In this document: piece after piece, positions 1 to 64,000 of the stretch
How the letters are laid out: the number at the start of each line of letters is the position of its first letter
How positions within the stretch are numbered: the first letter of the stretch is position 1
IMG/VR virus record: IMGVR_UViG_3300027833_000015
Span: 1 to 64,000 of that record
Strand: one strand, 5' to 3'
Source: a virus
DNA: 64,000 bases
The notes under the pieces: model-generated
Databases searched by the model: none
What the model was told of the DNA's origin: nothing
What the model saw: only the letters and a program-made list of their open reading frames with translations
Made by a program: the position numbers and the translations under genes

Positions 1-83
1 AAGACTAGATCACCTGTCGTATTATCTACCTCGATGCTGTTCGTGCTGATGGCAATGCGGTCTAACATCATCAGGTTAGGCAT
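1..83 (-). CDS. Partial hypothetical protein (N-terminal 27 aa, runs off the window)
   Basis: An ATG at 83 opens a frame that stays open to the window edge; the product starts MPNLMMLDRIAIS. It overlaps the stop of the next upstream gene (TAA at 76-78), as most genes here do, and a GAGAAA stretch lies a few bases before the ATG. No function can be read from 27 residues. Confidence 0.6.
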   Translation of the reverse strand, partial: MPNLMMLDRIAISTNSIEVDNTTGDLV

Positions 84-291
84 CTTGTTTCTCGAGAAAG
101 GCAAAGAATTTCTTAAACTGCCACTTGCGTCCGTTAATAGTGCCCATGACATCTCCTTTGACATTGCCAAAGACATTTCCTTTCACATTGCCCCAGACAT
201 TACCCTTGACATTGCCCTTGACATATCCGACATCGCCTTCGACATACCATGTGCCGTAAAGGTCTTGCTTCAATTCTGGTTTATTCTTCAT
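76..291 (-). CDS. Small protein with tandem KGNV/WGNV repeats
   Basis: 71 aa. Residues 15-50 are a run of four-residue units of the type (K/W/F)-G-(N/D)-V, e.g. VKGNVKGNVWGNV. The regular valine spacing would suit a short beta-solenoid or stacked-strand structure, but this is inference. A GGGAG site lies 7 nt before the ATG, and a strong sigma70-type promoter at 339-366 sits just upstream, so it is probably an early gene. I do not recognise a family. Confidence 0.8.
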   Translation of the reverse strand: MKNKPELKQDLYGTWYVEGDVGYVKGNVKGNVWGNVKGNVFGNVKGDVMGTINGRKWQFKKFFAFLEKQDA

Positions 292-338
292 CGTTTTTCT
301 CCCAATACTGTGTGTGGTTTTCTCTATTCATATACACT

Positions 339-366
339 ATTATAAGGATATGGTGTGAGATGTCAA
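339..366 (-). promoter_or_regulatory. Sigma70-type early promoter
   Basis: On the minus strand TTGACA (366-361), a 16-bp spacer and TATAAT (344-339). The -35 box contains the TGA stop of the 52-aa gene upstream. It would drive the genes at 76-291 and below. Confidence 0.8.
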
Positions 367-521
367 GGTTTATCTGCTTCTATGAAGAGTTTGAGTGTGC
401 GTTGGTCATCTTGTATTGATAGCGTTATGCCATGGACGTTATGCTGGACATATGCACGACCACACGAGTCGATTACCTCGACTCTTGTTACTGTCTCAAA
501 GTGGATAGGTGGGTTATCCAT
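363..521 (-). CDS. Hypothetical small protein, 52 aa
   Basis: Starts MDNPPIHFETVTRVEV and ends FIEADKP. AGAGGA lies 9 nt before the ATG. The start overlaps the end of the 64-aa gene upstream by 8 bases, and the stop TGA is inside the -35 box of the promoter at 339-366. Function unknown. Confidence 0.75.
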   Translation of the reverse strand: MDNPPIHFETVTRVEVIDSCGRAYVQHNVHGITLSIQDDQRTLKLFIEADKP

Positions 522-708
522 CTCGACTTATCCTCTGTAGTATGATGTCTATGATTGGGGTGAGGTCAGTCTCATGGGTGAAGATAATCTTGTCCCCAAG
601 GTGCGAGTTGACCAGCAGCGTCACATCATCTCCATCCTCTTCGATGCTCGTACTGATTGAGAATCGTTTTGTGAGGGCAGAGATGATTTGGTTCTCGATC
701 ATGCTCAT
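514..708 (-). CDS. Hypothetical protein, 64 aa
   Basis: Product starts MSMIENQIISALTKRF. The frame is open further upstream, but the ATG at 708 overlaps the previous stop as TAATG, the coupling used all along this genome, so I chose it. It ends a few bases inside the next gene. No family recognised. Confidence 0.7.
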   Translation of the reverse strand: MSMIENQIISALTKRFSISTSIEEDGDDVTLLVNSHLGDKIIFTHETDLTPIIDIILQRISRDG

Positions 709-986
709 TATGAGACTTTGATCTTTGTTGCTATTTGAATGACGATAGTCGGAAGGACAAACAGTTGAGTAATATGCCCAATGACATATGCTCTGTCCTT
801 TCCTATAAATGTCATCTGAGACATCCACTCAGGAAAGAGGACACGCAGGTTCTCAACATCCATGTTTGTGTAGGCATGTCCGACCTGCTTGATGCACCAC
901 CACAGACGTGTGCCTGCTTCTCCTGGACCATCTGTCGCAACATATGCTTTCTTTGCTACTGACAATCTATCTTCGTAATCGCTCAT
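708..986 (-). CDS. Hypothetical protein, 92 aa
   Basis: Starts MSDYEDRLSVAKKAY. A GGAG site precedes the ATG by 7 nt. The ATG overlaps the stop of the upstream 70-aa gene (ATGA). The middle is rich in aromatic and charged residues, with no transmembrane segment. Function unknown. Confidence 0.8.
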   Translation of the reverse strand: MSDYEDRLSVAKKAYVATDGPGEAGTRLWWCIKQVGHAYTNMDVENLRVLFPEWMSQMTFIGKDRAYVIGHITQLFVLPTIVIQIATKIKVS

Positions 987-1195
987 ACTATCTCCGTTAT
1001 TCCTCTGTTTGTTGGTGGGATTCTTTTTGTTGGGTGGCGAGCATCGCCCTCAACCATTAATGCCACTACTGGCACTGTTGGTACTGCTACTGTTTTGCCT
1101 TGTTCGAGCATTTCCTCTAACACACTCTGCGTAATGGCAATGACCAAAGGGGTCAGGTCTAACTCTTCTCCATTTAACACTAATTTACATTCCAT
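983..1195 (-). CDS. Hypothetical protein, 70 aa
   Basis: Starts MECKLVLNGEELDLTPLV, a leucine/acid-rich N-terminus followed by a probable helix (SVLEEMLEQGK). AGGAAG lies ahead of the start. It is the first of four overlapping small genes reading down to 363. Function unknown. Confidence 0.8.
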   Translation of the reverse strand: MECKLVLNGEELDLTPLVIAITQSVLEEMLEQGKTVAVPTVPVVALMVEGDARHPTKRIPPTNRGITEIV

Positions 1196-1204
1196 ATCGT
1201 CTTC

Positions 1205-1657
1205 CTATATTGTTGATGTTATCACAAATCGGTCAAAATCGACACATCCATTTATAGTCTTGACTTCTGTGTATCTGATAAATACCTTGGAGTGTAGTTC
1301 TATCTCTTCTAGTATTTCGAGGATGTCCTCTCTATTATCTATAATCCATTGCTCAGGTTTTATGTTACGTTGGCCATGATATATTGGATGTATCTGCACA
1401 CAGCAAGAGGTCGTGTCGTCTGTCAACTTGAGCGTCTCTACAAAGAATCCATATTCTTCAGGGATATACTTTGCAGGAAGGTCGTACTCGAGATATGCGC
1501 ACTTAAATGATACGCAGACTTTGGGTCTGGAGTCGTACACGGAACATCCTGCTTCGCAGACATGCTCACATGAACCACCCCACTTGTAGTCGACGCCATC
1601 CTCGACGTCGATACACAATGAGTGACAACAAGCGGTACAGTCGCCACAACTACCCAT
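1205..1657 (-). CDS. YkgJ-type cysteine cluster protein
   Basis: 150 aa. The N-terminus MGSCGDCTACC is the C-x-x-C-x-x-CC cluster of the YkgJ / putative zinc- or iron-chelating family (PF03692), with further cysteines at about 13, 28, 32, 36, 46, 51 and 83-84. The family is thought to bind a metal or Fe-S cluster through these cysteines; its biochemical role is not established. A GTG at 1669 is also in frame, but the ATG at 1657 overlaps the stop of the protease gene (TGATG) and puts the cluster at the extreme N-terminus, as usual in the family. It is cotranscribed with the secreted metzincin upstream. Confidence 0.85.
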   Translation of the reverse strand: MGSCGDCTACCHSLCIDVEDGVDYKWGGSCEHVCEAGCSVYDSRPKVCVSFKCAYLEYDLPAKYIPEEYGFFVETLKLTDDTTSCCVQIHPIYHGQRNIKPEQWIIDNREDILEILEEIELHSKVFIRYTEVKTINGCVDFDRFVITSTI

Positions 1658-2937
1658 CAGAAGAAGCACATATCTGCTGGTTCTGCATTGTACATGGGGA
1701 ATGTTCCTGCGTCTGTATCAACAGGATCCCAACCTTCAAACATTTCATGCAACTGACTCATGTAGTATCGTACACGGTTGAGGTGATCAACACCGTCTGT
1801 TGCTGGGTCAGGAGCGATTCCCAGTAGATTGAATCCAGTCTCGTTTTTGCCACGTGCTTCAGATGCACCTGTCTCTGGTATGGTGAATCGTTCTGATCTA
1901 TCAGAGAAGAGTCCAGTTGCAAGGTCAGAGTAACTCATGATTGTTCCATATCCGTTGTACTCATCACTCAGGTCTCTATCGTACCCACGTATCAGGTATC
2001 CATAAGAGAAAGGAAACAACGTGCCACTAGGTGCGCCACGTGACGCAAAGTCGTGGTCCATACCAAGGATGTGGCCAATCTCGTGTGTGAACGTCTCATG
2101 TGCTCGCTCATAGTAGCGTGTCACCTCTGTTTCTTGGAACACGGTATTGATATGACACTGCGATACGCCACGACGATACTTCATCTCTCGTGTGAGATCA
2201 TTGTACAGTGCTACACCGCAAGCAAACGGGTCGTCTTCTATCTTCTTGAACAGGAATGCTATGTCTGCCTCAGCATCTCTCTGCCATGTATCCAAGTCGG
2301 AGAATTCTTTCTTGCCTTTGGTGAAGTAATCTATCTGCCTGTATAAGTCTCCACGTCCGACTTCGACGAGTTGTACACCTGCAAGTCGCAACTTCACATA
2401 CACACCTGAGTCTGCGAATAACTGGTTGGCGAGGTCGAGTTCTCGTTGAGCAAACTCTTCGTATGTGCCACCGTCGAGTTCCTCGTCGAGTTTAGTGTCA
2501 ACAACAGCAAGCAAGTCGATGATAGCGATCTCTGTGTTGTCTGCATCATATGGGAAGTCGATGTCTGATCGTACAAGGACGCCATCACATGTGATGAATC
2601 CATACACATCGTCACCTGTGCTCGTAGCATCAGTCAAACACTCAGTGGGTTTGCTCATCTGTGGTTCGACAACTACAGGAGGTTCGACTATCACTGGTGG
2701 TTCAACCACGACAGGAGGTTCGACTATCACTGGTGGTTCAACCACCACAGGTGGTTCGACTATCACTGGTGGTTCGACTATCACTGGTGGTGTAACGGGT
2801 GGTTCAACTACGACTGGTGGTGGAGTAGTTGGTGGGATGGTTATCGCAGAGGATGAATTACCTCCACCACCACCGCCACACCCAGATATGGCCATGACCA
2901 TCGCTGTTACTGCTGCTGTAAATGCTAATTTGCTCAT
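1657..2937 (-). CDS. Lipoprotein metzincin-type zinc metalloprotease
   Basis: 426 aa. Residues 1-20 are a lipoprotein signal with lipobox I-S-G-C20. A Gly/Ser stretch follows, then a proline-rich linker (about 36-93) of PPV(I/V)VE units. The catalytic domain holds HEIGHILGMDHD (residues 285-296), a full metzincin zinc motif HExxHxxGxxH, and a downstream Met-turn, GTIMSY (about 331-336). By family knowledge the three histidines bind zinc and the glutamate is the general base. The product should be exported and lipid-anchored in the host envelope, which is unusual for a phage. It starts a run of overlapping genes (ATGA with the 60-aa gene upstream, TGATG with the YkgJ gene). Substrate unknown; it could remodel surface proteins or act on competing phages. 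Confidence 0.88.
   Translation of the reverse strand: MSKLAFTAAVTAMVMAISGCGGGGGGNSSSAITIPPTTPPPVVVEPPVTPPVIVEPPVIVEPPVVVEPPVIVEPPVVVEPPVIVEPPVVVEPQMSKPTECLTDATSTGDDVYGFITCDGVLVRSDIDFPYDADNTEIAIIDLLAVVDTKLDEELDGGTYEEFAQRELDLANQLFADSGVYVKLRLAGVQLVEVGRGDLYRQIDYFTKGKKEFSDLDTWQRDAEADIAFLFKKIEDDPFACGVALYNDLTREMKYRRGVSQCHINTVFQETEVTRYYERAHETFTHEIGHILGMDHDFASRGAPSGTLFPFSYGYLIRGYDRDLSDEYNGYGTIMSYSDLATGLFSDRSERFTIPETGASEARGKNETGFNLLGIAPDPATDGVDHLNRVRYYMSQLHEMFEGWDPVDTDAGTFPMYNAEPADMCFF
2660..2830 (-). repeat. Proline-rich PPV(I/V)VE coding repeat
   Basis: An imperfect tandem repeat of about 18 bases per PPVIVE unit, with ggttcgactatcactggt as a typical unit on the plus strand. It encodes the linker between the lipid anchor and the protease domain. 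It may vary in copy number. Confidence 0.8.
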
Positions 2938-3116
2938 GCTAACTGCTCCTTGGTTTCTTCCTGTGAAATATTCAAAGTATTACCTGCTGCTTCCTCTGTA
3001 TAACGAAACGTGTTGAACCACGTGATGAATGCAAACTGGAATTTGTGCGGATGATGCTCTGGATTGATATGTGGATACCTATCCATGAATAATGCTAGTG
3101 TGTCATCGAAGTCCAT
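2934..3116 (-). CDS. Hypothetical protein, 60 aa
   Basis: Starts MDFDDTLALFMDRYPHI, and ends inside the protease start (ATGA). The N-terminus overlaps the gene upstream. Aromatic-rich, no membrane segment. No known family seen. Confidence 0.75.
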   Translation of the reverse strand: MDFDDTLALFMDRYPHINPEHHPHKFQFAFITWFNTFRYTEEAAGNTLNISQEETKEQLA

Positions 3117-3369
3117 TGATGTCCTTTACAACATATTTGCGGTCTGGTGTTAGTGCCTTTGCCTTATTGGTGAAATGCATTCGAACAGCGTACTTACGAG
3201 CAATGGCAAAGAATGTGAATACTGTTGTCATAAGGATGGAGAGTTCTAGTGCACCGAGTTCCCACATAAGACCCAGCGTGAGCATGATCCAGTTGAGTGG
3301 GATGTTTATTGACATTCCGATGCCAGTATCAAATACTGACTCCCTGAATGCTTTTTGCTTGTCTGTCAT
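3103..3369 (-). CDS. Small inner-membrane protein
   Basis: 88 aa. Two hydrophobic stretches (about 18-37 and 40-58) flank a short turn, followed by a basic C-terminus, so a two-pass membrane protein is likely. It starts MTDKQKAFRESVF, with AAGGTAA ahead of the ATG. Similar two-helix proteins are common in T4-like phages. Role unknown; membrane insertion fits this envelope-directed gene cluster. Confidence 0.75.
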   Translation of the reverse strand: MTDKQKAFRESVFDTGIGMSINIPLNWIMLTLGLMWELGALELSILMTTVFTFFAIARKYAVRMHFTNKAKALTPDRKYVVKDINGLR

Positions 3370-3396
3370 TATATTACCTTGCTCACAACGTAGATG

Positions 3397-3756
3397 TTAG
3401 TCATCCTCTCTTCGGTGTGGTGTTTCTTTGTTAAGTGTAACATACACGTCATTGTAAATATCTTCCACATAAGAGAGTGCGCGGAGATAGTCTGACTTGT
3501 GTGCCTGTTCACAGTGATCGGGAAATCCCAATATGTGGAACCATGAGTCAATTACATGACGCACGAATCCAAACCAGCGACCCTCTTTCTTGCGATAACA
3601 TCGCGCTGAGAGAGATTCGCATGGATTCTTTGACATGAACACAATCGTGTTCAGTGCCTGTGTGAGTGTAGCACCCACACGTCGAAAATAATGAGGAGCA
3701 TATACATGAGTGCGCTTGTTTACGAGTTCGTGTTCCCAAAAGTCTCGCTGGGTCAT
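3397..3756 (-). CDS. Hypothetical protein, 119 aa
   Basis: Starts MTQRDFWEHELVNKRTHVY. The ATG at 3756 overlaps the previous stop (TAATG), which I prefer to an in-frame upstream ATG. It has a central segment with several Trp, His and Cys residues. I do not recognise the family. Confidence 0.75.
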   Translation of the reverse strand: MTQRDFWEHELVNKRTHVYAPHYFRRVGATLTQALNTIVFMSKNPCESLSARCYRKKEGRWFGFVRHVIDSWFHILGFPDHCEQAHKSDYLRALSYVEDIYNDVYVTLNKETPHRREDD

Positions 3757-4370
3757 TATCGCGACCACATCGCGAAATTGTAGCGACCTGTTCTGATCAT
3801 GTTTGGTTTATTGCGCTCTTGATACTTCTCATTGCATATGTCCATGGTGATATTGAGCATCGGTCCAAATCCTTCCATGGATATTTCGATCGACGGGTCA
3901 TCAGTCGCCATGTAGTCATCACGCCAATGGATTCGATCTGCTTTGATCAACTCCGAAAAGAAGTGAAAAGTCGGTGTCCATACTGCTTGGATGACCTGCA
4001 ACGTTGCAGCATTTTCTACAGTAGGGACTGTTGTAGGGAAGTCGAAGCGTTTGCCGCTGATAGCAAATGCGCCATTGACAGTTGTGCCAACAGGTACATA
4101 GATATCCTGCTCGATGAAACGTCGGTATTCGAACTTGACATCAGCACACGATGTGCTGTTCCTATATCCTAGCACATAGGAGGTCATTGTTTCGTCGTTG
4201 AGGTAGCGGAGTTTTGGCCATCCATCTTGCTGGATGGTGACCTGCCACGTGTCAAACTCTGGGACATCTTCGGAGGAGTATGCTCGTTTAGTGTATACAC
4301 ATGCACCGCCAACGACAATGTACATGGTGAGCATGGCGATAGAAAAGCGAGCGTGATGGGTTAATTTCAT
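3756..4370 (-). CDS. Hypothetical protein with N-terminal signal or anchor
   Basis: 204 aa. After MKLTHHAR there is a hydrophobic segment (about 9-25), so the product is exported or membrane-anchored; the rest looks like a soluble, beta-rich domain with cysteines near residues 76 and 178. It is the first gene behind the promoter at 4396-4423. It lies among exported enzymes (metzincin, SGNH hydrolase), so an envelope role is plausible. No family recognised. Confidence 0.75.
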   Translation of the reverse strand: MKLTHHARFSIAMLTMYIVVGGACVYTKRAYSSEDVPEFDTWQVTIQQDGWPKLRYLNDETMTSYVLGYRNSTSCADVKFEYRRFIEQDIYVPVGTTVNGAFAISGKRFDFPTTVPTVENAATLQVIQAVWTPTFHFFSELIKADRIHWRDDYMATDDPSIEISMEGFGPMLNITMDICNEKYQERNKPNMIRTGRYNFAMWSR

Positions 4371-4395
4371 AGTATATTTCTCGACTGGATACTCT

Positions 4396-4423
4396 ATTAT
4401 CTATACCCAGATTGAGATAGCAA
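4396..4423 (-). promoter_or_regulatory. Sigma70-type early promoter
   Basis: Minus strand TTGCTA (4423-4418), 16-bp spacer, GATAAT (4401-4396), then AGAGT. Same layout as the other early promoters. It lies in the 54-bp gap upstream of the gene at 3756-4370. Confidence 0.7.
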
Positions 4424-4424
4424 C

Positions 4425-4682
4425 TTATTTGTTGATGATCTTATCTAAGTGCTGCTCGAACTGGGTTATCTTGGGCAGTCGATCTTCCCAATAGATGTAG
4501 TTCTTGGCAGGGTCTTTCTTCAGGTTGTTGAGTAGTGGTTGGATTGCGGCACGGAGTTCAAGCAACTTAGACTCGAGTGCTTCCAACTCCACTGTCGCTG
4601 TGTCAACGTCTGCGCGTTGCTGTTGTATAAAATCCAGTTCGTCCAGTGTGACTGCGGTGAACCCAAAGTCAAAGTCGCTCAT
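4425..4682 (-). CDS. Predicted coiled-coil protein, 85 aa
   Basis: Starts MSDFDFGFTAVTLDEL. Residues about 18-80 are charged and heptad-like (ALESKLLELRAAIQPLL, then KITQFEQHLDKIINK), so two helices or a coiled coil are likely. The frame is open upstream, but AGGA precedes the ATG at 4682, which follows directly on the stop of the SGNH gene. Similar short helical proteins occur in marine T4-like phages; function unknown. Confidence 0.8.
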   Translation of the reverse strand: MSDFDFGFTAVTLDELDFIQQQRADVDTATVELEALESKLLELRAAIQPLLNNLKKDPAKNYIYWEDRLPKITQFEQHLDKIINK

Positions 4683-4683
4683 T

Positions 4684-5598
4684 TTAGCATCCTGCTGGTA
4701 GTCCACCGCATGCATCGCCTCTGCCATCGCCATCGGTGTCAAGTTGATCGGAGTTAGAAATCAATGGGCAGTTATCAATAGCGTCACCAACACCGTCATC
4801 ATCACTATCAGTGAAGTATGCTGCGTTGTAGTGACTATCGTGTTCGTCCATTATTCCAGTTGCAACACTATTAAGATCGAGATTGTATGTCGGTCCATAT
4901 GAATAGTTTGTGAGGTCAACGTTGTAGATAGCAGTCAACCAAACAAGTATCCCTTGGTCAATGAGGACAGTGCCTGGATGCCCAAGGTTGTCTGTGAATA
5001 TTGATGTCTCTTTGTCGCCTTGCATTGCGGTCACTTCAGGCAAGTCTCCCGCAGTGAAATGTTCACGCAGTTCGACAGATGATTGTCCGTAGGGGATACA
5101 AAAGATATCAGTATTAGGAAATAGAATTCTAAGTTGGTCAATGAATGCATGCCAATTGGGTTTGTACGCTTCCCATATCCCAGTATAGATTTCATCTGTG
5201 TAGTTAGATGGTTGTGGAATCCAAGGCAGAGCAATAAAGAATCTTGTGGAGGGATTCTTGTCTAACGCATAGTTGATCCAATTGACATATCCTGTTGTTG
5301 TAGGATAGTCGGGATGATAAGTCATTCCAAATAGTTCAACGTCACCACCATCTAATACGCCAGTGATAGTATTTTTCTTTGAAGTATTATTCCAAAGTGC
5401 TTCAGGTGTTCCAGTTGGACCCCCAGAGAACACAATAGTTTGCGAGTGTCCTGATATCCCAGCAGCAGCAGAATAGTCAGGCAGTAACTCTGCATAAGGT
5501 CTAAAGAAACTATGTCCAATAAGCAAAGAGTTCATACCATCAATAGCATATGCATTGAAAGAGAAAGTTACGAAGAGTACTGCTATCAATTTGTTCAT
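4684..5598 (-). CDS. Secreted SGNH-like hydrolase with C-terminal thrombospondin type 3 (Ca2+) repeats
   Basis: 304 aa. A signal peptide (about 1-18, cleavage near AYA) is followed by LLIGHSFF (S30), which matches block I of the SGNH/GDSL hydrolases. FTDNLGHPG near 201-209 offers the Asp and His of the catalytic triad, though with one more residue between them than the usual DxxH. The C-terminus (about 264-300) has DSDDDGVGDAIDNCP and DTDGDGRGDAC, thrombospondin type 3 calcium-binding repeats. The family hydrolyses acyl or acetyl esters on carbohydrates or lipids. The product would work outside the cytoplasm; removal of surface acetyl groups is possible but inferred. Confidence 0.78.
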   Translation of the reverse strand: MNKLIAVLFVTFSFNAYAIDGMNSLLIGHSFFRPYAELLPDYSAAAGISGHSQTIVFSGGPTGTPEALWNNTSKKNTITGVLDGGDVELFGMTYHPDYPTTTGYVNWINYALDKNPSTRFFIALPWIPQPSNYTDEIYTGIWEAYKPNWHAFIDQLRILFPNTDIFCIPYGQSSVELREHFTAGDLPEVTAMQGDKETSIFTDNLGHPGTVLIDQGILVWLTAIYNVDLTNYSYGPTYNLDLNSVATGIMDEHDSHYNAAYFTDSDDDGVGDAIDNCPLISNSDQLDTDGDGRGDACGGLPAGC

Positions 5599-5717
5599 GT
5601 TTTTATTTCCTTCACAGGGGCAGGTTTATCTGCCTTTGGTTTACCGAATATTTTATCCCAGTTTGCTTCGATCTTCTTACGATCTTCTGGTCGACGCTTG
5701 TCACCTTTACCATTCAT
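5595..5717 (-). CDS. Small basic phage protein, 40 aa (GKGDKRRPE type)
   Basis: Starts MNGKGDKRRPEDRKKIE, contains NWDKIFGK and ends in a Lys/Pro-rich tail. This GKGD-x-R-RP ... W-DKIFG pattern is a familiar small phage protein of unknown function. The ATG at 5717 overlaps the end of the 43-aa gene, and the stop overlaps the SGNH start (ATGA). Confidence 0.8.
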   Translation of the reverse strand: MNGKGDKRRPEDRKKIEANWDKIFGKPKADKPAPVKEIKT

Positions 5718-5838
5718 CAGATGTCGTCCATTCTCTTTTGCACTTGTTACACTGCCAGTGGTCCCAGTTCTTATCACGCTGTGACCAATACTTGTAGTGG
5801 TACAATGCGCACCACTGCTTTTTGAACCAACTGATCAT
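5707..5838 (-). CDS. Very small Trp-rich protein with a CxxC pair, 43 aa
   Basis: Product starts MISWFKKQWCALYHYKYWSQ and ends NKCKREWTTSDEW. Cysteines at 10, 30 and 33; the C-N-K-C pair resembles half of a zinc ribbon. The ATG overlaps the stop of the 89-aa gene (ATGA) and the end overlaps the next start, so it sits exactly in the coupled operon. Too short for standard gene callers. Function unknown. Confidence 0.75.
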   Translation of the reverse strand: MISWFKKQWCALYHYKYWSQRDKNWDHWQCNKCKREWTTSDEW

Positions 5839-6104
5839 AGAACGATACCAGATGTCGCTGCACTCCAACCTTTGACAAGGTCAGGGTGTGTTGGTATGAC
5901 TGCGAGGATGACACTTTTGTTCAGGGTCAACTCTGGTGGGTTTCCTTCACCCGTCATGCTAATCCCTGGAGCAAAACCTGCGCCACCTTCCTGTTGTACG
6001 AACAGACGTGGGTCAGATAATGTGACCGTTGTTTCTGACTCGCTCTTGAAACGTCCAACAATCTCTCCCAATATACTTACAACTGATACTACTTCACCGT
6101 GCAT
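5835..6104 (-). CDS. Conserved phage protein, 89 aa, small beta-barrel-like
   Basis: Starts MHGEVVSVVSILGEIVGRF. The pattern (VVSILGE.VGRFK ... TVTLSDPRLFVQ ... P.LVKGW..ATSGI) matches my recollection of a conserved T4-like phage protein resembling Sm-like folds; no assigned function. AGAGGA precedes the start, which overlaps the preceding TAA (TAATG). Confidence 0.8.
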   Translation of the reverse strand: MHGEVVSVVSILGEIVGRFKSESETTVTLSDPRLFVQQEGGAGFAPGISMTGEGNPPELTLNKSVILAVIPTHPDLVKGWSAATSGIVL

Positions 6105-6280
6105 TACTTCATTCCTCTATGATATCCCATTGATGTGTACTTCTCTTCCTGCTCAGGCATGATACGGATGGAGACTTTGCCCTTGGTCATCCATATCTTA
6201 CCTGTGTGCTGGTTTCCTACTGGGTCATTGCCCCATGGTGCTTTGGGCAACTTGCCGAACTTTTCTTCATCCCACTTCAT
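6104..6280 (-). CDS. Hypothetical small protein, 58 aa
   Basis: Starts MKWDEEKFGKLPKAPWGND and ends MGYHRGMK. GAAGAG lies before the ATG. It is coupled at both ends: it starts inside the 68-aa gene and its stop overlaps the next ATG. Basic, probably a single compact domain. Function unknown. Confidence 0.75.
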   Translation of the reverse strand: MKWDEEKFGKLPKAPWGNDPVGNQHTGKIWMTKGKVSIRIMPEQEEKYTSMGYHRGMK

Positions 6281-6473
6281 CTTCTCTCTTCTCCACCCAG
6301 CGTTGTACCGCTGCGGTTAGATTTGCTCGGGTATATGTACCCTCTGCTTCGAGTATATTTAGGAGATTTTCTGCTCCCATGTATCGCTGTTCCAACGAGT
6401 TGCCTCTTCGACCAAGATAATATGCCAGTGCGATTACAACTGTTGCTATCAGTGTGTGTATGTATGGATCCAT
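6267..6473 (-). CDS. Single-pass membrane protein, 68 aa
   Basis: Starts MDPYIHTLIATVVIALAYYL, one hydrophobic helix (about 6-20), then a charged cytoplasmic or periplasmic helix. GAGGAG sits 7 nt before the ATG, directly below the promoter at 6497-6525. It is the first gene of the small-gene operon reading toward 4684. Function unknown. Confidence 0.8.
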   Translation of the reverse strand: MDPYIHTLIATVVIALAYYLGRRGNSLEQRYMGAENLLNILEAEGTYTRANLTAAVQRWVEKREDEVG

Positions 6474-6496
6474 GTGTTCTCCTCAATTCAGACTCT

Positions 6497-6525
6497 ATTC
6501 TACATCAAGCGGAATAGGGTGTCAA
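6497..6525 (-). promoter_or_regulatory. Sigma70-type early promoter
   Basis: TTGACA (6525-6520), 17-bp spacer, TAGAAT (6502-6497), then AGAGTC. The -35 box starts at the base after the TAG stop of gp41. Drives the operon from 6473 downward. Confidence 0.82.
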
Positions 6526-7917
6526 CTACATCTTAAACCCTTCAGATGCTATCTTCTTACCAGCAGTGGTCAGGTCAAACACTGGACCAGTATCCTCTGC
6601 TGGTTTTCCCGCACCATCGTTCATCAACGTCTGGTCTTCGGGGTCAATGTCATACAACTTCATCTTGCTTCTGTCCACGCCAACAACGAACCTCTCGTGC
6701 ATTCCTGGATCCGCATACCTATTCTTCAGGGTCTTCACCATGATCTGGCCAAGACTCTTCAACTCATCGTTGCTAATCAGCGCAAGCATAAGGTCAGCAG
6801 TCGCTGGCAATCCAAACGATTCACTGGTGTCCTCGAGTCCGATGTCGGAGTTACCAAACCCACTCCGTGTCGTCTGAGTTGCTGTCATAACAGGCAGGTT
6901 GAACTCCACTGCTAACCCACGAAGTTCCTCAGCAATGCTCTTGATGAAGGTGTACGAATTAACAGAACCACCCTGTTTGATCCTACTGCTGCCGCAAATG
7001 TTAAGGTAATCGATGTAGATGATATCAGGGGTAAACTTCTTCTTGAGTTTCAGTTCATTCAGTAACGCACGAAAATGACCCGCGTGTGCCTGTGATGTGG
7101 GGTACTCCTTTATGATGAGTTTACCATGCGTCTTCGCTGCTATCTTATCTACCTTCGAGGTGAAGGACTCACGGGTGAGGTCTGTGATCTTATCCAGAGA
7201 CACATCAAGCAGATTGGCATCAATACGTTCTGCGATTCGCTCCTCTGCCATTTCCATCGTGATATACAGTGCGTTCTTTCCCTGAGCGAGCGCAGCGGCA
7301 GCAGCATGGCACATGAAGAGAGACTTACCAACGCCAGTGCCTGCGAGTATTACATTCAGGGACTTATTAGGAAGACCACCTTTAGTGATGACATTCAAAT
7401 ATTCTATATCGAATGGGACACGTTCCTCTACTCTATGGTAGAAGTCGTACCGAGCATCTGCATTAGACAGATAGTCGTGACCAACGTTCGTGTCGAATGT
7501 GACAGCGAGTGCCTTCGACAGTATCTCAGGCAATGCGTTCTTCGTCATCGTCTGGTGCTTACCATCAATGATCGAGATAGACTCCATGACTGCATTGAAC
7601 AGTGCGCGGTCTTGACACCACTTCTCTGTATTCTCGAGCAACCATTCTGGGTCTGTTAGTTTATCTTCAGTGAAGAGATCAGGGAGTATATCTATTGCAT
7701 GTTCAAAGATCTGATCACTGGCAGGATTCTCGGACTCCTTCAGGGAGATACGAAACGATTCCTGTGACGGGAGGTTGTTATACTTGGCGACATACTGCAC
7801 ATACTCTTTGAACAGGAACTGGTGTGTCCCTTCGAAGTATGCTGGATCCATGAATGGAACCACCTTGCGCATGAAGGCATCGTTCGTGAAGAACTGCTTC
7901 AATATCATACTGGGCAT
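6526..7917 (-). CDS. 41: gp41 replicative DNA helicase
   Basis: 463 aa, a DnaB-type hexameric helicase that unwinds DNA 5'-3' ahead of the replisome. The N-terminal helical domain (about 1-130) is followed by a RecA-like core with Walker A AGTGVGKS, an acidic MEMAEERIAERI segment, Walker B IIYIDYL, and an ATQTTR motif. Length matches T4 gp41. I chose the ATG at 7917, just after the previous stop (TGATATG), over a TTG at 7929. In T4 it works with a primase, gp61, for which I see no gene here; the PrimPol-like gene at 12203 may take that role. Confidence 0.95.
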   Translation of the reverse strand: MPSMILKQFFTNDAFMRKVVPFMDPAYFEGTHQFLFKEYVQYVAKYNNLPSQESFRISLKESENPASDQIFEHAIDILPDLFTEDKLTDPEWLLENTEKWCQDRALFNAVMESISIIDGKHQTMTKNALPEILSKALAVTFDTNVGHDYLSNADARYDFYHRVEERVPFDIEYLNVITKGGLPNKSLNVILAGTGVGKSLFMCHAAAAALAQGKNALYITMEMAEERIAERIDANLLDVSLDKITDLTRESFTSKVDKIAAKTHGKLIIKEYPTSQAHAGHFRALLNELKLKKKFTPDIIYIDYLNICGSSRIKQGGSVNSYTFIKSIAEELRGLAVEFNLPVMTATQTTRSGFGNSDIGLEDTSESFGLPATADLMLALISNDELKSLGQIMVKTLKNRYADPGMHERFVVGVDRSKMKLYDIDPEDQTLMNDGAGKPAEDTGPVFDLTTAGKKIASEGFKM

Positions 7918-7918
7918 A

Positions 7919-8305
7919 TCAGAGGTCAATGTAATCTCCTATTGTTGTGCCGTCTGAGTCAGGCGTGTGATTCTCGAATACCTGCATCAATATGGTTGCC
8001 ATATAGTTTGCGATATCCAACTCGTTTATCGTGAATCCTTCAGGGAGTTCTGGGCGGTGGACAACATCATAGTCAAAAGATAATCGACCATCATCAGTCG
8101 CCTCAAAGCGGTCATACCGTATAACCCAATTGGTGAAGTCACCTTTGAGTATGATGATCACCCACCCTTCTTCGTTGTCGGGTATTGTTGGGTCTGGTGC
8201 CATTATCCAGTCTTCACCCTCCACGAGAGGAAGATCTTCGACCTCGGGGAAGTCCACAAGGTCTATTGGTGTGAGAGTTATACCCTCATCACTATCGTAT
8301 GCCAT
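7919..8305 (-). CDS. Hypothetical acidic protein, 128 aa
   Basis: Starts MAYDSDEGITLTPIDLVDF. Very acidic in the first 50 residues, ending ENHTPDSDGTTIGDYIDL. GGGAG lies 7 nt before the ATG. It sits between uvsX and gp41 in the recombination/replication operon, and homologues in this position are common in T4-like marine phages. Function unknown. Confidence 0.8.
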   Translation of the reverse strand: MAYDSDEGITLTPIDLVDFPEVEDLPLVEGEDWIMAPDPTIPDNEEGWVIIILKGDFTNWVIRYDRFEATDDGRLSFDYDVVHRPELPEGFTINELDIANYMATILMQVFENHTPDSDGTTIGDYIDL

Positions 8306-8519
8306 AATCAAACTCCCAGTCTACAGGAACATCGATTATGTTGGCATCTCCTAACTGGACAAAGTTCACATATCCTTCTGGTTCACGCGACTTATACTCT
8401 GTTGCCTCTACAACAAGCAGTGGTACAGTCTGACCAACCATGTCAGCGTACCAGCGCATGCCATCACCGCGACTCGTAATCAACAGTGCCTTCTGAAACT
8501 TATTGTTCTCCATCGCCAT
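8292..8519 (-). CDS. Hypothetical protein, 75 aa
   Basis: Starts MAMENNKFQKALLITSRGD. The ATG overlaps the UvsX stop (TAATG) and the stop lies inside the next gene. A short alpha/beta protein by its alternating hydrophobic pattern. Function unknown. Confidence 0.78.
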   Translation of the reverse strand: MAMENNKFQKALLITSRGDGMRWYADMVGQTVPLLVVEATEYKSREPEGYVNFVQLGDANIIDVPVDWEFDYGIR

Positions 8520-9562
8520 TATTCAATACCCAAGTCAATTTCGGCAATCTCGCCACCGATCTGATAGGACTCTTTGACGAACGTCTTGAAGTCTGTTGTC
8601 TCAAAGATAGGTGTCCAGAACTCAGAGGTCATGGTGTCCTTCTCACGGAGTTTGCCTTCAAGCATCTCACCAGTCTCTTTGTTGACTCTTTGATACCATC
8701 CATTACTCGGTTTGATAACATAACCACCAGCAATAGCAAGATCAAGCAGACCAGACCACTGCTCAATGCCGCCACTCCAAGAAACCGACACAGGGACTTT
8801 AGACTTCTCTCGCACAAAGCGAGACTTTTCGACATTGATGATGAAATCATATCCTGTTATCTCTGTTCCTGTTTTGTTCTGACGACGACCAATGATCCAG
8901 ACGTTGTCTGCTGAGTACATGATACCAGTACCACCTGAGACGATGTCCTTCGGGAACAGACCGATCTCTTTGTATGTGTGGTTGATGGCAAGCATGGGGA
9001 TGTCTTTCATTGTAAGGTACGGAGTACACATACGGAACAAACCCTTGAGTGCTTTGGCGCGAGTCATATCTGCCACACCCTTCTCGCTCAGGGCATCATC
9101 CAGTTCCTTCTTGGATGCCATGTTGCCGATAGAGTCAATCACGATACATACCTTGTCTTTCTCGTCCAACTCTTCCAACTGGTGGATGAGGTCAAACTTC
9201 AACTCTTCGACGTTGGTGATAGGAGTATGCAGGACACGGTCGGTATCGATACCGAATGTCTCGAAGTATGCCTGTGGTGAACCAAACTCACTATCGTAGA
9301 ACAACACGACTGCGTCTTTGTGTGCACGTTGGTATGCTGCTGCCATAAGCAGGGCAAAGGAGGTCTTGAAGTGCTTGCTTGGACCAGCGAGGACTGTTAG
9401 TCCACTGACCAGACCACCATCGATGTCGCCACTCAGAGCAACATTGACCATGGGCACACCAGTATCAACCTGTACTTTGGTGCCAAAGAACTTGGAGGTT
9501 GCCAGTGGTGCTGACAGTTTGATTTTACTGTTTTTCTTCAGTTTGTCCATAATGGATGACAT
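8519..9562 (-). CDS. uvsX: UvsX RecA-like recombinase
   Basis: 347 aa. Strand-exchange protein that forms filaments on single-stranded DNA for recombination-dependent replication. Walker A is AGPSKHFKTS, followed by FYDSEFG, and Walker B lies in VCIVIDSIGNMASK; INHTYKEIG and GGTGIMYSADNVWIIGRRQ follow, closely parallel to T4 UvsX. The frame is open far upstream, but AAGGAG stands about 9 nt before the ATG at 9562, and the N-terminus MSSIMDKLKKNSKIKLS then lines up with T4. It is cotranscribed with the dehydrogenase-like gene upstream and gp41 downstream; its mediator UvsY is at 37128. Confidence 0.96.
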   Translation of the reverse strand: MSSIMDKLKKNSKIKLSAPLATSKFFGTKVQVDTGVPMVNVALSGDIDGGLVSGLTVLAGPSKHFKTSFALLMAAAYQRAHKDAVVLFYDSEFGSPQAYFETFGIDTDRVLHTPITNVEELKFDLIHQLEELDEKDKVCIVIDSIGNMASKKELDDALSEKGVADMTRAKALKGLFRMCTPYLTMKDIPMLAINHTYKEIGLFPKDIVSGGTGIMYSADNVWIIGRRQNKTGTEITGYDFIINVEKSRFVREKSKVPVSVSWSGGIEQWSGLLDLAIAGGYVIKPSNGWYQRVNKETGEMLEGKLREKDTMTSEFWTPIFETTDFKTFVKESYQIGGEIAEIDLGIE

Positions 9563-9563
9563 A

Positions 9564-10394
9564 TTATTCATCTCCTTTTGCGTTTGATTTGATAACTGTT
9601 TCGAGCAGAGGCAGTTGGCCATTGTGCTGCTTGACGAGGTCTGATAATGCAGAGGTGTCTTGGGTGCCAACACCCGACCAGTCTGTAGTGCCTATGCGAT
9701 GGTCAGTGACTATTGCCCTTGCTGTCATCGGAAAGTTTACCCCGAGGAGTTCCATTCCAGAGATGACCTTAGACAGTTCATCGAAGAATACACTCTTGGT
9801 GTTCAGGTATGCTTTGATTCCTTGACAGACAACCTGTGCCTCTATTGGCATGCATATATGTACAGCACCCTTGCCATTTGGGATGGTTATGTAAGAGTTG
9901 TATGAGAAGAATTCCATCAGTCCATCACACGATTCTTGCATACCACCAAGGATGATATAATCTGGATTGATATAATCATGAGAAGTATTGGTATCTGATG
10001 ACAGGTCAGGAGCATATATGAAACGCCCAAGTGCATCATCAGCGTGCAGGGTTTCTAATAGACTCATCAGTGTTTCCATAGGCAGGTCTGATTTGAGTAT
10101 GACACCAGACTTTGTCTGACGAATCAACTTCAGTACTGCATCAACGGTAGATGCAAACTCGTCTTTGCTGGTTGGAGTGCATACAAATGTCAGGGCAGGT
10201 TCTTGCTCACAGAGTTGGTCTATCGTTACATTGTACTTCGGGTCACAGAGGAAACGGTCAACATGGGGGACGAGAGACCTCTCGACTGCTGTACCCATCC
10301 TACCATGACCGACTATGCCCACAATTGGTTTATCTCCCTTGCCATAGTCAGGGTCTGTGGTCATTAGCATGGCAGGTTGGTTTTGTTCATTCAT
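9564..10394 (-). CDS. Nucleotide-sugar (UDP-glucose-type) dehydrogenase-like protein
   Basis: 276 aa. IVGIVGHGRMGTAVERSL (about 24-41) is a Rossmann NAD-binding motif, GxGxxG. The layout recalls the UDP-glucose/GDP-mannose dehydrogenase family, which oxidises UDP-sugars to uronic acids, with a helix-rich middle dimerisation region (CQGIKAYLNTKSVFFDELSKV). It is shorter than the usual 400+ aa and I do not see the catalytic Cys loop, so it may keep only the NAD and central domains. First gene behind the promoter at 10421-10449. ATG at 10394 chosen because GAGGAA precedes it. The link with uvsX in the same operon is odd. Confidence 0.7.
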   Translation of the reverse strand: MNEQNQPAMLMTTDPDYGKGDKPIVGIVGHGRMGTAVERSLVPHVDRFLCDPKYNVTIDQLCEQEPALTFVCTPTSKDEFASTVDAVLKLIRQTKSGVILKSDLPMETLMSLLETLHADDALGRFIYAPDLSSDTNTSHDYINPDYIILGGMQESCDGLMEFFSYNSYITIPNGKGAVHICMPIEAQVVCQGIKAYLNTKSVFFDELSKVISGMELLGVNFPMTARAIVTDHRIGTTDWSGVGTQDTSALSDLVKQHNGQLPLLETVIKSNAKGDE

Positions 10395-10420
10395 ATGTGT
10401 GTTCCTCAACGTAGAGTTCT

Positions 10421-10449
10421 ATTATAATCGAACGGGATTGGTATGTCAA
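10421..10449 (-). promoter_or_regulatory. Sigma70-type early promoter (near consensus)
   Basis: TTGACA (10449-10444), 17-bp spacer, TATAAT (10426-10421). The -35 box contains the TGA stop of the 76-aa basic gene. Drives the dehydrogenase-uvsX-gp41 operon. Confidence 0.88.
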
Positions 10450-10676
10450 TACGGGTTTGTAACATAATAGTACATCCGAAACATCTTTCTGCGCACCTGA
10501 AAATCTTTATTTTGTTTCCGACGCCATCCGAAGTAGCAGTTGCGACGATGCTTCCTCCTGGTCATACGATTCGTCATATGCTCACGAGGTTGGATGATAC
10601 TACTCCTTTTCCCTGCTCGTCGTATAGGATTCATGTTTCTGTTTGTTCTCATATTTCTACGTGTCTGCGCTTTCAA
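10446..10676 (-). CDS. Highly basic small protein, 76 aa, TTG start
   Basis: Arg/Lys-rich throughout (about one third basic), ending VRRKMFRMYYYVTNPY. The best start is TTG at 10676, which overlaps the previous stop as TTGA and has GGAG about 11 nt upstream; the first in-frame ATG is at 10652. The stop TGA is the core of the next promoter's -35 box. The composition suggests nucleic-acid binding, but no family is recognised. Confidence 0.55.
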   Translation of the reverse strand: MKAQTRRNMRTNRNMNPIRRAGKRSSIIQPREHMTNRMTRRKHRRNCYFGWRRKQNKDFQVRRKMFRMYYYVTNPY

Positions 10677-10900
10677 CTTATTGTTATCTCCGCTTCTGTT
10701 TTGATGACGACTCTTGCGCCACATGGTAGGATGGTGCTGTCGTTTCCACCATAGATGACTGTGGATGCACCATGTATTTCTACTTGGTGGCCATAGGTGT
10801 TGGTGCGTCCTTCCTTCACGGTGAGGACAGGTTCATTGGTTCCATTCTTCTTGTTGGAACGGATGATATGCTGATTTACATGGATGTATTTAATCGTCAT
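10673..10900 (-). CDS. Hypothetical beta-rich protein, 75 aa
   Basis: Starts MTIKYIHVNQHIIRSN; short alternating strands (TYGHQVEIHGASTVIYGG, then GARVVIKTEAEITIS). The ATG at 10900 overlaps the methyltransferase stop (ATGA) and has GGAAGA ahead. Function unknown. Confidence 0.78.
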   Translation of the reverse strand: MTIKYIHVNQHIIRSNKKNGTNEPVLTVKEGRTNTYGHQVEIHGASTVIYGGNDSTILPCGARVVIKTEAEITIS

Positions 10901-11541
10901 GCTTTCTTCCATATAAATGTATCATCATAGTTGAAGTATGGGGTTTCTATATCATGATCAAGTCTAAATTCTAGCACAGCATGGCGAGTCTCCCTCTTGT
11001 CATAGTCGTGACCTATAATCAGACCACCTTGCTTTATCTTGGGATACCAAGCATTCATCTCATTCCTGAGTTGCTGCTGCGATAGGTGGGCATCAAAGAA
11101 CACGAAGTCCATTGTTCCATCTTCATACCTCTTTGCTGCTTCGATAGTGTCCACCTCGAGAATAGTTGCGCGGTCAGCACAACCAGACCAATAGATGAAG
11201 TTGATGGCAGTGTTGCGGATAAACTCTATCTGCTTCTGGTCGCGAACCATCTCACCACCACCGACATTATCTACATATGGTTCCCACTTGTCTATACCAA
11301 TCAGTTCATCGACATTGGTGCACACCTGCAACATGGTACAGAAACTGTTTGCTTGGTACAAACCCAACTCAACGCCACGGAGGTTCGGACCATGCGCTGC
11401 TACTGCAAGGACTATTGAGCGATTGCATGGGTACGTTCGTGTGAAGTCATATGTATCCATGCCCTGTGAAAAGACCGCAGGGGTCATCTGATTAGGAGTT
11501 CTCCTGTCTGTATGGGATGGTTTGCCGTATGTGTATATCAT
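10897..11541 (-). CDS. Class I SAM-dependent methyltransferase-like protein (Methyltransf_24 type)
   Basis: 214 aa. RGVELGLYQANSFCTML (about 56-72) fits the SAM-binding G-x-G region, LIGIDKWEPY the acidic residue after strand 2, and MDFVFFDAHLSQQQL then GGLIIGHDYD the later strands of small-molecule methyltransferases of the Methyltransf_24 type. No DPPY or PC motif is present, so it is not a classical DNA methyltransferase. The ATG at 11541 overlaps the ThyX stop (ATGA) and has AAGGTG upstream. Substrate unknown; a glycan is plausible because such enzymes often sit with sugar genes. Confidence 0.72.
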   Translation of the reverse strand: MIYTYGKPSHTDRRTPNQMTPAVFSQGMDTYDFTRTYPCNRSIVLAVAAHGPNLRGVELGLYQANSFCTMLQVCTNVDELIGIDKWEPYVDNVGGGEMVRDQKQIEFIRNTAINFIYWSGCADRATILEVDTIEAAKRYEDGTMDFVFFDAHLSQQQLRNEMNAWYPKIKQGGLIIGHDYDKRETRHAVLEFRLDHDIETPYFNYDDTFIWKKA

Positions 11542-12200
11542 AGTGGGTACACCTTGCTGATTACTTCGGCACATGCCTTGGCGATATCCATGTGCTCGAG
11601 TTGAGTTCCGTTTTCACTGCGCAGTTCAATGTAGTGAATCCAAGAGCGCAGGGTGCCATTCATATACAGACGAGATACTGTGTTGCCTTCTGGCAGTACA
11701 CATCGTGCTTGCTCCTTTGCGATACCATGGTCGATTGCCCACTGGTATGCATTCTTCGCTGCGGTTAATACGTGGAGTTGCTGCATCTTCCAGTCTGCGT
11801 CAAGGTGTGAACCCTCTTCGAGTTCTACACTGTTCTGTCTGTTCTTCTCGTCCTGTAGGCGAGCATCACGCAACTCAAACGCTCCACCTACCAGTTCATC
11901 AACAGGATTGGCATATCGCTGACTGAACTCTTGGAATGAGAACGACCTGTGGCGCAGCATCTGTCGTGCTATGTCTCTGGTTGTTTCTATCTCAAGGCAC
12001 ATGCTGACCATTTCAAATGGCGACCAGTGGGCATTCTTCTTCAGGTAGTTCAACAACCTGTCGTTGGTGCTTTGGTTCATCTGGTTTGCTGGGTTGGATA
12101 CTCTCGCGCAGTGTGCAACAAGATCACTTATGCTGTTGTTGGTGAACTCATGGTTGAATGCATCTGCTGCTTTGCTGTAACTGATTAGTTCGACTTTCAT
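11538..12200 (-). CDS. thyX: ThyX flavin-dependent thymidylate synthase
   Basis: 220 aa. Makes dTMP from dUMP with methylene-tetrahydrofolate, FAD and NADPH. RHRSFSFQEFSQRY is the ThyX signature RHRxxSxxExSxRY; LPEGNTVSRLYMNGTLRSW carries the later dUMP/FAD-binding region. Length is normal. GAGGATTAAAA precedes the ATG. It feeds dTTP to the polymerase genes next door. As it makes plain thymidylate rather than hydroxymethyl-dUMP, any thymine modification would have to be done on DNA. Confidence 0.97.
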   Translation of the reverse strand: MKVELISYSKAADAFNHEFTNNSISDLVAHCARVSNPANQMNQSTNDRLLNYLKKNAHWSPFEMVSMCLEIETTRDIARQMLRHRSFSFQEFSQRYANPVDELVGGAFELRDARLQDEKNRQNSVELEEGSHLDADWKMQQLHVLTAAKNAYQWAIDHGIAKEQARCVLPEGNTVSRLYMNGTLRSWIHYIELRSENGTQLEHMDIAKACAEVISKVYPL

Positions 12201-12202
12201 TT

Positions 12203-13123
12203 TTAATCCTCGAATACATTTTGATATGCCCAGTCCAAAGCACCACCTGCTTCTCTGGACAGTGGACGGTTTTCGTACCAGTTGCCTGTTTCTTGATCGA
12301 GTTCAGTACACATCATGGCAATCTGGTCTTGTGTGATGGGATACTTCTTCTTGACTGCGTTGCATGCTGTTGCGATCATGATAGCATACATCTGCGAGTA
12401 CCAACCAGACTCGTTTACGGACTTATACTTCTCTGCCATTTTGTTCGGGAAGAACGGGCAGTCACGGTATCCACTCCATGAGAAGTTGGTGTTTGTCAGA
12501 GAGGACTTGCGATACTCCAGCACCTGCTTGCGCATCTCTGGGGACATGCGGTCGAGGAATGAGTTGCCTGTCTTCTCAACATACGGATATAAAATCTTCA
12601 ACTTACCAACAGAGATAGGTGCACCTGTCTTACGATAGAAGAAGTTGTGCGCACCCTTATAGTCTGCTGGGATATAGTACATACGCGAACTGTCTTTGGT
12701 CTGCTCATCACCGAGTTCACCGAGGTACTTGTTCAGGGCAAACCAGAACTGCTTGATCTCATCTGCCTCGACCACTCGGTCAAGGTCGAACACAATGCGG
12801 AACTTTGGTTTCTCTGGCGTGGATGACGCAGTGGAGTAGATAATGAAGTTGTGCTTCAGGGACTCGACCAGTTTGTCCACATCACCAGTGAAGTCGTCAA
12901 CGTCGACTGCTGCCCACTTGCCCCACTGAGTCACGTTCTTGTTAGACCGTGTGCTCTCTTCCACATACAGGGAAGGACTGATGAGGTATGCATCCAACTT
13001 GGTGTCAAGTGGTTGCTTGGACAGGAATTCCAACAGGGCAGTGAACTCCTCCCATGTGGCGAAGTCTGCCCGTCTGTGCGTTTTGTTATCCCAAGTGTCT
13101 TTGAAAATTGTTAGCGAGTACAT
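12203..13123 (-). CDS. Archaeo-eukaryotic (PrimPol-type) primase-like protein
   Basis: 306 aa. AAVDVDDF (D74, D76) fits the metal-binding h-D-h-D motif of AEP primases. YSTASSTPEKPKFRIVFDL (about 96-114) fits the S-x-S ... KPR.R motif, with the usual His apparently replaced, and DSSRMYYIPADY (144-155) resembles the third region of phage/plasmid prim-pols. A helical C-terminal domain (about 225-306) recalls PriCT-like domains. No zinc finger or Toprim of the T4 gp61 primase is present. It lies directly downstream of gp43; the GGATAA that ends gp43 doubles as its ribosome site. Likely the replisome's primase; inference from motifs and context. Confidence 0.65.
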   Translation of the reverse strand: MYSLTIFKDTWDNKTHRRADFATWEEFTALLEFLSKQPLDTKLDAYLISPSLYVEESTRSNKNVTQWGKWAAVDVDDFTGDVDKLVESLKHNFIIYSTASSTPEKPKFRIVFDLDRVVEADEIKQFWFALNKYLGELGDEQTKDSSRMYYIPADYKGAHNFFYRKTGAPISVGKLKILYPYVEKTGNSFLDRMSPEMRKQVLEYRKSSLTNTNFSWSGYRDCPFFPNKMAEKYKSVNESGWYSQMYAIMIATACNAVKKKYPITQDQIAMMCTELDQETGNWYENRPLSREAGGALDWAYQNVFED

Positions 13124-13126
13124 GAT

Positions 13127-15655
13127 TTATCCGAAGAAGTCCTCAAGTGATACAGACTCTTCCTCAGTCCAACCAATCGCTTCGAGCACTGGTCGGACAA
13201 CAGCGAGGAATGCCTTGTCGAATTGTTTGTCATAGTCAACATACTTATGTAGACCAAAGTCCTCAGGCAGATAGTCGTAGAACGAGATGATGTTCTGCTT
13301 GATGTGGTTCTTTGGGTTGAGGTAGATGAACTTGATCTTCTCTCCATCCTTGATGGCAGTGTGACGCTTCTCCAGACCACCGTCCTTCAACAACTTGTTA
13401 TATGTCAGGGCACCACGCACGTGGATCGGGCATCCTTTCTTGTATACAGTATTGTGGTCACGCCACTTACCTATGTCCGACACACCACGTGGGAATGCGA
13501 CCTCATGTGGTTGTAGACCGTTGAAGTGCTTGCGGAATAGTTGTATAGCATTCTGCGTGTCCTTCTCTGTACCAGTAATCATGATCTTGAACAAACCCTT
13601 CAGGGCATCACGACAGGAGGCAGGAGTCGATGACTTGACTGCTTCAATGCCCATGATCTTCAGTTTAGGTTTCGCATACTGTACACCCTCATTGTTGTGC
13701 ACGTTCAGGATGTAGCGTTTCTTGGCAGTCCATATACCGTTGTCTGCGATTGCCTCACGACCCATCACCATCTTGTTGTCATAGGCATTCATGTATGTAG
13801 CGAGGTCTTCATATGACTTGGTGAACAGAGGCACGAACTTATCCTTGCCTATCTGGTCGAGCAACTTGACTGTCTGTGCGGTGTCGGTCAATCCCATCTT
13901 CTCGACCAGTGGACCAAAGTTCACATACAGCGAGTCAGTGTCCATGGCAACCACATAGTCGAAGTTGTCCGTACCAACTATCTTGTTCATGTAGTCATTC
14001 ACTGCACGTTCTGCCCAGCGGATAGACAACTGGCCAGACAGCGTGATTGCTTCTGCCATGCGGATGTCGTAGTATCGAAACCACCTGTTAGCGAGTGCGC
14101 CATAAAGTGAGTTCATCATAATTTTAATCGCCATTTGCTGATTGTCGAGTTTGGCGATATCTTTCTCAGCAGCAGCATCACCTGCCTCAACCTGCCCTTG
14201 CAACTTGAGCATGTTCTGTTTGATCTGCTTCCTCTCAGCATATAGACCATGAATGATATTGGGCAACACACCCTGTCCATCCTTGGTGAAGTGTACGCCA
14301 TTAGCAGCAATTGATTCGGAAGGTGATGATGAGTCGGGTCGAGTATGGTCAAGACAGTTGTCGACTGTGACACCAACAGTACGGTTGCCAGAGATAGTCT
14401 CAGGCGACATGTTGTACTGCATGATGAGGTGAGGATACAGAGAGTTCAAGTCAAACGATACCACCCACTTGTGGCGACCGACCTGTGGTTCCTTAACATA
14501 ACCACCAGCGAATGATTCGGCATCGTTTTCTTTCTTGGGAGGTACAACAACCTTGCGCTTACATAGTTCACGATATATGTAGGTGTCCCACAACTGCGTG
14601 GTTCCGAAGGACTCTTGGTAGTTACAACCACCCTTGTATGCTATGGTCATTGCCAGTTCGATCAACCCCAACTTCTCGTCAATGCGCTCAACCAACTGGA
14701 CATCCTTGATGTTATAGTCGATGAACTTCTGGTAGTCTTCCTTGTACAGCGTGTATAGGTTGCCATGCTCCTCATAGGAGAGTTTCTTCTCGCCTAGCAC
14801 CACGTTGGCGATGTGGTCGAGTTTGTACGACTCCTGTACACCAAAGGTCAGGTTGCCAAACTTCTGGAACAACTCATAGTAATCCAACTGCTCAATACCC
14901 ACCATGTCATATGTCTGCATTTCGCGACCCTTGACGTGGATGTTCTTCTCACGGACTACGTTCCACGGAGAATACTTCTTGTATGTGTCACCACCAATCA
15001 TACGCTTCGTGCGGTTGATGAGATATGGGAAGTCGAATCCGCGACAGTTCCAACCAGTGACAACGTCAGGGCAGGTGTCCTTTCCGTTCCAGAAGTTGAC
15101 AAACTTCAACAGCAGGTCGACTTCGCCAGCACACTTGATGAACTTGATGTCAGCAGGGTCAACGTCAATGTGCTTGCTGCACAGTTCAGGGTCATACTCG
15201 TCGAGCAGTGCCCAAATGTAATAGGTTGGTTTGCCATGGTACTTGAGGCAGATAGACTGGACTTCGCGGAGAGCATCAACAGGTTCAGGGAACCCATCAT
15301 CAGAGGCGACCTCGATGTCGATGTCAGCAACCAGCACCTGCTTGGGGTCAAACTGTATCTCGTTGGGGAACTTATCTTGGATGTACTGCGCGGCAAAGTT
15401 GTTATTGCCATGTGCTTCGAGGGAGTCAACATACTCATATCGTTTGCTAAACTCGGTTGCCTCCTTCATGGTATCAAAGGTGACAGGTTTGACGGATCGA
15501 CCGTCCATGGTGCTCCACTCAGTCTTTCCCGCCTGACTGGTGGTCAGATACATCACTGGGTCAAACGTGTCACGGAACTGTTCACGGACACCGTCTTTGT
15601 ACCCACGGTAACAGATGTTGTTACCGATGCGAGATATATTTGTATAGAACTTCAT
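13127..15655 (-). CDS. 43: gp43 family B DNA polymerase
   Basis: 842 aa replicative polymerase with proofreading exonuclease. Exo I is DIDIEV (from residue 111), Exo II lies in TGWNCRGFDFPYL, Exo III in YNIKDVQLVERI. Polymerase motifs are DLNSLYPHL (A), KIMMNSLYGAL (B) and AMDTDSLYV (C). The C-terminus SLEDFFG is the expected clamp-binding tail: in T4 the last residues of gp43 bind gp45. A single intact reading frame, unlike the split versions in some phages. GGAGAG lies before the ATG; own promoter at 15680-15708. A PrimPol-like gene follows after 3 bases. Confidence 0.98.
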   Translation of the reverse strand: MKFYTNISRIGNNICYRGYKDGVREQFRDTFDPVMYLTTSQAGKTEWSTMDGRSVKPVTFDTMKEATEFSKRYEYVDSLEAHGNNNFAAQYIQDKFPNEIQFDPKQVLVADIDIEVASDDGFPEPVDALREVQSICLKYHGKPTYYIWALLDEYDPELCSKHIDVDPADIKFIKCAGEVDLLLKFVNFWNGKDTCPDVVTGWNCRGFDFPYLINRTKRMIGGDTYKKYSPWNVVREKNIHVKGREMQTYDMVGIEQLDYYELFQKFGNLTFGVQESYKLDHIANVVLGEKKLSYEEHGNLYTLYKEDYQKFIDYNIKDVQLVERIDEKLGLIELAMTIAYKGGCNYQESFGTTQLWDTYIYRELCKRKVVVPPKKENDAESFAGGYVKEPQVGRHKWVVSFDLNSLYPHLIMQYNMSPETISGNRTVGVTVDNCLDHTRPDSSSPSESIAANGVHFTKDGQGVLPNIIHGLYAERKQIKQNMLKLQGQVEAGDAAAEKDIAKLDNQQMAIKIMMNSLYGALANRWFRYYDIRMAEAITLSGQLSIRWAERAVNDYMNKIVGTDNFDYVVAMDTDSLYVNFGPLVEKMGLTDTAQTVKLLDQIGKDKFVPLFTKSYEDLATYMNAYDNKMVMGREAIADNGIWTAKKRYILNVHNNEGVQYAKPKLKIMGIEAVKSSTPASCRDALKGLFKIMITGTEKDTQNAIQLFRKHFNGLQPHEVAFPRGVSDIGKWRDHNTVYKKGCPIHVRGALTYNKLLKDGGLEKRHTAIKDGEKIKFIYLNPKNHIKQNIISFYDYLPEDFGLHKYVDYDKQFDKAFLAVVRPVLEAIGWTEEESVSLEDFFG

Positions 15656-15679
15656 TCAACTCTCCATAATTTAGACTCT

Positions 15680-15708
15680 ATTCTACAGCAAACAGAATAG
15701 GATAGCAA
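15680..15708 (-). promoter_or_regulatory. Sigma70-type early promoter for gp43
   Basis: TTGCTA (15708-15703), 17-bp spacer, TAGAAT (15685-15680), then AGAGTC. Only 25 bp upstream of the gp43 start. Confidence 0.78.
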
Positions 15709-15709
15709 C

Positions 15710-16519
15710 TCAAAATTCATCAAATATAACAAGGTCTCTCCGCGACTGGCCATTGATACTTCTGGCGTTTTCATCTTTCGACATATCTTCAACAACATTG
15801 TCACAGTTCATTACATTTGTGTTCTTTGCAGAAGTGCAATAGAATTGTTTGACTGCTGACGGAAAGTGGTGGCCACCCTCATGAGGCAGTATAGTGGTGC
15901 CGTTTCCATATGACACCAGATCTTCTGGCCAGTATTCTTTACAGGGCATCATCCAGTCACGGTTGGGGTGTTTCCAACCCAGTACATCGTCATGGTGTAT
16001 TATACCCATTGGTCCACTGTATCTGTTTTTCGTATAAGGGAAGTTGTCAAGTAGACCAATGAACCACTGCGAATACTCCCAAGAGAGGCGATAGAACTCC
16101 ATACAGACGCCTGGAAAGAACCCGTCTACATTTCCCCATGCCATCTCATACATTGCTCTAAACGACTCCTCGTTGACGAGAGCAGCGTCATGCTCCATGA
16201 CGACGAGGTCATCTTCGCCATCTGCCATACGCTTGATCAGCATATAATGCGAGTGCATGATGGACTGATATATTGGGTGGTCATCGAATGTGCCTCCAAA
16301 GAACCTCGCCTTCAAATAATCATCTCCGTCATGTGTGACATAGAAGGGGATGGGATTTTCGTTCACTTGATAACGAATCGGAAGTGTTTTTGGTGTGGTG
16401 CATTGAACTGGGGTGATAGACAATATATCTTTCACTGGCGCGAAAGATTCAATCGACTTCTTCATATATTGGACAGAGACTGGGTTGTCAAAGTCCACGA
16501 TCATATAAGCGTTTATCAC
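15710..16519 (-). CDS. Putative glycosyltransferase-like protein, 269 aa
   Basis: Starts (GTG)INAYMIVDFDNPVSVQYM; residue stretch DDLVVMEHDAALV resembles the E/D-D-x catalytic region of GT25-like or related GT-A transferases (ILEDDA type). GWKHPNRDW and the His-rich LPHEGGHHF could form the acceptor side. The start is taken as GTG at 16519 with GGGTGG ahead; ATG at 16504 is the alternative and lacks a ribosome site. It lies between gp43 and a small membrane protein. Sugar transfer is inferred; no signal peptide. Confidence 0.6.
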   Translation of the reverse strand: MINAYMIVDFDNPVSVQYMKKSIESFAPVKDILSITPVQCTTPKTLPIRYQVNENPIPFYVTHDGDDYLKARFFGGTFDDHPIYQSIMHSHYMLIKRMADGEDDLVVMEHDAALVNEESFRAMYEMAWGNVDGFFPGVCMEFYRLSWEYSQWFIGLLDNFPYTKNRYSGPMGIIHHDDVLGWKHPNRDWMMPCKEYWPEDLVSYGNGTTILPHEGGHHFPSAVKQFYCTSAKNTNVMNCDNVVEDMSKDENARSINGQSRRDLVIFDEF

Positions 16520-16534
16520 ATACCACCCGCAGGG

Positions 16535-16660
16535 TTAGATTATAGATTGTACCAGCATCATACAGGTTACAAACACTGTTGATGTTAATAGCGTCCATAC
16601 AGTAATGTCTCTTTTGCGCATTACTCTTTGACGATCTTCCTTGTGAAATGAATCATTCAT
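16535..16660 (-). CDS. Small membrane protein, 41 aa
   Basis: Starts MNDSFHKEDRQRVMRKRD and continues into one hydrophobic helix to the C-terminus (about 20-41). It begins 3 bases after the RegA stop. Too short for most gene callers but well placed. Function unknown. Confidence 0.7.
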   Translation of the reverse strand: MNDSFHKEDRQRVMRKRDITVWTLLTSTVFVTCMMLVQSII

Positions 16661-16662
16661 GT

Positions 16663-17070
16663 TTACTTCTTGCTTCCTATGTTGTATTTTTGACACAGTT
16701 CCCAATCCTTTTTATCTCGGAAAGAAACTATCTTAATTTGCCTCAGTGGTGTTTTGTCTTTTGCTTGCGATGCATCCACAAGATTGACAAGACCCCAATC
16801 ACTCAGCAAAGTTGCTATGGTGTTGCGTCTACCCAAGTCTGATTCCTCAAGGTTTGCTTTCTTACCATCCAACAAGAACAATTCCTTGAAGTGGACGATA
16901 AAATAACGACCTTGCTTGTGTAGTATGTGGCAAGATTGCCACAACGTCTGCTCCTTCCTTGAAGCAACCCCAATACGGGTCAATGTTTCGCGAACCTTCA
17001 GAAAATCATCTGGTTCATTCAACGTAATCTCGAGCATATCGCTGGGAGACCAGTTCATTATATCAGTCAT
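16663..17070 (-). CDS. regA: RegA translational repressor
   Basis: 135 aa. RNA-binding protein that represses early mRNAs by occupying ribosome sites. From residue 12 the sequence MLEITLNEPDDFLKVRETL matches the T4 RegA N-terminus, followed by QSCHILHKQGRYFIVHFKE, GRRNTIATLLSDWGLVN and a C-terminal VSFRDKKDWEL. It carries about 11 extra N-terminal residues if the ATG at 17070 is used (AGG upstream). Neighbours gp62, gp44 and gp43 are classical RegA targets and show the same order as T4. Confidence 0.95.
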   Translation of the reverse strand: MTDIMNWSPSDMLEITLNEPDDFLKVRETLTRIGVASRKEQTLWQSCHILHKQGRYFIVHFKELFLLDGKKANLEESDLGRRNTIATLLSDWGLVNLVDASQAKDKTPLRQIKIVSFRDKKDWELCQKYNIGSKK

Positions 17071-17129
17071 GAGATGTAACCTATTCCAAATCGTTGTTAT
17101 TAGTCAAGCACGTCAATGTGCGAGTCTAT

Positions 17130-17507
17130 TTAGCGTTTCCCTCCTTTTGACAATTTGGACTTGATAGCGGCAATATCTTCGGATGTGAATAGGTCCATCA
17201 CGCTTTCTGCCTTTGAATCACTGTAGTTGTAATACTCTTTGACGAGAGCAACGTTGTCTACAGCGTCTTTCTTCACCCACTTGCTGAATCGTTTGCGCTT
17301 GCGGATAGATGTGCGCAGGAAATCATATTGCATGCGACCATCCAGTTGATGACTACGGTTCATCTCATTGGCGAGAAGCACAGTGTCTTGGAAGTACGAC
17401 AGACCACGGTTGACCATGAATGCTGGATACTTAGACTCTTCCAGTGGATCCATTATATCTTTCTTGGTCATGTTGACGCTGTTGAGGTAATCGAATGGAT
17501 TGCTCAT
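17130..17507 (-). CDS. 62: gp62 clamp-loader small subunit
   Basis: 125 aa. Works with gp44 to load the gp45 clamp. Starts MSNPFDYLNSVNMTKKDIM; the middle LDGRMQYDFLRTSIRKRKRFSKW is the conserved core of the marine T4-like gp62 family. Shorter than T4 gp62 (187 aa), as in cyanophages. ATG overlaps the stop of the 74-aa gene (TGA at 17507-17509). Confidence 0.88.
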   Translation of the reverse strand: MSNPFDYLNSVNMTKKDIMDPLEESKYPAFMVNRGLSYFQDTVLLANEMNRSHQLDGRMQYDFLRTSIRKRKRFSKWVKKDAVDNVALVKEYYNYSDSKAESVMDLFTSEDIAAIKSKLSKGGKR

Positions 17508-17731
17508 CAGTGTATAGTCTCCGTGCCCTTGGGTTCTGCCAGAGCATTGGACACGTCAGTGTACAGGTCATATGCTAATGACTTACCATAGATCTTCTGT
17601 AGTGCTTGCAACTCTTCCACAGAGAATGATCGCAGTTCTACTTCCGCTATCTCTTCGAACTTGAGTAGCAGTCCAGTCAACTTCTTGAACAGAGAATGGT
17701 TCTCTTCTTCTGTCATCGGTTTGTCATCCAT
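17507..17731 (-). CDS. Hypothetical protein between gp44 and gp62, 74 aa
   Basis: Starts MDDKPMTEEENHSLFKKLT and is helical and acidic. The ATG at 17731 overlaps the gp44 stop (TAATG); a GTG further upstream is less likely. Its place between the two clamp-loader genes suggests a replication role, but I recognise no family. Confidence 0.75.
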   Translation of the reverse strand: MDDKPMTEEENHSLFKKLTGLLLKFEEIAEVELRSFSVEELQALQKIYGKSLAYDLYTDVSNALAEPKGTETIH

Positions 17732-18669
17732 TACAGATACTCCAAGTTGGCCATACACTCAGTCAGACACGCGACCATATTCAACTCGTGGTCTGCAACA
17801 AACGCTGCTTTCATCTGGTAATCCGCGAGGATAAGAACCAGTTGCGGGATGCTGTTTGGTTCGACCTTGTCCATCATAGAGTCATACACGCCACGGAAGA
17901 TTGCTGCACTCTCCGTGTCCATGTTGTTAGCAACCCACTTGCGCATTTCCTTGAAGTCCTTGGACTTGAGGTGGCCAAACAGGTCGGAGATGCTGCTGGA
18001 TGTAGACTTGCTGATAACGTCGAGGTGGAGAATACCACCACGTGAGTGACGTTGGAGTTCGTTCAGGATTCGACGCCAGTCTGGGGCGTGACGCATAATC
18101 AACTCGGCAACGAGGTTGGGGTCATCAACAGTGATGTTCTCATCCTTGAGTATACCCATGGTGCGCTTCATGAACTGCTCGCACAGTTGCGCCATGTCCT
18201 TCTTGCTTGTGTTGAACTCGATGACACCACAACGAGAGTGCAGTGGTTCGATGATCTTATTCTTGAAGTTGCAGGTGAGGATGAAGCGACAGTTGTTGCT
18301 AAACTCCTCGATGAACCCACGCAATGCGGGTTGGGTTGATTGGGCGTTCAGGTAGTCTGCCTCATCGAGTATAACGACCTTGTATCCACCTTGTAGGGAT
18401 ACGCTTGATGCGAACTGCTTGATCTTACCACGGAGCGTGTCGATGTTACCTGACTCGGAAGCATTGATCAAGATGTAATCTAGGGAGAGTTCGTTGCATA
18501 TCGCACGTGCAACGGTAGTCTTACCAGTACCAGCAGTGCCAGTCAGTAAGAGGTTGGGGACTTCGCCAGTGTCGACGATCTCTTGAAATGTTTTCTTGAG
18601 GTTGGGTGTGAGTACACACTCTTGGATATTCTTGGGTCTGTATCGTTCTACCCAAAGTGAATCAGTCAT
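17731..18669 (-). CDS. 44: gp44 clamp-loader AAA+ ATPase
   Basis: 312 aa. ATPase of the gp44/62 loader that opens the gp45 ring. Starts MTDSLWVERYRPKNI (the RYRP motif of the RFC family), Walker A TGTAGTGKTT, Walker B VVILDEADYL, sensor/Arg-finger region PLHSRCGVIEF, then a helical collar domain. The ATG at 18669 is favoured because GGAGAG precedes it. Confidence 0.96.
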   Translation of the reverse strand: MTDSLWVERYRPKNIQECVLTPNLKKTFQEIVDTGEVPNLLLTGTAGTGKTTVARAICNELSLDYILINASESGNIDTLRGKIKQFASSVSLQGGYKVVILDEADYLNAQSTQPALRGFIEEFSNNCRFILTCNFKNKIIEPLHSRCGVIEFNTSKKDMAQLCEQFMKRTMGILKDENITVDDPNLVAELIMRHAPDWRRILNELQRHSRGGILHLDVISKSTSSSISDLFGHLKSKDFKEMRKWVANNMDTESAAIFRGVYDSMMDKVEPNSIPQLVLILADYQMKAAFVADHELNMVACLTECMANLEYL

Positions 18670-18706
18670 AGTTCTCTCCATAATATAAAATAAGTGAGCA
18701 GTTTAC

Positions 18707-18746
18707 CTCTTGCTCAGGAGACGGGTGCGTTGCACCGACCAGAGCG
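18707..18746 (-). ncRNA. Predicted RNA hairpin in the leader upstream of gp44
   Basis: An inner stem GGTGC-AAC-GCACC and an outer stem pairing CTCGCTC with GAGCAAG (one G-U pair), separated by an internal loop. No U-tract follows, so it is not a standard terminator. It lies in the 105-bp gap before gp44 and could be a leader regulatory element or processing site. Speculative. Confidence 0.35.
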
Positions 18747-18774
18747 AGTTTAATGTCATCTCGAGACGTTCGAA

Positions 18775-19026
18775 CTATCGTGCGCCAAGCAATGCGTATG
18801 CAGCAGTTACCATTGAGCGAGTTGGAGTGCCCAGACGATAGAAGGTTTTTGTTGCGCCCTTGCTGTTAGTACGAGCGTTGCCGAAGATAGCATATCCCTG
18901 TGCGCGGAGTTGACGAACAACTTCGTGTGGGTTTCCTGCGCTAAAGCGTGAAGCGATTTGCTTTGCGGTGAGTTGCTCACCTGCTTGTAGTGCATTCAAG
19001 AGACGTGCTGGTTGTGATTGTGACAT
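18775..19026 (-). CDS. Winged-helix-like DNA-binding protein, 83 aa
   Basis: Starts MSQSQPARLLNALQAGEQLT. LTAKQIASRFSAGNPHEVVRQLRAQG reads as a helix-turn-helix with recognition helix, then a beta wing (KTFYRLG). Similar proteins are conserved beside the replication genes of marine T4-like phages; target unknown. The ATG at 19026 has GGTAATAACT before it, and I prefer it to the ATG at 19038. It lies just after the tRNA gene. Confidence 0.75.
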   Translation of the reverse strand: MSQSQPARLLNALQAGEQLTAKQIASRFSAGNPHEVVRQLRAQGYAIFGNARTNSKGATKTFYRLGTPTRSMVTAAYALLGAR

Positions 19027-19089
19027 AGTTATTACCATAATTAAAAAATGTGTCCGTTGTTAAAGGTGGAACACTATACCTTATTCTTG

Positions 19090-19161
19090 CTGGCGAGGCA
19101 GGGATCGAACCTGCGACATCTTCATTAACAGTGAAGCGCACTACCGCTGTGCTACTCGCCA
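19090..19161 (-). tRNA. tRNA-Asn (GUU)
   Basis: 72-nt cloverleaf: acceptor TGGCGAG pairs with CTCGCCA, a D arm with GCAC/GTGC, anticodon stem CTTCA/TGAAG with loop CTGTTAA (anticodon GTT), T arm GCAGG-TTCGATC-CCTGC. G discriminator; CCA is not encoded. It lies inside the early operon between a 55-aa gene and the wHTH gene, so it must be cut from the transcript. Confidence 0.93.
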
Positions 19162-19170
19162 ATACAAACT

Positions 19171-19338
19171 TTAATAATCGTTGATGCTCTCAAGGTGGGC
19201 GATGCGAGCATTATGCTCTTCACGCCACTTCTCTTCGGAAACACCATTTCGTGCTGCCTTAGAGTTGGCATAGGTGTATTCCTTTGCCTGTGCAATTGCT
19301 TGCGTCCTGCGTTGTGCTTGTGTACGTTGACTCTTCAT
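19171..19338 (-). CDS. Hypothetical basic protein, 55 aa
   Basis: Starts MKSQRTQAQRRTQAIAQAKE; predicted long helix, then EEKWREEHNARIAHLESIND. The ATG overlaps the glycosyltransferase stop (ATGA), with GGAAAG before it. Ends 10 bases before the tRNA. Function unknown. Confidence 0.75.
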   Translation of the reverse strand: MKSQRTQAQRRTQAIAQAKEYTYANSKAARNGVSEEKWREEHNARIAHLESINDY

Positions 19339-20150
19339 ACTTTCCATATCCTTATTTCGTTAATCAATTTCAATTCTTCTACCGTGAACGGTTCTAACAT
19401 CTCTTCTCGCCAAGCAAGAGGGTCACCGAACAATGAGTCACTGGAGGAATAACCATCTGCCTTGTTGTACATATAACATTCCCTGTTTTCGAATTGTCGA
19501 TAGACGATATCGCCTCGATGTGATGCGAGTTTCATCTTCATCATCAACTGTACATCTTCAGTGTTACACTTCAGACTATTGTACTTCTCGATGGCAGCAC
19601 CTTTCTTGTCAACACATACCAAACGTTCGAACCAGTAGTTGGCATCACCAGTGTATCCGCTCAACTCGAACATCCAACATGCAAGATCAACGGTGAGATC
19701 AAAACCCTTTCTCTCGACATGTAGTCGAAGATCGACGTTGTCCCAGTGACTCCTGACAATGTTCTGTTCGATCAGATCGCCAAATGTAAGCAACTGGCAT
19801 CCAAGCAAAGACAGAACATTGACATCAGGATTTGCGGTCATCTTATCTACTATCACCTGATGGCCATCCTCAGTGAATCTATCATCACCGTCCAACTTGA
19901 TCAGGTGGGTGTAGTCAGTGGTGAGGAAGTGGTCGAGGCAGGACTGGTGACCAGCACCTGCAAGACCGTTTGACTCAGTATGTATTATCGGATATCGCTC
20001 GCCAAGTTCGCTGTTGTCCAGTTCCTCTCTAAAAGAATCATCAAGAGTATTGCATATAATATGCGTGTCGTAATGACCTGGAATAGTGAACAGTGACTTT
20101 CGAAGTTGTTTAATGTTACCCGAGGTCAATACTGTGGTCAAGAACTTCAT
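19335..20150 (-). CDS. Family 2 (GT-A) glycosyltransferase
   Basis: 271 aa. Starts MKFLTTVLTSGNIKQLRKSL, the first strand of a GT-A fold; THLIKLDGDDRF (about 83-94) gives the D-x-D metal/nucleotide-sugar site. NGLAGAGHQSCLDHF is the usual helix before it. No membrane helices, so it works in the cytoplasm. Acceptor unknown: glycosylated DNA bases or virion proteins are possible. It sits between clamp-region genes and the tRNA. Confidence 0.8.
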   Translation of the reverse strand: MKFLTTVLTSGNIKQLRKSLFTIPGHYDTHIICNTLDDSFREELDNSELGERYPIIHTESNGLAGAGHQSCLDHFLTTDYTHLIKLDGDDRFTEDGHQVIVDKMTANPDVNVLSLLGCQLLTFGDLIEQNIVRSHWDNVDLRLHVERKGFDLTVDLACWMFELSGYTGDANYWFERLVCVDKKGAAIEKYNSLKCNTEDVQLMMKMKLASHRGDIVYRQFENRECYMYNKADGYSSSDSLFGDPLAWREEMLEPFTVEELKLINEIRIWKV

Positions 20151-20360
20151 CTAGTCGTTTTCTGACTGGAACTGCTCACACATCTGTGCGATAGAGACAC
20201 ACTGGTCTCGCAGTTGACCGATGGCAGATAACTCTTCGCCTTTCACTGCGCCACGTTGACACATAGCGTCAACGACAGAGATAGTGGTGCGTGATGCGCG
20301 GAAAGCGGCATCATACATGGGACGAATTGAATCGACTGTTACTGTTTTTTCTTTGGACAT
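20151..20360 (-). CDS. Hypothetical protein downstream of gp45, 69 aa
   Basis: Starts MSKEKTVTVDSIRPMYDAAF. Helical, with two cysteines in the C-terminal half (AIGQLRDQCVSIAQMCEQF). It begins 5 bases after the gp45 stop. Conserved near the clamp gene in related phages as far as I recall; function unknown. Confidence 0.75.
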   Translation of the reverse strand: MSKEKTVTVDSIRPMYDAAFRASRTTISVVDAMCQRGAVKGEELSAIGQLRDQCVSIAQMCEQFQSEND

Positions 20361-20365
20361 GTTAC

Positions 20366-21040
20366 TTATGCTCCGTATGCAGATGATTTCTCAAGGGCAA
20401 TGTAGTAAACTACATCAATGGTCTTACAGGTGAACTTGCTGATCAACTTCGAAGAGATCTCAACGTCATAGTCGCCAGAGATTAACTTCATGTTGGCAAT
20501 GTTCATGATGAACGTGAACTCAGTTGTGTCGCATGTACCTGGAACAACGATGTCGAATGCGTTTGAAGTGGTGTCCGTGTTGTCTACAACAGAGAGTTGG
20601 ATGCCACCCTCAACAGCAGTGATAGACACTTTGTCGTGACCTAGTGCTGCTGCTGCGCTGCGTACACGCTTGAGGGTTGCTTCGTCCAACGTAAACTTCA
20701 CTTCTGCTTCGGGCATCGGGATGTCCTTGGCAGGTGAGGTCAGGATGCTGACATCACTGTAGAAGTATTTAACACTGGATCGACCAGAGGAGTCAGACAC
20801 CTTCACAGAGTCAGCACCGAAAGCAAGTTCAGGAGCGTCAACAAGACCAAGCACCGAGAGAAATTCGTTGAGATTGTAGATGCCTACGCTCTTGTCGAAA
20901 GACTGCTCGAGATTGGCGACTGCCATCACGTTCTTTGCTTCGGCAATGGTCTTCACAACGTTGCCTTCGTGCAAGACGATATTGTCTTGGATAGAAGCAA
21001 AGTTCTTCAGTACTGCCATGGTGTTTTCATTTAAATTCAT
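20366..21040 (-). CDS. 45: gp45 sliding clamp
   Basis: 224 aa, the T4 clamp size. Ring protein that holds polymerase on DNA and activates late transcription with gp55. Starts MNLNENTMAVLKNFASIQDN; FSYDV-like strands (VKYFYSDVSILTSPAKDIP), ALGHDKVSITAVEGGIQL, then a closing strand set IDVVYYIALEKSSAYGA. AAGGAAATA precedes the ATG; strong promoter at 21082-21110. Several proteins in this window end in peptides that look made to bind it. Confidence 0.95.
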   Translation of the reverse strand: MNLNENTMAVLKNFASIQDNIVLHEGNVVKTIAEAKNVMAVANLEQSFDKSVGIYNLNEFLSVLGLVDAPELAFGADSVKVSDSSGRSSVKYFYSDVSILTSPAKDIPMPEAEVKFTLDEATLKRVRSAAAALGHDKVSITAVEGGIQLSVVDNTDTTSNAFDIVVPGTCDTTEFTFIMNIANMKLISGDYDVEISSKLISKFTCKTIDVVYYIALEKSSAYGA

Positions 21041-21081
21041 ACTATATTTCCTTGGTTAGTTGTTCTCTCGAAAGAGACTCT

Positions 21082-21110
21082 ATTGTAATCGAAACGGATT
21101 GACATGTCAA
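21082..21110 (-). promoter_or_regulatory. Sigma70-type early promoter for gp45
   Basis: TTGACA (21110-21105), 17-bp spacer, TACAAT (21087-21082), then AGAGTC. Textbook spacing; lies between the adhesin stop and gp45. Confidence 0.88.
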
Positions 21111-21117
21111 CACTTTC

Positions 21118-22623
21118 TCAGAATGAGAAAGAGTATCCAACGCCAACACCAGTTTCGTCGTTGGTAATTGTTGTAGATAATGTTACTGAGTGTTTGCCAT
21201 CTTCTGTACGATGAGACAAACCAACAGCAGCAGCATCTTCTCCACCATAATTGCCATACCCAAAACCAATTGCAGTCTTACCTACAGTGGCATTTGGAAT
21301 TGCACCCATCGCAGCGATACCAGCAAGACCAGAATATATCTCACTCTTGAGGTGGTCCATATTCTGCTCCAAGTAATCAATGCGTGATGAATTAGTTTCC
21401 ACGTCTTCTGCTAACAGGTCAATGCGCATGTTTGTACTTACAATGCGCTTGCGATTGTCAACAGCGTAATCCATGCTTGCGGCACTACGTTGGTTGCTAG
21501 TGTCTATCTGTGCTTGGAGTTTGTCATCCATGACAATACGGGTATTGGTTTCGGACTGGATCGTCTCGGACAATATGGTGTCTCTAGCGATTGACTCGGA
21601 CTCCACATCAGTAGTATAACTCTCCAGACTACTAATATCAGTGGTATTGGTATCGATACGATCTCCCTGCACGTCCAGACGACCGTCGAGACGGTCTGTT
21701 TCGGAGGTTATACGGGAGTTCAAGAGGTCGTCTCCCGCCTCTCGAGCGTCCGTCTCAGAGGTTATACGGTCACCCAAACGGGCGTCTCCCGCCTCTCGAG
21801 CGTCCGTCTCAGAGGTTATACGGTCACCCAAACGGGCGTCTCCCGTCTCTCTATCGATCGTCTCGGTGCTTATACGGTCACCCAAACGGGTGTCCTCAGT
21901 CTCCCTAGCGTCCGTCTCGGACGTTATACGGGAGTCTAGACGGGTGTCCTCAGTCTCCCTAGCGTCCGTCTCGGACGTTATACGGGAGTCTAGACGGGTG
22001 TCCTCAGTCTCCCTAGCGTCCGTCTCGGAGGTGATACGGGAGTCCAGACGAGCGTCCTCAGTGATAAGAGCGTCCGTCTCGGACGTTATACGGGAGTCTA
22101 GACGAGTGTCCTCAGTGGTCCGAGCGACCGTCTCGGAGGTGATACGGGAGGAATTTGCATCCACCTCATCTGCTTGGTTGAGACTCGATACATCAATATC
22201 AACGTCTTTGCCATATATGTAATCACGACCCTGTGACTTGGCCATATCCTCAACACGGAGGGTCAGCGTATCGCCATCGACTTTGCCTGACTTGGTACGC
22301 ATGTCCTCTTTGTTGACAGTATCAATTTCTTCCCTGAGTTCAGTGTCATCATACGATAGACTGTCCCCAGTGTGGACATAACCATCAGCGTCCCTGCCAT
22401 TATTATTTTTCAGCAGAATATCGCCATCTTCAGTTACAACAGATGAACGACATTTTGATTCGGATGGATTATTAGATGCTTGGCCACCGCATGTGCCTAG
22501 TCTAAATCCGTTTGCGACTTCCTTGTCGGTGGCAGGGGTGCCAGCAACAGTAGCACCGAATGCGCTAACTGTTGTTCCATTAATTGTTGCAATAATTGCT
22601 GCGGTCATAATAGTCTTTTTCAT
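21118..22623 (-). CDS. YadA-like trimeric autotransporter adhesin
   Basis: 501 aa. Starts MKKTIMTAAIIATINGTTV, a signal peptide. A long coiled-coil stalk follows, built of about eight 18-residue units (RITSETDARETEDTRLDS). The C-terminal 80 residues (SEIYSGLAGIAAMGAIPNA, then paired beta strands with Gly and aromatic residues, ending GVGYSFSF) fit the YadA anchor domain (PF03895), with the terminal Phe typical of outer-membrane beta-barrels. In the family three chains form a 12-strand pore and a surface fibre. The ATG at 22623 has GAGGAAG ahead. It lies among early genes, so the fibre is probably placed on the host surface, not in the virion. Confidence 0.88.
   Translation of the reverse strand: MKKTIMTAAIIATINGTTVSAFGATVAGTPATDKEVANGFRLGTCGGQASNNPSESKCRSSVVTEDGDILLKNNNGRDADGYVHTGDSLSYDDTELREEIDTVNKEDMRTKSGKVDGDTLTLRVEDMAKSQGRDYIYGKDVDIDVSSLNQADEVDANSSRITSETVARTTEDTRLDSRITSETDALITEDARLDSRITSETDARETEDTRLDSRITSETDARETEDTRLDSRITSETDARETEDTRLGDRISTETIDRETGDARLGDRITSETDAREAGDARLGDRITSETDAREAGDDLLNSRITSETDRLDGRLDVQGDRIDTNTTDISSLESYTTDVESESIARDTILSETIQSETNTRIVMDDKLQAQIDTSNQRSAASMDYAVDNRKRIVSTNMRIDLLAEDVETNSSRIDYLEQNMDHLKSEIYSGLAGIAAMGAIPNATVGKTAIGFGYGNYGGEDAAAVGLSHRTEDGKHSVTLSTTITNDETGVGVGYSFSF
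21685..22155 (-). repeat. 54-bp tandem repeat encoding the adhesin stalk
   Basis: About eight and a half units of 54 bases (18 codons), some nearly identical (e.g. copies 3-5 all RITSETDARETEDTRL). An 18-residue period equals 7+11, as in mixed heptad/hendecad coiled coils. Copy number is likely to vary by recombination. Confidence 0.85.
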
Positions 22624-22624
22624 T

Positions 22625-22702
22625 TCGACTTCCTCAGTATTTTTCATGATAGTAATTTCTGCATATCTGCAGAGGTTATATCTATACATCATCGGAAGTC
22701 GA
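22625..22702 (-). promoter_or_regulatory. Possible ribosome-site-sequestering leader of the adhesin
   Basis: TCGACTTCC (22702-22694) is exactly complementary to GGAAGTCGA (22633-22625), which contains the adhesin ribosome site. Between them lies a small hairpin CTGCA-GATA-TGCAG (22672-22659). If formed, the 9-bp pairing would hide the site. Base pairing is seen; regulation is inferred. Confidence 0.5.
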
Positions 22703-22716
22703 GAATTTTTACCCAA

Positions 22717-23850
22717 TTATATCGAAGACTCTTCGTCGACAGTTACTGTTTCGTCCACCTTGGAGTACAAGTCCATGAACGCTGTCTTTGTTTCGTCATC
22801 GAAACGGTTGGTGCACATCTCGATCGCAGTCATACGCGAGTCGAAGATTTGGAACGCTTTGACAATATGTACAAGGCGACGAGTTGAGATGATCTCATCA
22901 ACACCACCATCGAAATAAGTCTTGCGGATAATATCTGCCCAGTTGACCAGTTTCTCGATAAACTCTTTGTCAGAGATATGCTTGGCAAGTATCTTGCGCT
23001 CGATTGCAGGAGTGGGATACTCTTGTTCGAGGGTAACAGGGAAACGCTCAAGGAATGCTTCGTTGAGGATGTTAGTCCCCATGAAGTTGCCATCGTCTGA
23101 ACCTTTACCCTTGGTATTAGCAGTCGCGATAACATTGAACCCAGCAGCAGGTTGGATGAAGTCACCAGTCTTCTTGATGAAGTATCCGTTGCCTTCCATG
23201 ATAGACTGGAGGCACATAACCTTCCCAGGACTTACCAGATCGATCTCGTCGAGCAGCAAAGTAGCACCCTGCTCCATTGCTTTGATCACTGGACCTTTGA
23301 AGAATTTGGTCTCACCATCGACCAGTCGGAAACCACCAATGAGGTCGTCTTCGTCAGTTTCTTCGGTGAGGTTGACACGGATAACAGGCAACTTGCTGGC
23401 AGCGTGCACCTGCTCAACCATGTAGGTCTTGCCATTGCCCGACAGACCACTGATGAACAGGGGATAGAACATGCCTGATTTGACAATAGTCTGTACTGTC
23501 TTGAAGTGTCCGAAGGGGACATACATATTGTCCTTGGTCGGTACAAGATTGTCGGTGAACCCAGTGGACTGGGCAGTCAGCGAGACTGCTGGACCAACGG
23601 GAGCAGCAACTGGTGCTACAACACGCGCAACGACTGGTGCGGTCACTCGGACAGCAGCAGGTTTGGACTTGCCCACAGGAGGGAAATGGTACATACCATC
23701 ACCAGCGGAGTTGTTCGCGTTCAGGACGCGATACAGGGAGTTGATGTCATTGTCTTTGGCGAATGACTTGATCTCAATACCTGATAGGAGACGAGGTTCA
23801 TCACCGTATTTGGTGGTTAACAACTCAACTAATAATTTTGCTTTGCTCAT
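22717..23850 (-). CDS. MoxR/CobS-type AAA+ ATPase
   Basis: 377 aa. After a helical N-terminus and an Ala/Pro/Val linker (about 66-95) comes an AAA+ core: Walker A SGLSGNGKTYM, Walker B LLLDEIDLV, sensor 1 NVIATANTKG, and FLERFPVTLEQEYP as the Arg-finger region. This is the MoxR group (also labelled CobS in phages), which act with VWA proteins as metal-insertion or assembly chaperones. Its partner is the next gene upstream. AGAGGAAG before ATG 23850; it has its own copy of the shared promoter cassette. Confidence 0.9.
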   Translation of the reverse strand: MSKAKLLVELLTTKYGDEPRLLSGIEIKSFAKDNDINSLYRVLNANNSAGDGMYHFPPVGKSKPAAVRVTAPVVARVVAPVAAPVGPAVSLTAQSTGFTDNLVPTKDNMYVPFGHFKTVQTIVKSGMFYPLFISGLSGNGKTYMVEQVHAASKLPVIRVNLTEETDEDDLIGGFRLVDGETKFFKGPVIKAMEQGATLLLDEIDLVSPGKVMCLQSIMEGNGYFIKKTGDFIQPAAGFNVIATANTKGKGSDDGNFMGTNILNEAFLERFPVTLEQEYPTPAIERKILAKHISDKEFIEKLVNWADIIRKTYFDGGVDEIISTRRLVHIVKAFQIFDSRMTAIEMCTNRFDDETKTAFMDLYSKVDETVTVDEESSI

Positions 23851-23890
23851 AATATACTTCCTCTTCAATTAAACTTCTAAATCACTCAAC

Positions 23891-23963
23891 TCAGACTATA
23901 TTATCGCTCAATCAGGGTCCAAGAACAAGTTCTAAAAAACCCTGTAGAATCAACAACTTACGC
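23891..23963 (-). repeat. Promoter cassette, copy 1 of 3
   Basis: About 73 bp starting at the stop codon of the VWA gene: AAGTTGTTGATTC, a T-run, GAACTTGTTC, and GATAATATAGTC. Closely similar to 26252-26323 and 26564-26638. Confidence 0.85.
23900..23928 (-). promoter_or_regulatory. Promoter of the MoxR gene
   Basis: TTGTTC (23928-23923), 17-bp spacer, GATAAT (23905-23900). The -35 box forms half of an AGAAC-TT-GTTCT inverted repeat that might be an operator. Confidence 0.7.
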
Positions 23964-26234
23964 TATCTGAGACACTATATCCTGCAGCAGTTTACGAGTC
24001 TGCTTGCTGCTCGTAGCAGCGGAGGCGAATGCACGGGATATAGTACCTTTCTTTGCACCAGCAGCGACCTCATCCATCTTGGACGTTTTCTCTTGGAGGT
24101 TCTTGCCCCACAATACATACATCTGGTCATAACCTGGAGTTGGCACGACTGCGTGAGCACCGCTCTTAATTTCTTTCCATACTGAATCACGGTCGATGTA
24201 TGTTCCTGCCAAGTAGCAGCATGAGTTCAGTACACTACTGCGACCACCATCAACTACAAAGTAACCGAGCATCACCGAACCAGTCACGTCCTTGAATATT
24301 TCGAGCAGACGAGCAGTAGCATTGTCGCCACCACGTTGAGTCCTCAAGACGCGATATACTTTCTGGTTGATGGGACTACGAATAGTCACTACAGATGAAT
24401 CATTGCGCATCAAGTAGTTCAGGCGAGTGTTGCCCTGAAGACCATTGTTTACATACGCTGGGTGCGATTGACCATCAGTCAACAGGATAGTGTTTAACTT
24501 GTCCAGTTTGTACTGCTTGCGGAAGGCAACAGCAACAGGCATCATAGCAATGATTGCGCTGTCAAGTGGAGTACCACCCAAAGAGAATATGCGCGCAGGG
24601 TTGTACCCAACACGATTATTCCGTTGCTGCGAGTATGCACCACCAATGAGGTATTTTGCCATTGTAGTCATCTCAGTCTTGGTCATTCTCTCATTGAAGA
24701 TCTCCAACATACGCAGACGTGGATCAGTGAGGATAGTATCCATTGGCATGTTATCCCAGTCACGTGATTGACCACCTGACAGGTTATCAGTGAAACCATA
24801 TACACGGAACGGAACACCGATAGCGCGACAGAAGTTTACCATCAACAGAGTCTGCTTCACTACTGGAAACATCTGCTCCCACATAGAAGAAGACAGATCA
24901 AGTATCATGAGGAAACCGTGGTTCTTGCCTTCAGGTACTGTAGTGACTTTCTTGAAGATGTCGTCTGTTGTTCGGTAGTGGTTCATCTTGAGTGTATCAA
25001 GAGTACCAGTCTTGGATATTTTAGCACGTGCATGCTGTGTAGCAGACTTCTTCATTTCGAATTCTTTGACCATCAGCGCGATAGACTTCTTGGCAGTGGC
25101 ATACCACTTGTTGTATTGCTCTGTACCTGCTTCGAATAATGCGTCACGGTTTGCTAATTGTTCTTTGCGTCTGTAAATTTCAAAATCATCGGGTTTGTCG
25201 CTGATCTTCGCAGCGTGTTCTTCAGGAGTCTCGTGTAGAAGAACACCAGTGGTCAATTCACGCAGGAGTGTCTTGTATCCGTAGAATTGGTTCTCAAAGA
25301 GACCGTGTGCTGGCAGGTTCAGGTTATAAACCTGACGATCAGCATTGGGTGCATGTTGCTGGTCAATAGCGTCACGCAGTGCTTCGTCTGTCTCAGACCG
25401 TGGTTCGTCAGCAGAAGATTTGCCGCCAGTTTCGCCACTTTCTTTGGCGTCATCTTCGCCTTCTTCGTCTGACTCTTCTTCTTCTTCACCACCAGCGTCA
25501 TCGGAAGTAGGATCGCCATCTTCACCCTCACCCTCACCATCTTCTGGAAGATCACTCAAGTCCCAGTCAGATGTTTCGCCATCTTCGTCTTCGCCACTCA
25601 GGTCATCTTCTGACTCATCGTCGCCATCTTCTTGTGCTTGCTGGTCGTCTTCTGCGTCTTGTTTCTGTTGTTCTTCTTTCTGCTTTTTGCAGAAGGCAAA
25701 CAACTCGTCAGTGACTTCAACAACTTCTTCCCAAGTCTCAGTGCCGCCAACCTTGGCGATCCACTGCTGCTCGTCACGGGCAAACTCGACACCGATAGAG
25801 GAACCACATTTGAAGTATGTATTGAGACGGTCAATCAGTCCCGTCTTGTTGATCTGTTCGATATTTTTGCCAAAGAAACCAGCAGCGAGCAGGTCACGGT
25901 ATGATCGAATAAATGATGTGCGAAGTCCAGGGAATTTGCGCTGGATTAGTTTCTCAATGCGTGCATCTTCTACAACATTGAGGAATGACTTGTAACCTGG
26001 ACCAGCATCACATACAGCGTCATGCCAACCTTCTTCTGGAGTAAACAGTGCGTGGCCAACTTCGTGGCCAGTCAGGTGGTCTTCGGTATCTTTGGACATA
26101 TCAGACCACATAGGCAGGGTCAGGATACGGTCACGGACGTTAAATGATGCAGTCTTACAGTTCTCCTGCACTACTGTTATGTTCTCAGCAGCGAGTAGTT
26201 TTGCTAGGACGTTATTTCCGTGTTCTGCTTTCAT
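23958..26234 (-). CDS. VWA-domain protein with N-terminal zincin-like HEVGH motif (CobT-like)
   Basis: 758 aa. LTGHEVGHALFTPEEGWHD (about 55-73) has HExxH as in zinc peptidases, with E92 in VVEDARIEKL a possible third ligand. A very acidic low-complexity stretch covers about 190-285. The C-terminal third is a von Willebrand A domain with MIDAS DLSSSM, a TPLDS threonine and LLTDGQS. This layout is known from phage CobT/peptidase-like proteins paired with MoxR ATPases. Probably a metal- and ATPase-dependent chaperone or protease; no substrate is known. ATG at 26234 chosen because GAGGAG is then at proper distance. Confidence 0.85.
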   Translation of the reverse strand: MKAEHGNNVLAKLLAAENITVVQENCKTASFNVRDRILTLPMWSDMSKDTEDHLTGHEVGHALFTPEEGWHDAVCDAGPGYKSFLNVVEDARIEKLIQRKFPGLRTSFIRSYRDLLAAGFFGKNIEQINKTGLIDRLNTYFKCGSSIGVEFARDEQQWIAKVGGTETWEEVVEVTDELFAFCKKQKEEQQKQDAEDDQQAQEDGDDESEDDLSGEDEDGETSDWDLSDLPEDGEGEGEDGDPTSDDAGGEEEEESDEEGEDDAKESGETGGKSSADEPRSETDEALRDAIDQQHAPNADRQVYNLNLPAHGLFENQFYGYKTLLRELTTGVLLHETPEEHAAKISDKPDDFEIYRRKEQLANRDALFEAGTEQYNKWYATAKKSIALMVKEFEMKKSATQHARAKISKTGTLDTLKMNHYRTTDDIFKKVTTVPEGKNHGFLMILDLSSSMWEQMFPVVKQTLLMVNFCRAIGVPFRVYGFTDNLSGGQSRDWDNMPMDTILTDPRLRMLEIFNERMTKTEMTTMAKYLIGGAYSQQRNNRVGYNPARIFSLGGTPLDSAIIAMMPVAVAFRKQYKLDKLNTILLTDGQSHPAYVNNGLQGNTRLNYLMRNDSSVVTIRSPINQKVYRVLRTQRGGDNATARLLEIFKDVTGSVMLGYFVVDGGRSSVLNSCCYLAGTYIDRDSVWKEIKSGAHAVVPTPGYDQMYVLWGKNLQEKTSKMDEVAAGAKKGTISRAFASAATSSKQTRKLLQDIVSQIA

Positions 26235-26251
26235 ATACATTTCTCCTCAAT

Positions 26252-26323
26252 TCAGACTATATTATCGCACAATTCATGTACAAGAACAAGTTCCAAAAAA
26301 CTGAATAGAATCAACAACTTACG
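26252..26323 (-). repeat. Promoter cassette, copy 2 of 3
   Basis: Begins at the stop codon of the 76-aa gene and shares nearly every feature of copy 1: AAGTTGTTGATTCTA, TTTTTT, GAACTTGTTCTTG and GATAATATAGTCTGA. Confidence 0.85.
26261..26289 (-). promoter_or_regulatory. Promoter of the VWA/zincin gene
   Basis: TTGTTC (26289-26284), 17-bp spacer, GATAAT (26266-26261). The -35 is within the GAAC-TT-GTTC inverted repeat. Confidence 0.7.
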
Positions 26324-26549
26324 CCATCTGCCTGTGGGAATATATGTCCCATTTCTCAACAATTGGTTGTCCGTATGCATCCTCGTCGACTGCGATATAT
26401 GCAACAGTCTTCAACACACGAGCATAGCGGAAACCATCGTTGGTCAGGAGTTTGTGGGGGAATTCCCAAGAGGCAGTGTTCTCGCCTTCATCATTGGGCA
26501 CATAGGTATGAGCACCCTTGACATCTTTCTCAATAAACGATCCAAACAT
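26319..26549 (-). CDS. Small partner gene of the MoxR/VWA module, 76 aa
   Basis: Starts MFGSFIEKDVKGAHTYVPN; a single beta-rich domain, ending KWDIYSHRQMA. GAGGAGAG lies before the ATG at 26549. Its promoter is the third copy of the cassette that also drives the MoxR and VWA genes, so the three are probably coordinately expressed. No family recognised; a cofactor or substrate of the complex is possible. Confidence 0.78.
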   Translation of the reverse strand: MFGSFIEKDVKGAHTYVPNDEGENTASWEFPHKLLTNDGFRYARVLKTVAYIAVDEDAYGQPIVEKWDIYSHRQMA

Positions 26550-26563
26550 AATCTCTCTCCTCA

Positions 26564-26638
26564 ATCAGAACACCTATTATCCCGCAAATAGGGTACAAGG
26601 ACAAGTTCGAGAAAACTGAATGAAATCAACAACTTACT
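26564..26638 (-). repeat. Promoter cassette, copy 3 of 3
   Basis: Most diverged copy; keeps AAGTTGTTGATTTC at the stop codon, ATTCAGTTTTC, GAACTTGTCC and GATAATAGG. Confidence 0.8.
26576..26604 (-). promoter_or_regulatory. Promoter of the 76-aa gene
   Basis: TTGTCC (26604-26599), 17-bp spacer, GATAAT (26581-26576). Confidence 0.65.
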
Positions 26639-26876
26639 CAATATCGGGAACCACACAGTGATATGTGTGGACTTTCCACGGGACGGTTCCGTATCTGACC
26701 CCGACTCGAACCACAGCGTGACCATCCTTCTCATAAGAACCTCCCGCATCTTCGCACTCAATCTGTGCTGACACACCGATATAGTACGGCACAGAGAGTA
26801 CTGCCACCGCCAAAGCAGGAACACCGAATACCATTGCACGCTCTACCCAGTCGCACTTCTTCCAGAAATTTAACAT
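26634..26876 (-). CDS. Small membrane protein, 80 aa
   Basis: Starts MLNFWKKCDWVERAMVFGV, one hydrophobic helix (about 14-36), then a short domain with Cys pair (C41, C74) that would lie outside the cytoplasm. It overlaps the end of the kinase gene by 7 bases and is the last gene of the modification operon. Function unknown. Confidence 0.75.
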   Translation of the reverse strand: MLNFWKKCDWVERAMVFGVPALAVAVLSVPYYIGVSAQIECEDAGGSYEKDGHAVVRVGVRYGTVPWKVHTYHCVVPDIE

Positions 26877-27421
26877 GTTAGCGAGGATACCAGATAATCG
26901 ACAACGATCTGTGTATCATTTGGTGATTCATGGGGGAACTCAACCACGCAACCGAGTTCAGTACCAAACAGCGTGTGCTGGTCGCCAAACTTCTCGAGGA
27001 TATTCTTGCATTTGGTGCGTGTAGTCTGGATGAATTTCTCAGACTGGTCGGAACCACGCTGCCTGTATCTGCGCTCACGTTCTGCGTCCGATACGGTCAG
27101 GTGGATAATGGTGAGGTCGTCACCTGCTGCTTCGAAGAAACCTGCATTGTTGAGTCGGTCACCCTCACCAATTATGAACTCATCTGGTTTGGTGGAGATC
27201 CACTCAACTGCTTTGGGTGCCACTGCCATACTCAATCGGTCAGTGCCACTGAATGTTTCCTCTTCGGAATATTTGCCAAGGACACGGACGTTCCCTGCCA
27301 CGTGTGTATCAAGCAGGTCAATTGGGCGGTCATGCGTCCACTCACCTTGAGTCTTCATAAACTCTTTCATGATGGTGGACTTGCCAGTTCCAGGAATGCC
27401 AATTAGGTAGATCAGTTTCAT
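26870..27421 (-). CDS. P-loop kinase, candidate 5-hydroxymethyluracil-DNA kinase
   Basis: 183 aa. LIGIPGTGKSTIMKEFM (about 6-22) is a Walker A loop; FIIGEGDRLNNAGFFE and the basic lid ERERRYRQRGSDQSEKF follow, as in small nucleotide/polynucleotide kinases. In hypermodified-DNA phages a P-loop kinase phosphorylates 5-hydroxymethyluracil in DNA to activate it for amine or amino-acid attack. The GTDRLSMAV segment recalls that group, from memory. The neighbour, an amino-acid:DNA-transferase-like gene, overlaps it by ATGA. No clamp-type tail (ends VSSLTC). A nucleotide kinase is the alternative. Confidence 0.68.
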   Translation of the reverse strand: MKLIYLIGIPGTGKSTIMKEFMKTQGEWTHDRPIDLLDTHVAGNVRVLGKYSEEETFSGTDRLSMAVAPKAVEWISTKPDEFIIGEGDRLNNAGFFEAAGDDLTIIHLTVSDAERERRYRQRGSDQSEKFIQTTRTKCKNILEKFGDQHTLFGTELGCVVEFPHESPNDTQIVVDYLVSSLTC

Positions 27422-28413
27422 ACAAAGAATGCCTCAAGACCGCCAACAGTGCGATCGTCTGGTTCAAAATTACCTGTGTCAAGAAACAGGTTGTACAGGT
27501 CAGGGTCGACTGTATCCAGCAACCACTTTGACTCCAGTGATTCCTTGCGGGCATCCCACAGTGGTGTCCAGTCGATGCCTTCCCAGTTATCTGCTTCTGC
27601 TTTCTTGATCTCTTCTGCCTGACGGTCAATGTAGAAACCAAGGTAGCGACCACGACTGCGTCGATATAATTTCTTGAAAGAACACAGACTGGTTTCCATA
27701 GCAAAGAAGTCTGCCTTGTCAGCAACGTGCGGATACCGCAACTTCACTTCTTGTAGTATCTCCCTGCCATTTGCTTCAAGGAAGTCAATCTGAGTGGCGT
27801 CGAGTTTCACATTGTTCTTCTTCGAGTCGACCCACTCAGGTTTGTCCATAGCGTAGCACATACCATTGCGATGCGACTTGGATCCACTACGGTCATGGAA
27901 CCACAGACTGTCAACGTCAACATCAATGCCGCACGTCTGCTTGAGTGTCTGTATGTAGAACCAAGTGGTGTAGCGACCAAACTTGTGCCATGAGTTGACC
28001 GTATCCCACAGAGTGTAGAAGTCCTTGACAGGGTCACCAACAAAGTTGGCAGTGATTGCTTCGTGCTGTGTACGGTCACCAACATAGTCCCTGTACGACT
28101 CAAACTGTGCAGGCAGGTGTCCTTTGTTCCACTTGGTGTCAGTCTGGTAACGCAACCGCTTGTAGTTGGTGTTGTTCCAATCGCGTAAACGCTCCAGACC
28201 TACCAACTCCATATCTGGAAATTCGTTCCAAACAACATATGAAGTTGGCCAAAAGTAGGTAGTGCCATATATCCAAGAGATCCACAGACGCTGCTCTGTG
28301 TTGTACTCGAAACGGTCAAAGAAATAATTCTGTAGATACAGTGATGGATCACAGTCTTCGATTTCAAGACCACGACCAAACCACTGAGTGAATATTTCCT
28401 TGCTGTCTGTCAT
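27418..28413 (-). CDS. Amino-acid:DNA transferase-like protein (aGPT-PPlase/AADT family) with clamp-type C-terminus
   Basis: 331 aa. The pattern EQRLWISWIYGTTYFWPTSY, NEFPDMELVGLERLRDWN, LRYQTDTKWNKGHLP, KFGRYTTWFYIQTLK and DRSGSKSHRNGMCYA matches my memory of the family predicted by Iyer and colleagues as alpha-glutamyl/putrescinyl-thymine pyrophosphorylases and later shown to act as amino-acid:DNA transferases, which couple an amino acid to activated thymine in DNA. The last residues VGGLEAFFV resemble the gp43 tail SLEDFFG. ATGA overlaps on both sides. Family call is from recalled motifs, so medium confidence. Confidence 0.65.
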   Translation of the reverse strand: MTDSKEIFTQWFGRGLEIEDCDPSLYLQNYFFDRFEYNTEQRLWISWIYGTTYFWPTSYVVWNEFPDMELVGLERLRDWNNTNYKRLRYQTDTKWNKGHLPAQFESYRDYVGDRTQHEAITANFVGDPVKDFYTLWDTVNSWHKFGRYTTWFYIQTLKQTCGIDVDVDSLWFHDRSGSKSHRNGMCYAMDKPEWVDSKKNNVKLDATQIDFLEANGREILQEVKLRYPHVADKADFFAMETSLCSFKKLYRRSRGRYLGFYIDRQAEEIKKAEADNWEGIDWTPLWDARKESLESKWLLDTVDPDLYNLFLDTGNFEPDDRTVGGLEAFFV

Positions 28414-29057
28414 AGAAATGCCTCAAGAGAGAAATGGGTTGGTTCAAATAATGCTTCACGGAACCAGTAGTCGCCCACTGCTTCAATGGCAGTCTCGACC
28501 TTCTCTGTTTTCTTAACACCAAACTTGTGCAGTTCAATGCATTCATCTCTGAGTTTATCAGCAACCTTTTGCGGAGGCAGGGCAACTTCATTGTCTTTGA
28601 TTGCCAACTCACGGAACGTCAACTGCTCGTGCTTGTTTGGAAATATTGGCACGTCACAGCGCAGGGAACCACTGGGGTCAACTGCCCAGAAGATGGTGCC
28701 GTTGCGTTTGTGCCATGTCACTGACGATGGAGTACATGACATCTTCAGTCGCTGCATACCCTGCGTGTGTGCTTCTGCCATCACGTCCCAGTATACAATG
28801 GAAGCGTATCCATTACCTTCTTTGCCTTCAAGCGTGACAATCTCATACAGGTTGGCATACTTTGATCGAGCACTGAATGTGATGAAGACCAGAGCAACTG
28901 GTTCTTCACCATCGAGCAACACAAACGGTGGGTTCTTTGTATAGTTCTTAAATCGAAACCACAGGTTGTGCGACGACTTGAGGAACTTGGTGTTAGTTCC
29001 TTCGGGTTGTTCCGCGATCAGTTTCTCAACTTGCTCTTGGTTGTACCGTGTGATCAT
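28410..29057 (-). CDS. GNAT-like acetyltransferase with clamp-type C-terminus
   Basis: 215 aa. PVALVFITFS and NLYEIVTLEGKEGNGYAS (about 53-86) resemble strands 2-4 and the acetyl-CoA loop of the GNAT fold, followed by helix IVYWDVMAEAHTQGM and strand RLKMSCTP. The C-terminal 60 residues are a helical extension that ends HFSLEAFL, again like the gp43 tail. In the modification operon it could acylate an amino group placed on a base. GNAT assignment is from pattern only; the enzyme and substrate are not proved. Confidence 0.58.
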   Translation of the reverse strand: MITRYNQEQVEKLIAEQPEGTNTKFLKSSHNLWFRFKNYTKNPPFVLLDGEEPVALVFITFSARSKYANLYEIVTLEGKEGNGYASIVYWDVMAEAHTQGMQRLKMSCTPSSVTWHKRNGTIFWAVDPSGSLRCDVPIFPNKHEQLTFRELAIKDNEVALPPQKVADKLRDECIELHKFGVKKTEKVETAIEAVGDYWFREALFEPTHFSLEAFL

Positions 29058-29728
29058 TGCAAATCTACCAACATGTCGTTTTCTGAAAAGTAAGTGCGGT
29101 CTTCGACCAGTCCACTGTAGTCATTATATATGTACCTGACCATTGGATCGCATTTCACTGCTTTCCCCATGCCAGATCTCTCTATTATATCCGAAGTAGA
29201 TGCAAAGATCAACCCACCAAGGTCAGACGCCATCCACAGTGGACGCTCATGGTTGCGCCATCCTGTCAGATTACCATCCACATCAATGGCGGTCACTGCC
29301 ATAGAACGTTCGCGATACGCCTCGAGGGGAGTGTCTCCTGCCTCGATGCATCGTAGTATCAACTCAGAGTCGTTTTTAGTTTCTGTTTCATATTCCCAAA
29401 CGTCTGGGTCTTGGGAGATAACACCGTTGTGGGCAATTGCCATCTCGCGACCTTGGAATGGTTGGTTGTGTCGCAGGTCAGAGGTAGAGTATCGAATGTG
29501 ACCAATCAGCGTGAGTGTGTCGCCATCAACCCAGTCAGCAACGTTGTACTTGTCCATGAACTTGTCGGCACTGATGCCTTCTTTGATTGTGGTGAGTTTG
29601 CCTTGTTTCAGAAAGGTAACACCCGTGGCATGCTTGCCGCGAATCATGCTCTGTAGAAATAGATTCTTGACCAGAGCGTGGTGTACAGGGCGAATTCTGG
29701 GTATATGTACACCAATTACTCCGCACAT
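29054..29728 (-). CDS. Class II glutamine amidotransferase (Ntn hydrolase)
   Basis: 224 aa. Starts MCGVIGVHIP; Cys2 becomes the N-terminal nucleophile after removal of Met. IRGKHATGV, GHIRYSTSDL and AIAHNGVIS with NDSELIL are the glutaminase motifs of the GATase_7/PurF-like group, which frees ammonia from glutamine. The synthase domain is missing, so ammonia must go to a separate partner. The ATG at 29728 places Cys at position 2, which fixes the start. Such amidotransferases occur in predicted base-modification operons. Confidence 0.85.
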   Translation of the reverse strand: MCGVIGVHIPRIRPVHHALVKNLFLQSMIRGKHATGVTFLKQGKLTTIKEGISADKFMDKYNVADWVDGDTLTLIGHIRYSTSDLRHNQPFQGREMAIAHNGVISQDPDVWEYETETKNDSELILRCIEAGDTPLEAYRERSMAVTAIDVDGNLTGWRNHERPLWMASDLGGLIFASTSDIIERSGMGKAVKCDPMVRYIYNDYSGLVEDRTYFSENDMLVDLQ

Positions 29729-29880
29729 GGTATTTCGATCCACTCATATATGAATTTGGGATATGCAAAGTTTGCTTTGCGGTTGGTGTATGTGGCCACG
29801 AGTGACAGTTGGAAACGCGAGTTGTGTTCAAAGAAAGTCACTGTACCGTTTCTATTCTGTTTGTACCAAATCTTCTTCAC
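29716..29880 (-). CDS. Small basic protein, 54 aa, GTG start
   Basis: Starts (GTG)KKIWYKQNRNGTVTFFEH and ends FIYEWIEIPCAE. GTG overlaps the stop of the DUF3310 gene (GTGA), with AAGG 5 nt before; the stop lies within the amidotransferase start. It keeps the operon fully coupled. Function unknown. Confidence 0.68.
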   Translation of the reverse strand: MKKIWYKQNRNGTVTFFEHNSRFQLSLVATYTNRKANFAYPKFIYEWIEIPCAE

Positions 29881-30149
29881 ACACCTTCTTCCAAATCATG
29901 TACGTGCAGGGCAATCAGACCATAGTGCAGAACCTTCAACAAGTCCTTCCTGTTCTTACCTTCCTTCTTGCCATATCGTTGGGTGTACTTGATGACGTTC
30001 CCGAGACAGAAACCTTCACCGTGTCCTGCGTCAATGACAAACTCAGTTGTCTGCACCTTGTCCTGCGAGTAGTGCTGACCATATGTGACATCCACATACT
30101 CTTGGAGTTCTTTGATCAGTGCGTCTTCGTCATACTTATAATCTATCAT
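29877..30149 (-). CDS. DUF3310 family protein
   Basis: 90 aa. Starts MIDYKYDEDALIKELQEYV. GFCLGNVIKYTQRYGKKEGKNRKDLLKVLHYGL fits the DUF3310 (SaV-like) pattern FCLGN.IKY..R...K...DL.KA..Y. Members are often annotated as nucleotide kinases, without a P-loop here. The ATG at 30149 follows 7 bases after the oxygenase stop; upstream in-frame starts are less likely. Confidence 0.8.
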   Translation of the reverse strand: MIDYKYDEDALIKELQEYVDVTYGQHYSQDKVQTTEFVIDAGHGEGFCLGNVIKYTQRYGKKEGKNRKDLLKVLHYGLIALHVHDLEEGV

Positions 30150-30156
30150 AATAATC

Positions 30157-31554
30157 CTATCCAAAAAATTCATCAAGAGTACCAGCAACATCGAACGACT
30201 CGGGGTGATACTTTCGAGTCATCTCCTCACCACCGTTGTCAGTCAACCAGTCATACCACTCATTGTCGTCCCACATGCTCGGTGATACACCGTTCCAGTA
30301 TGGTCGCCACAGTTTGTGTTCTTCGTTCAGTCGACGCGAGTCAACGTATGCTCGACGCAGGTGCTCATATTCCCATGTGCCCAACTTCAACATATCTTCG
30401 CGGAAGTAGAACACAAGTGACATACGCATCAGGTCGTCTTCGCCAGAGTCAGGTGCCTCAATTGGAGTGTTAGCATGCATGACGCGCATGTTGTCCACCA
30501 ACAGTAGATCACCTGGACGGATATTGATGGCAGCACGAACTTCAGGGCATACCAACATACCACCCTTCCAGTCTTTCTTACCATCACTGATAACAGTCAG
30601 GTTGCTGAAACCTTCGTTCAACGAACCAGAGTCACGGTGACATGCCATACGCGCATTGCGGTCTTTGGTTGTCGTGTTGACTGTGATGGTAGTGAACGTG
30701 GTGTCTTCACCAATGAGGAACTTTGGATCCATTTGGTCAGCACACTTCTTCTGTCGTGCATGGCGAACTGGTAGCAGGTCAACAAAGGTTTGATCTAGTC
30801 GACGTGCGAACGGATAGCATTTCTCAAACACTTCACGGTTGTGATCAGTGAATGCAGTAGCACGACCATAAGGTATGCGAGGATAACGACCATAGAACCC
30901 AGCAATGCCAGACCAAATAGCAGTGGCATACATAGTATCTGAAATGAATTCTTTGCGTATCTTTGCAACATAAGTCTTTGCTTCCTCGAGTGTCATCACT
31001 CGCAGTTTGGTGAGCAGTAGTGGAAAGAACTCAGTGTATGTACCAAACTCTGGTTCGACTTTGGTGCGCAACCAAACACCACCACGATTCTCATCGTCAT
31101 CTGGTATGGCAGCAAACTCAGCAAGGGCATCAGAACCATCAATATTTGGTGGTTGTCCGTTCTCGAACCATGTCAGGACATTGATCTGGTATTGTGTGAC
31201 CCAGTCGCGATTGCCCTGTGACTCTTCACGTGGTCCCGCTGCCATGCCTCTGTTGTTTGATTCAATAGCAGCATCGAACAGACCAGCATATGCACCGTCT
31301 TGTTCTTCTTGCGTGAAAATGTTTTTACGGAACTTGAAAGCAATTCGATCTTCGTTCAGTCCTTCGTCTTCAACACCAGTGGATGGCATGTAGAAGTCTG
31401 CGTCTTGGTCAACGACAATGTCGAAGTGACTTTCGTCTGGGTATTGACCTTTGAGTGCTTCGGAGTCTTCGATGAACAGGGCAACATATACATCTTGTCC
31501 CTCATCACCAATGCTCTTCTCCCAAGAGCGACCACCTATTGTTACTATATTCAT
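30157..31554 (-). CDS. TET/JBP-type 2-oxoglutarate/Fe(II) DNA dioxygenase with clamp-type C-terminus
   Basis: 465 aa. MACHRDSGS gives the iron-binding H306-x-D308; PGDLLLVDNMRVMHANTPI supplies H360; RMSLVFYFRE supplies R377 for 2-oxoglutarate. The arrangement (HRD-SG, then FSNLTVIS) fits the TET/JBP oxygenase family, which hydroxylates 5-methylcytosine or thymine in DNA. It heads the operon, behind the promoter at 31579-31607, and GAGGAA precedes the ATG. The last residues AGTLDEFFG resemble the gp43 tail. With ThyX and no hydroxymethylase in view, thymine to hydroxymethyluracil on DNA is the attractive reaction; 5-methylcytosine is the alternative. Confidence 0.75.
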   Translation of the reverse strand: MNIVTIGGRSWEKSIGDEGQDVYVALFIEDSEALKGQYPDESHFDIVVDQDADFYMPSTGVEDEGLNEDRIAFKFRKNIFTQEEQDGAYAGLFDAAIESNNRGMAAGPREESQGNRDWVTQYQINVLTWFENGQPPNIDGSDALAEFAAIPDDDENRGGVWLRTKVEPEFGTYTEFFPLLLTKLRVMTLEEAKTYVAKIRKEFISDTMYATAIWSGIAGFYGRYPRIPYGRATAFTDHNREVFEKCYPFARRLDQTFVDLLPVRHARQKKCADQMDPKFLIGEDTTFTTITVNTTTKDRNARMACHRDSGSLNEGFSNLTVISDGKKDWKGGMLVCPEVRAAINIRPGDLLLVDNMRVMHANTPIEAPDSGEDDLMRMSLVFYFREDMLKLGTWEYEHLRRAYVDSRRLNEEHKLWRPYWNGVSPSMWDDNEWYDWLTDNGGEEMTRKYHPESFDVAGTLDEFFG

Positions 31555-31578
31555 TGTTGTTCCTCGAGTAGAGCATAT

Positions 31579-31607
31579 ATTATATAAGAAACGGATTGGG
31601 ATGTCAA
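31579..31607 (-). promoter_or_regulatory. Sigma70-type promoter of the DNA-modification operon
   Basis: TTGACA (31607-31602), 17-bp spacer, TATAAT (31584-31579). The -35 box begins at the base after the TAG stop of the 58-aa gene. Confidence 0.88.
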
Positions 31608-31784
31608 CTATAAATCCCACATCGTCAGTCTACCTTCGTACAGACCCCATCGCTGGTGCTTTGTTTCGAGGACGTTTCCGTTGAAGTACAGGATCTTGAC
31701 CTTTGCTGTTCTCATCTCATTATAAAGCGTTGACAGGTCATTATATTTCTCACGCTTTGGTTTGTAGTTTTTAGATTTGCTCAT
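31608..31784 (-). CDS. Hypothetical small protein, 58 aa
   Basis: Starts MSKSKNYKPKREKYNDLST, ends GRLTMWDL. It starts inside the gp46 C-terminus and its TAG directly abuts the operon promoter. Basic N-terminus. Function unknown. Confidence 0.72.
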   Translation of the reverse strand: MSKSKNYKPKREKYNDLSTLYNEMRTAKVKILYFNGNVLETKHQRWGLYEGRLTMWDL

Positions 31785-33507
31785 CGGACACCTTCTTGAT
31801 CTGAGAGAAGTTTTTCACTTTGGCGAATTCGATCTTGGCAGCAAACTTGCCTTCTAGTATCTCACCCTTGTGCGAGATAATGAACACGTTGGTGTCATCG
31901 CCCAACGTGTGGATGATCTTCAACAGGTTATCAATACCAGACTCGTCCAGAGAAGAGTCAAAGGTTTCGTCCAGTATCAACAGGTTGGTGCTGATGCTGT
32001 TCTTCATCTTGGCAATCTGCCTCCACGTGAACAACAATGCCAAGTCGATGCGCTGCTTCTCTCCCTCGGAGAAAGATGCGTATGAGAATGAATCCCTGTG
32101 ACGCGAACGGATAGTTTCTTCGAACTTTTCATCAAGGTCGAAGTGGACATAGAAGTCGAGGATAGACAGGTACTGATTAACCAGTTTGTTGATGACAGGC
32201 AGGTACTGCTTGATCACCTTAGTCTTGATGCCACTGTCTTTGAGCATCTCAGAGATGACCGTATTATATGCTGCTTGGTCATTCATCGTGTTGCGGTGAT
32301 CCATCAACTCGTGGTACTCTTTCATGAGCACGTCATATTCGTTATTCGCAGTTGCGAGGTCAGACGCACCACCACTCAGGGAAGCAATGTCAGCGCGATT
32401 CTTTTCTATGTTCTTATTGTGTGTCGCGATAGTCTGAAGATTGCCCTGTACATTCGTTAACAGAGATTGAACCTCCCTCATCTTCAACTCGTACTCTGTA
32501 ATATTAACAGTCACCTCATCACGGGAGGTTGCAACCTCTGCACCAGCAGACTGTAACTCTGCTGCTTGCTCTTTTGCTGTCTTCAGTTTACTTTCCTTCA
32601 GGGAAACGTCGATGTCTTGGTCGCAGGTCTCACAGTGATCATTCACCTCATAGAATTTAGCAGTCTTGACCAATGCTTTGATCTTTGTATTGAACTCTGA
32701 CTCGAAACCATTGAGTCGGGCGAGTTGCTTGCGTTGATCTTCCAGTAGTGGAGCGATCTCTAGACTTATATCATTCGCCTTGCTTTGGTTGGTCGCATTC
32801 TCACCAACGAGTTGTTCGATCTCAGCAGTAGTCTCAGCAATGTAGTCGTCTTTCTGTTTCTTGGCATCGTGATTCAACTTTGAAATGTCGCGGATGTATT
32901 TCTTCTGCGAGTCAGTCTTGGTTTCGTTTATGGCAATCTTGTGGTACACAGCGTTGACCTGTTCCTTCAACGTTGCGTTCTTCTCTTTGAGCAGACCGTT
33001 CATCTTCGAGAACACACCAATATCCAGCAGGTCTTCAATCACGTCACGACGATTCAGGGCAGACAACTGCATGAATGGCACGAACGATGAGGAACCGAGT
33101 ACAACCACTTGGTGGAAGGTCTTGTGGTTCAACTTGAGGATGTTCTGCTCGAGGACTTTCTGATACTCTTTGTTGTGCGAGTTCTGGTTGATCATCGTAC
33201 CATTGGCATAGATCTCAAACTTGACTGGTTTGATACCGCGCACAACTTTGTACTCTTTGTTGCCTATGGCAAACTCAACCTCAACCTGCATGCCCTTGTT
33301 GTTGATAGAGTTTACCAACTGTGCCTTGCTTATGCTTCTGTGTGACTTACCAAACAGACCATATGATATGGCATCCAGCATAGTCGACTTACCAGCACCG
33401 TTCTGACCAACGATCAGGGTGTGCTCACTTTTGTTCAGGAATATCTCCGTCCAGTTATCTCCCGTTGATAAGAAATTCTTGTATCGGATGGTCTTGAAAA
33501 TAATCAT
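31771..33507 (-). CDS. 46: gp46 recombination nuclease subunit (SbcC/Rad50-like)
   Basis: 578 aa. ATPase of the gp46/47 exonuclease that resects DNA ends for recombination. Walker A VGQNGAGKSTML (about 34-45), long coiled coil with a CETC zinc hook near 290, ABC signature FSEGEKQRIDLALL, Walker B NLLILDETFDSSLDE, and H-loop ISHKGE. Size and layout match T4 gp46. TAATG overlap with gp47. Confidence 0.96.
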   Translation of the reverse strand: MIIFKTIRYKNFLSTGDNWTEIFLNKSEHTLIVGQNGAGKSTMLDAISYGLFGKSHRSISKAQLVNSINNKGMQVEVEFAIGNKEYKVVRGIKPVKFEIYANGTMINQNSHNKEYQKVLEQNILKLNHKTFHQVVVLGSSSFVPFMQLSALNRRDVIEDLLDIGVFSKMNGLLKEKNATLKEQVNAVYHKIAINETKTDSQKKYIRDISKLNHDAKKQKDDYIAETTAEIEQLVGENATNQSKANDISLEIAPLLEDQRKQLARLNGFESEFNTKIKALVKTAKFYEVNDHCETCDQDIDVSLKESKLKTAKEQAAELQSAGAEVATSRDEVTVNITEYELKMREVQSLLTNVQGNLQTIATHNKNIEKNRADIASLSGGASDLATANNEYDVLMKEYHELMDHRNTMNDQAAYNTVISEMLKDSGIKTKVIKQYLPVINKLVNQYLSILDFYVHFDLDEKFEETIRSRHRDSFSYASFSEGEKQRIDLALLFTWRQIAKMKNSISTNLLILDETFDSSLDESGIDNLLKIIHTLGDDTNVFIISHKGEILEGKFAAKIEFAKVKNFSQIKKVSDEQI

Positions 33508-34568
33508 TAAACAACGTCCTGTGATTGTGCTTCAGTCATGAGGTCAAGGACTTCACTTTTAATACGTTCCTTGTTGAGTACAGTCTCGACATTATCGACA
33601 TATGCGCTGAGAAGTGAAGAAGTGTCTTCGACCTCGAGTCCATCGTCAGCAACGTTTGTACCTTCAAACTCGGAGAAGTCCTCTTGTATCTTGAGGTCAT
33701 ATGTGTCACGCTGTTGTATGCGATCAATGAATCGATCGAACGTGAACGAGTCTGCTTTCTTGATGACAACAACCTTGACGAATTGCTTGTCGAACCGAGC
33801 AGTGTCATACTCGCTGTAATCATTCTTGGTGTCATCATAGTAGACGCGCTGGAACAATGTCAGTGGGTTTTGTACAGGAAGCAATTCACGAGTATCCGTA
33901 TCAAGGATGTGGAAGAACTTATCATCGTGAGCATCGTTCCAGAAGAACTCCATCTGCGAACCAAGATAGTGGATGTTTTCTTGGTTTGACTTCACGTGGT
34001 AATGACCAGACAGAACCAACTCGAAACGGTGCAGGTTCTCAGCAGACATACCGTGTGTACAAGGCACACCGCGCAGCATGTCAAACCCATTGAGTTCGAA
34101 GTGACCGCCAATGACATCTGCCTTACAGTTGACAAGGAAGTCCATACACTCTTGTTCATTCTCAGGACAGATCCACGGAACAAGACCAACCTTCATGCCA
34201 TCGTAATCAAGTACAGAACAGTCCTGAACGATGTTGACTTCGTTCATGTAGTGACCCAGCAACTCCTTCAGGGAGTTTAGGTCGTTTGTGTTCTTGTAAT
34301 AGGTGTCGTGGTTTCCTGGAATTATATCCATGGTGATACCGTCAGAACGTAAACGCTCAAGGAACACTTTGCGGTTGCTGTTCAGTGCCTTGAAGTTTAT
34401 GAATCGACGGTTCTCATAGTAGTCGCCCAAGTGCAGTATCTGGGTGATGTTGTTGTCATTCAGGTAGGGAAAGAACACCTCGTTGTAGAAGCGTTCTTGG
34501 TACTCTATAAAAATGTCACTGCTGTTCCTGATACCACAATGTGTATCATTTAGGATTGCGATCTTAAT
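33507..34568 (-). CDS. 47: gp47 recombination nuclease (SbcD/Mre11-like), apparent ATT start
   Basis: 353 aa. Metallophosphoesterase partner of gp46. Motifs: DTH (about residues 8-10, in LNDTHCG), GDYYENR, GNHDTYYK, GGHFELNG and SGHYHV. The first ATG/GTG in frame is the GTG at 34478, but starting there would lose the essential D-x-H. The frame continues upstream to ATT at 34568, preceded by GAGGAG at correct spacing, and an in-frame TAA (the gp55 stop) lies two codons further up. So initiation at ATT (AUU) is the best reading: (M)KIAILNDTHCG. A sequencing error of ATG is the alternative. Confidence 0.9.
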   Translation of the reverse strand: MKIAILNDTHCGIRNSSDIFIEYQERFYNEVFFPYLNDNNITQILHLGDYYENRRFINFKALNSNRKVFLERLRSDGITMDIIPGNHDTYYKNTNDLNSLKELLGHYMNEVNIVQDCSVLDYDGMKVGLVPWICPENEQECMDFLVNCKADVIGGHFELNGFDMLRGVPCTHGMSAENLHRFELVLSGHYHVKSNQENIHYLGSQMEFFWNDAHDDKFFHILDTDTRELLPVQNPLTLFQRVYYDDTKNDYSEYDTARFDKQFVKVVVIKKADSFTFDRFIDRIQQRDTYDLKIQEDFSEFEGTNVADDGLEVEDTSSLLSAYVDNVETVLNKERIKSEVLDLMTEAQSQDVV

Positions 34569-34571
34569 AAA

Positions 34572-35159
34572 TTACTCCTCGAAGAAAGCAGAGAGGTCAG
34601 AATCAACTCTCACTGTGCGCTTTGTTACCATTTTCTTCTTATAGTCTTTTATCTTGGTATCGTTTTCTTTGACATCGTCAATCCTGCGTCGCAGGTTATC
34701 GACAAATGATTGCACTGCCTTGGCGACCTGTGGATCTTCATTCGGGTCAACCATAAACTCTTCCAGACCAGACTCAGCAAGATAGTTCAGTTTGACATCT
34801 TGTTGACGCTGCTCTTTCTTGATGCGTCGAAGGAAAGCATACCATGCAATCTGGGTGAAGTAACCAAACGCATTTGGTTTGCCCTTGCGTGTTGCTGCTT
34901 CGACGTTATAGTTCTTGCATGCGCGGAGACAGTTCTCAACAGCATCCATGACCATCTCTTCACGATAGGTGTACCGCACAAAGTTAGACTTGTGTGACAA
35001 TCCTTCAGAGATCTTCAGGAAGCACTCAGCAACGTAACGTGGCATCTGTGGTATCTTTTCTCCTGCTGCTTCTGCCTCACGGACAGATATAACATGATCT
35101 ACAACTGATTGTGAGAACAGGGCATTATTAACATAATGTGGGCGTTCGCTGGGTTTCAT
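34572..35159 (-). CDS. 55: gp55 late-transcription sigma factor
   Basis: 195 aa. Recruits host RNA polymerase to TATAAATA-type late promoters. HYVNNALFSQSVVDHV and ISEGLSHKSNFVRYTYREEM match the T4 gp55 core, with NAFGYFTQIAWYAFLRRIKKEQ as the sigma region 2-like part. The C-terminus SDLSAFFEE corresponds to the T4 gp55 clamp-binding epitope SLDFLYE. It precedes gp47 and is the first gene behind the 35193-35221 promoter. Confidence 0.95.
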   Translation of the reverse strand: MKPSERPHYVNNALFSQSVVDHVISVREAEAAGEKIPQMPRYVAECFLKISEGLSHKSNFVRYTYREEMVMDAVENCLRACKNYNVEAATRKGKPNAFGYFTQIAWYAFLRRIKKEQRQQDVKLNYLAESGLEEFMVDPNEDPQVAKAVQSFVDNLRRRIDDVKENDTKIKDYKKKMVTKRTVRVDSDLSAFFEE

Positions 35160-35192
35160 AATTTATTCCATTGTTTCATACGGTAGAACTCT

Positions 35193-35221
35193 ATTGTACA
35201 TCAAGTAGTATGTAATGTCAA
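35193..35221 (-). promoter_or_regulatory. Sigma70-type promoter of gp55-gp47-gp46
   Basis: TTGACA (35221-35216), 17-bp spacer, TACAAT (35198-35193), AGAGTT. The -35 contains the TGA stop of the 138-aa gene. Confidence 0.86.
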
Positions 35222-35634
35222 TCTTCGGTCAACAGTTTAGGTGGGAAGGAAAGTATATTGCCTCTTGGTGTGGGGTCGGGGTCACTGCCATCGTCAACAG
35301 GGTTGTCGTCGATCAACATCTCCTGTATGGCATCACAAGAACTGGTATACTGCTCAATCACCTTCTTGCTTGGTTTGTTGATACAAACAATCGAAGATGG
35401 GTTAACAGAAACAGCGACATCTAGTGCTTCAGGATATGATACAAACGGACGCAAGATATAATACGACTTGTTCAACTGCAACTCGTCATCTTCATACTCA
35501 ACAGCAACCATTTCAAGCGCATGACTGACAATGAACGTTTCTTTGGTTTCAATGTCGATGGACTGCGCGAGAATTTCTTGGCCAGTGGTTAGTTTGATCT
35601 GTAATATTTTCTCTATTTCTAATTCTATGTTCAT
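35218..35634 (-). CDS. Hypothetical protein between uvsW and gp55, 138 aa
   Basis: Starts MNIELEIEKILQIKLTTGQE; the first half looks like a small Sm-like beta-barrel, and the C-terminal third is Asp/Pro-rich (DDGSDPDPTPRGN). The ATG overlaps the UvsW stop (ATGA). Proteins of this kind lie beside gp55 or gp33-type genes in related phages. Function unknown. Confidence 0.75.
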   Translation of the reverse strand: MNIELEIEKILQIKLTTGQEILAQSIDIETKETFIVSHALEMVAVEYEDDELQLNKSYYILRPFVSYPEALDVAVSVNPSSIVCINKPSKKVIEQYTSSCDAIQEMLIDDNPVDDGSDPDPTPRGNILSFPPKLLTED

Positions 35635-37094
35635 AGGATTACCTTGTGTATATCGAATTCAAACTTTTCTTTGTTGTACATCTTAACCCTTTCCTCTGCA
35701 TGCTTCAGAGTAAAGTTCTTCTTGGACTTGTTAGACAGGTCATCGGATAGGTCATACAACTTTGTGTCCTGTCCGTTCTCTGCCTTACGAAGTCCCCTGC
35801 CAATTGCCTGTAATACTTTCACCTGTGACTTTGATGGTGAAGCAAATACAATGTTGTGCAGGTTCTTGATGTTGATGCCTGTACTAAATGTACCCATGGA
35901 GGCAACGATTATGGCACCTTCACTACGCTCAACGATACCACGGATTGCTTCCCTATCGGAAACGTCCGTTCCACCGTGCACATAGAACACCTGATCGTTC
36001 TTCTCCTTGATCATCTTGTACAGTATCTCACCATGCTTCTCTACAAACTGATACAGTACCAAAGTGTTGCCAGTCTGAGTCAACGCAATGTTGCGTATCA
36101 GTTTGTTCCTCGGTTCGTAACCAACGAGGAAGTCTACTTCTTCCTGATAATTTCGATCTCTATTAAGTATACGCATCTCCTTTGAGTAGTCAAGCATAAG
36201 CATGTCTATCTTCAATCGGGCGAGTGTACCGTTGTCCTGCAAGTCTCTGGTGAACGTGACACGCTTTGTTGGACCAAATAGTCCCTCAAGTACCAACTTG
36301 TTGCACTGTGTGCCGTCCAGTGTACCAGTGGTGCCGAATCGATACTCTGCTTCGCTACACTTGTTCATCATAGTCGCGAGGGACTTTGCTTTGAACAGGT
36401 GACACTCATCACCGAACACGCAACCAAAGGCATCAAACCAATCTGGTCCAAGTCGGAACACTGACTGCCATGTAGTGACGATAACTCTCTTGGTCGTCTT
36501 CTTGTCCTTGCCCGAGTAGATCTTATGCACTTCGGTATCAACGTCCATGCCATAGTCAGCGAAGTCTTTGTACATCTGCTCCACGAGGGAGGTCGTCGGC
36601 ACAACGACAAGGACTGCTTTGTCATACCCGTCCAAGTACCAGCGCATCAGGTTGTATATGATGAACGACTTACCAGAACCAGTTGGGGACAGCAGGATGC
36701 AACGCTTGTTCGCGATACCGTGGGTGATTGCATCGTACTGGTACTTGCGTGGTGGGAATGGCATCTTCCACATCGCCTGTGATGCTACCAAGTGTTGGTG
36801 GTCGACTTTGTTCCTTGCTGTTGGCAGACCATAGTCGCTATCTTCCATCTGGATGTGATAGTGGCGGTCAGCAGCAAACTTGCAGAGTTTGGTGTAGAGT
36901 CCAACGTTCAGTTCAGCAGTGACTCCGTTGAAGAGTCTGATCTTACCGTCCCACTGCTTGCGCTTGAACGCTGGCATGAACTTAGCACCTGGAACCATGA
37001 ATGCGAAATACTCAGAGAGTTCTGCGCGGATACCAGCGTCACAGTCAACAAACATGTTGGCGTGGTTCAGTAGTTTAACAGTGAGTGTTGCCAT
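35631..37094 (-). CDS. uvsW: UvsW DNA/RNA helicase
   Basis: 487 aa. SF2 helicase that unwinds R-loops and moves branched DNA. N-terminal domain (1-100) as in T4 UvsW, then Q-like PPRKYQYDAI, Walker A LSPTGSGKSF, Walker B GDECHLF, GTTGTLDG (motif III), and ATP-dependent motif VI QAIGRGLRK. In T4 uvsW is a late gene; here a CTAAATA late-type promoter stands about 30 nt upstream, in agreement. Confidence 0.95.
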   Translation of the reverse strand: MATLTVKLLNHANMFVDCDAGIRAELSEYFAFMVPGAKFMPAFKRKQWDGKIRLFNGVTAELNVGLYTKLCKFAADRHYHIQMEDSDYGLPTARNKVDHQHLVASQAMWKMPFPPRKYQYDAITHGIANKRCILLSPTGSGKSFIIYNLMRWYLDGYDKAVLVVVPTTSLVEQMYKDFADYGMDVDTEVHKIYSGKDKKTTKRVIVTTWQSVFRLGPDWFDAFGCVFGDECHLFKAKSLATMMNKCSEAEYRFGTTGTLDGTQCNKLVLEGLFGPTKRVTFTRDLQDNGTLARLKIDMLMLDYSKEMRILNRDRNYQEEVDFLVGYEPRNKLIRNIALTQTGNTLVLYQFVEKHGEILYKMIKEKNDQVFYVHGGTDVSDREAIRGIVERSEGAIIVASMGTFSTGINIKNLHNIVFASPSKSQVKVLQAIGRGLRKAENGQDTKLYDLSDDLSNKSKKNFTLKHAEERVKMYNKEKFEFDIHKVIL

Positions 37095-37108
37095 TACAAA
37101 TGCCTATA

Positions 37109-37121
37109 GGAGAATGTCTCC
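37109..37121 (-). other. Small inverted repeat in the uvsW leader
   Basis: GGAGA-CAT-TCTCC, 15 bases upstream of the uvsW ATG. A 5-bp stem with a 3-base loop could affect access to the ribosome site. Confidence 0.4.
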
Positions 37122-37124
37122 TGC

Positions 37125-37131
37125 TATTTAG
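37125..37131 (-). promoter_or_regulatory. Late-type promoter of uvsW (CTAAATA)
   Basis: CTAAATA on the minus strand, overlapping the UvsY stop (TAA). About 30 nt before the uvsW start, the distance seen at other late-type sites here. Confidence 0.55.
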
Positions 37132-37568
37132 GCACCTGCTTCGAACTGCTTCCAGCGGATAGAATTACCGATTGTCTGGTGTCGCCACTTGAGGGAGTCA
37201 ATAATTTCCTTCAGTGCTTCGACCATCGTCTTGTAGTACACAACAGTTGCTTCGCTTTGTTGTATCTCTGGGTCACTGTCATAATAGTACGACAAGTCGC
37301 CCTTCATGATCTTGAGACCATTGAATGGGTCAGGTTCCCAACCAAGATCAACAATCTCTTCTTGGGACATCTTGCCATTGTACCACAGGAACTTATTCTT
37401 GAGGAGGGTTTGTTGCTTATCTTCTGCTCGTTTCATCAGAAGTTTTGCTTGTATATAATAACCAAGATATTGTCCGTGTAACTTGGGAGTCTCACGTGAT
37501 GCTACATCTAGGTTATGTCCGATCTCACAGTCCGTTGCCCATTGGGCGAGGATACCATCTAAATCCAT
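37128..37568 (-). CDS. uvsY: UvsY recombination mediator
   Basis: 146 aa. Helps UvsX displace ssDNA-binding protein. ASRETPKLHGQYLGYYIQA, LKNKFLWYNGKMSQEEI, GWEPDPFNGLKIMKGD and YYYDSDPEIQQSE are the conserved UvsY segments. Length is close to T4 UvsY (137 aa). Confidence 0.93.
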   Translation of the reverse strand: MDLDGILAQWATDCEIGHNLDVASRETPKLHGQYLGYYIQAKLLMKRAEDKQQTLLKNKFLWYNGKMSQEEIVDLGWEPDPFNGLKIMKGDLSYYYDSDPEIQQSEATVVYYKTMVEALKEIIDSLKWRHQTIGNSIRWKQFEAGA

Positions 37569-37571
37569 ATA

Positions 37572-38075
37572 TTATTCAACTATCTCAAAGTAGGAAAATC
37601 TAAAGGAGGCAGGGAATGTTACATATTCCACTGACTGGTTGGTTGATTCAAAACGTATGTCGCCAACAGAAACTGGCAGCGCATCAATGTATTTGAATCT
37701 GATGCTGGTGTTGTTGTGACTCGTAAGAGCAACAATGGTTATGTCCGAGTAACTCGGTTGGGAAGATGTTTTGCCTCCAAAGTCATCACGCTTTGTGATC
37801 ATTGGACTATTGACACTTCGCAACATCCAGTTGTACATCTCTGTGTACGACTGCATCTTCTCGTCAAGCAGGACGTCCATGGTAAGTTCACCGAACTCCA
37901 TCTGACCTCCAGGCATTGGTACGCTCTGTATGCGCTTGACTGATGTTTCTACAGCAGGGCATGACGCTCCTGGATGTGTAACTGCCTGTACATAGAATTC
38001 TAAGTTGCTATAGTTCTTGCGATCTATGACTACTTTAAATCCCGTTGGTTGAAATAAATTTGCTGGTCCGTCCAT
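37572..38075 (-). CDS. Tail tube-like structural protein
   Basis: 167 aa. Beta-rich; NLEFYVQAVTHPGASCP, GELTMDVLLDEKMQSYTEMYNWM and the closing VEYVTFPASFRFSYFEI follow the pattern of gp19-type tube domains (also in gp54 and gp48). Similar genes stand beside uvsY in marine T4-like phages. It could be a baseplate or tube-end component. It has both an early-type promoter and an overlapping late-type element upstream. Confidence 0.6.
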   Translation of the reverse strand: MDGPANLFQPTGFKVVIDRKNYSNLEFYVQAVTHPGASCPAVETSVKRIQSVPMPGGQMEFGELTMDVLLDEKMQSYTEMYNWMLRSVNSPMITKRDDFGGKTSSQPSYSDITIVALTSHNNTSIRFKYIDALPVSVGDIRFESTNQSVEYVTFPASFRFSYFEIVE

Positions 38076-38101
38076 TTGTATTCCCCGACTTAACTCTCTC
38101 T

Positions 38102-38129
38102 ATTATCTCTATTTAGGATGAAATGTCAA
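38102..38129 (-). promoter_or_regulatory. Overlapping early and late promoter
   Basis: TTGACA (38129-38124), 16-bp spacer, GATAAT (38107-38102). Inside the spacer is CTAAATA (38116-38110), the late-type element. Suggests use both early (uvsY) and late (structural gene). Confidence 0.7.
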
Positions 38130-38225
38130 CACGAACTTTCGAGACCTAAATTTTATGCCGCGAAAATTGCGACGCCCTTTTACTTTTCATCTTTTTGGAG
38201 GTTTTGACCCCTTGATTTGCAGACA

Positions 38226-38252
38226 TAAAAAAACCCGCACCTAAATGCGGGT
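38226..38252 (-). terminator. Rho-independent terminator after gp23
   Basis: Stem ACCCGCA/TGCGGGT with a 6-base loop, followed on the minus strand by a run of seven T. It ends the late capsid operon about 100 bp below the gp23 stop. An A-run on the other side may let it act in both directions. Confidence 0.93.
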
Positions 38253-38301
38253 CATAAACCTATTATAATTATTTCGGTTTTGGTCCCAAGGTAGGGAAGG
38301 T

Positions 38302-38325
38302 TTGGGCAACGATCAAGTCGCCCAA
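38302..38325 (-). other. Hairpin between gp23 and its terminator
   Basis: TTGGGCGAC and GTTGCCCAA form a 9-bp stem (one G-U) with a 6-base loop. No U-tract. It could protect the 3' end of the capsid mRNA. Role inferred. Confidence 0.45.
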
Positions 38326-38350
38326 TTCTTTCTACCGTACTACAATCGAC

Positions 38351-39688
38351 TTATGCAGAAACCATCAGGTTGTCCACTCGGAAGATACGATAGTACTGGT
38401 TGGTTTTTGCAGTAGCAAGACCGTTTGCAGGAGTGTCTCCAACAAAAGGATTAGACGCCATACCATAACGAGTCTTGAACCCGATACGTGGTTGGAAGTC
38501 ATTCTCGCCAACAGCACGAACCATTTGCAGAGGAACGTATGGGCAGTAGAATATACCTGCGTCATAAGCGTTTGTTCCTTTGTAACCAACAGTGACATAG
38601 TCGCTGACGGCATATGGATCGATGTATACACGCAGACGACCGTTCAGAACACCAGCAAAGGTGTTGCCAGTATCATCTACTTGCAGGTTAGCAGCGATTG
38701 CAGGAGCGTAGTCCAGCATGCCAGAAGCAACAAGAGCAGTAGCAACGTCAGAAGAGACGATAGCAACGTTTCCTTTACCACGACGAGTTTCTTTCGCGAT
38801 AACGTTTGCTTCACGGTCAAGTTGTACCAACAGACCTTTGAACTTCTCAGCAGACCAACGTCCATCAGCATCAGTGCTGAGGTCGAAGATACCATTGATT
38901 GCAGTGTTAGCAGTGCTAGCACCAGTTTTTGCTTGACTGTTTACAGTACGGATAACTTCACGGTTGATTTCAGCAAGGATCTCAACAGAAAGAATGTTAG
39001 CAAGTTCTGATTCAGCGTCAAGACCGTGGATTGCTTTCAGGTCTTGTGCAAGTTCAATGGTGTACTCTGCTTTCAGGGCACGTGACTTTGCTTCAACTGC
39101 TGCTTTCTCAATGGTGAAACCCATTTCGGCGAAATCGCCTCCAGTGTTACCCAATGCTTCAGCGGCAGCAGTAGTGATACCACCACCAACAGTTGGACCA
39201 GTTCGTTGGTCATCGATAGTGCTATCAGCGTCAGTGTCAGTAAGACCACCAAGACCAGAAGGACCACCAGTTTGTGTTACAGAAGAGTCGCCAGAGAAAG
39301 GTGTTAATGCTTCACCGAACAATGCCTCGTCACCATTTGTTGCTCCACCTTTAGTGGTCTTGTACTTGCTCTTCATAGCGAAGATCAAACCAGTAGGACC
39401 AGTCATTGGTTGAACACCACAGATGTCGTATGCCATCAGGTTAGGCATGGCACGACGAACGAGTGAAATCAGTACTGGATTCCAGTTAGCGACGTTTGCG
39501 CCAGTAGCGTTTGCAGCAGTTTCAGTCATAAACTGAGACTGACTACCTTCAGCAATCATTGCACGTTCTTGGTTTTCAAGAATGGCAGCAGTTACATTGC
39601 GACGGTGACGGTCTGTGATGTTGCCAGCAGACTCTTCGTTTAATACTGGTGCCCATTTTGAGACCAGTGATTCGTAGTTAATTTCCAT
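38351..39688 (-). CDS. 23: gp23 major capsid protein
   Basis: 445 aa, HK97-fold capsid subunit. SLVSKWAPVLNEE, NWNPVLISLVRRAMPNLMAYDICGVQPM and TGPTGLIFAM are hallmark gp23 segments; GYKGTNAYDAGIFYCPYVPLQ near the C-terminus is the P-domain region. FMTE before TAANATGAN near residue 57 fits a gp21 cleavage site (x-x-E). AAGGAG before the ATG. Followed by a strong terminator. Confidence 0.97.
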   Translation of the reverse strand: MEINYESLVSKWAPVLNEESAGNITDRHRRNVTAAILENQERAMIAEGSQSQFMTETAANATGANVANWNPVLISLVRRAMPNLMAYDICGVQPMTGPTGLIFAMKSKYKTTKGGATNGDEALFGEALTPFSGDSSVTQTGGPSGLGGLTDTDADSTIDDQRTGPTVGGGITTAAAEALGNTGGDFAEMGFTIEKAAVEAKSRALKAEYTIELAQDLKAIHGLDAESELANILSVEILAEINREVIRTVNSQAKTGASTANTAINGIFDLSTDADGRWSAEKFKGLLVQLDREANVIAKETRRGKGNVAIVSSDVATALVASGMLDYAPAIAANLQVDDTGNTFAGVLNGRLRVYIDPYAVSDYVTVGYKGTNAYDAGIFYCPYVPLQMVRAVGENDFQPRIGFKTRYGMASNPFVGDTPANGLATAKTNQYYRIFRVDNLMVSA

Positions 39689-39718
39689 TTAAAATACTCC
39701 TTGAGAGTGTTATGGGTT

Positions 39719-40747
39719 TTACTTTTGGTTTGTGTTGCGTATTGCCTGCAAGTATGAGGACATAGACGGAGCAACTTCTTCAGTCAATGCAACAGCATCG
39801 TCTTCAGTAACTACTTCTTCTGCGACTTCAACACTTTTGGCGAAGAAAGATTCTTTGACAGTGGCAACTTTGTATGCAAATGTTTCAGCATCTTCAAAGT
39901 CTACACTTTCAACTAACTTTTCAAACTTTTCTGCTTGGGTGTCTGCAAGATCAGCAATTGCTTCAGAGACGATTGCGCTCCGAGTCAATACTTCAACATG
40001 CTCGCCCAATACGATTGCGTCTTCAGTAGTTCTGTTGAGTGCCTCTTCGAGTTCCTCAACTTGATCTGCTAAATCATCAACCAGGTCTACCTTTGAGTCA
40101 GGCACTTCAATGTAAGACTCAACGAACAATCCTTTCAGATTCTCCATGAAGTTCTCAGCGATTTCAGCACGCAGACCGTTTTGAATAGCAACTTCGTTCT
40201 CTGCCATCCAGTTCTCAACTACATAGTTCAGGTAGGAATCTACTTTCTCGACCAACTCAGAGTTCTGCGTAGCAGTCTCTTCAGCGAGTTTGTCTTCGTA
40301 AGCAGTTTCAATTCGCTCAACTTCTTCAGCGAGTTTTGATTTCAATGCTGCTTCAAAGATGACAGCGGTCTTAACTTTAAACTCTTCGGAAAGAGTTGCT
40401 TCAGACTCAACCAACGCAGTCAATTCTTCAGAGTAGTCTTCGGCAGATTCTTCTGCAACAAAGTCTTCTTCAGAAAGGTCAACGTCTTCGCCCATAACAC
40501 CACCGTAAGCAGCAGAAAGAGATGCTTTATTCATCCCACTCAACTTGCTATACATGGCGTTGATCATAGCACCTTTGGTTTTTGGCATTGGATCGCTGTT
40601 CTTCTTGTCACCCTTACGTGCTGGTGCGCTAGAAGTAGCATCAGTTGTTTTGTCTACCGACGCAACAGACTGCTGTTCAGCGTTCTTCATGTCATGTACT
40701 GCTTCTACAACTTCGTCTTGAAGTTCTATATTGTTTTCTTCATCCAT
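39719..40747 (-). CDS. 22: gp22 prohead scaffold
   Basis: 342 aa. Core protein on which the capsid assembles; later cut by gp21. Strongly acidic and alpha-helical, with long Glu/Ala-rich coiled-coil stretches, and N-terminal MDEENNIELQDEVVEAV. Its place between gp21 and gp23 settles the identity. AAAGGAG before the ATG. Confidence 0.92.
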   Translation of the reverse strand: MDEENNIELQDEVVEAVHDMKNAEQQSVASVDKTTDATSSAPARKGDKKNSDPMPKTKGAMINAMYSKLSGMNKASLSAAYGGVMGEDVDLSEEDFVAEESAEDYSEELTALVESEATLSEEFKVKTAVIFEAALKSKLAEEVERIETAYEDKLAEETATQNSELVEKVDSYLNYVVENWMAENEVAIQNGLRAEIAENFMENLKGLFVESYIEVPDSKVDLVDDLADQVEELEEALNRTTEDAIVLGEHVEVLTRSAIVSEAIADLADTQAEKFEKLVESVDFEDAETFAYKVATVKESFFAKSVEVAEEVVTEDDAVALTEEVAPSMSSYLQAIRNTNQK

Positions 40748-40759
40748 AATGGACTCCTT

Positions 40760-41425
40760 TTATAAGGTTTCTTTTAGGGAGGAGAGGAAATTTTTGAACT
40801 CACGAGTTTGCTCAGCATACGAATATACTTTGCTAGAAGGAGTAATGATTTCAGTCTCTTGTTCTTCACATATTTCCTGCGCGACGAGAATGCCTTTGTT
40901 CCATACCCAATCCACACCTTCCATGATTCCGTTTACGAAAGCACCAGGAGCGGATGGATCCTGTACAATATCAATTGTACTTAAAACAAAGTCTTCTCCG
41001 ACATACGAGGCACCGCCACGTTGCACAAGACTACCCATACCACGAGTTGAGACACCAAGGTTGACCCCACCAGAAAGCAAACCTTTTACGATTTTACCCA
41101 TGGGAGTATCTAATATTGATGCCTTTCCGATCACGTCATTGCCTTCAAAATGAAGGTCAGTGATGAGATGCGAAACTTTGTCGAGGTTGACTGTTGGACC
41201 ATCTGGATGGTTCAACTCGCCAACTGCTCGGTTCTTTGAAACTTGCTCTTCAACATACTTGTCTACAGCAGACTGCATAGTCTTCTTCGGGTAGACTCTA
41301 CCGTTCCGATTCTTTTGCTCTGCCTGTGCAAATACACCTTCGATGGTGAAAGACTTTTCGCCTTTCTCATTTTTCTCGACGATGCATTGAACATTTTGTT
41401 CGTTGAATTCAGCGATCAGTTTCAT
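40760..41425 (-). CDS. 21: gp21 prohead protease
   Basis: 221 aa. Serine protease that matures the prohead. GELNHPDGP (catalytic His) and GVSTRGMGS (catalytic Ser) are visible; KKNRNGRVYP-like QKNRNGRVYPKKTM is the conserved N-terminal segment, and TPSSKVYSYAEQTREF marks the C-terminal tail. Confidence 0.95.
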   Translation of the reverse strand: MKLIAEFNEQNVQCIVEKNEKGEKSFTIEGVFAQAEQKNRNGRVYPKKTMQSAVDKYVEEQVSKNRAVGELNHPDGPTVNLDKVSHLITDLHFEGNDVIGKASILDTPMGKIVKGLLSGGVNLGVSTRGMGSLVQRGGASYVGEDFVLSTIDIVQDPSAPGAFVNGIMEGVDWVWNKGILVAQEICEEQETEIITPSSKVYSYAEQTREFKNFLSSLKETL

Positions 41426-41625
41426 TAAAATAATTCCTTGATTGCGGTCTCTATTGATTTTACAGCGTCCTTTTCAGAACGGAAGGTGTCGAGATGGTCA
41501 CCGTCAATGTATGCTTCAAAACCTTTATTGGTCTTGTATACAGCGCACTTTACTTTCTTGTGCTTCTTGCTGTACACAAGGTCACCCTTTGGGGTTTTGC
41601 TGCGAATTTCTGAAAAGTATTTCAT
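41425..41625 (-). CDS. 68: gp68 prohead core protein
   Basis: 66 aa, basic: MKYFSEIRSKTPKGDLVYSK, ending SIETAIKELF. Position between gp67 and gp21 matches T4 gene 68; sequence similarity is not strong to my eye. Its stop overlaps the gp21 start. A TATAAATA stands 7 bases before the ATG. Confidence 0.7.
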   Translation of the reverse strand: MKYFSEIRSKTPKGDLVYSKKHKKVKCAVYKTNKGFEAYIDGDHLDTFRSEKDAVKSIETAIKELF

Positions 41626-41631
41626 ACTGTT

Positions 41632-41639
41632 TATTTATA
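41632..41639 (-). promoter_or_regulatory. T4-type late promoter (TATAAATA)
   Basis: Exact TATAAATA on the minus strand. Only 7 bp before the gp68 ATG, so it probably serves gp21 and beyond. Confidence 0.6.
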
Positions 41640-41645
41640 CTAATC

Positions 41646-42089
41646 CTATTCTTCGTCTTCATCATCAGACAAAATATCTTCTATGTCTGATTCTGCTTCG
41701 TCTTCGTCGTAGAGACCAAGAGCATCTTCTGGTTCTTCATGCTCATCATCGCCACCCAGATCGATATCTAAGACATCTTCTGGTTCTTCATCTGCTAATA
41801 GAGCATCAACTTCTGCTTCTACTTCAGGGTCCAACTCTTCTTCTTCAACGTCGGAATCAATTTCTTCTTCCTCAGTTTCTTCTTCCTCAGTTTCTTCTTC
41901 CTCTTCCTGACCATTATACACAATATTGGCAATGCGTACTTTTTCCTGAGCAAGAGCGTCATCGATCTTACCTGCCATCAGGTCAGCAAATATCTTACCT
42001 GAGTCAAGTGTTTCGTTGCCTTTGATTGAGTGCAACAGGTCGTCTATACTTGGTGTAATAACTTCCACGTCCATTGTATCGTCTTCCAT
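41646..42089 (-). CDS. 67: gp67 prohead core protein, very acidic
   Basis: 147 aa. KIDDALAQEKVRIANIVYN (about 40-58) recalls T4 gp67; then a long Glu/Asp tail (about 60-147) nearly without other residues. T4 gp67 is about 80 aa, so the acidic tail is extended. It is an abundant core protein, cut by gp21. GGAG lies before the ATG, with TATAAACT (42122-42115), a possible late promoter, 26 bp upstream. Confidence 0.82.
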   Translation of the reverse strand: MEDDTMDVEVITPSIDDLLHSIKGNETLDSGKIFADLMAGKIDDALAQEKVRIANIVYNGQEEEEETEEEETEEEEIDSDVEEEELDPEVEAEVDALLADEEPEDVLDIDLGGDDEHEEPEDALGLYDEDEAESDIEDILSDDEDEE

Positions 42090-42133
42090 AATATTCTCCA
42101 GTTTTATACGTTACAGTTTATATAGGACAAGGA

Positions 42134-43708
42134 TTAACCTTGTTCCTTTTCGTCATCTTCAGCGTCGACTTCGACTTCACCAGATTCAATTTCCGCTTGC
42201 ATCTGCTTCTTCATGTCTTCCGCTTCTTCTTTGGTAAACCTGAACACGTTAGTCATTACCCAATCTTTGCTCAGGTATTCACCAACATATTGTGCTGCTT
42301 GATCGACCAGTTGAAGTCTTTGTGTCAATACCTCTGCGTCTTTCAACTCAGTGTAGTGATTGTCTTTGTAGAACTCAACACGAACACGGTTGTGGAAAAG
42401 TTCTTTCCAATCAGCGTCTGTTATAACACCCTTCAGTATCAACTGCTGACGCAGGATATGGGTGAACAACTTGCCGAACCGCTGGCGTAGTCGAGTGATA
42501 AACTTCTGAAACTTGATTTCTTCTCGGTTGATCTCTGTAGCACGACCGAGGGAGTATGCTGACTCTTGCTCAAGGCGAGACACAGGCACGTTCAATGCTT
42601 GGTATACTTTGCGCTGGAAGTATTTGACGTCATCAATCTCGCCAAGGTTTGTGCCACCTGGAAGTGTAGTCACTTCAGTACCACGACCACCTTCACGACG
42701 AGGCAACCAGAAGTCATCCAGCATAGACATATGCTTGCGGGAGTCTTTCAATTCACCAGTGCTTTGATCGTACACAAGTTTGTTGCGGTAGCGTGTCATC
42801 AAATCATTGACATACTGTTCTGATTTACCCTTCGGCATGTTACCAGTATCAACGTAGAAGATTCGACGTTCTGGTGCACGTGCTAAACGATAGATGATCA
42901 GAGAGTCTTCCATCATACGCAGTTGGTTGATAGGACGCAGTGCTTTGTGTAAGTGGGAGATGACTCGTGACTTTGTTTCGTCAAGCAGACCAGAGGTCAC
43001 ATAACTCACAGAGTCATTACTCAGACGAACAGCACTGGTCTTTGCACCTGCTGTTATAGTAGCGTTGGCATTCTTCTTATCATTACCGTTCTTCTCATTG
43101 TAGATATAATATTCTTCTACCTTGTCAACAACGTCGACGCCAGTCGCTGGGTCTTTCTTCTTTACAACCTGTTTAACCTTGCGCACTTTAAGAGCATCGA
43201 TGTAACGAACTTCTTGTATGCCTTCTTTTGTTTTACTTGAGTCGACGATTAGGTGGTGGTACAATCGTCCGTCTACATACCAAGAGCGGAATATGTCGTG
43301 CGCTCTTTCGTTGAATGTAAGCATGTTGAGCACATGTTGAAATTCTACATGCACTTTCTTCTTGAGAGATTCAGACATATCAACACCGTCGAGGTTTAAC
43401 TCAACAACGTTCTCGTCGTCGGGGACTACAATTGCCTCGTTGACGATTTCTTCAATTGCCATATCTACTTCTGGGTGTGTAGCGTTGGCGCGATATTTGC
43501 GAATCTGATCTGCTTGGTCTTTAAATTGGAGGTCAGCATATATGTCCATATGCGTGCCGTAATGACTGGATGGCGAGGTTACATAACCAGTGCCGTCATC
43601 GTCTGTAGGTGCTACAACGGATGCAGCGGGAATTGGATCAACCGCTTGCTGGTCTTTCTTAGATCGGTTTATTTCGAAACCGAAAAGTTTGATACCGTTA
43701 TCTGCCAT
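42134..43708 (-). CDS. 20: gp20 portal protein
   Basis: 524 aa, the dodecameric DNA gate of the head. MADNGIKLFGFEINRSKK, DMAIEEIVNEAIV, LPGGTNLGEIDDVKYFQRKVY, LEQESAYSLGRATEINREE and KFQKFITRLRQRFGKLF are characteristic. Length matches T4 gp20. Very good synteny. Confidence 0.97.
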   Translation of the reverse strand: MADNGIKLFGFEINRSKKDQQAVDPIPAASVVAPTDDDGTGYVTSPSSHYGTHMDIYADLQFKDQADQIRKYRANATHPEVDMAIEEIVNEAIVVPDDENVVELNLDGVDMSESLKKKVHVEFQHVLNMLTFNERAHDIFRSWYVDGRLYHHLIVDSSKTKEGIQEVRYIDALKVRKVKQVVKKKDPATGVDVVDKVEEYYIYNEKNGNDKKNANATITAGAKTSAVRLSNDSVSYVTSGLLDETKSRVISHLHKALRPINQLRMMEDSLIIYRLARAPERRIFYVDTGNMPKGKSEQYVNDLMTRYRNKLVYDQSTGELKDSRKHMSMLDDFWLPRREGGRGTEVTTLPGGTNLGEIDDVKYFQRKVYQALNVPVSRLEQESAYSLGRATEINREEIKFQKFITRLRQRFGKLFTHILRQQLILKGVITDADWKELFHNRVRVEFYKDNHYTELKDAEVLTQRLQLVDQAAQYVGEYLSKDWVMTNVFRFTKEEAEDMKKQMQAEIESGEVEVDAEDDEKEQG

Positions 43709-43741
43709 TTTGTTTTCCTGTTTGGTAATACAATAATATAA

Positions 43742-43775
43742 TAAAAAGCAGGAGGAGTTTCCCCCTCCTGCTTAT
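43742..43775 (-). terminator. Rho-independent terminator after gp19
   Basis: Stem AGCAGGAGG/CCTCCTGCT (10 bp with the flanking A-T) and 8-base loop, then TTTTTATTATA on the minus strand. It separates the tail-tube operon from the portal operon. Confidence 0.93.
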
Positions 43776-43796
43776 ACTTAGGACGACTCGCCAACC

Positions 43797-44336
43797 TTAG
43801 TTGGTGTTGTCGTTTGTCCAGTAGTCATACTCAATAGTAACAGTGAACTGCTCGATCTCGCTTTGTTGTGAATAGTCGAGTTCGATAGCAGATATCTGCG
43901 TTGGGAAACAGTTCTTCAAGAAGTAAGTCTTGATAGGAGACTGAATCTGATCGAGTTGTATAACTTCAATGTTGGTCGCATATGTACCAACGCCAGAGTT
44001 ATTTGCAAACACACCAGAGTTTCCACCATGAGTATTCATGCCATCCATCCATGCTTCGAATGCATCACGCACTGAGAAGTTTGTATCGTTATAGACAGTC
44101 ATTGTCCACGGTTCAAATGTACGGTCGCCCGCAAGTTTGACGATACGCCCACGGAATGGGACTTCGACAGGGTTGACTGTTGATGCAGGTAAGTTTGCTG
44201 CACGACACATGAAGTTAGTCAGTTCTTTGTTACCACCAGTATAACCTGGAAAGTTCACATTGACTTCGAACATGTTAGAGCGAGCACCGCCACCTGTTAA
44301 CTTCCCTTTGAAGTCATCTACACGTAAAATTGCCAT
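43797..44336 (-). CDS. 19: gp19 tail tube protein
   Basis: 179 aa. MAILRVDDFKGKLTGGGAR is typical; NFMCRAANLPASTVNPVEV, RGRIVKLAGDRTFEPWTMTVYND and EQFTVTIEYDYW complete the family pattern. Polymerises into the tube inside the sheath. AAGGAG before the ATG. Confidence 0.96.
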   Translation of the reverse strand: MAILRVDDFKGKLTGGGARSNMFEVNVNFPGYTGGNKELTNFMCRAANLPASTVNPVEVPFRGRIVKLAGDRTFEPWTMTVYNDTNFSVRDAFEAWMDGMNTHGGNSGVFANNSGVGTYATNIEVIQLDQIQSPIKTYFLKNCFPTQISAIELDYSQQSEIEQFTVTIEYDYWTNDNTN

Positions 44337-44360
44337 CTTTGTTTCTCCTTAGATGAGTTC

Positions 44361-46136
44361 TTAAGAAAGTGTACCAACAACTTCTTCAAAGTCAAGTCCA
44401 GCGCGAGTAGCGACGAAGTTGAGAGTGATAAAGTTGATAGAGTACGTTGGTTTGATGAATATAGAAGCAACCAATTCATTGCGCGCACGCACTTCATCAG
44501 TATTGTTTCTGCTATCACACTGGACGTAGAAGTCTTCGATACCACGACGCGATTGAATTTCACGCAGTAATGGTTCGACGATCGCTACCAATTCAGAGCG
44601 AGTAAATTCATCGTTAAACTCGAACATAAAGTTACGAGCAGCGAGTGCGACAGATTTCTCAACCGCAAGGAACAAACGACGAACATTGATGCGATCAAAC
44701 GCACTTGCTCGTGATTGCTTAGTCTTGTCACCGAACAACAGTATACCGCGACCAGCAAATTGTACGACTGGGTTTACACCAACTTTGTACAACTCATCAC
44801 GCTGTGCTTTGTTCGGGGAATATGCAAGACCAGTAGCACCGAAGTATTCACCGCGACGTTCGCCAGCAGGAGAGTACCATGGACCATAGGATGCATCAGT
44901 AGCAGCAAGCAATCCAGCAGTAGTTGAAGCGGCAGGCACATAGATGTACGTGTCGTTAAACTCGTCTGCAACTCGCAGATAGTTGTTATCAACCATCAGA
45001 TAGTTGGAAGCACTGAACTGGTTAGTGGTTTGGATAGTAGCGTCAACTGCGTTGACGTTGCCCACGACTGCTGCTCGGTTAGGAGAAGCAACAACAACGC
45101 AATCTTTGCGAGTTGCAGAAGCAATACCTACCAAGTTATTGACTACAGCGACATGATCTTCTTCTGTATTCATTCCTGGAGCGATAAGGATCTGGACATC
45201 TATCTCTTCTTTGTCTTCGAAGTGTGAGAACCCTGCTTGGTAATCAGCAACTTCAAGCACTGGGCAGTCACGACCGCCAGCAAACTGACCAGTGGCAGAA
45301 TCTTGTGACCATGTGTTTGCGCCAAAGTTTTGAACGGTTGGTCCACTAGGTGCTGTGCCCCAAAGTGTGCCGCCAATCATGTTATCCGAGTCGCCAAATT
45401 GGCCAAAGCGGACATAGTTTGAACCATTGTTTATAACGGTTCCGATGTAGTTGTCTCCACCATCAACAGTCTTTGCGCCTTTGGCAACAGAAACGTATGG
45501 GAAAACTTCGAGAACTGTGTTCTTAGTTCCGCTGATAAGACCTGCTTTGTCGACGACTGCAACGTGAATTTCGTCAAACTTGACATCGCCTTCGAGACTT
45601 GCTGCCCAAGGAGAAGTTCCTGGGAAACCATTAAAGGCAGCAGAATACTTCCAACCGTCATATGTGGCGGTCAGTGCAGCATCATCAAGGAGATCTGTTT
45701 TGAGTCGTTGGAACAATGATACTTCGATCGAGTTGCCAAGTTCTCCAGGATATTTTGCTAGGAACAACTGACTTCCAGCATAGGATTCAAATACTTTATC
45801 GTTTTCGATAAGTACTGGAACACTGCTAAGAGTGGCGTTCACTGCGCTGTCGCCAATCGGTGCTGAGTTGTTGACTTGACGGTTTAAGATAAGGTTTCCA
45901 GAGTATCGCAGATACTGCTCAGCAGAGTAGTAGTCTACAGCACGCAAGTTGTCGGGTGCCCCGAACTGTGATGCGAGTTGCTCTTTGTTTTGGACCCGTT
46001 GTGGATCGTTAACTGGACCCCATTTGAATTGCCCCACCATACCGCTTAAAGAAGTCTCAACATTTGGCGCAACGCCAGTTAGGTCGATTTCTTTAATAAC
46101 GATTGCTGGAGAAACAGAAGGTGTTGTAAGTGCCAT
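44361..46136 (-). CDS. 18: gp18 contractile tail sheath
   Basis: 591 aa. MALTTPSVSPAIVIKEIDLT, GPVNDPQRVQNKEQL, the C-terminal VNPVVQFAGRGILLFGDKT and INVRRLFLAVEKSVALAAR are hallmark sheath segments. The central part (protrusion domain) is variable. Late promoter at 46216. Confidence 0.97.
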   Translation of the reverse strand: MALTTPSVSPAIVIKEIDLTGVAPNVETSLSGMVGQFKWGPVNDPQRVQNKEQLASQFGAPDNLRAVDYYSAEQYLRYSGNLILNRQVNNSAPIGDSAVNATLSSVPVLIENDKVFESYAGSQLFLAKYPGELGNSIEVSLFQRLKTDLLDDAALTATYDGWKYSAAFNGFPGTSPWAASLEGDVKFDEIHVAVVDKAGLISGTKNTVLEVFPYVSVAKGAKTVDGGDNYIGTVINNGSNYVRFGQFGDSDNMIGGTLWGTAPSGPTVQNFGANTWSQDSATGQFAGGRDCPVLEVADYQAGFSHFEDKEEIDVQILIAPGMNTEEDHVAVVNNLVGIASATRKDCVVVASPNRAAVVGNVNAVDATIQTTNQFSASNYLMVDNNYLRVADEFNDTYIYVPAASTTAGLLAATDASYGPWYSPAGERRGEYFGATGLAYSPNKAQRDELYKVGVNPVVQFAGRGILLFGDKTKQSRASAFDRINVRRLFLAVEKSVALAARNFMFEFNDEFTRSELVAIVEPLLREIQSRRGIEDFYVQCDSRNNTDEVRARNELVASIFIKPTYSINFITLNFVATRAGLDFEEVVGTLS

Positions 46137-46215
46137 TTTCGTTTCCTCGTTTCGATCGAAAAATTATATGTATCATTATAAGAATGACACTCGCCATCGA
46201 GCGTTCACATGCTCT

Positions 46216-46223
46216 TATTTATA
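46216..46223 (-). promoter_or_regulatory. T4-type late promoter of gp18 (TATAAATA)
   Basis: Exact TATAAATA about 80 bp before the gp18 ATG, in the 104-bp gap below the 49-aa gene. Confidence 0.78.
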
Positions 46224-46240
46224 CCGATTGCTATTTACGA

Positions 46241-46390
46241 TTACCAGTGGTGAATTGCATTGGCGATGATGAACAAGCAGGTAGAGAAATTCACCACAAC
46301 AATGATTGTTCGGATGACCGCAACCTTGTCTGCATCTGAGTCTGTGTTGCCAGTCTTCTCACCGACTGCCTTCGCCCAGAGATTCCACAT
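46241..46390 (-). CDS. Conserved membrane protein after terminase, 49 aa
   Basis: Starts MWNLWAKAVGEKTGNTDSD, then a hydrophobic helix (about 25-45), ending AIHHW. Similar MW.LWAKA.GEK proteins follow gp17 in cyanophages as I recall. ATG four bases after the gp17 stop; upstream in-frame ATGs lie inside gp17. Function unknown. Confidence 0.75.
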   Translation of the reverse strand: MWNLWAKAVGEKTGNTDSDADKVAVIRTIIVVVNFSTCLFIIANAIHHW

Positions 46391-46394
46391 ATGC

Positions 46395-48023
46395 TTACCA
46401 GTCATCGTCATCCTTATGCAACATGCTCCATGGATCCATCTTTTCTTCGTATGTGATTTCTTCTGTGGTAGTTTGCTGGAAACCAAACGGTGGAACGTCC
46501 TCTTCAATCTGTTGCATTCTCTGGTCGAACATCATCTTCTTGATATCGATGTCAGTCAACTCTTGGAACATTGTGGTTGATGTCAGGTATCCAAACATAA
46601 CAAAGTTCATAACCAAATCATCGTGGTTACCAGAAGATGCTTCGTACGAGGCACCTTTGACTTCGAATGTAGATATCTCTAGTATAGTGTTCTCGTCTAC
46701 GATGTCAAGTTTATTTGTCTCCATCAGGTCTTTAAAACCAGAACAACCAAGACGCTTTATCCTTCTAGTCATCTCAACACCAATGCCACTCGACTTTGTC
46801 ATTGACTCCATGTGGACATTTTCATATTCCATCTCATGATAGATGCCCTGACAAACCAAAGCACCAGCATCATTTGATTCAATTACAACGTATGCCTGAT
46901 TGTAGGAATTCGCCCACTTATAGATAATATCAGGAAAGAGCAATGGAGAGATAAGATTGTTGCGATAGACAGCGACCTGCTTGAAAGGTCTGCTACTAAT
47001 ATCGATGACGTTAAACGTACTAAAATCCTGCCCCCTACCTTTCGCCACGTCGACACACATGACGTACTGAGAACCATTGCGAGGTTCATCGTATACCATT
47101 AAGTCTCCACCCTCGAGGATCTGTTTTGGTCTTGAGGTCTTCAGGTTCAACAGAGTTTCTGGATTGATCAGAGTATCGCCAGTTCCGAAGAACGTGTTTC
47201 CGAATTCCTGATCGAACTGTAATTGTGAAGTGTTAGCAATAGTCTCTTGCTTCCATGCCTCATCACGTCCTGGAACGTCCCACCAGTCAACACGGAATGG
47301 TTTGAATTCATTCACGCCCTGTACCGCACCTTCCCATATCTTATGGAACGGATTACCAATACCATTGGCAGTAGATGTCACGATGACCTTTGTGTTCTTA
47401 CCAGAAGATACAACAGGGTACGTTGATGTGTAGAACTCTGCTGCCTTTTCAACGAACGCAAACTCATCCATGAACAGTAGGTTGACCGACTGACCACGAA
47501 TGGAAGAACCTGATGTGGCGGCAGCGAATACTTTCGAGTTGTTGCTGAACTCAATCGTGCCTTTGTTCAGAGTCTTACATCCAGGTTGTAGGAAGAACGG
47601 GAGGTTCTCGAGCATCAGGGTAACACGAGAGAGCATCTCTCTGGCAGTTGCGCCTTTGTTTGCTACCACAGCAATGTTCTTCTCTGGGTGGAAGAGAGCA
47701 AACCAGAGGATGTATCCAACAGATGAGATAGACTTACCTGACTGGCGGCATGCCAGCACGATAGAGAATCGATTGCTATTGAAGTGGTTGAACATTTCTT
47801 CCTGATACGGATAAAGTTCAAACGGAACAAGACCATCGTTGAGGTTGATTACTTTGAGGTGAGTGCGAGCAAAGTATGCAGGGTCTGCCATACACTTGGC
47901 ATACTCAGCAACCTTGTCTTGAGTCCAGTCTTCTTCAATACCATCTTTCTTGACATGGGGATTGCCAAGGTAACTGGTATCGCCCTTATCCTTCGTCGTG
48001 TCTACTATCTTCGATGGTATCAT
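46395..48023 (-). CDS. 17: gp17 terminase large subunit
   Basis: 542 aa. DNA packaging motor. ATPase: Walker A ACRQSGKSIS (about 88-97), Walker B LLFMDEFAFV, coupling TSTANG. Nuclease: DVAKGRGQDFSTF and ESNDAGALVC, with the later Asp in NHDDLV. Size close to T4. It overlaps gp16 by 38 bases. Confidence 0.97.
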   Translation of the reverse strand: MIPSKIVDTTKDKGDTSYLGNPHVKKDGIEEDWTQDKVAEYAKCMADPAYFARTHLKVINLNDGLVPFELYPYQEEMFNHFNSNRFSIVLACRQSGKSISSVGYILWFALFHPEKNIAVVANKGATAREMLSRVTLMLENLPFFLQPGCKTLNKGTIEFSNNSKVFAAATSGSSIRGQSVNLLFMDEFAFVEKAAEFYTSTYPVVSSGKNTKVIVTSTANGIGNPFHKIWEGAVQGVNEFKPFRVDWWDVPGRDEAWKQETIANTSQLQFDQEFGNTFFGTGDTLINPETLLNLKTSRPKQILEGGDLMVYDEPRNGSQYVMCVDVAKGRGQDFSTFNVIDISSRPFKQVAVYRNNLISPLLFPDIIYKWANSYNQAYVVIESNDAGALVCQGIYHEMEYENVHMESMTKSSGIGVEMTRRIKRLGCSGFKDLMETNKLDIVDENTILEISTFEVKGASYEASSGNHDDLVMNFVMFGYLTSTTMFQELTDIDIKKMMFDQRMQQIEEDVPPFGFQQTTTEEITYEEKMDPWSMLHKDDDDW

Positions 48024-48366
48024 AATCTGCTTTCACTTCCTTCTCATTAATGTCTTTCAACATACGTTGCAGGTCTGTAGTAGAACCGATGAACACATTG
48101 GTGTCGCCAGCAGGTAGTGCTGCTTGCTTCGGTTTGTCTTCTTTCTCAATATTCTTTTTCTGTTGGTGTAGGTTCATCAACTGGCCAGAAACATCAGCAG
48201 TATCCTTCATCAGTTTAGCAAGGACTTCATATGCACGTGGGTGCTCAGACGCTTTGGCGACCTCAAGCATTTCTTCAACGCCATCCCTACCCTTGCAGAT
48301 CATGTCATACAGAGTTTCGCGAGCAAACTCGTAATCATTATCCTTGTCTTCTTTATCGTCACTCAT
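47986..48366 (-). CDS. 16: gp16 terminase small subunit
   Basis: 126 aa. DNA-recognition partner of gp17. Acidic N-terminus, helical YEVLAKLMKDTADVSGQLM core (the conserved part), and a tail with DTNVFIGSTTDLQRMLKDI. Position directly before gp17 confirms it. Confidence 0.9.
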   Translation of the reverse strand: MSDDKEDKDNDYEFARETLYDMICKGRDGVEEMLEVAKASEHPRAYEVLAKLMKDTADVSGQLMNLHQQKKNIEKEDKPKQAALPAGDTNVFIGSTTDLQRMLKDINEKEVKADYDTIEDSRHDEG

Positions 48367-49007
48367 GACATCAACATTCCTTTAGTGTACAGAGTATATA
48401 GGGTTTCTACACCGCAGGCAAATGCAATGGAAACGCTCGCTCTATACTTGTCGTTGTTCTCTATTCCATGTACTCGTTCAGTGTCAGCAACATAACAGGG
48501 TGACCAACCAACAGACAGCGTTCCTCCTTCTGGTGGATAGAAAGTGAGAGGTGCCCAGTCTTCACCAGAGTATGGTGTCAGAGGCAGGAACATAACTGCT
48601 TTGCGTGGTTCGTTATAGATTTGATAGTCTGTGTGAGGCGACATGAAACCATTAGGTGCGCACCTTGATAGAATTATATACGACAGGTGCTTCTTTGCTT
48701 CTGGGTGTATCAGGTTATACAGTGTCCTGATCTCTGGTTCTTGACCGTTCCAGATCAAGTCAATGCCTTCGTTGGCAGGAGTGGTTCTTATTATATGTCG
48801 CACACTATTGACATGATCTAGGTCACGGGTCTGCCACTGTTCGATAACATCCCGAGTCGGGTCATCGCCTGACCAACTTGGTGCGGTATCGAGTTTGGAT
48901 TGTTTGATCAGAACTTCCCGCAATTCAGCAGGAAGTTCAGTGCCATCTACGTGGAAGAAGTAACCTTCTTCACGTGCGGGAGTGTGGTACAAATTGGTCA
49001 CTGTCAA
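48363..49007 (-). CDS. 2-oxoglutarate/Fe(II) oxygenase-like protein
   Basis: 214 aa. NGFMSPHTDYQIYN has H-x-D, and DTERVHGIENNDKYRASVSIAF has the distal His and the Arg; together the iron and 2-oxoglutarate ligands of a double-stranded beta-helix dioxygenase. It stands between gp16 and gp15, where cyanophages often have such a gene. The start is uncertain: no ATG, TTG at 49007 or GTG at 49001 within the end of gp15. Possible hydroxylation of a structural protein. Confidence 0.75.
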   Translation of the reverse strand: MTVTNLYHTPAREEGYFFHVDGTELPAELREVLIKQSKLDTAPSWSGDDPTRDVIEQWQTRDLDHVNSVRHIIRTTPANEGIDLIWNGQEPEIRTLYNLIHPEAKKHLSYIILSRCAPNGFMSPHTDYQIYNEPRKAVMFLPLTPYSGEDWAPLTFYPPEGGTLSVGWSPCYVADTERVHGIENNDKYRASVSIAFACGVETLYTLYTKGMLMS

Positions 49008-49767
49008 GTATGCTCGTCACAATAGTATAATCAGAATCAGCAGAGACGGGTAATGGGTTCGTTGTTACACGAACTGTTTCTGCATAGTCAGAGTCATTTG
49101 GCACTGTACCATCCATGGCATATAGATCTATATCTATGCGGTTGATAAGTGCAGTGTCATCTGCTTTTGGACCATAGAAGTTTATCTTCATATCAAACTG
49201 TAGCGTGTATATGATAGTCCGTCTTGCTTCCATAGCACCTTCAAAGTCATCAGTGAATGCGACTGACTGTAGAATGATAGGAACATCTTCTACTATGTCG
49301 ACATCAGAAAGAGGTTTGACTGACAGAGTGTACTGTGGACCAAAGTATGGAAGTATCTGCTCAACGACTTGCAATGCATCATCGTGCTGCTTGGCATATA
49401 TACTTAACTCAAACGAGATGATGTATGGTGTGGGTGAATAGAACTTCTTTCCATTTCCAGGAGTATCTCCTACACCCTTGAATGAGTTCATCTTCGGCAT
49501 CTGACGTTGTGCATCATACTGCATGTTCACTATCTCGAATGACATCCGAGGTAGTTTGATTGCGAGTTGCCTTTCATTGTCTTCACCGTTGTTCATCTCA
49601 GCAATGCGCTCGAGGAACTTACGCTGGGGAGCATATGCCAAAGGCACCTTCATCTGGTCGTATGTGGTTGAACCTTTCTTGCGAATGATATACAGGTTGT
49701 CGAACATCGCACCAAAGATGGCAACAGACTTTCGTACACGCTCGTTGTAGAAGTGCTTGCCGAACAT
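48970..49767 (-). CDS. 15: gp15 tail completion (sheath terminator) protein
   Basis: 265 aa. MFGKHFYNERVRKSVAIFGA, SYTPTPYIISFELSIYAK-like SPTPYIISFELSIYAKQHD, QILPYFGPQYTLSVKPL and TIIYTLQFDMKINFYGP match gp15. It caps the tail and joins the neck. TAATG overlap with gp14. Confidence 0.93.
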   Translation of the reverse strand: MFGKHFYNERVRKSVAIFGAMFDNLYIIRKKGSTTYDQMKVPLAYAPQRKFLERIAEMNNGEDNERQLAIKLPRMSFEIVNMQYDAQRQMPKMNSFKGVGDTPGNGKKFYSPTPYIISFELSIYAKQHDDALQVVEQILPYFGPQYTLSVKPLSDVDIVEDVPIILQSVAFTDDFEGAMEARRTIIYTLQFDMKINFYGPKADDTALINRIDIDLYAMDGTVPNDSDYAETVRVTTNPLPVSADSDYTIVTSILDSDQFVPHSRT

Positions 49768-50681
49768 TATATGATTCCTCCAAAGGGATTAGTCTCACTG
49801 AAGTCGAGGAACTCAAACGCAGATACGCTGAACGAGTCTACAGTGCCATCGGCACCTCCAGGACTTGCTGGTTGTATCTCCTGTAACTCTTGTATGAGAG
49901 TTGGGGTAGCAATAGCACCCGACTCTGTACCGATAACAGCAATGGATGGGGTGAATTCCCTGTACTCGCCAGTGTTGTTACCGACATGTGCAAGATACAA
50001 TTGGTTGTCACCGTCAGCAACGTCAGAATCTTTCCAACCAACAACCTCACCATTGACGATATGATTGGTGTGCGTCTGTGTGACTGTTTCGCCTCTGATA
50101 TAACCAACAGAAGCAGAGTCCATAGTCAACTGGTATTGGTACGCTGCATATTCTTCTATGTCGTCTACCTCTGGTACACCAGTCTCAAAGTCGGCATTGG
50201 TGAATTCAAACAACTCGCAACGCATCTTGAACACAGGCAGTTTGCCCAGTTGATAGAATGGGTTCTCGTCTTCCACCTTCATTATCTCGAAAGTAGATCC
50301 ACTCAGAGGCACGTGGATAAGGTCGCCTTCACGTGGGCGATAATATTTCTCTTCTGTTGTCTCTTGATACTTGCGTATCTCGTTGTTCCATCGTCGACGT
50401 GCCATGAGCAGGGTTGCTGCGTCACGTATCTCTACGCCAAACTTAGAGAATAGATCTCCGTCACCGTCAAACCCTTCGAGGTTTTCTAGGTAGACTTCAA
50501 TCCTGTATGCATAAGCAAAGCGAGAAAGAGTCTCATCATTGAATATCATATCACGTGCTACAACCTCGCGTGGGAGATAGTAGATGTCTGTTCCGAAGAA
50601 TCTCATGGACTCGATAATCAAGTCCTCATATAAATTCTGTTCAGAGCGAACGTTGTGTCGGAAATGTCTGGAAGTTGCCAT
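49767..50681 (-). CDS. 14: gp14 neck protein
   Basis: 304 aa. EQNLYEDLIIESMRFFGTDI, IEVYLENLEGFDGDGDLFSKFGVEI and RPREGDLIHVPLSGSTFEI are typical of gp14, which completes the head with gp13. RBS AGGATAG before the ATG. Confidence 0.93.
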   Translation of the reverse strand: MATSRHFRHNVRSEQNLYEDLIIESMRFFGTDIYYLPREVVARDMIFNDETLSRFAYAYRIEVYLENLEGFDGDGDLFSKFGVEIRDAATLLMARRRWNNEIRKYQETTEEKYYRPREGDLIHVPLSGSTFEIMKVEDENPFYQLGKLPVFKMRCELFEFTNADFETGVPEVDDIEEYAAYQYQLTMDSASVGYIRGETVTQTHTNHIVNGEVVGWKDSDVADGDNQLYLAHVGNNTGEYREFTPSIAVIGTESGAIATPTLIQELQEIQPASPGGADGTVDSFSVSAFEFLDFSETNPFGGII

Positions 50682-50684
50682 TGT

Positions 50685-51449
50685 CTATCCTACAAAGAAA
50701 TCAGGTGGAACTTCTTGCTCCAACCGCATGCGCTCACGCAACTCGGTTATCTCTGCCTTTGCTTCTTCAAGGATCTGACGACCAGATATGGTCACGCCAC
50801 CTGGAAGTTGCATACCTTCAAACTTGGACATGTTCTGACCCCACTGCTCTTTGATCAGGGCAGTCGTAAAGTCTTTTACAAACATATCATTCCAAACAGA
50901 ACTATGGGTGCTCGGGTCGACTGATTGATATACTTCGAATGCAACGTGCTTGCCTGCTACGAGTTGGCCATCTTCGATGTCACTGTGTATGTAAACTCGG
51001 TTTGCTCGTCGAGAGAAAGTGATTAAAGGGAGACCATTTAACTTCATGTCAAGCATAGCAAGGTGTTGCTGGGTCTGCTCGTAGTATGCCATACCACCTG
51101 TGCCGTACCCAGCACCAGTTCTATTTCCCATGTCGCTCATGGCGAACTGGTACTGGAAAGAGAAGAAGTTTGAACTGCCTATCATTGCGCTGTTTACAGG
51201 AAACATCTTCGTGACAAACAAGATGTGGGCAGGGATGTCGACATATTTGTTCGCAATATCATCCTCAGTCATCTGGTGCTCGTAGTAGACGCGCTCGGTT
51301 GCGTCACCGTGAAACTCTTGATAGACTTGAAGTGCGTCATCGACTTTGTCTTCTATCTGATCTTCATCGACGTTGATTTCGATGACAGGTTCACCGAGTC
51401 GTCGTAGACTATAGTCGATGAGTCCTTGCCTTGTAGATATAATCGCCAT
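50685..51449 (-). CDS. 13: gp13 neck protein
   Basis: 254 aa. RQGLIDYSLRRLGEPVIEIN, VDDALQVYQEFHGDATERV, HILFVTKMFPV and VYIHSDIEDG are the conserved gp13 segments. First gene of the neck-terminase operon; late promoter 30 bp upstream. Confidence 0.94.
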   Translation of the reverse strand: MAIISTRQGLIDYSLRRLGEPVIEINVDEDQIEDKVDDALQVYQEFHGDATERVYYEHQMTEDDIANKYVDIPAHILFVTKMFPVNSAMIGSSNFFSFQYQFAMSDMGNRTGAGYGTGGMAYYEQTQQHLAMLDMKLNGLPLITFSRRANRVYIHSDIEDGQLVAGKHVAFEVYQSVDPSTHSSVWNDMFVKDFTTALIKEQWGQNMSKFEGMQLPGGVTISGRQILEEAKAEITELRERMRLEQEVPPDFFVG

Positions 51450-51478
51450 TGTATTACCCTAGTATGTTCTGATAGTTC

Positions 51479-51486
51479 TATTTATA
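51479..51486 (-). promoter_or_regulatory. T4-type late promoter of gp13 (TATAAATA)
   Basis: Exact TATAAATA 30 bp before the gp13 ATG, adjacent to the stop of the gene upstream. Confidence 0.82.
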
Positions 51487-51975
51487 CTATTCGAAATTGT
51501 ATATGGATTCTTTTGCTCGCTCAAGTAGCAATCCAGAATTATACTCTTCCTTTGAGTAGTCCCAGCGGACGTAAGGAACACCAGAGTTGGTGGTCTTTTC
51601 CGTGGGTGTCATAGGTGCGCCATTGACATGGTTCATAAAACCAATGATCTTCTTGTCGTTGTGTCGGACAAACCCATGCATAGAGTCTATGCCTATGGTG
51701 TCGAATGCCCATGTCATGGCAAGGTAGATGCCAACGTCTCGGGTCTTTTTCTTTTGTGATTTTGAGAGAGGGTATGAGTGTAGTCTGTGCCAGTCAGAAA
51801 CAGCACTGACCTCAACTGTGTTGTTGGGGCAGTCTTTGAGGAGGAACATAAAGTAAACTTCGCCATGGACTGTGCCAACAAAGTATCTATCAGCAGTCCA
51901 TTGCCTCAGTGTTCCCTTTGAATCTATATACTTTTGAGCATATCCATCCCATTCATTATAAAAATATTTCACCAT
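51487..51975 (-). CDS. Hypothetical protein, 162 aa
   Basis: Starts MVKYFYNEWDGYAQKYIDS. Alternating strands and helices, with YFMFLLKDCPNNTVEVSAVS and AMTWAFDTIGIDSMHGFVR, which may be an acetyltransferase-like (GNAT) fold, but no clear acetyl-CoA loop. It lies just before the gp13 late promoter. Function unknown. Confidence 0.72.
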   Translation of the reverse strand: MVKYFYNEWDGYAQKYIDSKGTLRQWTADRYFVGTVHGEVYFMFLLKDCPNNTVEVSAVSDWHRLHSYPLSKSQKKKTRDVGIYLAMTWAFDTIGIDSMHGFVRHNDKKIIGFMNHVNGAPMTPTEKTTNSGVPYVRWDYSKEEYNSGLLLERAKESIYNFE

Positions 51976-51981
51976 ATTATA

Positions 51982-52323
51982 TCAATCGAATTTACAGTCA
52001 CTCAACGCAGCGCGAACAATTTCAATCTTATCTATCAACCTGTCTATGTCCTCTTCCGCATGCTGAATTCGAACAGTCTGTTCAAAGTCTTTAGGCAGTT
52101 GTCCAAGATCTCCTCTTGGCCACAGAATACGAAACTCTGTATTCTGTTTTACCTGCCCTACAATACGAATAGAACCATCCTCAAGAAAATCTAATCTGCT
52201 AGTGATCAGGAAATACTGACCCAGAAACAAAGATATTAAGACGGCAATTCCAATTAGGTTCTTTAATGGTATCGTTAATTTTGTACCTTCGCTCAATGAG
52301 ACTGGTTCAATAGGATCATCCAT
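51982..52323 (-). CDS. Membrane-anchored protein, 113 aa
   Basis: Starts MDDPIEPVSLSEGTKLTIPL, one membrane helix (about 22-43), then an external domain ending in a coiled-coil (AEEDIDRLIDKIEIVRAAL). ATG lies inside the end of the fibre gene. Function unknown. Confidence 0.75.
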   Translation of the reverse strand: MDDPIEPVSLSEGTKLTIPLKNLIGIAVLISLFLGQYFLITSRLDFLEDGSIRIVGQVKQNTEFRILWPRGDLGQLPKDFEQTVRIQHAEEDIDRLIDKIEIVRAALSDCKFD

Positions 52324-54325
52324 TCAATAAATTACCAGCAAGGTCGTAGATGCCAATACCGTGGAACCCGTCTACCTTATCGGCATTCAGGTTTGTTACT
52401 ACGGTGCCAGAAGCAACGTCAGTCAGGTCGAAGATAGAGGCAGCAGCGATACGCGCATCTGCTCTGGCGTTTGTATAGTATAGTCTAGTGCCTTCACTCA
52501 GGTTTGTTGTAGACTTGGCGGTGAATCCTGCGTCGACTCTTGCGTCTGCTCGTGCTTGAGTATAGTATAGTCTAGTGCCTTCACTAATGTCTGTTGTTGT
52601 AATACTTGCATTGATGTATGCATCAACATCAGCATCGTCATAAGCAGCAGCAGAGGAGATTGTACCGTTTGCAGCAATACTGATATTGGTACCAGCAGTA
52701 AGTGAAGCGACAACGTTGGCAGTATCAGTGACATCTGCCAGTGCTTCTATGTCAACCAACTTGGTATTGAGAGCAGCGGTGAAATTCTTTTGAGTCAGTC
52801 CACCATCACCCACTGAATAGGTAGTGTCGGTCGAGGAGATTGTGCCGTTTGCAGCAATACTGATATTGGTACCAGCAGTAAGAGCAGCAACAACATTGGT
52901 AGTGTCAGTAACATCTGCCAGTGCTTCTATGCCGTCGAGTTTGGTTCCGTCTGCTGCAACGTCACGACCATCCACATTACCGCTTACGGTTATTGCTCCA
53001 GTAACATCCAGACCAGCACTTGAAATATTGACACGTTGGGTGCCACCAGTGCTGAAACCGATGACCTCATCACTTGGCCAGTATATGCCTGTGTTTGTGT
53101 CACCATCATTACACAGCGTGGGAGCGGTCACCGATCCATCAGATAATCTGATAGTTCCCTCTATCTGATTGACAGTGCTGCCTAGGAGTTTAATGCCCCA
53201 ATTTGTTGTGGTAGGTGTACCTGTAACGGAATACAGACCATGGTAGAGATATGCAGTAGTAATTTCACCAGCATTATGATCGATTAACGTCCTAGCACCA
53301 TATGCAGTGCCAATTTCACCTTCATTGTGAGTTATTCTACCATAGATACCATGTGCAGAACCGACACGCCCTGTGGTACCAGTGGTGCCGTTGCTGTGTA
53401 AACCATACACACCGTATGCATTAGTGATCTGATTGGTTGATGCAGCAGTACCGTTGTCCATCGCAGAGTAACCATACACACCGATCTGTACAGAATTCAG
53501 GGTTGCTCTATTTTGATCTGCTTGGCCATAAACACCATACACGGTTGTTGTATTAGTCGACACGTTGGCATTTGTGCCGCTTGTCTGCCCGAGGAAATAT
53601 CCTCCTATAACTACGTCATTGTCGCCAGAGGATGTAGAGGTGGCATAGATACCATATGCCCGACCTTCATTGCTGTTGTCACCACCAGTGTATGAGGTAT
53701 CAACATCGACCTGTATTCCGATGTGACTATGGTCAGCAGTAGCAGCATCATTTCCCGAGACGTTCAGGTCGAAAAATGCACCCTGGATCTGATTATTTCC
53801 AGTGGTGTAGTCAACCTTCGAATGTATTGACCTCGTGTTGGCAGCAGGGTCCAGGTCGAGTGTTTTGAAGACATCGATATCAGTGGCGGTTGCTGTGAGG
53901 GAAGAAGTGCCGCCTTGGGTTAGATTTAATGTGTTTGCTCCAAAACTCAGGTAGTTGTCAGCATCACCATTGTGAGAGAGTTTTGAGTTGATCTGTACAT
54001 CAGCAACATTGAATGTCATTGAACTCTGATTTAACTGGGCACGAATAGCACTAGCGACATAGAACTTCAGATTGGCGTCTGTTTTGTTACCCATTATCGC
54101 AGGTCTTGCGGTGCCTCCACCCCAAGCAATAATTTCATCTTCTGCGATGTTTATTTCGTTAGTAGTTGTTATGTCGCCTGTGAGTGACCCACCTGCCAAT
54201 GGGAGGTAGTCTCCAAGGGCAGTTGTGGTGGTTGTTAAATCTGTGTTTAGATTGGAAAAGTTATCGTCCAACTCAGCGAAAGTCAGTGCGCTTCCCTTAC
54301 CTGATCTTAATGTGAGTGTGGTCAT
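52316..54325 (-). CDS. Tail-fibre-type virion protein
   Basis: 669 aa. MTTLTLRSGKGSALTFAELDDNFSNL is the usual N-terminus of T4-like fibre proteins; the middle is rich in Gly/Thr/Asn with GIYG/VYG spaced beta repeats (about 215-345), as in trimeric beta-structures. Two near-copies of LADVTDTxNVVAxLTAGTN follow (about 490-570), then paired YYTQARADARV/YYTNARADARI. Probably a receptor-binding fibre part. AAGG before the ATG. Confidence 0.82.
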   Translation of the reverse strand: MTTLTLRSGKGSALTFAELDDNFSNLNTDLTTTTTALGDYLPLAGGSLTGDITTTNEINIAEDEIIAWGGGTARPAIMGNKTDANLKFYVASAIRAQLNQSSMTFNVADVQINSKLSHNGDADNYLSFGANTLNLTQGGTSSLTATATDIDVFKTLDLDPAANTRSIHSKVDYTTGNNQIQGAFFDLNVSGNDAATADHSHIGIQVDVDTSYTGGDNSNEGRAYGIYATSTSSGDNDVVIGGYFLGQTSGTNANVSTNTTTVYGVYGQADQNRATLNSVQIGVYGYSAMDNGTAASTNQITNAYGVYGLHSNGTTGTTGRVGSAHGIYGRITHNEGEIGTAYGARTLIDHNAGEITTAYLYHGLYSVTGTPTTTNWGIKLLGSTVNQIEGTIRLSDGSVTAPTLCNDGDTNTGIYWPSDEVIGFSTGGTQRVNISSAGLDVTGAITVSGNVDGRDVAADGTKLDGIEALADVTDTTNVVAALTAGTNISIAANGTISSTDTTYSVGDGGLTQKNFTAALNTKLVDIEALADVTDTANVVASLTAGTNISIAANGTISSAAAYDDADVDAYINASITTTDISEGTRLYYTQARADARVDAGFTAKSTTNLSEGTRLYYTNARADARIAAASIFDLTDVASGTVVTNLNADKVDGFHGIGIYDLAGNLLNG

Positions 54326-54412
54326 TTAACCTTGCCCTTCGGGTTAGTATAGAATAATAAAAAAGAGTTGGGAGAAATTGCTCCCCCATAGAGTAGTGAC
54401 CCAGTCTCTTTC

Positions 54413-54790
54413 TTAGTTTGGTGCTTCGTATGTAAGTGAAGAGATACTAATTGTATCGCCATCGCCAATAATAACAGAAGACAATATGATGTCACCTGTG
54501 TTAGCAGCAGTGTTCGATACATCGCCTTGGAATACCGTGGCACCAGCACCAGACTTGACTACAAACTTTGATACTGTTCCAGGTTCGCAGTCCGTGTCGT
54601 CAGCAATCGAACCAGCAGAGGCGATGCCATTTGCAGCATCACCGAAAGCAGTTGCGCTGAATGTCAGTGTTGCAACTACGGCACTTGCAGTAGTTTGGAA
54701 TTCAATCGATCCAGCACCGCCATTGTCGATCTTATCAACAATCAGGTCTGCAATATCGTTACGAATTGTTGTTGGGTGTGTTACTGCCAT
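54413..54790 (-). CDS. Small beta-rich virion protein, 125 aa
   Basis: Starts MAVTHPTTIRNDIADLIVD. Thr/Ala/Gly-rich strands (SAVVATLTFSATAFGDAANG, SSVIIGDGDTISISSLTYEA) suggest a small capsid-decoration or fibre-tip protein. Late promoter at 54964 upstream. AAGGAG before the ATG. Function inferred from context only. Confidence 0.75.
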   Translation of the reverse strand: MAVTHPTTIRNDIADLIVDKIDNGGAGSIEFQTTASAVVATLTFSATAFGDAANGIASAGSIADDTDCEPGTVSKFVVKSGAGATVFQGDVSNTAANTGDIILSSVIIGDGDTISISSLTYEAPN

Positions 54791-54792
54791 TT

Positions 54793-54963
54793 TTACTTCT
54801 CCTTGATACTAGGGTCACTATTTGCGATTGAACATTCAATCGACTTGCCTTGTTCTTCAGTTACAGGTATCTCTATAGAAACTTCTTCTTTGGTACCATC
54901 CTTACGAATGACAACAGCGGTTCCTTTCAACTTACCCAAACTACCTTTTGCTCTTATACTCAT
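54793..54963 (-). CDS. Hypothetical small protein, 56 aa
   Basis: Starts MSIRAKGSLGKLKGTAVVIR. It fills the gap between two structural genes. A TATAAATA abuts the ATG, so transcription from that site would begin inside the gene and this ORF is read from upstream transcripts. Function unknown. Confidence 0.72.
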   Translation of the reverse strand: MSIRAKGSLGKLKGTAVVIRKDGTKEEVSIEIPVTEEQGKSIECSIANSDPSIKEK

Positions 54964-54971
54964 TATTTATA
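54964..54971 (-). promoter_or_regulatory. T4-type late promoter (TATAAATA)
   Basis: Exact TATAAATA directly before the ATG of the 56-aa gene; most likely serves the 125-aa gene and the fibre below. Confidence 0.65.
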
Positions 54972-54984
54972 CACCTTCGAGTTC

Positions 54985-55347
54985 TTAATCAAATTTACTT
55001 ACGCTGCGAGAAATAATGAGGTTCCCTTCAAGTATTCTCTCTACCATTGTCACGCCAGACCCAGGATCAACATACTCTACTTCCAGGTCATACACATAAC
55101 GTCGACGCTGCATAGCATCTGTCTGGGTGTTTGTCAACATGAACTCGATAACACCACCTGTTGATGGTGGTAGCAATGACGTGGTGAACGAGATCATCTC
55201 GCTCGAGTCAGCGTCATAACTTCTGTTGACATTACCACGGACAGTATAACCTGTGGTGTCTCTGGGAGATCCATCAGTGGATAGCATCTTGACTTGCCAC
55301 TTTATGTCTGACCCTTGGTCTAATTCTAAATCTTCGTACTGCGCCAT
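54985..55347 (-). CDS. Virion-associated protein, 120 aa
   Basis: Starts MAQYEDLELDQGSDIKWQV. Beta-sandwich-like: RDTTGYTVRGNVNRSYDAD, IEFMLTNTQTDAM, YVYDLEVEY. The pattern is common among small tail/fibre-attached proteins of T4-like marine phages. CGGATC before the ATG; CTAAATA late-type site 27 bp upstream. Confidence 0.75.
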   Translation of the reverse strand: MAQYEDLELDQGSDIKWQVKMLSTDGSPRDTTGYTVRGNVNRSYDADSSEMISFTTSLLPPSTGGVIEFMLTNTQTDAMQRRRYVYDLEVEYVDPGSGVTMVERILEGNLIISRSVSKFD

Positions 55348-55373
55348 TGTTCAGATCCGTTTTAATATATCTC

Positions 55374-55380
55374 TATTTAG
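55374..55380 (-). promoter_or_regulatory. Late-type promoter (CTAAATA)
   Basis: CTAAATAGAG on the minus strand, about 27-33 bp before the ATG at 55347. Confidence 0.58.
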
Positions 55381-55404
55381 TCATTCTCGAAACGCGAGTC
55401 CCGA

Positions 55405-57297
55405 TTATTCTTGTCCGTCGAAAGAAATACTACAACGTATTTGTCGAGTATCTTTTTGTTTCACGGTGATATTATATACTGCTTTCGCGGAGACGTTTAT
55501 CGCGCGAGTATCTTTTTCTTTCACCGTGGTATTATATATTCCTTTCGCGGAGACGTTTATCAAGCGAGTATCTTTTTGTCTGACATTAACGTATTTTGCT
55601 AATGGCACCTTTCCGTATTTTCTGAACAGTATAGTAGAAGCACTGATAACGGAAGGACTTGCCTTTGGAGTTGAATCAACTCCTGTCACCGTCCTCTTGG
55701 TTGTTCCCACGACAATAGCAGGCGATGGTTGAATGTGAATTCTTGGTTCTATTTCTCGTTCACCAGTGCATAGAACCACGCAGTTCGTGGTCTGTAGAGC
55801 ACCACTTGCTGTGATCACCCTTTCCGCAGAACCAGAAAGATTAGAAGGTTGAGATTCAAGTTGTGTATCGACCGTGTCTTTTATTGTTCTTTCTGCGATG
55901 CCATCTACTTTGACTTCGGTATCTTGACAGATCGCAGAAACTACGACTACAACTACACGCTCACCATCTCCCGCAACAGTTACAACACCGACCTCATCTG
56001 CTGTGAGAGCACCATCAAGAACATTGATGGTCCTTCCTCCAGCACCAACTACTGTGCTGGCAGTTGATTGTACTGCTTGGTCTATTTCGTTTGTTTCAAT
56101 TTCGCGTTCAGCGAGACCGACAACAGAGGATGCTGTAGTTTCGAGTGTGCCTTGTATCGATATAATTCTTTCTGATGAACCGACCACTTTGCTCTGGTCA
56201 TTGACCAGACTACCACTGGCATTGATTATTCTCTCAGCAACGCCACTCGCTACGCTGGCAGATGATTGTACTGCTTGGTCTAATTCGTTTGTTTCTATTT
56301 CTCTCTCAGCGACACCATCCACAAGTGAAGCAGTGGTATCACAGTAACCATAACCAAATACAGAACGCTTAGTAGTGGCAGCAACAACGGAGGGACTTGC
56401 CTTTGGAGTCGAATCAACTCCAGTCACTGTTCGTTTGGTTGTACCAGAGACGACATTCGATATTGTCGGGCGAATGACGACGGAAGGTCTTATTTCTCGT
56501 TCAGAGACGCCATCGACTTTGCTCTGGTCGACGACCACAGCACCACTGCCAGTGATTACTCGTTCAGAGACGCCAACGACTTCGATCTGGTCGTCGACGA
56601 CCAGAGTACCACTGCCTGTGACTGTTCTCTGTGCTGTTGCAGAGACGGTGGAGGTCTGTGCTTGAAGTGCCTGAGTAGTTTCATTTATCTCGACGATACG
56701 TTCGGCAACACCGCTGGCAACAGAAACTCCTGTGGTCAGGGCAACGGTGGATCGTATCTCTCGTTCACTGGTAGAAGAAACATTTGCATCAGCGGTAACT
56801 ATTACACCTGTACCAACAATCGTTCTCTCTGCTGTTGCAGAGGCAGTGGAGGTCTGTGCTTCTAGTGATATGGAGGTTCTTATTTGCCTCTCAGCGACAC
56901 CAGAGACGACATTCGATATTGTCGGTCGAATAACGACAGTCCCTGGTTTTCGACCAACATCTGCTATACCACTGACAACGGATGGGGTGGAGACTTCGAC
57001 TGCGGAAACTACGGTTACAACTACACGCTCACCATCTCCAGCGACAGTTACAACACCGACCTCATCTGATGAGAGGTCGCCATTGACTACATTGATTTGA
57101 CGTTTAGAGGTGCCGCTTACAGAAGCATCGCCAGTTACAAGGATGGCGTCTACAGAATTGCGTTGTAGTGTTGCTTGCCCAGAGACTTCGGAATCTTGGG
57201 AAACGAGTTCCACGACCAGAACATGAAGACTGGTTGCATAGTCGACCGCGACATAGTCGATATCGACGTATTCGAAAATTTGACCAGATGATGCCAA
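55405..57297 (-). CDS. Highly repetitive virion protein, TTG start
   Basis: 630 aa. About twenty repeats of 23-30 residues with a core VSGxAER-x-I (variants SEREI, TTKRTV), plus two copies of DEVGVVTVAGDGERVV. The C-terminus has three KDTRxINVSAKxxYN units. Such beta repeats would make a long fibre or surface-binding rod. Start: TTG at 57297 with AGGAAC before it and CTAAATA 30 bp upstream; no ATG candidates. Low diversity; no family recognised. Confidence 0.78.
   Translation of the reverse strand: MASSGQIFEYVDIDYVAVDYATSLHVLVVELVSQDSEVSGQATLQRNSVDAILVTGDASVSGTSKRQINVVNGDLSSDEVGVVTVAGDGERVVVTVVSAVEVSTPSVVSGIADVGRKPGTVVIRPTISNVVSGVAERQIRTSISLEAQTSTASATAERTIVGTGVIVTADANVSSTSEREIRSTVALTTGVSVASGVAERIVEINETTQALQAQTSTVSATAQRTVTGSGTLVVDDQIEVVGVSERVITGSGAVVVDQSKVDGVSEREIRPSVVIRPTISNVVSGTTKRTVTGVDSTPKASPSVVAATTKRSVFGYGYCDTTASLVDGVAEREIETNELDQAVQSSASVASGVAERIINASGSLVNDQSKVVGSSERIISIQGTLETTASSVVGLAEREIETNEIDQAVQSTASTVVGAGGRTINVLDGALTADEVGVVTVAGDGERVVVVVVSAICQDTEVKVDGIAERTIKDTVDTQLESQPSNLSGSAERVITASGALQTTNCVVLCTGEREIEPRIHIQPSPAIVVGTTKRTVTGVDSTPKASPSVISASTILFRKYGKVPLAKYVNVRQKDTRLINVSAKGIYNTTVKEKDTRAINVSAKAVYNITVKQKDTRQIRCSISFDGQE
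55435..55590 (-). repeat. Three tandem 60-bp repeats at the end of the VSGxAER gene
   Basis: Each unit contains gagtatctttttctttcac and cctttcgcggagacgtttat on the plus strand, coding for KDTRxINVSAKxxYNxTV. Closely similar copies, a recent duplication. Confidence 0.8.
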
Positions 57298-57327
57298 GTG
57301 AGTTCCTGAAGATGAGTTATCACATCT

Positions 57328-57334
57328 TATTTAG
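57328..57334 (-). promoter_or_regulatory. Late-type promoter (CTAAATA)
   Basis: CTAAATAAG overlapping the stop of the gene at 57331, about 31-37 bp before the TTG start at 57297. Confidence 0.58.
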
Positions 57335-57981
57335 GACTCAGAAATATCCTCGATCAACATCTCTGCCATTTGCTTGCCAGTTTCATCTGGATTAAACATG
57401 TATGCTATGGTTGCACGGAGGCAGTTGGTGCTTGCTGCGTGGTACATCAACTTGTCTTGCTCGTCATATGTACCATAATATCCAAACTTGCACTGCCAAC
57501 CTTTAACATCAGGCACGACAACATGTTCGTTGGTGATAGGGTCGATGTATTCAAATTGTCCGTCACCTTCAGATGACCATGTAAACAGCACATTATATCC
57601 AGGAGCGTTTGCATTGTTGTGCCAAGAAATAAACCCACCAGCAGGGTACACGGCACTCAGAGCATTGTTCCTTGTGCCTGCCCATGCTTGCAGGTCTTCT
57701 TTAATCGCTAGTGCTGGTTGGGTGACTTCATGCCAGTGGTCATGGTTTTTGCATGAGAAATTTGATGGAGAGATCTCACAACCAACCATCATTCCTGGAA
57801 ACCCAGAGTGTTGTTTGCCCTGACCCATTATATACTTCAGGTAATCTTCGTTACAAAACTCGTCACGTTTGGATGTGTCGCGATCCATTGCCACTTTATC
57901 GAATTCAATCATTTCGAATATGGGAATGAACCTATTGAGTATCTCAAGCAGTTCTGGATTTAATATGGGCACAGTCTTCAT
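57331..57981 (-). CDS. 2-oxoglutarate oxygenase-like protein with H-x-N in place of H-x-D
   Basis: 216 aa. FISWHNNANAPGYNVLFTWS (about 116-135) lies where dioxygenases have H-x-D; here it reads H-N-N. MYHAASTNCLRATIAYMFN supplies the distal His and Arg. The pattern WH..NAPGYN is one I recall from conserved cyanophage genes. The altered metal ligand may mean a changed activity or a binding role only. It overlaps the glycosyltransferase gene (ATGA). Confidence 0.65.
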   Translation of the reverse strand: MKTVPILNPELLEILNRFIPIFEMIEFDKVAMDRDTSKRDEFCNEDYLKYIMGQGKQHSGFPGMMVGCEISPSNFSCKNHDHWHEVTQPALAIKEDLQAWAGTRNNALSAVYPAGGFISWHNNANAPGYNVLFTWSSEGDGQFEYIDPITNEHVVVPDVKGWQCKFGYYGTYDEQDKLMYHAASTNCLRATIAYMFNPDETGKQMAEMLIEDISES

Positions 57982-58727
57982 AGTATAACATCACTCAGGT
58001 TTTTTGATGCTGCTGACGACATATGCACAAGTACTGTGTCATCGGGTTTGGGGAATTTTATGGGGTCAAGAATACTCCACCAATTCCACTTCTCATTATT
58101 GGCAAACTCTCCAACGATCAGACTGGCATACTTCGGTTCTTTATTGACCAACCACCACAGAGTGAATTGATCCCATATCGCTAGGCATCTCGGATACAAC
58201 TCGTAATCATACTCGCCTTTGTCGTTTAGTGGCCACCAATTACCTGACTGCTGCTCAACATATATGTCGTACCAATCCTGCATGAACTGATCAACGAGTT
58301 CGCTTTTTCTATATAGACAAACAGCGCCACACAATTCAAACTTACCTCCAGGGAAGTCGACATCTGCAAATATATGGTAGTGTTCGGGTTGAAGAGTCGT
58401 GTACACCATGTCGGAATCACCCAAATCGTCAAACACCTTTGAGATATCCTCATGGATAATTTCCATGTCGGCATCGATATAGAAGGTTATGTCCCATGGA
58501 CTATTTGCCATGCCCCAGAGTTTTGCGCGATAGTGATCGTCACAGAATAATATCTTATCTGCTTGGTCTGCTCGGTGGTCGAGGTATTTTTCTTCTACTA
58601 CAAGGCAGACATTTGCTTCTGGGTAGAAGTCTTTGATTCCATCAAGGAGGTTGCACGCCCAATCATAGTATATGGTTTCTCTCGAAGCAACTATGAGGTA
58701 TCCTTTAGTCTTTTTGCTCGGCATCAT
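57978..58727 (-). CDS. Putative GT-A glycosyltransferase
   Basis: 249 aa. GYLIVASRETIYYDWACNLL starts the fold; ITFYIDADMEIIHED (about 80-94) contains the D-x-D site; GAVCLYRKSELVDQFMQDW and YPRCLAIWDQFTLWWLV follow, as in GT8-type enzymes. Start is ATG at 58727, inside the upstream gene, without a good ribosome site. Next to tail genes; could glycosylate fibres. Confidence 0.7.
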   Translation of the reverse strand: MMPSKKTKGYLIVASRETIYYDWACNLLDGIKDFYPEANVCLVVEEKYLDHRADQADKILFCDDHYRAKLWGMANSPWDITFYIDADMEIIHEDISKVFDDLGDSDMVYTTLQPEHYHIFADVDFPGGKFELCGAVCLYRKSELVDQFMQDWYDIYVEQQSGNWWPLNDKGEYDYELYPRCLAIWDQFTLWWLVNKEPKYASLIVGEFANNEKWNWWSILDPIKFPKPDDTVLVHMSSAASKNLSDVIL

Positions 58728-59187
58728 AAGTCACAAATCCAATTCCATTTTCTTCCATAACGATTAGTTGCGCATACATGTTCAATTCTACAATGTTCTT
58801 TGAACGACGCAACTTGCTTTTGAGTGTCTTGTTCTTTGTATTAGATATCATGTCGATAGCAAGCATCTTGATCTTGGAGTCGAATAATCGCTCAAGTTCC
58901 TTTGCCTGTGCTTCTGCCTTATCGCGTGCACCTTTCTGCTCGCGCTCTCGTTCCTTTCGGTCACCCCTTTCCTTGGTGTTCTCGTCTATTTTATCTACAC
59001 CAATCACATCAAGTAGTTCGGTGAAGTCTGGATTCTCTTCGCCCTTTTCAGTAATTTTACGGACGGTGAGAACCTGGGATATTTTTCGACCATCTGCATC
59101 TTCGATTACAAGAATCGCTTCTGCGCAATCTTTTTCTTTAGTATTCCAGAATGCGTTATCTAACCAGTTTCGTGATTGTACTGCCAT
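58705..59187 (-). CDS. Predicted coiled-coil protein, 160 aa
   Basis: MAVQSRNWLDNAFWNTKEKD, then a beta region (AEAILVIEDADGRKISQVLTV), and a Lys/Glu-rich helix KERGDRKEREREQKGARDKAE (about 72-92) toward a helical C-terminus. Conserved next to structural genes in related phages from memory. TATAAATT late-type site about 30 bp upstream. Confidence 0.75.
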   Translation of the reverse strand: MAVQSRNWLDNAFWNTKEKDCAEAILVIEDADGRKISQVLTVRKITEKGEENPDFTELLDVIGVDKIDENTKERGDRKEREREQKGARDKAEAQAKELERLFDSKIKMLAIDMISNTKNKTLKSKLRRSKNIVELNMYAQLIVMEENGIGFVTYDAEQKD

Positions 59188-59217
59188 GATATACCTCCAT
59201 GATATATTTCAGTTTGT

Positions 59218-59225
59218 AATTTATA
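59218..59225 (-). promoter_or_regulatory. T4-type late promoter (TATAAATT)
   Basis: One mismatch to TATAAATA, about 31-38 bp before the ATG at 59187. Confidence 0.6.
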
Positions 59226-59245
59226 TATACGCCAACGAAAGACGG

Positions 59246-60892
59246 TTAATCGTCATACCGTACATACAGGGTGTATGTTTCTATAAGGGAAGATGTACTC
59301 TGAACGAGTTGGCCACCGTACTGCACCTGTCCCGTGAAATTCTGATTGATGAATCCTCTTGTACCGAGGAACGGGCGTGTGCCTTGGAAGTTTCTAGTGC
59401 CTTGGAAGTTTCTAGTGCCTTGGAAGTTTCGACTGCCTTGGAAGTTTCGAGTGCCTTGGAAAGATCGCGAACCTTGAAAACTCCGCGATCCAAGAAAGTT
59501 GGTGTTTCTAGCACCAATATAATATCGGGGTCCACTAAAGAAAGCAATGCGAGCACCCGCATATTGGATGTTTCGAGATCCAGCATAATATCCTACGAAC
59601 TGTCTCGTTCCAGCAAACTTTTCTTGACTGGCAAATTGTTGGAAAAATTGCTGTCCACCCTTACCGCTGTTTCGAACTCCCGCATACTGTACTTGACTTG
59701 CGAACTGTTGTGATGCGCTCACGTATGTTCCACCAAAGTCGCTGTTTACCGTCCCCCCGTATTGTCCGCTAAAAGCATTGAGGAACTGGTTGTAGTAATC
59801 CCCTAATATTCCACCATCCACCCACCTGTTGCCAGCGAAGTAATACTGTGGTTGCCCCACGAAATTCACGTTACCAACTGTCCACGAAGTTTGTACTCCA
59901 TTCGTCCATGATAACAATGCACTCGTATAGTCTGCTTGTGCACTTGCAAAGTCTGTTTGTGCGCTTGTAAAGTCTGCTTGTGCACTTGTATAGTCTGCTT
60001 GTCCACTTACGAAATACTCTTGTGGTGACTGGCGTGTTCCTGCATAATCTACATCGCCAACGTATTGTACTACATTAGTATCTCGACGTCTGTCTGTTGC
60101 TGTTCCTCTTGCTGTCCAAGACCCAGAATACCCAGCAGCGGTGGGAGTGCCTTGAGAAGATGAAAGTAATAGGTAGTCGCCTATGCCAGTGCTGGCGCGT
60201 AATTTCATTGTCAGATATGCATAATACTCTGCCATCTGTGCCTCTGTCAAACCCTTTACTGCGGGTTTTGAGGAAACCACATCGTACACTACGTTATTAC
60301 CAAGAGACCCTGCCCATGGAGCAGAGGTAGTTGGAGTGGAAAGATTGGTCTTTCTGTAGATGTCATACCCCACACTGCTTCCGTAGTCGTCTACGAAAAT
60401 GTTCTCGTCCCAAAGTTCATGTGTAGCAGCATCTGGGTTAGATGATGCGAGGACAAAAGTTCCAGGGTACTGATCGTCAATTGCCGTGCTGTATGACGCT
60501 TTGACTTCTAAACTCAACATGGCATCAGTCATTTTATATATCTGACCATCGCTGTCCGCAGAAAGAATCGGTGCAAACGAAGGCGATGTATATGCATCAT
60601 CTAACTGATGGAATGGGTAGGCAGTCTCAGTGTATTGTATTTCCGAGTTAGTTCCATGAGAACCAGTTGCAACATCATACTGCGTATCGGTCGCTGTACC
60701 TATGAGCGTGGATGTAGTTGCGTTGAAACATACAGATCCGTTGTAGCGATCAGTCGATGCTGCGTATGTATCTACGAGATACTCGCCTGCCTTTTCCCAT
60801 GCATATGCCAATGATGCGGCATTCACTTGCTCCAAATTTCCATCAGTATCTTTGATGGTCAAAGGATACTTTGTCATATGTTCTGATGACAT
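59246..60892 (-). CDS. Virion protein with FQGTRN/YAGxR repeats
   Basis: 548 aa. N-terminal MTKYPLTIKDTDGNLEQVNA domain, a helical AQADYTSAQADFTSAQTD stretch of seven-residue units, and a C-terminal half full of aromatic-Gly-Thr/Ser-Arg repeats (NFQGTRNFQGSR). It is a paralogue of the next gene upstream, with the same order of domains. Likely a tail-surface or fibre protein. ATG at 60892; alternative ATG at 60877. Confidence 0.8.
   Translation of the reverse strand: MSSEHMTKYPLTIKDTDGNLEQVNAASLAYAWEKAGEYLVDTYAASTDRYNGSVCFNATTSTLIGTATDTQYDVATGSHGTNSEIQYTETAYPFHQLDDAYTSPSFAPILSADSDGQIYKMTDAMLSLEVKASYSTAIDDQYPGTFVLASSNPDAATHELWDENIFVDDYGSSVGYDIYRKTNLSTPTTSAPWAGSLGNNVVYDVVSSKPAVKGLTEAQMAEYYAYLTMKLRASTGIGDYLLLSSSQGTPTAAGYSGSWTARGTATDRRRDTNVVQYVGDVDYAGTRQSPQEYFVSGQADYTSAQADFTSAQTDFASAQADYTSALLSWTNGVQTSWTVGNVNFVGQPQYYFAGNRWVDGGILGDYYNQFLNAFSGQYGGTVNSDFGGTYVSASQQFASQVQYAGVRNSGKGGQQFFQQFASQEKFAGTRQFVGYYAGSRNIQYAGARIAFFSGPRYYIGARNTNFLGSRSFQGSRSFQGTRNFQGSRNFQGTRNFQGTRNFQGTRPFLGTRGFINQNFTGQVQYGGQLVQSTSSLIETYTLYVRYDD
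59370..59500 (-). repeat. 18-bp tandem repeat coding FQGTRN/FQGSRN
   Basis: Repeats of ccttggaagtttctagtg (plus strand) and close variants, about six to seven copies. Likely variable in number. Confidence 0.85.
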
Positions 60893-60896
60893 GGTG

Positions 60897-62954
60897 TCAG
60901 GACTCAGAAACTTTACAATACAGGGTGTATGTCTCTAGGACTGTTGCTACTGCGGTCAAAGTGTCTCCCGCATACTGCTGGGAATTCTGACCAACGTATT
61001 CTCGAGTATACTGGCCAGCATATGTACCAGAGTACTGCGCTGAGTAGTTTGTAGGTACTGTACTCGGTCTCTGGATCGTAGAGTTTCTCGTATAAGTACC
61101 AGAGAATGTTCGCTGTCCAGTGAACGCTCCCGCATTATTTCGATACCCTGCGTATTGTTCGATGAATGTCCTCGAACCTCCAAACTGTCCGTTAGATCCA
61201 CCTTGTGCTGTTGTACGAGTACCAGCGTAGTTTGCTGCTCCCACATATCTCTCACTGATTAGACGCGACCCTGCATATTGATTGCCGTATGCTCTTTGTC
61301 CACCAAAGGATTGGTACGCAGTGTAATATCTGTTGCCACCGAACCAACGCTGGCCAGCATACTGAACCTGTCTTTGACCAGAAAATTGTCGGGTTCCAGA
61401 AAACGCTGCAAGGCGAACACCACTGAACTGTCGGGTTCCAGTGAACTGAGCGAATTTGGTGTAGTATCTGGGGACACCACCTCCCCAACCACTGCCCTTA
61501 CCGCCACCGCCAAAAGTGGTCGATGAGCGCGATCCAGCAAACTGTGTTTGACCACCGAAACTGCCATTGACAATACGGAGGAACTGGTTGAAGTAATTTC
61601 CGAGTCCAGGAAGGTTTACCCACCTGTTGCCAGCGAAGTTGGTGTTACCTTGTTGTGTTCCAACAAAGTAGTAGTATCCAGTAAAATAGTTGAAGCGTGC
61701 ATTGTTGCGAGTGCCAGCGAAGTATCCCAGATATTGACGCGAACCAGCGAATTGTTGGTATTGAATATTGACGAATGCGCGTGACCCAGAAAAGTTTCTT
61801 GTGCCAACATACTGGGTAGTGTATGTCCTCGAACCTAAATACTGGCCACTGTATGTGCGAGTAGAAACGAACTGAGTCGGTGCACCGTTCTGGTAGTTTG
61901 TTCGACTGCCTGAGAATGATAATAGTCGCTGGCCAGCATACTGCACTGGGACGTCAGCAGATGAAAACCCTGTATATTGACCAGTGTATTGTCCCGTGAA
62001 TTGTTCATTACTATATGATAGAAAAAACACAGAAGAATATTGGATAGATTCCAACACGTTTATTGTGTCTGATATAGTACCACGAGGTTGCCATGTGCCC
62101 GTTTCTCCTGTACTCGCAGGAGTTTGTGTAGAGGGTAATAGAACCATCTTACCGAGGTCGCTGAATACCCGAGCATGTCGGCATGCTTGTGCCATAGACA
62201 ACTCAAGGTTTGCTGATACGTTCTCTTTGATGTCATGTGTTTGATATGATGCATCGTCATCCGAAGGGAGAACAAGCAGGTTCATTTTCGCGGCATTGTA
62301 TGCAGACTGTTCAGCGGTTGTGCCGTCAGTCTTTCTATAGATGTTATATGGAGTTGATGTTGAAGCAGTCGTATCAGAGAAGGCAGAATTATTCCACACT
62401 TCCCATGATCCACCCTGCATAGCAGAGGGATTGGTGGTGCCTATACGAAACGAACCCACACTCTCTGTTGACAATGAATACTGCAACAGTCTCTTACCAA
62501 ACATTATAGTATAATCAGAGTCCATTTCACGGATGTCACCGTCAGAATCGACAGCAACTAATCTGCTGGCGAGCGATCCCGATTGTGTCGGGTAATCGAT
62601 ATGACTCAAACTATCACGGGCAGAACTATCATAACACTGGAATAGTGGAGTGGTGGTAGTTGAACTGCTCAGAGAAGTTCCTGGGTGTGTGCCAACTGCC
62701 TGATTGTAGAATGTGTCCGTGTACGAACCAATCTGAATCATGTCCGAATCCGCTACACGTGTCGCATAACGATCAATGGAACCATGATAGTTTCTGGCGT
62801 CATCATCAACCGTGCCAAGGTTACTGGCAGGATGATTATCTACAATATATTTCTCTGCGAAGATTGAGAGAGATTCTTCTTCTGCTGCTGTCAATGAGCG
62901 CAGGTCTGCGCCCGTACCCTTCAGCGTCAGAGGTATTGATTTCGAATGTGCCAT
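60897..62954 (-). CDS. Virion protein with GTRxFxGSR repeats, paralogue of the next gene
   Basis: 685 aa. Starts MAHSKSIPLTLKGTGADLRSL; a conserved head (about 1-300) with GSIDRYATRVADSDMIQIGS and NIYRKT, then a Gln/Gly/Tyr/Phe/Arg-rich region of YAGxR, FSGxR and YxGSR repeats (about 310-660), interrupted by GGGGKGSGWGGG. Ends ATVLETYTLYCKVSES, matching the end of the paralogue (LIETYTLYVRYDD). AGAGG before the ATG. Probably a tail adhesin. Confidence 0.82.
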   Translation of the reverse strand: MAHSKSIPLTLKGTGADLRSLTAAEEESLSIFAEKYIVDNHPASNLGTVDDDARNYHGSIDRYATRVADSDMIQIGSYTDTFYNQAVGTHPGTSLSSSTTTTPLFQCYDSSARDSLSHIDYPTQSGSLASRLVAVDSDGDIREMDSDYTIMFGKRLLQYSLSTESVGSFRIGTTNPSAMQGGSWEVWNNSAFSDTTASTSTPYNIYRKTDGTTAEQSAYNAAKMNLLVLPSDDDASYQTHDIKENVSANLELSMAQACRHARVFSDLGKMVLLPSTQTPASTGETGTWQPRGTISDTINVLESIQYSSVFFLSYSNEQFTGQYTGQYTGFSSADVPVQYAGQRLLSFSGSRTNYQNGAPTQFVSTRTYSGQYLGSRTYTTQYVGTRNFSGSRAFVNIQYQQFAGSRQYLGYFAGTRNNARFNYFTGYYYFVGTQQGNTNFAGNRWVNLPGLGNYFNQFLRIVNGSFGGQTQFAGSRSSTTFGGGGKGSGWGGGVPRYYTKFAQFTGTRQFSGVRLAAFSGTRQFSGQRQVQYAGQRWFGGNRYYTAYQSFGGQRAYGNQYAGSRLISERYVGAANYAGTRTTAQGGSNGQFGGSRTFIEQYAGYRNNAGAFTGQRTFSGTYTRNSTIQRPSTVPTNYSAQYSGTYAGQYTREYVGQNSQQYAGDTLTAVATVLETYTLYCKVSES

Positions 62955-62968
62955 GTACTAACCTCTGA

Positions 62969-63628
62969 TTATGGATTCAACAGAGTGCCAGCAGCGTTGT
63001 AGACATTGGGGATACGAGCATTCACCTCGTCTATTGCGCCATGCACTGTGTTGGCAGATATCTCACTACTACTTATACTACCTGTACCAGTGGTTGGCAG
63101 GGTGATTGAACCATAGAACTGCGAGTTGGCGTTGGTGAATCTGAGGGCATTCGTATTACTTGCGCCTGATTTAATTCTCAATTGCCCTGACGCTTGGGAG
63201 AGTTGTGCAAAGTTGACCCCACCATCTCTTAGTACAATGTCACCGCCATTAGCATCAAGGACGATATCATTTGGAGTGATAATAGAGAACGTGCTGGTTG
63301 CAGTAATATTGTTATCGCTGGCATCAAACACTGCTTCTATTTCGTTTATTGCAGCAACCAAGTTCGACTTGTCAGTGGTGTCCAGAGTAGAGATAACTCC
63401 AATCTCTATATCATGTTCGTTGATTGCATCTATAAGACTCTTGGCGGTTGTGGTGATTCCTGTGAGAGAGAATACAGAACTTCCTGGAAGTGGACCAAAT
63501 GCTGAGTCGAGATATGCCAAGTCAGAATCGAGTTGGGTGCGACCAAGGTTAAGTTTGTCGACCAACTGTTGGAATGTGTCTGTGGTCTGATATATCGGTT
63601 GGTCTTTTGGTTGCCATTCAATGGTCAT
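62969..63628 (-). CDS. Tail-fibre-like structural protein, 219 aa
   Basis: Starts MTIEWQPKDQPIYQTTDTF; KSLIDAINEHDIEIG and LVAAINEIEAVFDA are the head-binding helical repeats seen in fibre proteins, followed by Gly/Thr-rich strands and NARIPNVYNAAGTLLNP at the end, alike the end of the fibre at 52316 (YDLAGNLLNG). AAGGAAAA before ATG; TATAAATA at 63785. Confidence 0.8.
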   Translation of the reverse strand: MTIEWQPKDQPIYQTTDTFQQLVDKLNLGRTQLDSDLAYLDSAFGPLPGSSVFSLTGITTTAKSLIDAINEHDIEIGVISTLDTTDKSNLVAAINEIEAVFDASDNNITATSTFSIITPNDIVLDANGGDIVLRDGGVNFAQLSQASGQLRIKSGASNTNALRFTNANSQFYGSITLPTTGTGSISSSEISANTVHGAIDEVNARIPNVYNAAGTLLNP

Positions 63629-63629
63629 C

Positions 63630-63860
63630 TTATTTTCCTTCTACCAGAGTTTGTATTAGTGCTTTGAGTTCTGCCATCTCATCCTTCAGGGAAGAGATCT
63701 CGGTCTTCATATTATCTTTTGTTTCTCGTTCTTGTATTGAAAACTCCTTGCGCTTTCGTGCAAGGAGTATATCATCTTCGTTAGTATTTATAACGGTTCC
63801 TGTCTCTATATTCTTATACCAACCAGACATACCCTTTACTTTGACAAGGTTCGCTTCCAT
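63630..63860 (-). CDS. Small coiled-coil structural protein, 76 aa
   Basis: MEANLVKVKGMSGWYKNIETGTV, then a coiled-coil (MKTEISSLKDEMAELKALIQTL). The ATG at 63860 overlaps the stop of the partial gene (TAATG). Similar short KVKGxxGWYK proteins are conserved in marine T4-like phages. Confidence 0.8.
   Translation of the reverse strand: MEANLVKVKGMSGWYKNIETGTVINTNEDDILLARKRKEFSIQERETKDNMKTEISSLKDEMAELKALIQTLVEGK
63785..63792 (-). promoter_or_regulatory. T4-type late promoter (TATAAATA)
   Basis: Exact TATAAATA inside the 76-aa gene, about 157 bp before the fibre-like gene start at 63628. Confidence 0.5.
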
Positions 63861-64000
63861 TACGTGAGAGCAATGGAGCGAATAGACTGCAATATGGGTG
63901 CCTGACAATTGTTGGATGTCTTCATAACAACCTTCAACTGAAACGATACAAAGGAGGGCAGGTCGCCATCTTCGCCACCAATGAGGTACTTGTACTCAGA
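63860..64000 (-). CDS. Partial virion protein (C-terminal 46 aa)
   Basis: Frame open from the window edge to TAA at 63860-63862; contains LPSFVSFQLKVVMKT and ends SIRSIALT. The F-x-V-K-V-V-M-K-T ... R-x-I-A-L pattern is familiar from the C-termini of large structural proteins of marine T4-like phages. Identity not settled. Confidence 0.7.
   Translation of the reverse strand, partial: SEYKYLIGGEDGDLPSFVSFQLKVVMKTSNNCQAPILQSIRSIALT

Follow-up and report, generated by a model that had tools for sequence, protein, structure and literature searches.

A probable mobile early-promoter cassette with an IHF-type site at gene junctions of an uncultured T4-like virus

Introduction

The early promoter PL of phage lambda is activated by IHF. 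For the early promoter Pe of phage Mu, PMC3820752 notes the effect of deleting the IHF site. We describe here a predicted promoter of an uncultured virus that resembles both of them in having an IHF site, in our case a predicted one, upstream of a sigma70-type early promoter. It differs from them in that the predicted site lies within what is probably a mobile, multi-copy cassette of a T4-like virus and, by the spacing that we infer, very near the -35 box.

T4-type phages of the RB49 and phi1 kind reportedly carry PeSLs, promoter-early stem-loop cassettes. The studies of these elements (Arbiol 2010, doi 10.1093/gbe/evq006; Comeau 2014, doi 10.1093/gbe/evu129) are cited in PMC4503421. PeSLs are, as the present cassettes seem to be, short repeated intergenic early-promoter cassettes of T4-like phages, located amid small variable genes and associated with modular shuffling. 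The genes at which our cassette stands have known counterparts as well. Both cobS and cobT are listed among the genes of cyano- and pelagimyophages (PMC7029224), and this pair (PMC7029224, PMC3037559) shares with our locus the protein families and the gp46/gp45/gp44 neighbourhood, the difference being that the cyanophage record KJ019063 has no cassette.

Results

The locus and its genes

The record IMGVR_UViG_3300027833_000015 is 153,883 bp long, and the window is its first 64 kb. Homologues of gp44, gp45 and gp46 surround the cassette locus and give the T4-like affiliation. Three genes of the minus strand are concerned: a MoxR/CobS-like AAA+ ATPase of 377 aa (22717..23850; phrog_249, E 4.5e-115; AAA_5, E 4e-17), a 760-aa protein with a zincin motif (HEVGH) and a VWA MIDAS motif (DLSSS) (23958..26240; phrog_459, E 8e-172), and a 76-aa protein (26319..26549; phrog_23785) that is the cargo of the third cassette. 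The 760-aa protein is the CobT-like 'peptidase' of T4-like phages; a Pfam search with it gave no match, and the residues of both motifs are invariant in alignment A1, which has three rows, the single-protein locus search having returned one close relative. The AAA+ domain, the VWA MIDAS motif and the adjacency of the two genes are all present, as for a MoxR/CobS-like AAA+ protein with a CobT-like VWA partner. The pair lies between gp46 and gp45/gp44, in the same order as in cyanophage KJ019063, and therefore represents the usual marine T4-like gene order and no new module.

MoxR and gp45, which in the cyanophage are separated by no more than a small ORF, have between them here a 532-aa coiled adhesin-like protein (21118-22716; phrog_17426 adhesin, phrog_8062) whose gene contains a seven-fold repeat of 54 nt. 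Between gp44 and gp45 there is a tRNA gene (19090-19161; Rfam, 69.8 bits), the only member of a known RNA family detected from 18 to 32 kb.

Anatomy of the cassette

The first-pass annotation had placed one copy of a common promoter cassette before each of the three genes, and all three were found at these places on the minus strand. Cassette 1 (23882..23961; nhmmer E 8.5e-19; 54.7 bits with the R1 model) spans the distance from the VWA stop codon to MoxR and comprises the IHF-type site, the promoter and the leader; cassette 2 (26240..26322; E 1.8e-18) precedes VWA and cassette 3 (26554..26637; E 1.5e-17) the 76-aa gene. The shared elements that had been listed were largely recovered: AAGTTGTTGATT at the stop codon, the T-run and GATAAT occur in 3/3. 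Only copies 1 and 2 contain GAACTTGTTC exactly; copy 3 has GAACTTGTCC in its place, and the palindrome is broken.

At about 85 bp the cassette is the entire junction between two ORFs. From 5' to 3' it reads stop codon, IHF-type block, T-run, sigma70-type promoter and Shine-Dalgarno sequence. In most copies the stop of the upstream ORF is a TAA at cassette positions 2-4 or a TGA 8 nt further on (10-12), and the 3' edge is the Shine-Dalgarno sequence of the next ORF. The promoter has the form TTGYYY-17-GATAAT/TATAAT in all 17 copies found in the record (see below), that is, a weak -35, a 17-nt spacer and a good -10. The -35 hexamers are TTGTCT, TTGTCC, TTGTTC, TTGCCT and TTGCTT, mostly TTGTYY, and none of the 17 has TTGACA. 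On the minus strand of the locus, the -35 and -10 (GATAAT) boxes lie at 23923..23928 (TTGTTC) and 23900..23905 in cassette 1, at 26284..26289 (TTGTTC) and 26261..26266 in cassette 2, and at 26599..26604 (TTGTCC) and 26576..26581 in cassette 3. Extrapolating from the -10 box, we place the IHF core at about -67 to -55 and the T-tract at about -46 to -41.

TTGACA-class promoter-like sites exist elsewhere in the record (39), and only 1/39 has an IHF consensus nearby. In two cassette-free phages (L063, L064) the VWA and MoxR genes have TTGACT...TATAAT and TTGACA...GATAAT promoters instead. This contrast of a weak -35 with an IHF site against a strong -35 without one suggests that IHF makes up for the poor -35.

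The IHF-type block

IHF binds a 13-bp core with the consensus WATCAANNNNTTR, the second half of the site being merely AT-rich (PMC7581858). The conserved 5' block of the cassette is TAAGTTGTTGATT; its reverse complement, AATCAACAACTTA, fits this consensus exactly. On the plus strand the core stands at 23948..23960 in cassette 1, where it is preceded on its WATCAA side by an A6 tract, at 26309..26321 in cassette 2 and at 26624..26636 in cassette 3. It agrees with the consensus in 15 of the 17 copies, the remaining two being off by one base each, and in 15/15 consensus copies runs of 3-6 A occur within 16 nt upstream, on the side where the AT-rich element is expected (that of WATCAA). The T-run of the cassette corresponds to the A-tract, lying some 8 nt from WATCAA and on its proper side, an arrangement that we take to resemble the lambda H' site.

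Outside the cassettes the core matches 9 times in the whole record, where a first-order Markov model expects 8.6; together with an upstream A5+ tract the same model expects 0.1. From this background rate we estimate a chance of about 0.4% that an 85-bp sequence would contain the core on either strand, and a far lower one with the A-tract, for a match that was noticed after the fact. Among 28 diverse copies, for which some of the relatives were found with search patterns that include the block, the columns that are invariant or at least 90% conserved include TAA and TTGATT, which are bases that IHF specifies, though the TAA and TGA inside the block may owe part of their conservation to use as stop codons. 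The four NNNN columns of the consensus vary (GTTG, GTTA, GTCA, CCTA, CCTG, CCCA). A phage-encoded IHF or HU as the binder was considered and rejected, no homologue being detectable in the record; IHF action would therefore require a host protein.

Copies in the rest of the record

With the repeats as input, an nhmmer profile identified 17 copies in the 153,883-bp record, 17/17 on the minus strand and with E<=2e-15, which being related by descent do not count as independent events. The next best match had E=0.85, leaving a clear gap to noise. The 14 additional copies lie at 95.4-95.7, 123.9-128.8, 140.9-141.8 and 145.9-152.1 kb of the record and precede other, mostly small and unrelated genes, among them those of an HD-domain protein, a DUF7717 protein and several small proteins with no Pfam match. 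The cassette had been proposed as a regulatory unit of one gene module, with a common promoter type found before unrelated genes too as the opposite case, and this second situation is what the genome itself contains. Growth of the module by local duplication of the cassette likewise finds no support. Identity among the trio is 0.63-0.76, and the closest non-orthologous copies are elsewhere: the copy at 23961 pairs best with that at 128409 (0.78), the one at 26322 with 123931 (0.83), and the one at 26637 with a copy in another phage (0.83).

At record positions 124062-124093 (L006:62-93) there is a half cassette, with the IHF block and the T-rich part but no promoter; a GC-rich inverted repeat and the full cassette at 123931 follow immediately downstream.

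The VWA-MoxR locus in relatives

The association of the cassette with VWA and MoxR, seen at first in this phage, holds far beyond it. All 11 cassette-bearing relatives with both genes on the contig (G001-G006, G011, G013, G015, G026 and G016; VWA identity from 97% down to ~30%) have one cassette before VWA and another in the VWA-MoxR junction, the latter directly before MoxR in seven and before a small intervening ORF in four. The contigs are partial. G013, the 97% relative, has the same trio. The trio is also complete in G011 (MoxR 75% identical, VWA ~50% over its segments, the 76-aa homologue 65%), which has two more cassettes elsewhere. In G015 and G026 there are cassettes at VWA and MoxR and a third that precedes an unrelated 91-aa gene.

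We also examined 80 further VWA loci at 29-41% identity, with MoxR downstream on the same strand in 69. Clear cassettes were present in seven of these phages (G001-G006 and G016), which were noticed through a cassette in the VWA neighbourhood itself. A sequence model run over their whole contigs (227 kb) detected 15 cassettes. VWA follows seven of them and MoxR directly follows three; another four lie in the VWA-MoxR junction, each leading into an ORF of 63-78 aa ahead of MoxR, and the last leads into a 70-aa ORF immediately upstream of VWA. The same whole-contig scan of the remaining 73, many of them short, showed no strong cassette and only a few weak or partial matches; none of these phages had strong cassettes at other places while lacking one at VWA. 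In distant phages the slots that flank VWA are taken, as by the 76-aa gene here, by various ORFs of 63-78 aa, each with its own cassette (L062:3627-3904, L062:6253-6530, L087:6265, L071:6274, L039:6784).

Searches with two consensus forms gave no blastn match in named phages, and the cassette pattern was found in no bacterial genome. As judged from these contigs, the cassette is a general early-region promoter type of its lineage and, where present, a constant feature of VWA-MoxR, often with an extra small gene.

The 76-aa gene

Because it carried the same cassette, the 76-aa protein had been taken as part of the MoxR-VWA system. The gene does have a cassette in 5/5 phages where it was found (G000, G013, G011, G009, G025), and in three of them it adjoins VWA. 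In G009 its neighbour is a DUF7717 gene with its own cassette, and in G025 a ligase-like gene lies upstream of it and VWA is missing downstream. It occurs in 0/80 of the distant VWA neighbourhoods, and other small ORFs with a cassette occupy its slot elsewhere. Homologues were found in Limnohabitans phage DC31 and in Sinorhizobium phages, which are not among the organisms with a VWA match. The location of gene and cassette beside unrelated genes, together with these replacements, speaks against the proposed membership; by its distribution the 76-aa gene is exchangeable cargo travelling with its promoter and no marked member of the MoxR-VWA system. Since the copies share sequence, homologous recombination between them could swap gene and cassette as a unit.

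Discussion

The nearest known kind of cassette is the PeSL of RB49-like phages. A sigma70-like promoter at intergenic junctions, multiple copies and the shuffling of gene and cassette are common to both. Such a cassette in the strict sense would also end upstream transcription through its stem-loop, a possibility that we consider hardly credible here in spite of the PeSL-like layout and shuffling and of hairpins of -12 to -21 kcal/mol in 4/17 copies. Most copies have no stable hairpin (only these four fold stably), a stem followed by a T-tail occurs in none of the 17, and the T-run is located 5' of the possible stem and not 3', so that the geometry of an intrinsic terminator is missing. An intrinsic terminator was rejected on this ground, the evidence including a terminator scan of L006. 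As the terminator stem-loop is lacking, we call the cassette PeSL-like and not a PeSL. In the RB49 junctions that we inspected the promoters are of the TTGACA type, frequently overlapped at the -10 box by a GC-rich dyad, and a stem with T-tail is present in some, whereas the cassettes here have an IHF-type site, a weak -35 and no stem with T-tail. In the first 50 kb of RB49 there are six matches to the IHF core, none of them beside the junction promoters inspected.

The dyads around the -35 box have been read in another way. The first-pass annotation saw in copies 1 and 2 outer arms that can pair although their bases differ, hinting at a conserved operator. The arms do exist in these copies (6 bp and ~5 bp; absent in copy 3, longest run 2), and arms of 5-7 bp occur in 6/17. 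As a conserved operator, however, they show no covariation in fixed registers (p 0.1-0.5) and only a weak signal in a free register (diverse set, p 0.08; this record, p 0.012). Nested inverted repeats made of GAACTTGTTC and the outer arms might bind a phage repressor or activator of a MoxR-VWA-76aa regulon; the inner dyad is found again in other bases (AGAACTTGTTCT and AGACTTTGTCT), and of all even centres scanned only its own has an excess of self-pairing (p 0.001). This last signal vanishes on permutation within phage groups (p 0.14), the 5-bp inner dyad is found in only two copies while many have runs of 2, and distant copies retain the IHF block and mostly not the dyad. Permutation tests gave no support to an operator with covarying arms; the operator reading of the dyads is not supported, and we regard a phage operator as quite improbable. 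A less remote alternative, still an unlikely one, is a plain sigma70 early promoter with no IHF. The T-tract alone could serve as a proximal UP element, for which its position (~-46 to -41) is suitable, and the 5' block would be kept for stop codons, since the upstream genes use both TAA and TGA, and as recombination homology. This leaves aside that T9, T10, T13 and T14 are conserved though not needed as stops, that variation falls at the NNNN of the IHF consensus, and that a distant clade retains TAAGTTATTGATT while its -35 region changes.

We think it probable that the repeats are a mobile early-promoter cassette aided by host IHF, in which an IHF-type site and a sigma70 promoter with a weak -35 fill the ORF junctions. 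A bend made by host IHF immediately upstream of RNA polymerase would offset the weak -35, and the outcome would be strong early transcription of whichever gene comes next. Recombination between like copies would exchange units of gene and cassette. All of this, from the binding of IHF and the activity and early timing of the promoter to recombination as the mechanism, is predicted here from sequence. If correct, an uncultured phage lineage drives many of its early genes by means of a host DNA-bending protein, and a host of proteobacterial type, with IHF, would be predicted. Cyanobacteria, which the best-known relatives infect, are not known to possess IHF.

More tentatively, the weak, IHF-coupled promoter may constitute a dispersed IHF-dependent early regulon, whose cassette would have belonged first to VWA-MoxR (cobT/cobS-like) and later spread with small cargo genes across the early region in the lineage to which this window belongs; the VWA-MoxR locus keeps a cassette in every cassette-bearing relative examined. 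This constant link suggests that dependable expression is needed for both genes, on whose function in phages opinion is not settled. The cassette also gives a sequence handle on the swapping of gene modules in T4-like phages.

Other promoter-like sites and repeats in the record

Before gp45 and other genes stands a second type of promoter, TTGACAT..CAATCC(C)GTT..TATAAT, whose spacer is conserved; it lies at 21110, 31607 and 10449 on the minus strand and at record positions 93128 and 94613. At 21110 it includes TTGACATGTCAA, a palindrome over the -35 box. At record positions 93075-93128 (L004:9075-9128) there is one promoter-like site on each strand, the two overlapping almost fully as divergent promoters. 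Tandem repeats at 2661-2809, 130-225, 59357-59482 and 59897-60022, with units of 18, 24, 18 and 21 nt, are probably in frame and belong to structural proteins.

Follow-up and report, generated by a model that had tools for sequence, protein, structure and literature searches.

Clamp-type C-terminal tails on phage DNA-modification enzymes and their possible tethering to the sliding clamp

Three putative DNA-modification enzymes encoded in the window (the whole stretch of 64,000 nucleotides analysed here, part of a 153.9-kb viral record), i.e., a Tet/JBP-like oxygenase, an amino-acid:DNA transferase (AADT) and a GNAT-like protein, end in an L-[ED]-x-F-[FL] peptide that resembles the ends of the gp43 DNA polymerase and the gp55 late sigma factor of the same phage, which also encodes a gp45 sliding clamp. 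Such tails are conserved among homologues, are under selection for their amino acids, are restricted to DNA-acting proteins, track the tail of the polymerase and switch with the type of clamp. Their conservation, spread over modifier families, tracking of the polymerase and swap between clamp types therefore give strong sequence support to clamp tethering of hypermodification enzymes. We consider this explanation very likely; the binding, the timing and the product chemistry are inferred.

Genes of the window and their C-termini

The genes that bear on the question are all located on the minus strand:

13127-15655, minus strand: gp43 DNA polymerase, family B (phrog_262, E=0; DNA_pol_B, 4.5e-31)
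20366-21040, minus strand: gp45 sliding clamp (phrog_223, 1.3e-70; gp45-slide_C, 1.6e-14)
26870-27421, minus strand: P-loop nucleotide kinase 3 (Ploopntkinase3, 7.3e-19)
27418-28413, minus strand: amino-acid:DNA transferase, AADT/ADDT (PF18724, 1.2e-23)
28410-29057, minus strand: GNAT-like protein (Acetyltransf_1, 0.0013, weak)
29054-29743, minus strand: class II glutamine amidotransferase-like protein (GATase_6, 8.6e-10)
30157-31554, minus strand: Tet/JBP-like 2OG-Fe(II) oxygenase (Tet_JBP, 3.8e-14)
34572-35159, minus strand: gp55 late sigma factor (phrog_234, 1.5e-49)

Read from the minus strand, gp43 ends ...ESVSLEDFFG (clamp-type peptide SLEDFFG, codons 13130-13150), gp55 ...SDLSAFFEE (clamp epitope DLSAFFEE, codons 34575-34598), the oxygenase, which has 465 aa counted from the ATG that its homologues use, ...AGTLDEFFG (TLDEFFG, codons 30160-30180), AADT GGLEAFFV (codons 27421-27444) and the GNAT-like protein FSLEAFL (codons 28413-28433). 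The original prediction that these five C-termini share a peptide held, as did its statement that no other listed product of the window has such an end: no further likely gene of the window ends in L-x-x-F-[FLM]-x{0,2}. The kinase, which adjoins the AADT gene and is likely to be its pathway partner, ends ...VSSLTC, and the glutamine amidotransferase-like protein, encoded within the same gene run, ends ...VDLQ, both without a clamp tail. The identity of AADT and of the oxygenase is supported by profile scores above the curated cut-offs (84.5 vs 26.2 bits for ADDT and 52.7 vs 34.9 bits for Tet_JBP). The product of 28410-29057 can at best be called GNAT-like, as its Acetyltransf_1 score of 19.4 bits falls just below the curated Pfam cut-off of 20.7. 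Residues 1-221 of gp45 align with RB69 gp45 (1b77/1b8h, 1.2e-24), and gp45 is the presumed receptor of the tails in the absence of binding data.

From the density of the motif within proteins about 0.2% of C-termini are expected to carry it by chance, and its presence on all three modifiers is therefore far above chance. Two more proteins in the remainder of the record have a motif ending, an unidentified 96-aa ORF (144569-144859, ...NSLEGFM) and a gp26-like baseplate protein (90022-90771, ...GLSDFF). The latter was set aside as probably unrelated because the PF12322 family includes this ending and the homologue in phage C48C1 has ...GIDDFF. The likely gp33 of the window phage (91 aa, near 93139) and that of C48C1 are without such a tail. 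The motif was defined on the window, so that the independent tests are homologues and other phage lineages; a near-identity DNA search among phages gave no match to the window, and tblastn with the GNAT-like protein against phages found nothing.

Conservation and spread of the tails

The strict motif is present in 80 of 82 Tet homologues, 15 of 16 gp43 proteins, 23 of 43 AADT homologues (most others end GLEAF, GLEAFYGIN or SIDKFFT) and 12 of 21 GNAT-like homologues (the others are near-variants, SLEKF-, SLMDF-, SLDDFV- or SLEEWF-like). Leu-460 and Phe-463 of Tet have zero entropy and are invariant wherever the alignment column is present, and the stretch before the motif is a variable linker of high entropy. 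Among 55 distinct Tet tail DNAs Leu is encoded by all six codons and Phe by both, and selection acts on the amino acids of the tail. In the AlphaFold2 model of AADT (mean pLDDT 89.6) residues 323-331 score below 50, which places the tail outside the confident fold. The Tet model, built from window and IMG/VR sequences, is weak (pLDDT 70.6; PDB matches topped by Tet enzymes, none significant) and cannot count for linker disorder. What is expected of a gp43/gp55-type peptide is thereby met, i.e., a hydrophobic and acidic motif at the extreme C-terminus, a variable unstructured linker and a gp45 gene in the same genome. Tail-less homologues in relatives whose gp43 keeps its tail would have refuted the prediction; it stood, as nearly all T4-like homologues retain the tail. 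The one clear exception is Tet of phage Cr30, which has lost it while the Cr30 polymerase and TET-associated glycosyltransferase (TAGT) retain theirs. A few AADT homologues of T4-like phages also lack a clamp tail, and the AADT-partner kinase has none in the window phage and nearly all T4-like Tet phages.

The scope of the prediction, three enzymes, proved too narrow, and the phenomenon is wide. Further carriers among the DNA modifiers of T4-like phages are the two TAGT families, A and B, one GT-B glycosyltransferase, another GNAT family and a D12 (Dam-type) methyltransferase; no structural family among the 1571 ORFs of these loci has the tail, which is restricted there to DNA-acting proteins. 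A C5-methylase, which could supply the Tet substrate, was found in none of ten T4-like Tet records.

Hydrophobic C-termini are common, and the tails could be due to chance or to gene ends copied from gp43 by recombination. In favour of this are the two other proteins of the genome whose only resemblance is the motif, including the probably unrelated baseplate protein. Against it are the low chance expectation, the retention of the tail, written with six different Leu codons, across 80 Tet loci and its limitation to DNA-acting families. Furthermore, the polymerase and TAGT of phage G001 both end SVSLEDFFA, with mostly different codons. Chance or copying is thus all but ruled out.

Relation to the polymerase tail and to the available clamp

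When all genes were ranked by C-terminal likeness to the polymerase of their own phage, modifiers were among the top few in Vibrio D506, G001, C48C1 and Cr30. The same ranking in T4 recovers gp55 and an ORF ending ...TNTLDFLL, which is likely to be gp33. In Ackermannviridae the tails of AADT and kinase vary in sequence and mostly follow the tail of their own polymerase, and at clade level the pairing with the own polymerase was the best of 5040 permutations. The co-variation with the gp43 tail, proposed earlier as a check, thus speaks in favour of the prediction. An exception is A8-29 and L178/L179, where the modifiers end K[KR]LW or RKLW and the polymerase VLKFFK or VFSFIKK.

A change of tail type, which goes beyond what was originally proposed, is seen in those Tet phages for which neither a gp45 or beta clamp nor PolA or PolB was detected (no match to PF09116, PF02768, PF00476 or PF00136 among 12 contigs, 24-36 kb long, of which some may be partial). 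These phages are likely to rely on the host replisome, with the reservation that contigs may be incomplete. Their TAGT, kinase and methylases end QxxLF, the bacterial beta-clamp pentapeptide, and Q-x-x-[LIMV]-F is found near a terminus in 53/53 members of the TAGT cluster, 20/20 kinases and 3/3 C5 methyltransferases; most AADT proteins of this group have no clamp tail. Beta-type tails are carried by 117 of 1345 ORFs in these phages vs 1 of 1387 in the loci of gp45 phages, and a kinase family that is 49% identical across the swap ends NDLSSFF on one side and QQTSLF on the other. The tail thus switches with the type of clamp; that it follows whichever clamp is available, gp45 or beta, is inferred from sequence alone, without binding data.

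Two further explanations may be considered here. First, the tails could dock another shared partner (for instance a hub protein, a subunit of RNA polymerase or one another), gp45 not being the receptor. The lack of binding data and the modifier tails that differ from their own polymerase (A8-29, L178) leave room for this. On the other hand, in T4 the same epitope attaches gp43, gp55 and gp33 to gp45 and can be exchanged between them (PMC2988020), and the switch to the beta-clamp consensus in phages without a detected clamp would be hard to explain, and we find such a partner very unlikely. Second, the tail could limit how long the enzyme persists, as a C-terminal degron or a folding element, and have no role on DNA. 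Exposed hydrophobic C-termini can serve as protease tags. However, the polymerase and the late sigma factor bear the same peptide, the tail type changes with the clamp, and the tracking of the polymerase tail is left unexplained, so that this possibility can be all but dismissed.

Proposed tethering and comparison with known systems

In the preferred reading, clamp tethering, the C-terminal peptides would act as short linear motifs and bind the sliding clamp at its hydrophobic pocket. Tet oxygenase, AADT and the GNAT-like protein would be flexibly tethered to gp45 rings remaining on newly made DNA, and this would allow successive steps on fresh DNA, i.e., oxidation of a pyrimidine methyl group, activation, amino-acid transfer and acylation. 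Tethered modifiers may also act during clamp-activated late transcription, and in phages that lack a clamp of their own the QxxLF tail would likewise bring the modifiers to the host beta clamp. The original claim that the three enzymes are loaded on the clamp is supported by sequence, their physical binding remaining an inference, as does action just behind the fork and on late-transcription clamps.

A variant that is compatible with this explanation holds that gp45-bound tails serve mainly late transcription, other complexes or the assembly of the modifiers themselves, rather than modification coupled to the fork. It is supported by the use of the clamp by gp55 in late transcription (PMC2988020, PMC7892883) and by the judgement that clamp binding of alpha-glucosyltransferase does not set the share of this enzyme in T4 glucosylation (PMC13216743), so that binding need not matter much. 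Against it, the fork enzyme gp43 usually has the same tail type (A8-29/L178 excepted), and the modifiers of phages without detected gp45 still carry clamp-type tails; we regard it as unlikely.

It is tempting to take clamp tethering as a general rule, in which entire pathways, from the oxygenase, kinase and AADT to acyl- and glycosyltransferases and methylases, assemble on the sliding clamp, gp45 or host beta, with which the phage DNA is replicated, several successive enzymes may share one ring as a tool-belt, and tail swapping lets cassettes move between phages of different replisomes. We lean only slightly towards this joint claim. Clamp tethering, if true, would explain dense base modification soon after synthesis, ahead of restriction enzymes, and it points to a change of about six residues as the way in which a modification cassette adapts to another replisome. 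The tail would provide a sequence tag by which other DNA modifiers could be spotted in phage genes of unknown function, and fork coupling of hypermodification becomes a question for simple peptide-binding and tail-deletion tests.

Three points appear to be new with respect to the papers searched: how general the tails are, their match to the polymerase and the swap between gp45 and beta. The original claim that no such tethering had been reported did not hold: binding of T4 alpha-glucosyltransferase (AGT) to gp45 goes back to Sommer 2004 (as cited in PMC13216743 and PMC6024577), and a pull-down in PMC13216743 confirms it.

That a clamp motif can bring a DNA modifier to newly made DNA is known from DNMT1, which binds PCNA via a PIP box (PMC9690074); unlike the phage tails this concerns eukaryotic maintenance methylation, and enzyme, motif and clamp all differ. 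The extreme C-terminal QxxLF of TAGT, kinase and methylases matches the bacterial beta-clamp pentapeptide QL(S/D)LF, whereas its carriers here are phage DNA-modification enzymes, whose binding to host beta is inferred. The C-terminal epitope of T4 gp55 is a known clamp ligand, and the tails of gp43, gp55 and gp33 are interchangeable as such (PMC2988020). The tails described here share with these T4/RB69 epitopes (RB69 gp45-peptide complex) the position and composition of a hydrophobic, acidic C-terminal peptide on a variable linker. Those epitopes are known only on polymerase and transcription factors, whereas here they occur on Tet, AADT, GNAT-like proteins, glycosyltransferases and a methylase. 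A parallel in function is AGT, a phage base-modifying enzyme that binds gp45 and is proposed to act behind the fork (Sommer 2004), as is inferred for the enzymes of the window. AGT of the T4-group phage RB55 ends ...CFKEQFDIITK, without such a tail, and AGT is one enzyme only, whereas here the peptide tail recurs across many unrelated enzyme families.

Shared C-terminal tails in the source phage and its relatives

According to the original prediction, gp43, gp55 and three putative DNA modifiers, a Tet/JBP oxygenase, an amino-acid:DNA transferase (AADT) and a GNAT-like protein, end in a common peptide that may tether the modifiers to the clamp. Reading the minus strand confirmed all five C-termini. 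In a profile search Tet/JBP and AADT scored above the Pfam curated cut-offs and GNAT narrowly below. The phage encodes gp43, gp55, gp44, gp62 and gp45, the sliding clamp and presumed tail receptor, which aligned with RB69 gp45 across almost its full length. Outside the window only two further likely genes of the 153,883-base record (G000) end in the strict motif, L-x-x-F-[FLM]-x{0,2}:

G000 90022-90771 (locus L004:7522-8271), minus strand: gp26-like baseplate protein, ending ...GLSDFF
G000 144569-144859 (locus L007:5069-5359), minus strand: 96-aa ORF that matched no family, ending ...YNSLEGFM

The baseplate ending is probably a family feature, as the C48C1 homologue ends ...GIDDFF; the 96-aa ORF could be a further clamp binder. 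Separately, window 1657-2937 encodes a phage protein with a reprolysin-like metallopeptidase domain.

Conservation was assessed in 80 Tet loci from viral-contig scans, to which three cultured phages (C48C1, DLP6 and Cr30) were added. Among T4-like homologues the strict tail was found in 80/82 Tet, 15/16 gp43, 20/42 gp55, 23/43 AADT and 12/21 GNAT proteins, and near-variants (GLEAF, GLEAFYGIN, SLEKF) in most other AADT and in the other GNAT proteins; 63 of the 82 Tet-bearing loci also carried a gene from the T4 core set for replication or transcription. Leu-460 and Phe-463 of Tet, like Leu-326 and Phe-329 of AADT, are invariant in the alignments and preceded by a variable stretch, and the tail Leu of Tet uses all six codons (55 distinct tail DNAs). 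The AADT structure model (mean pLDDT 89.6) is confident save for residues 323-331; that of Tet was poor and gave little information. A glutamine amidotransferase-like family (window 29054-29743 and homologues) has a different conserved end, D-[LM]-Q, in most members, followed in some by a few residues.

When all 1571 ORFs of the T4-like Tet loci were clustered by tail, the gp45-type tail was found on two families of TET-associated glycosyltransferases (TAGT; 7/7 and 7/8) and one GT-B glycosyltransferase (6/6), on another GNAT family (7/12), and on an HNH protein (3/3) and a 117-aa protein (2/2); no structural family carried it. Single cases were a SAM-methylase-like protein, a P-loop kinase, a GIY-YIG-like protein, an unidentified 222-aa protein and a D12 adenine methylase adjoining the C48C1 polymerase gene. 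It may be asked whether the 117-aa, HNH and GIY-YIG-like proteins (L027:5652-6005, L029:4451-4939 and L068:5162-5698) are clamp-bound nucleases.

Modifier tails mostly resemble the polymerase tail of the same phage

TAGT ends ...SDLSSFFN in DLP6 and ...SDLSKLF in Cr30, where the polymerase ends ...ADLSSLFD. Ackermannviridae have AADT and kinase, and polymerase tails of other kinds. In Vibrio phage D506 the polymerase and AADT end RKLW, the kinase KKLW and a 394-aa protein KRLW; in the kuttervirus group the ends are NLLSMMGKKG (polymerase), SLLGLLSKG (kinase) and NLMSLLKR (AADT), a pattern repeated in Klebsiella and Dickeya relatives. When all genes were ranked without bias by how closely their C-terminus resembles that of their own polymerase, modifiers came within the first few ranks in D506, G001 (another genome compared), C48C1 and Cr30, and in T4 the ranking recovered gp55 and a ...TNTLDFLL ORF, likely gp33. 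Across 15 lineages own-polymerase pairing scored 21.1, where permutation gave 13.3 (P about 1e-5); for seven clades it was the best of 5040 pairings. These P values are only guides, as lineages and tails were hand-picked and are linked by descent. Exceptions are A8-29 and L178, with modifiers ending KKLW or KRLW against polymerases ending VLKFFK or VFSFIKK. Small ORFs with the clamp-type tail of their lineage, in D506 (genome W01, 55591-55890, ...KTKRLW), FEC14 (W02, 30164-30376, ...VNLLSLMSK) and A8-29 (W04, 67069-67290, ...GVLRFFKPR), are possible gp33-like coactivators.

Beta-type tails in small Tet phages

Relatives of the P12024L Tet (80 loci) belong to small phages, and 12 of their contigs, 24-36 kb long, had neither a detected clamp (gp45 or beta) nor a detected PolA or PolB. 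Here the pentapeptide of bacterial beta-clamp binders, Q-x-x-[LIMV]-F (see PMC9690074 for the consensus), ends the TAGT cluster (53/53), kinase (20/20), C5 methylase (3/3), N6/N4 methylases, a radical SAM protein, AADT (2/9) and a 151-aa protein (33/60). The gp45-type phage loci had 184 gp45-type versus 1 beta-type tails (1387 ORFs), the P12024L-type set 6 versus 117 (1345 ORFs). One kinase family spans both groups with bodies 49% identical and tails NDLSSFF versus QQTSLF; one TAGT family shows the same swap at 30% identity. Tet of the P12024L group ends KTGYLTL, without a clamp motif. Mycobacterium phage Hydro has its own PolA, no detected gp45, and AADT and kinase without tails.

Proposed tethering and known clamp-bound enzymes

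In the simplest reading, the modifiers would dock on the clamp through their tails and then modify the DNA that carries it; clamp binding, its timing and its benefit are all inferred. AADT and P-loop kinase suggest hypermodified pyrimidines, again by inferred chemistry. Ten T4-like Tet records (the source genome and nine others) yielded no C5-cytosine methylase (PF00145), and it is therefore conceivable that Tet acts on thymine. The open-access literature searched held no report of clamp tails on Tet, AADT, TAGT or GNAT proteins, nor of the gp45/beta tail swap; subscription literature was mostly outside its scope. In T4 the tails of gp43, gp55 and gp33 are interchangeable gp45 ligands with variable linkers (PMC2988020). 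Binding of gp45 is known for T4 alpha-glucosyltransferase (Sommer 2004, as cited by PMC13216743 and PMC6024577) and was confirmed by pull-down in PMC13216743, where the enzyme's dominance was ascribed mainly to expression, not clamp binding. DNMT1, which binds PCNA, is likewise a known clamp-bound DNA-modifying enzyme.

Follow-up and report, generated by a model that had tools for sequence, protein, structure and literature searches.

A probable AUU start codon for the SbcD/Mre11-type nuclease gene gp47 of a marine T4-like phage, with rare starts recurring in its relatives

The gene gp47 of a marine T4-like phage probably begins at a genuine AUU codon, a weak start that would throttle the synthesis of gp47, and hence of gp46, in an operon with gp55 as its first gene and a conserved promoter of the sigma-70 type (probability about 0.8, as judged from sequence comparisons). 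The window, i.e., the whole stretch of 64,000 nucleotides analyzed here, is part of a viral record of 153,883 bases. The mechanism of rare starts is not itself new, since AUU and its kin are established for infC, pcnB, cvfC1, and ccpN; what appears to be new is that rare starts recur in a single phage gene and that they are linked to a recombination nuclease. Starts at AUU, AUC, or AUA are known for only a handful of bacterial genes and are missed by gene callers limited to ATG, GTG, and TTG, and in such phages gp47 would be annotated as a truncated gene without catalytic motif I. The features on which the argument rests are the following:

35193..35221, minus strand: promoter-like TTGACA-N17-TACAAT upstream of gp55, with a similar site in the same place in 11 of 11 relatives checked
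34572..35159, minus strand: gp55, late sigma factor (PHROG 234, E=1.5e-49), in frame with gp47, with 3 nt between its TAA and the gp47 start
34575..34580, minus strand: GAGGAG, putative Shine-Dalgarno (SD) sequence of gp47, within the last gp55 codons (AGGA 7 nt before ATT)
34566..34568, minus strand: inferred AUU start codon of gp47, aligned with ATG, TTG, ATC, or ATA of relatives
34476..34478, minus strand: GTG at codon 31, the first NTG of the gp47 frame, past motif I and rejected as the start
33507..34568, minus strand: gp47, SbcD/Mre11-type nuclease subunit of 353 aa, with ATT as the probable start codon (PHROG 100, Pfam Metallophos)
31771..33507, minus strand: gp46, SbcC/Rad50-type subunit (PHROG 77, E=6.5e-163), its ATG overlapping the gp47 stop (TAATG)

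The gp47 start region and the identity of the protein

The earlier note on this DNA held that the gp47 frame reaches an ATT with GAGGAG six bases ahead, and every coordinate it gave was correct. On the minus strand, GAGGAG (34580-34575) is followed by the gp55 TAA (34574-34572), TTT (34571-34569), and ATT (34568-34566), so that six bases separate the end of GAGGAG from ATT, and from the gp55 stop the frame reads TAA TTT ATT AAG ATC GCA ATC CTA AAT GAT ACA CAT TGT GGT. The N-terminus read from ATT is IKIAILNDTHCG..., and the stop codon lies at 33509-33507. It was also confirmed that the in-frame TAA of gp55 lies two codons before the gp47 N-terminus and that the D-x-H motif precedes the first ATG or GTG; the first ATG, GTG, or TTG of the frame is the GTG at 34478, which lies beyond metallophosphoesterase motif I with its D8 and H10. 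The further assertion that no other start can include the motif stands for NTG codons and fails for ATC, which occurs in frame at codons 3 and 5. ATT is preferred over these two codons because of its homologous position, its SD spacing, and the starts of the relatives.

The protein belongs to the SbcD/Mre11-type nucleases, as indicated by a full-length profile match, the motifs, and the adjacent gene for an SbcC/Rad50-type partner. In profile searches, residues 2-350 matched PHROG 100 ('SbcD-like subunit', E=3.6e-92), and the Pfam Metallophos match was above the cut-off (E=3.3e-08). The catalytic motifs D-x-H, GD, GNH, H, and GHxH are all present, and D8, H10, G48-D49, G85-N86-H87, H156, and G188-H189-x-H191 were invariant among the nine proteins aligned. 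The nearest annotated relative is that of Phage C48C1, filed under Kyanoviridae (62% identity). A PDB sequence search with gp47 at E 0.001 gave no match, and megablast against cultured phages found no relative.

Rare starts at the same position in relatives

The start of gp47 was compared in 80 IMG/VR relatives, and IMG/VR was scanned for ATT, ATC, or ATA (ATH) at the start position; these sets of relatives may omit records very near the window. Such a comparison had been proposed in the earlier note, and it revealed ATT, ATC, or ATA at the same position in 15 other contigs. Sixteen stretches came out of the scan, and 15 of these, from 13 IMG sample numbers, have no NTG start at the homologous position or ahead of it. 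ATC was found in L088/L003 (97% identity), L091/L004 (94%), and L090, and ATT in L092/L028 (77% identity) and in nine near-identical contigs of one lineage with 46% identity to the window (L082-L086, L093-L096), while L087 and L097 carry ATA preceded by ATC. L092 also has a TTG shortly before the motif, at codon 6, that could serve as the start instead. L089 was excluded as ambiguous, having an ATG two codons upstream of its ATC. There, near 3946 on the reverse strand, AGGAG is followed by the ATG after only 1 nt and by the homologously placed ATC after 7 nt, and the ATG may be too near AGGAG for use. Three other candidates (L063, L072, and L287) were rejected on account of an ATG, TTG, or GTG one codon upstream. 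A literature search on the habitat of the ATH contigs found no paper naming their sample numbers.

The closest relative of the window, L002 (99% protein and 96.9% nucleotide identity), begins gp47 at ATG, which indicates that AUU is not indispensable and that the weak start is not strictly kept. No ATH start was found in IMG/VR among gp47 sequences of the cyanophage/pelagiphage type (TDxHFG, NDTHFG), where at least 120 NTG stretches matched the TDxHFG type. The gp47 genes of the cyanophage records L318 (S-8S53) and L319 (ACG-2014d) begin at TTG, and a weak start is thus not confined to the clade of the window.

A gp47 tree was built with FastTree from 167 non-redundant rows, with the start residue left out. 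The rows comprise 124 with ATG, 33 with TTG or GTG, and 10 with ATT, ATC, or ATA. The ATH state requires five changes on this tree, at least four of them forced by well-supported branches, and the ATH starts fall into four lineages, three of which lie among or beside TTG-starting relatives. The picture is of a start that is repeatedly weak, with apparent shifts between UUG and AUH, sometimes AUG, and no direction implied.

To this can be added a test of gene specificity, in which stop-to-stop frames were compared across 15 related records or loci, ten of them long (up to 153,883 bases), and conserved frames with 70 codons or more were flagged when a relative had its canonical start at least 6 codons upstream of the first NTG. 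Among the 1036 conserved frames, those flagged were gp47 in the record of the window (G000), L003, L004, G006, G007, and G013, together with a 99-aa antisense frame (L004, 5179-5475) that was set aside as an apparent conserved shadow frame. Thus, gp47 is the sole gene needing a non-NTG start among the 1036 conserved ORFs tested; because the records were chosen for gp47, its own rate is biased upward, while the zero among the other genes is unbiased. By the same test, with N-terminal gaps of at least 6 codons, no AUU start was found elsewhere in the genome of the window. Candidate ATH starts of gp55 were false alarms, all with an upstream ATG.

These data bear on the alternative that AUU is used and the weak start is simply drift, tolerated because a good SD sequence and coupling offset it, with no regulatory role. 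This explanation is quite possible, although we consider it to have the smaller share of the probability. Close relatives vary between ATG, TTG, and AUH, as drift would allow, and an SD sequence is nearly always present with AUH and TTG starts and less often with ATG (mean matched length 4.2, 3.9, and 2.3, respectively, uncorrected for relatedness). Drift that is blind to the gene, however, would hardly strike at least four gp47 lineages while sparing about 1000 other conserved ORFs of such phages. Elsewhere, a change to AUU is extremely rare: across 36 groups of prokaryote genomes, AUU replaced 1 of 61,358 ancestral AUG and 1 of 5,080 GUG starts (PMC5622118), a rate that is a lower bound because the survey depends on annotation. 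The case is of interest because such starts occur in four lineages of one phage gene and in none of the other conserved genes tested in these phages.

The gp55-gp47-gp46 operon

The genes lie on the minus strand in the order gp55, gp47, gp46. Both the window and all eleven relatives examined have a TTGACA-N16/17-TATAAT-like site immediately before gp55, and because this sigma-70-type site is conserved, the three genes are probably transcribed from one strong host-type promoter. The gene of a late sigma factor thus appears to be itself driven by a near-consensus predicted promoter of the host, sigma-70 type. The gap between the gp55 stop and the gp47 start is 3 to 5 bases in three of the four ATH lineages, an arrangement typical of re-initiation after termination, and 93 nt in that of L097, from which it follows that coupling to gp55 is neither general nor essential. 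In L097, this gap holds an inverted repeat at about 1780-1803 (CCTGATCA-CACAC-TGATCAGG), absent from the 96%-identical L089, that is possibly a terminator or a regulatory hairpin.

The close junction would also allow leaky termination at the gp55 UAA to yield a gp55-gp47 fusion, for which no start codon would be needed. In the window and in L088, L092, and L094-type phages, the two genes do share one frame and only one stop codon separates them. In L090 and L091, however, gp55 is in a different frame, in L097 it stops 93 nt ahead of gp47, with a TGA in frame before the latter, and the very codon in question is ATG or TTG in most relatives. Moreover, UAA as a rule leaks less than the other stop codons, and we regard readthrough as very improbable.

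The partner gene gp46, in the same loci, starts at ATG in 143 cases, TTG in 6, GTG in 5, and ATH in none (n=154). In L005/G003, gp46 apparently starts at TTG and its junction with gp47 is altered, so the partner gene also occasionally has a weak start.

Selection on the N-terminus

Codons 2-30 of gp47, which precede the first NTG, showed pN/pS of 0-0.18 against eight relatives, compared with 0.04 to 0.22 for the rest of the gene, and L097 and L089 differ in codons 2-69 by 28 synonymous and 7 non-synonymous changes. Because codons 2-30 are under purifying selection, translation must begin upstream of codon 2. As gp55 and gp47 share a reading frame in the window, the gp55 stop is separated from the conserved N-terminus by TTT and ATT only, and the in-frame TAA just upstream limits the start to one of these two codons.

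An error of sequencing or assembly concealing a true ATG, which the ATG of the closest relative might suggest, is very unlikely given that ATT, ATC, or ATA without an NTG start recurs in 15 separately assembled contigs with 13 sample numbers, including the nine near-identical ATT contigs. Equally hard to credit is a start at GTG 34478, the first canonical start and the choice of a gene caller, as the resulting protein would lack motif I even though selection on codons 2-30 is comparable to that on the rest of gp47, D8 and H10 are invariant, and the first NTG of L097 comes 66 codons after ATA.

Taken together, recurrence in four lineages, purifying selection on the N-terminus, and uniform SD spacing strongly support the claim of the earlier note that gp47 begins at AUU. 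The spacing is AGGA-N7-AUH in 7 of the 10 AUH rows, with GGA-N7 in L092 and a distance from AGGA of 8 nt in L090 and 9 nt in L091.

A possible throttle on nuclease synthesis

While use of AUU for gp47 initiation is strongly inferred, its consequences are argued by analogy. The GAGGAG at the end of gp55 is well spaced to position a 30S subunit on AUU, and re-initiation by ribosomes finishing gp55 three bases upstream would probably help. Because fMet-tRNA pairs poorly with AUU, initiation would nonetheless be inefficient and gp47 scarce, and through the TAATG overlap gp46 would be kept low too, so that both nuclease subunits would be lowered relative to gp55. That the rare start recurs in gp47 only, in four lineages, suggests that the weak start keeps the nuclease scarce. 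Reduced output of gp47 from AUU would be in line with S. aureus reporters, in which AUU and AUA starts gave ~10% of AUG output in poor medium (PMC13009471). Rare starts are repressed by IF3 in other systems, and from this work in E. coli and Streptomyces gp47 may likewise be sensitive to IF3 (PMC5472188; PMC2268962).

Two other factors were discarded. The only tRNAs found in the phage were tRNA-Asn and tRNA-Pro, which speaks against a phage-borne initiator or isoleucine tRNA as the cause, and RNA structure masking the start is not indicated by the predicted folds from -30 to +30, which are weak and do not exceed those of ATG relatives in strength (mean -4.1 vs -4.5 kcal/mol in the latter).

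A broader and more speculative reading, which we think rather unlikely, is that marine T4-like phages recurrently throttle gp46/47, the start being repeatedly driven to UUG or AUU/AUC/AUA so that nuclease synthesis depends on ribosome state (IF3 level, gp55 termination). If so, recombination and host-DNA degradation would be tied to the translational condition of the host. The natural series of ATG, TTG, ATT, ATC, and ATA before nearly the same protein offers a test of the purpose of rare starts.

Comparison with known systems

T4 gp47 and E. coli SbcD belong to the same family as gp47 of the window and have an SbcC-type partner gene, and unlike it they start at ATG. A weak start as a general trait of SbcD was rejected, as E. 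coli sbcD and sbcC and T4 gp47 all begin at ATG. Initiation at AUU in a T4-type phage has a precedent in T4 gene 26, for which Nivinskas et al. 1992 reportedly described an internal AUU start; that start, however, gives a shorter second product, whereas the AUU of gp47 would be the only start of its gene.

Among bacterial genes, the earlier note had rightly cited infC and pcnB, whose AUU starts are established in E. coli (PMC4245954); for pcnB, PMC13009471 cites Binns and Masters 2002. The infC gene (IF3) starts at AUC in Streptomyces (PMC5472188) and at AUA in S. aureus (PMC13009471), where cvfC1 and ccpN also start at AUU-type codons (PMC13009471). Like gp47, infC has a conserved ATH start with an SD sequence and is often misannotated, and its synthesis is inefficient, as that of gp47 would be; but it forms an autoregulatory loop of IF3 itself, while the phage nuclease gp47 is not known to be connected with IF3. 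The product of pcnB is, as gp47 would be, a nucleic-acid enzyme kept low by an AUU start, although pcnB is chromosomal and experimentally shown, whereas gp47 is a phage operon gene behind gp55. In Streptomyces, sigR has a GTC start repressed by IF3 (PMC5472188), and the proportion of two products encoded in one operon there depends on a rare start, as it would for gp47; its codon is GTC rather than ATH, and sigR lies upstream of its partner rsrA, whereas gp47 lies downstream of gp55. With an N-terminus beyond the reach of NTG codons, recurrence in relatives, and its SD spacing, gp47 fits the ATH genes of the infC and pcnB type.
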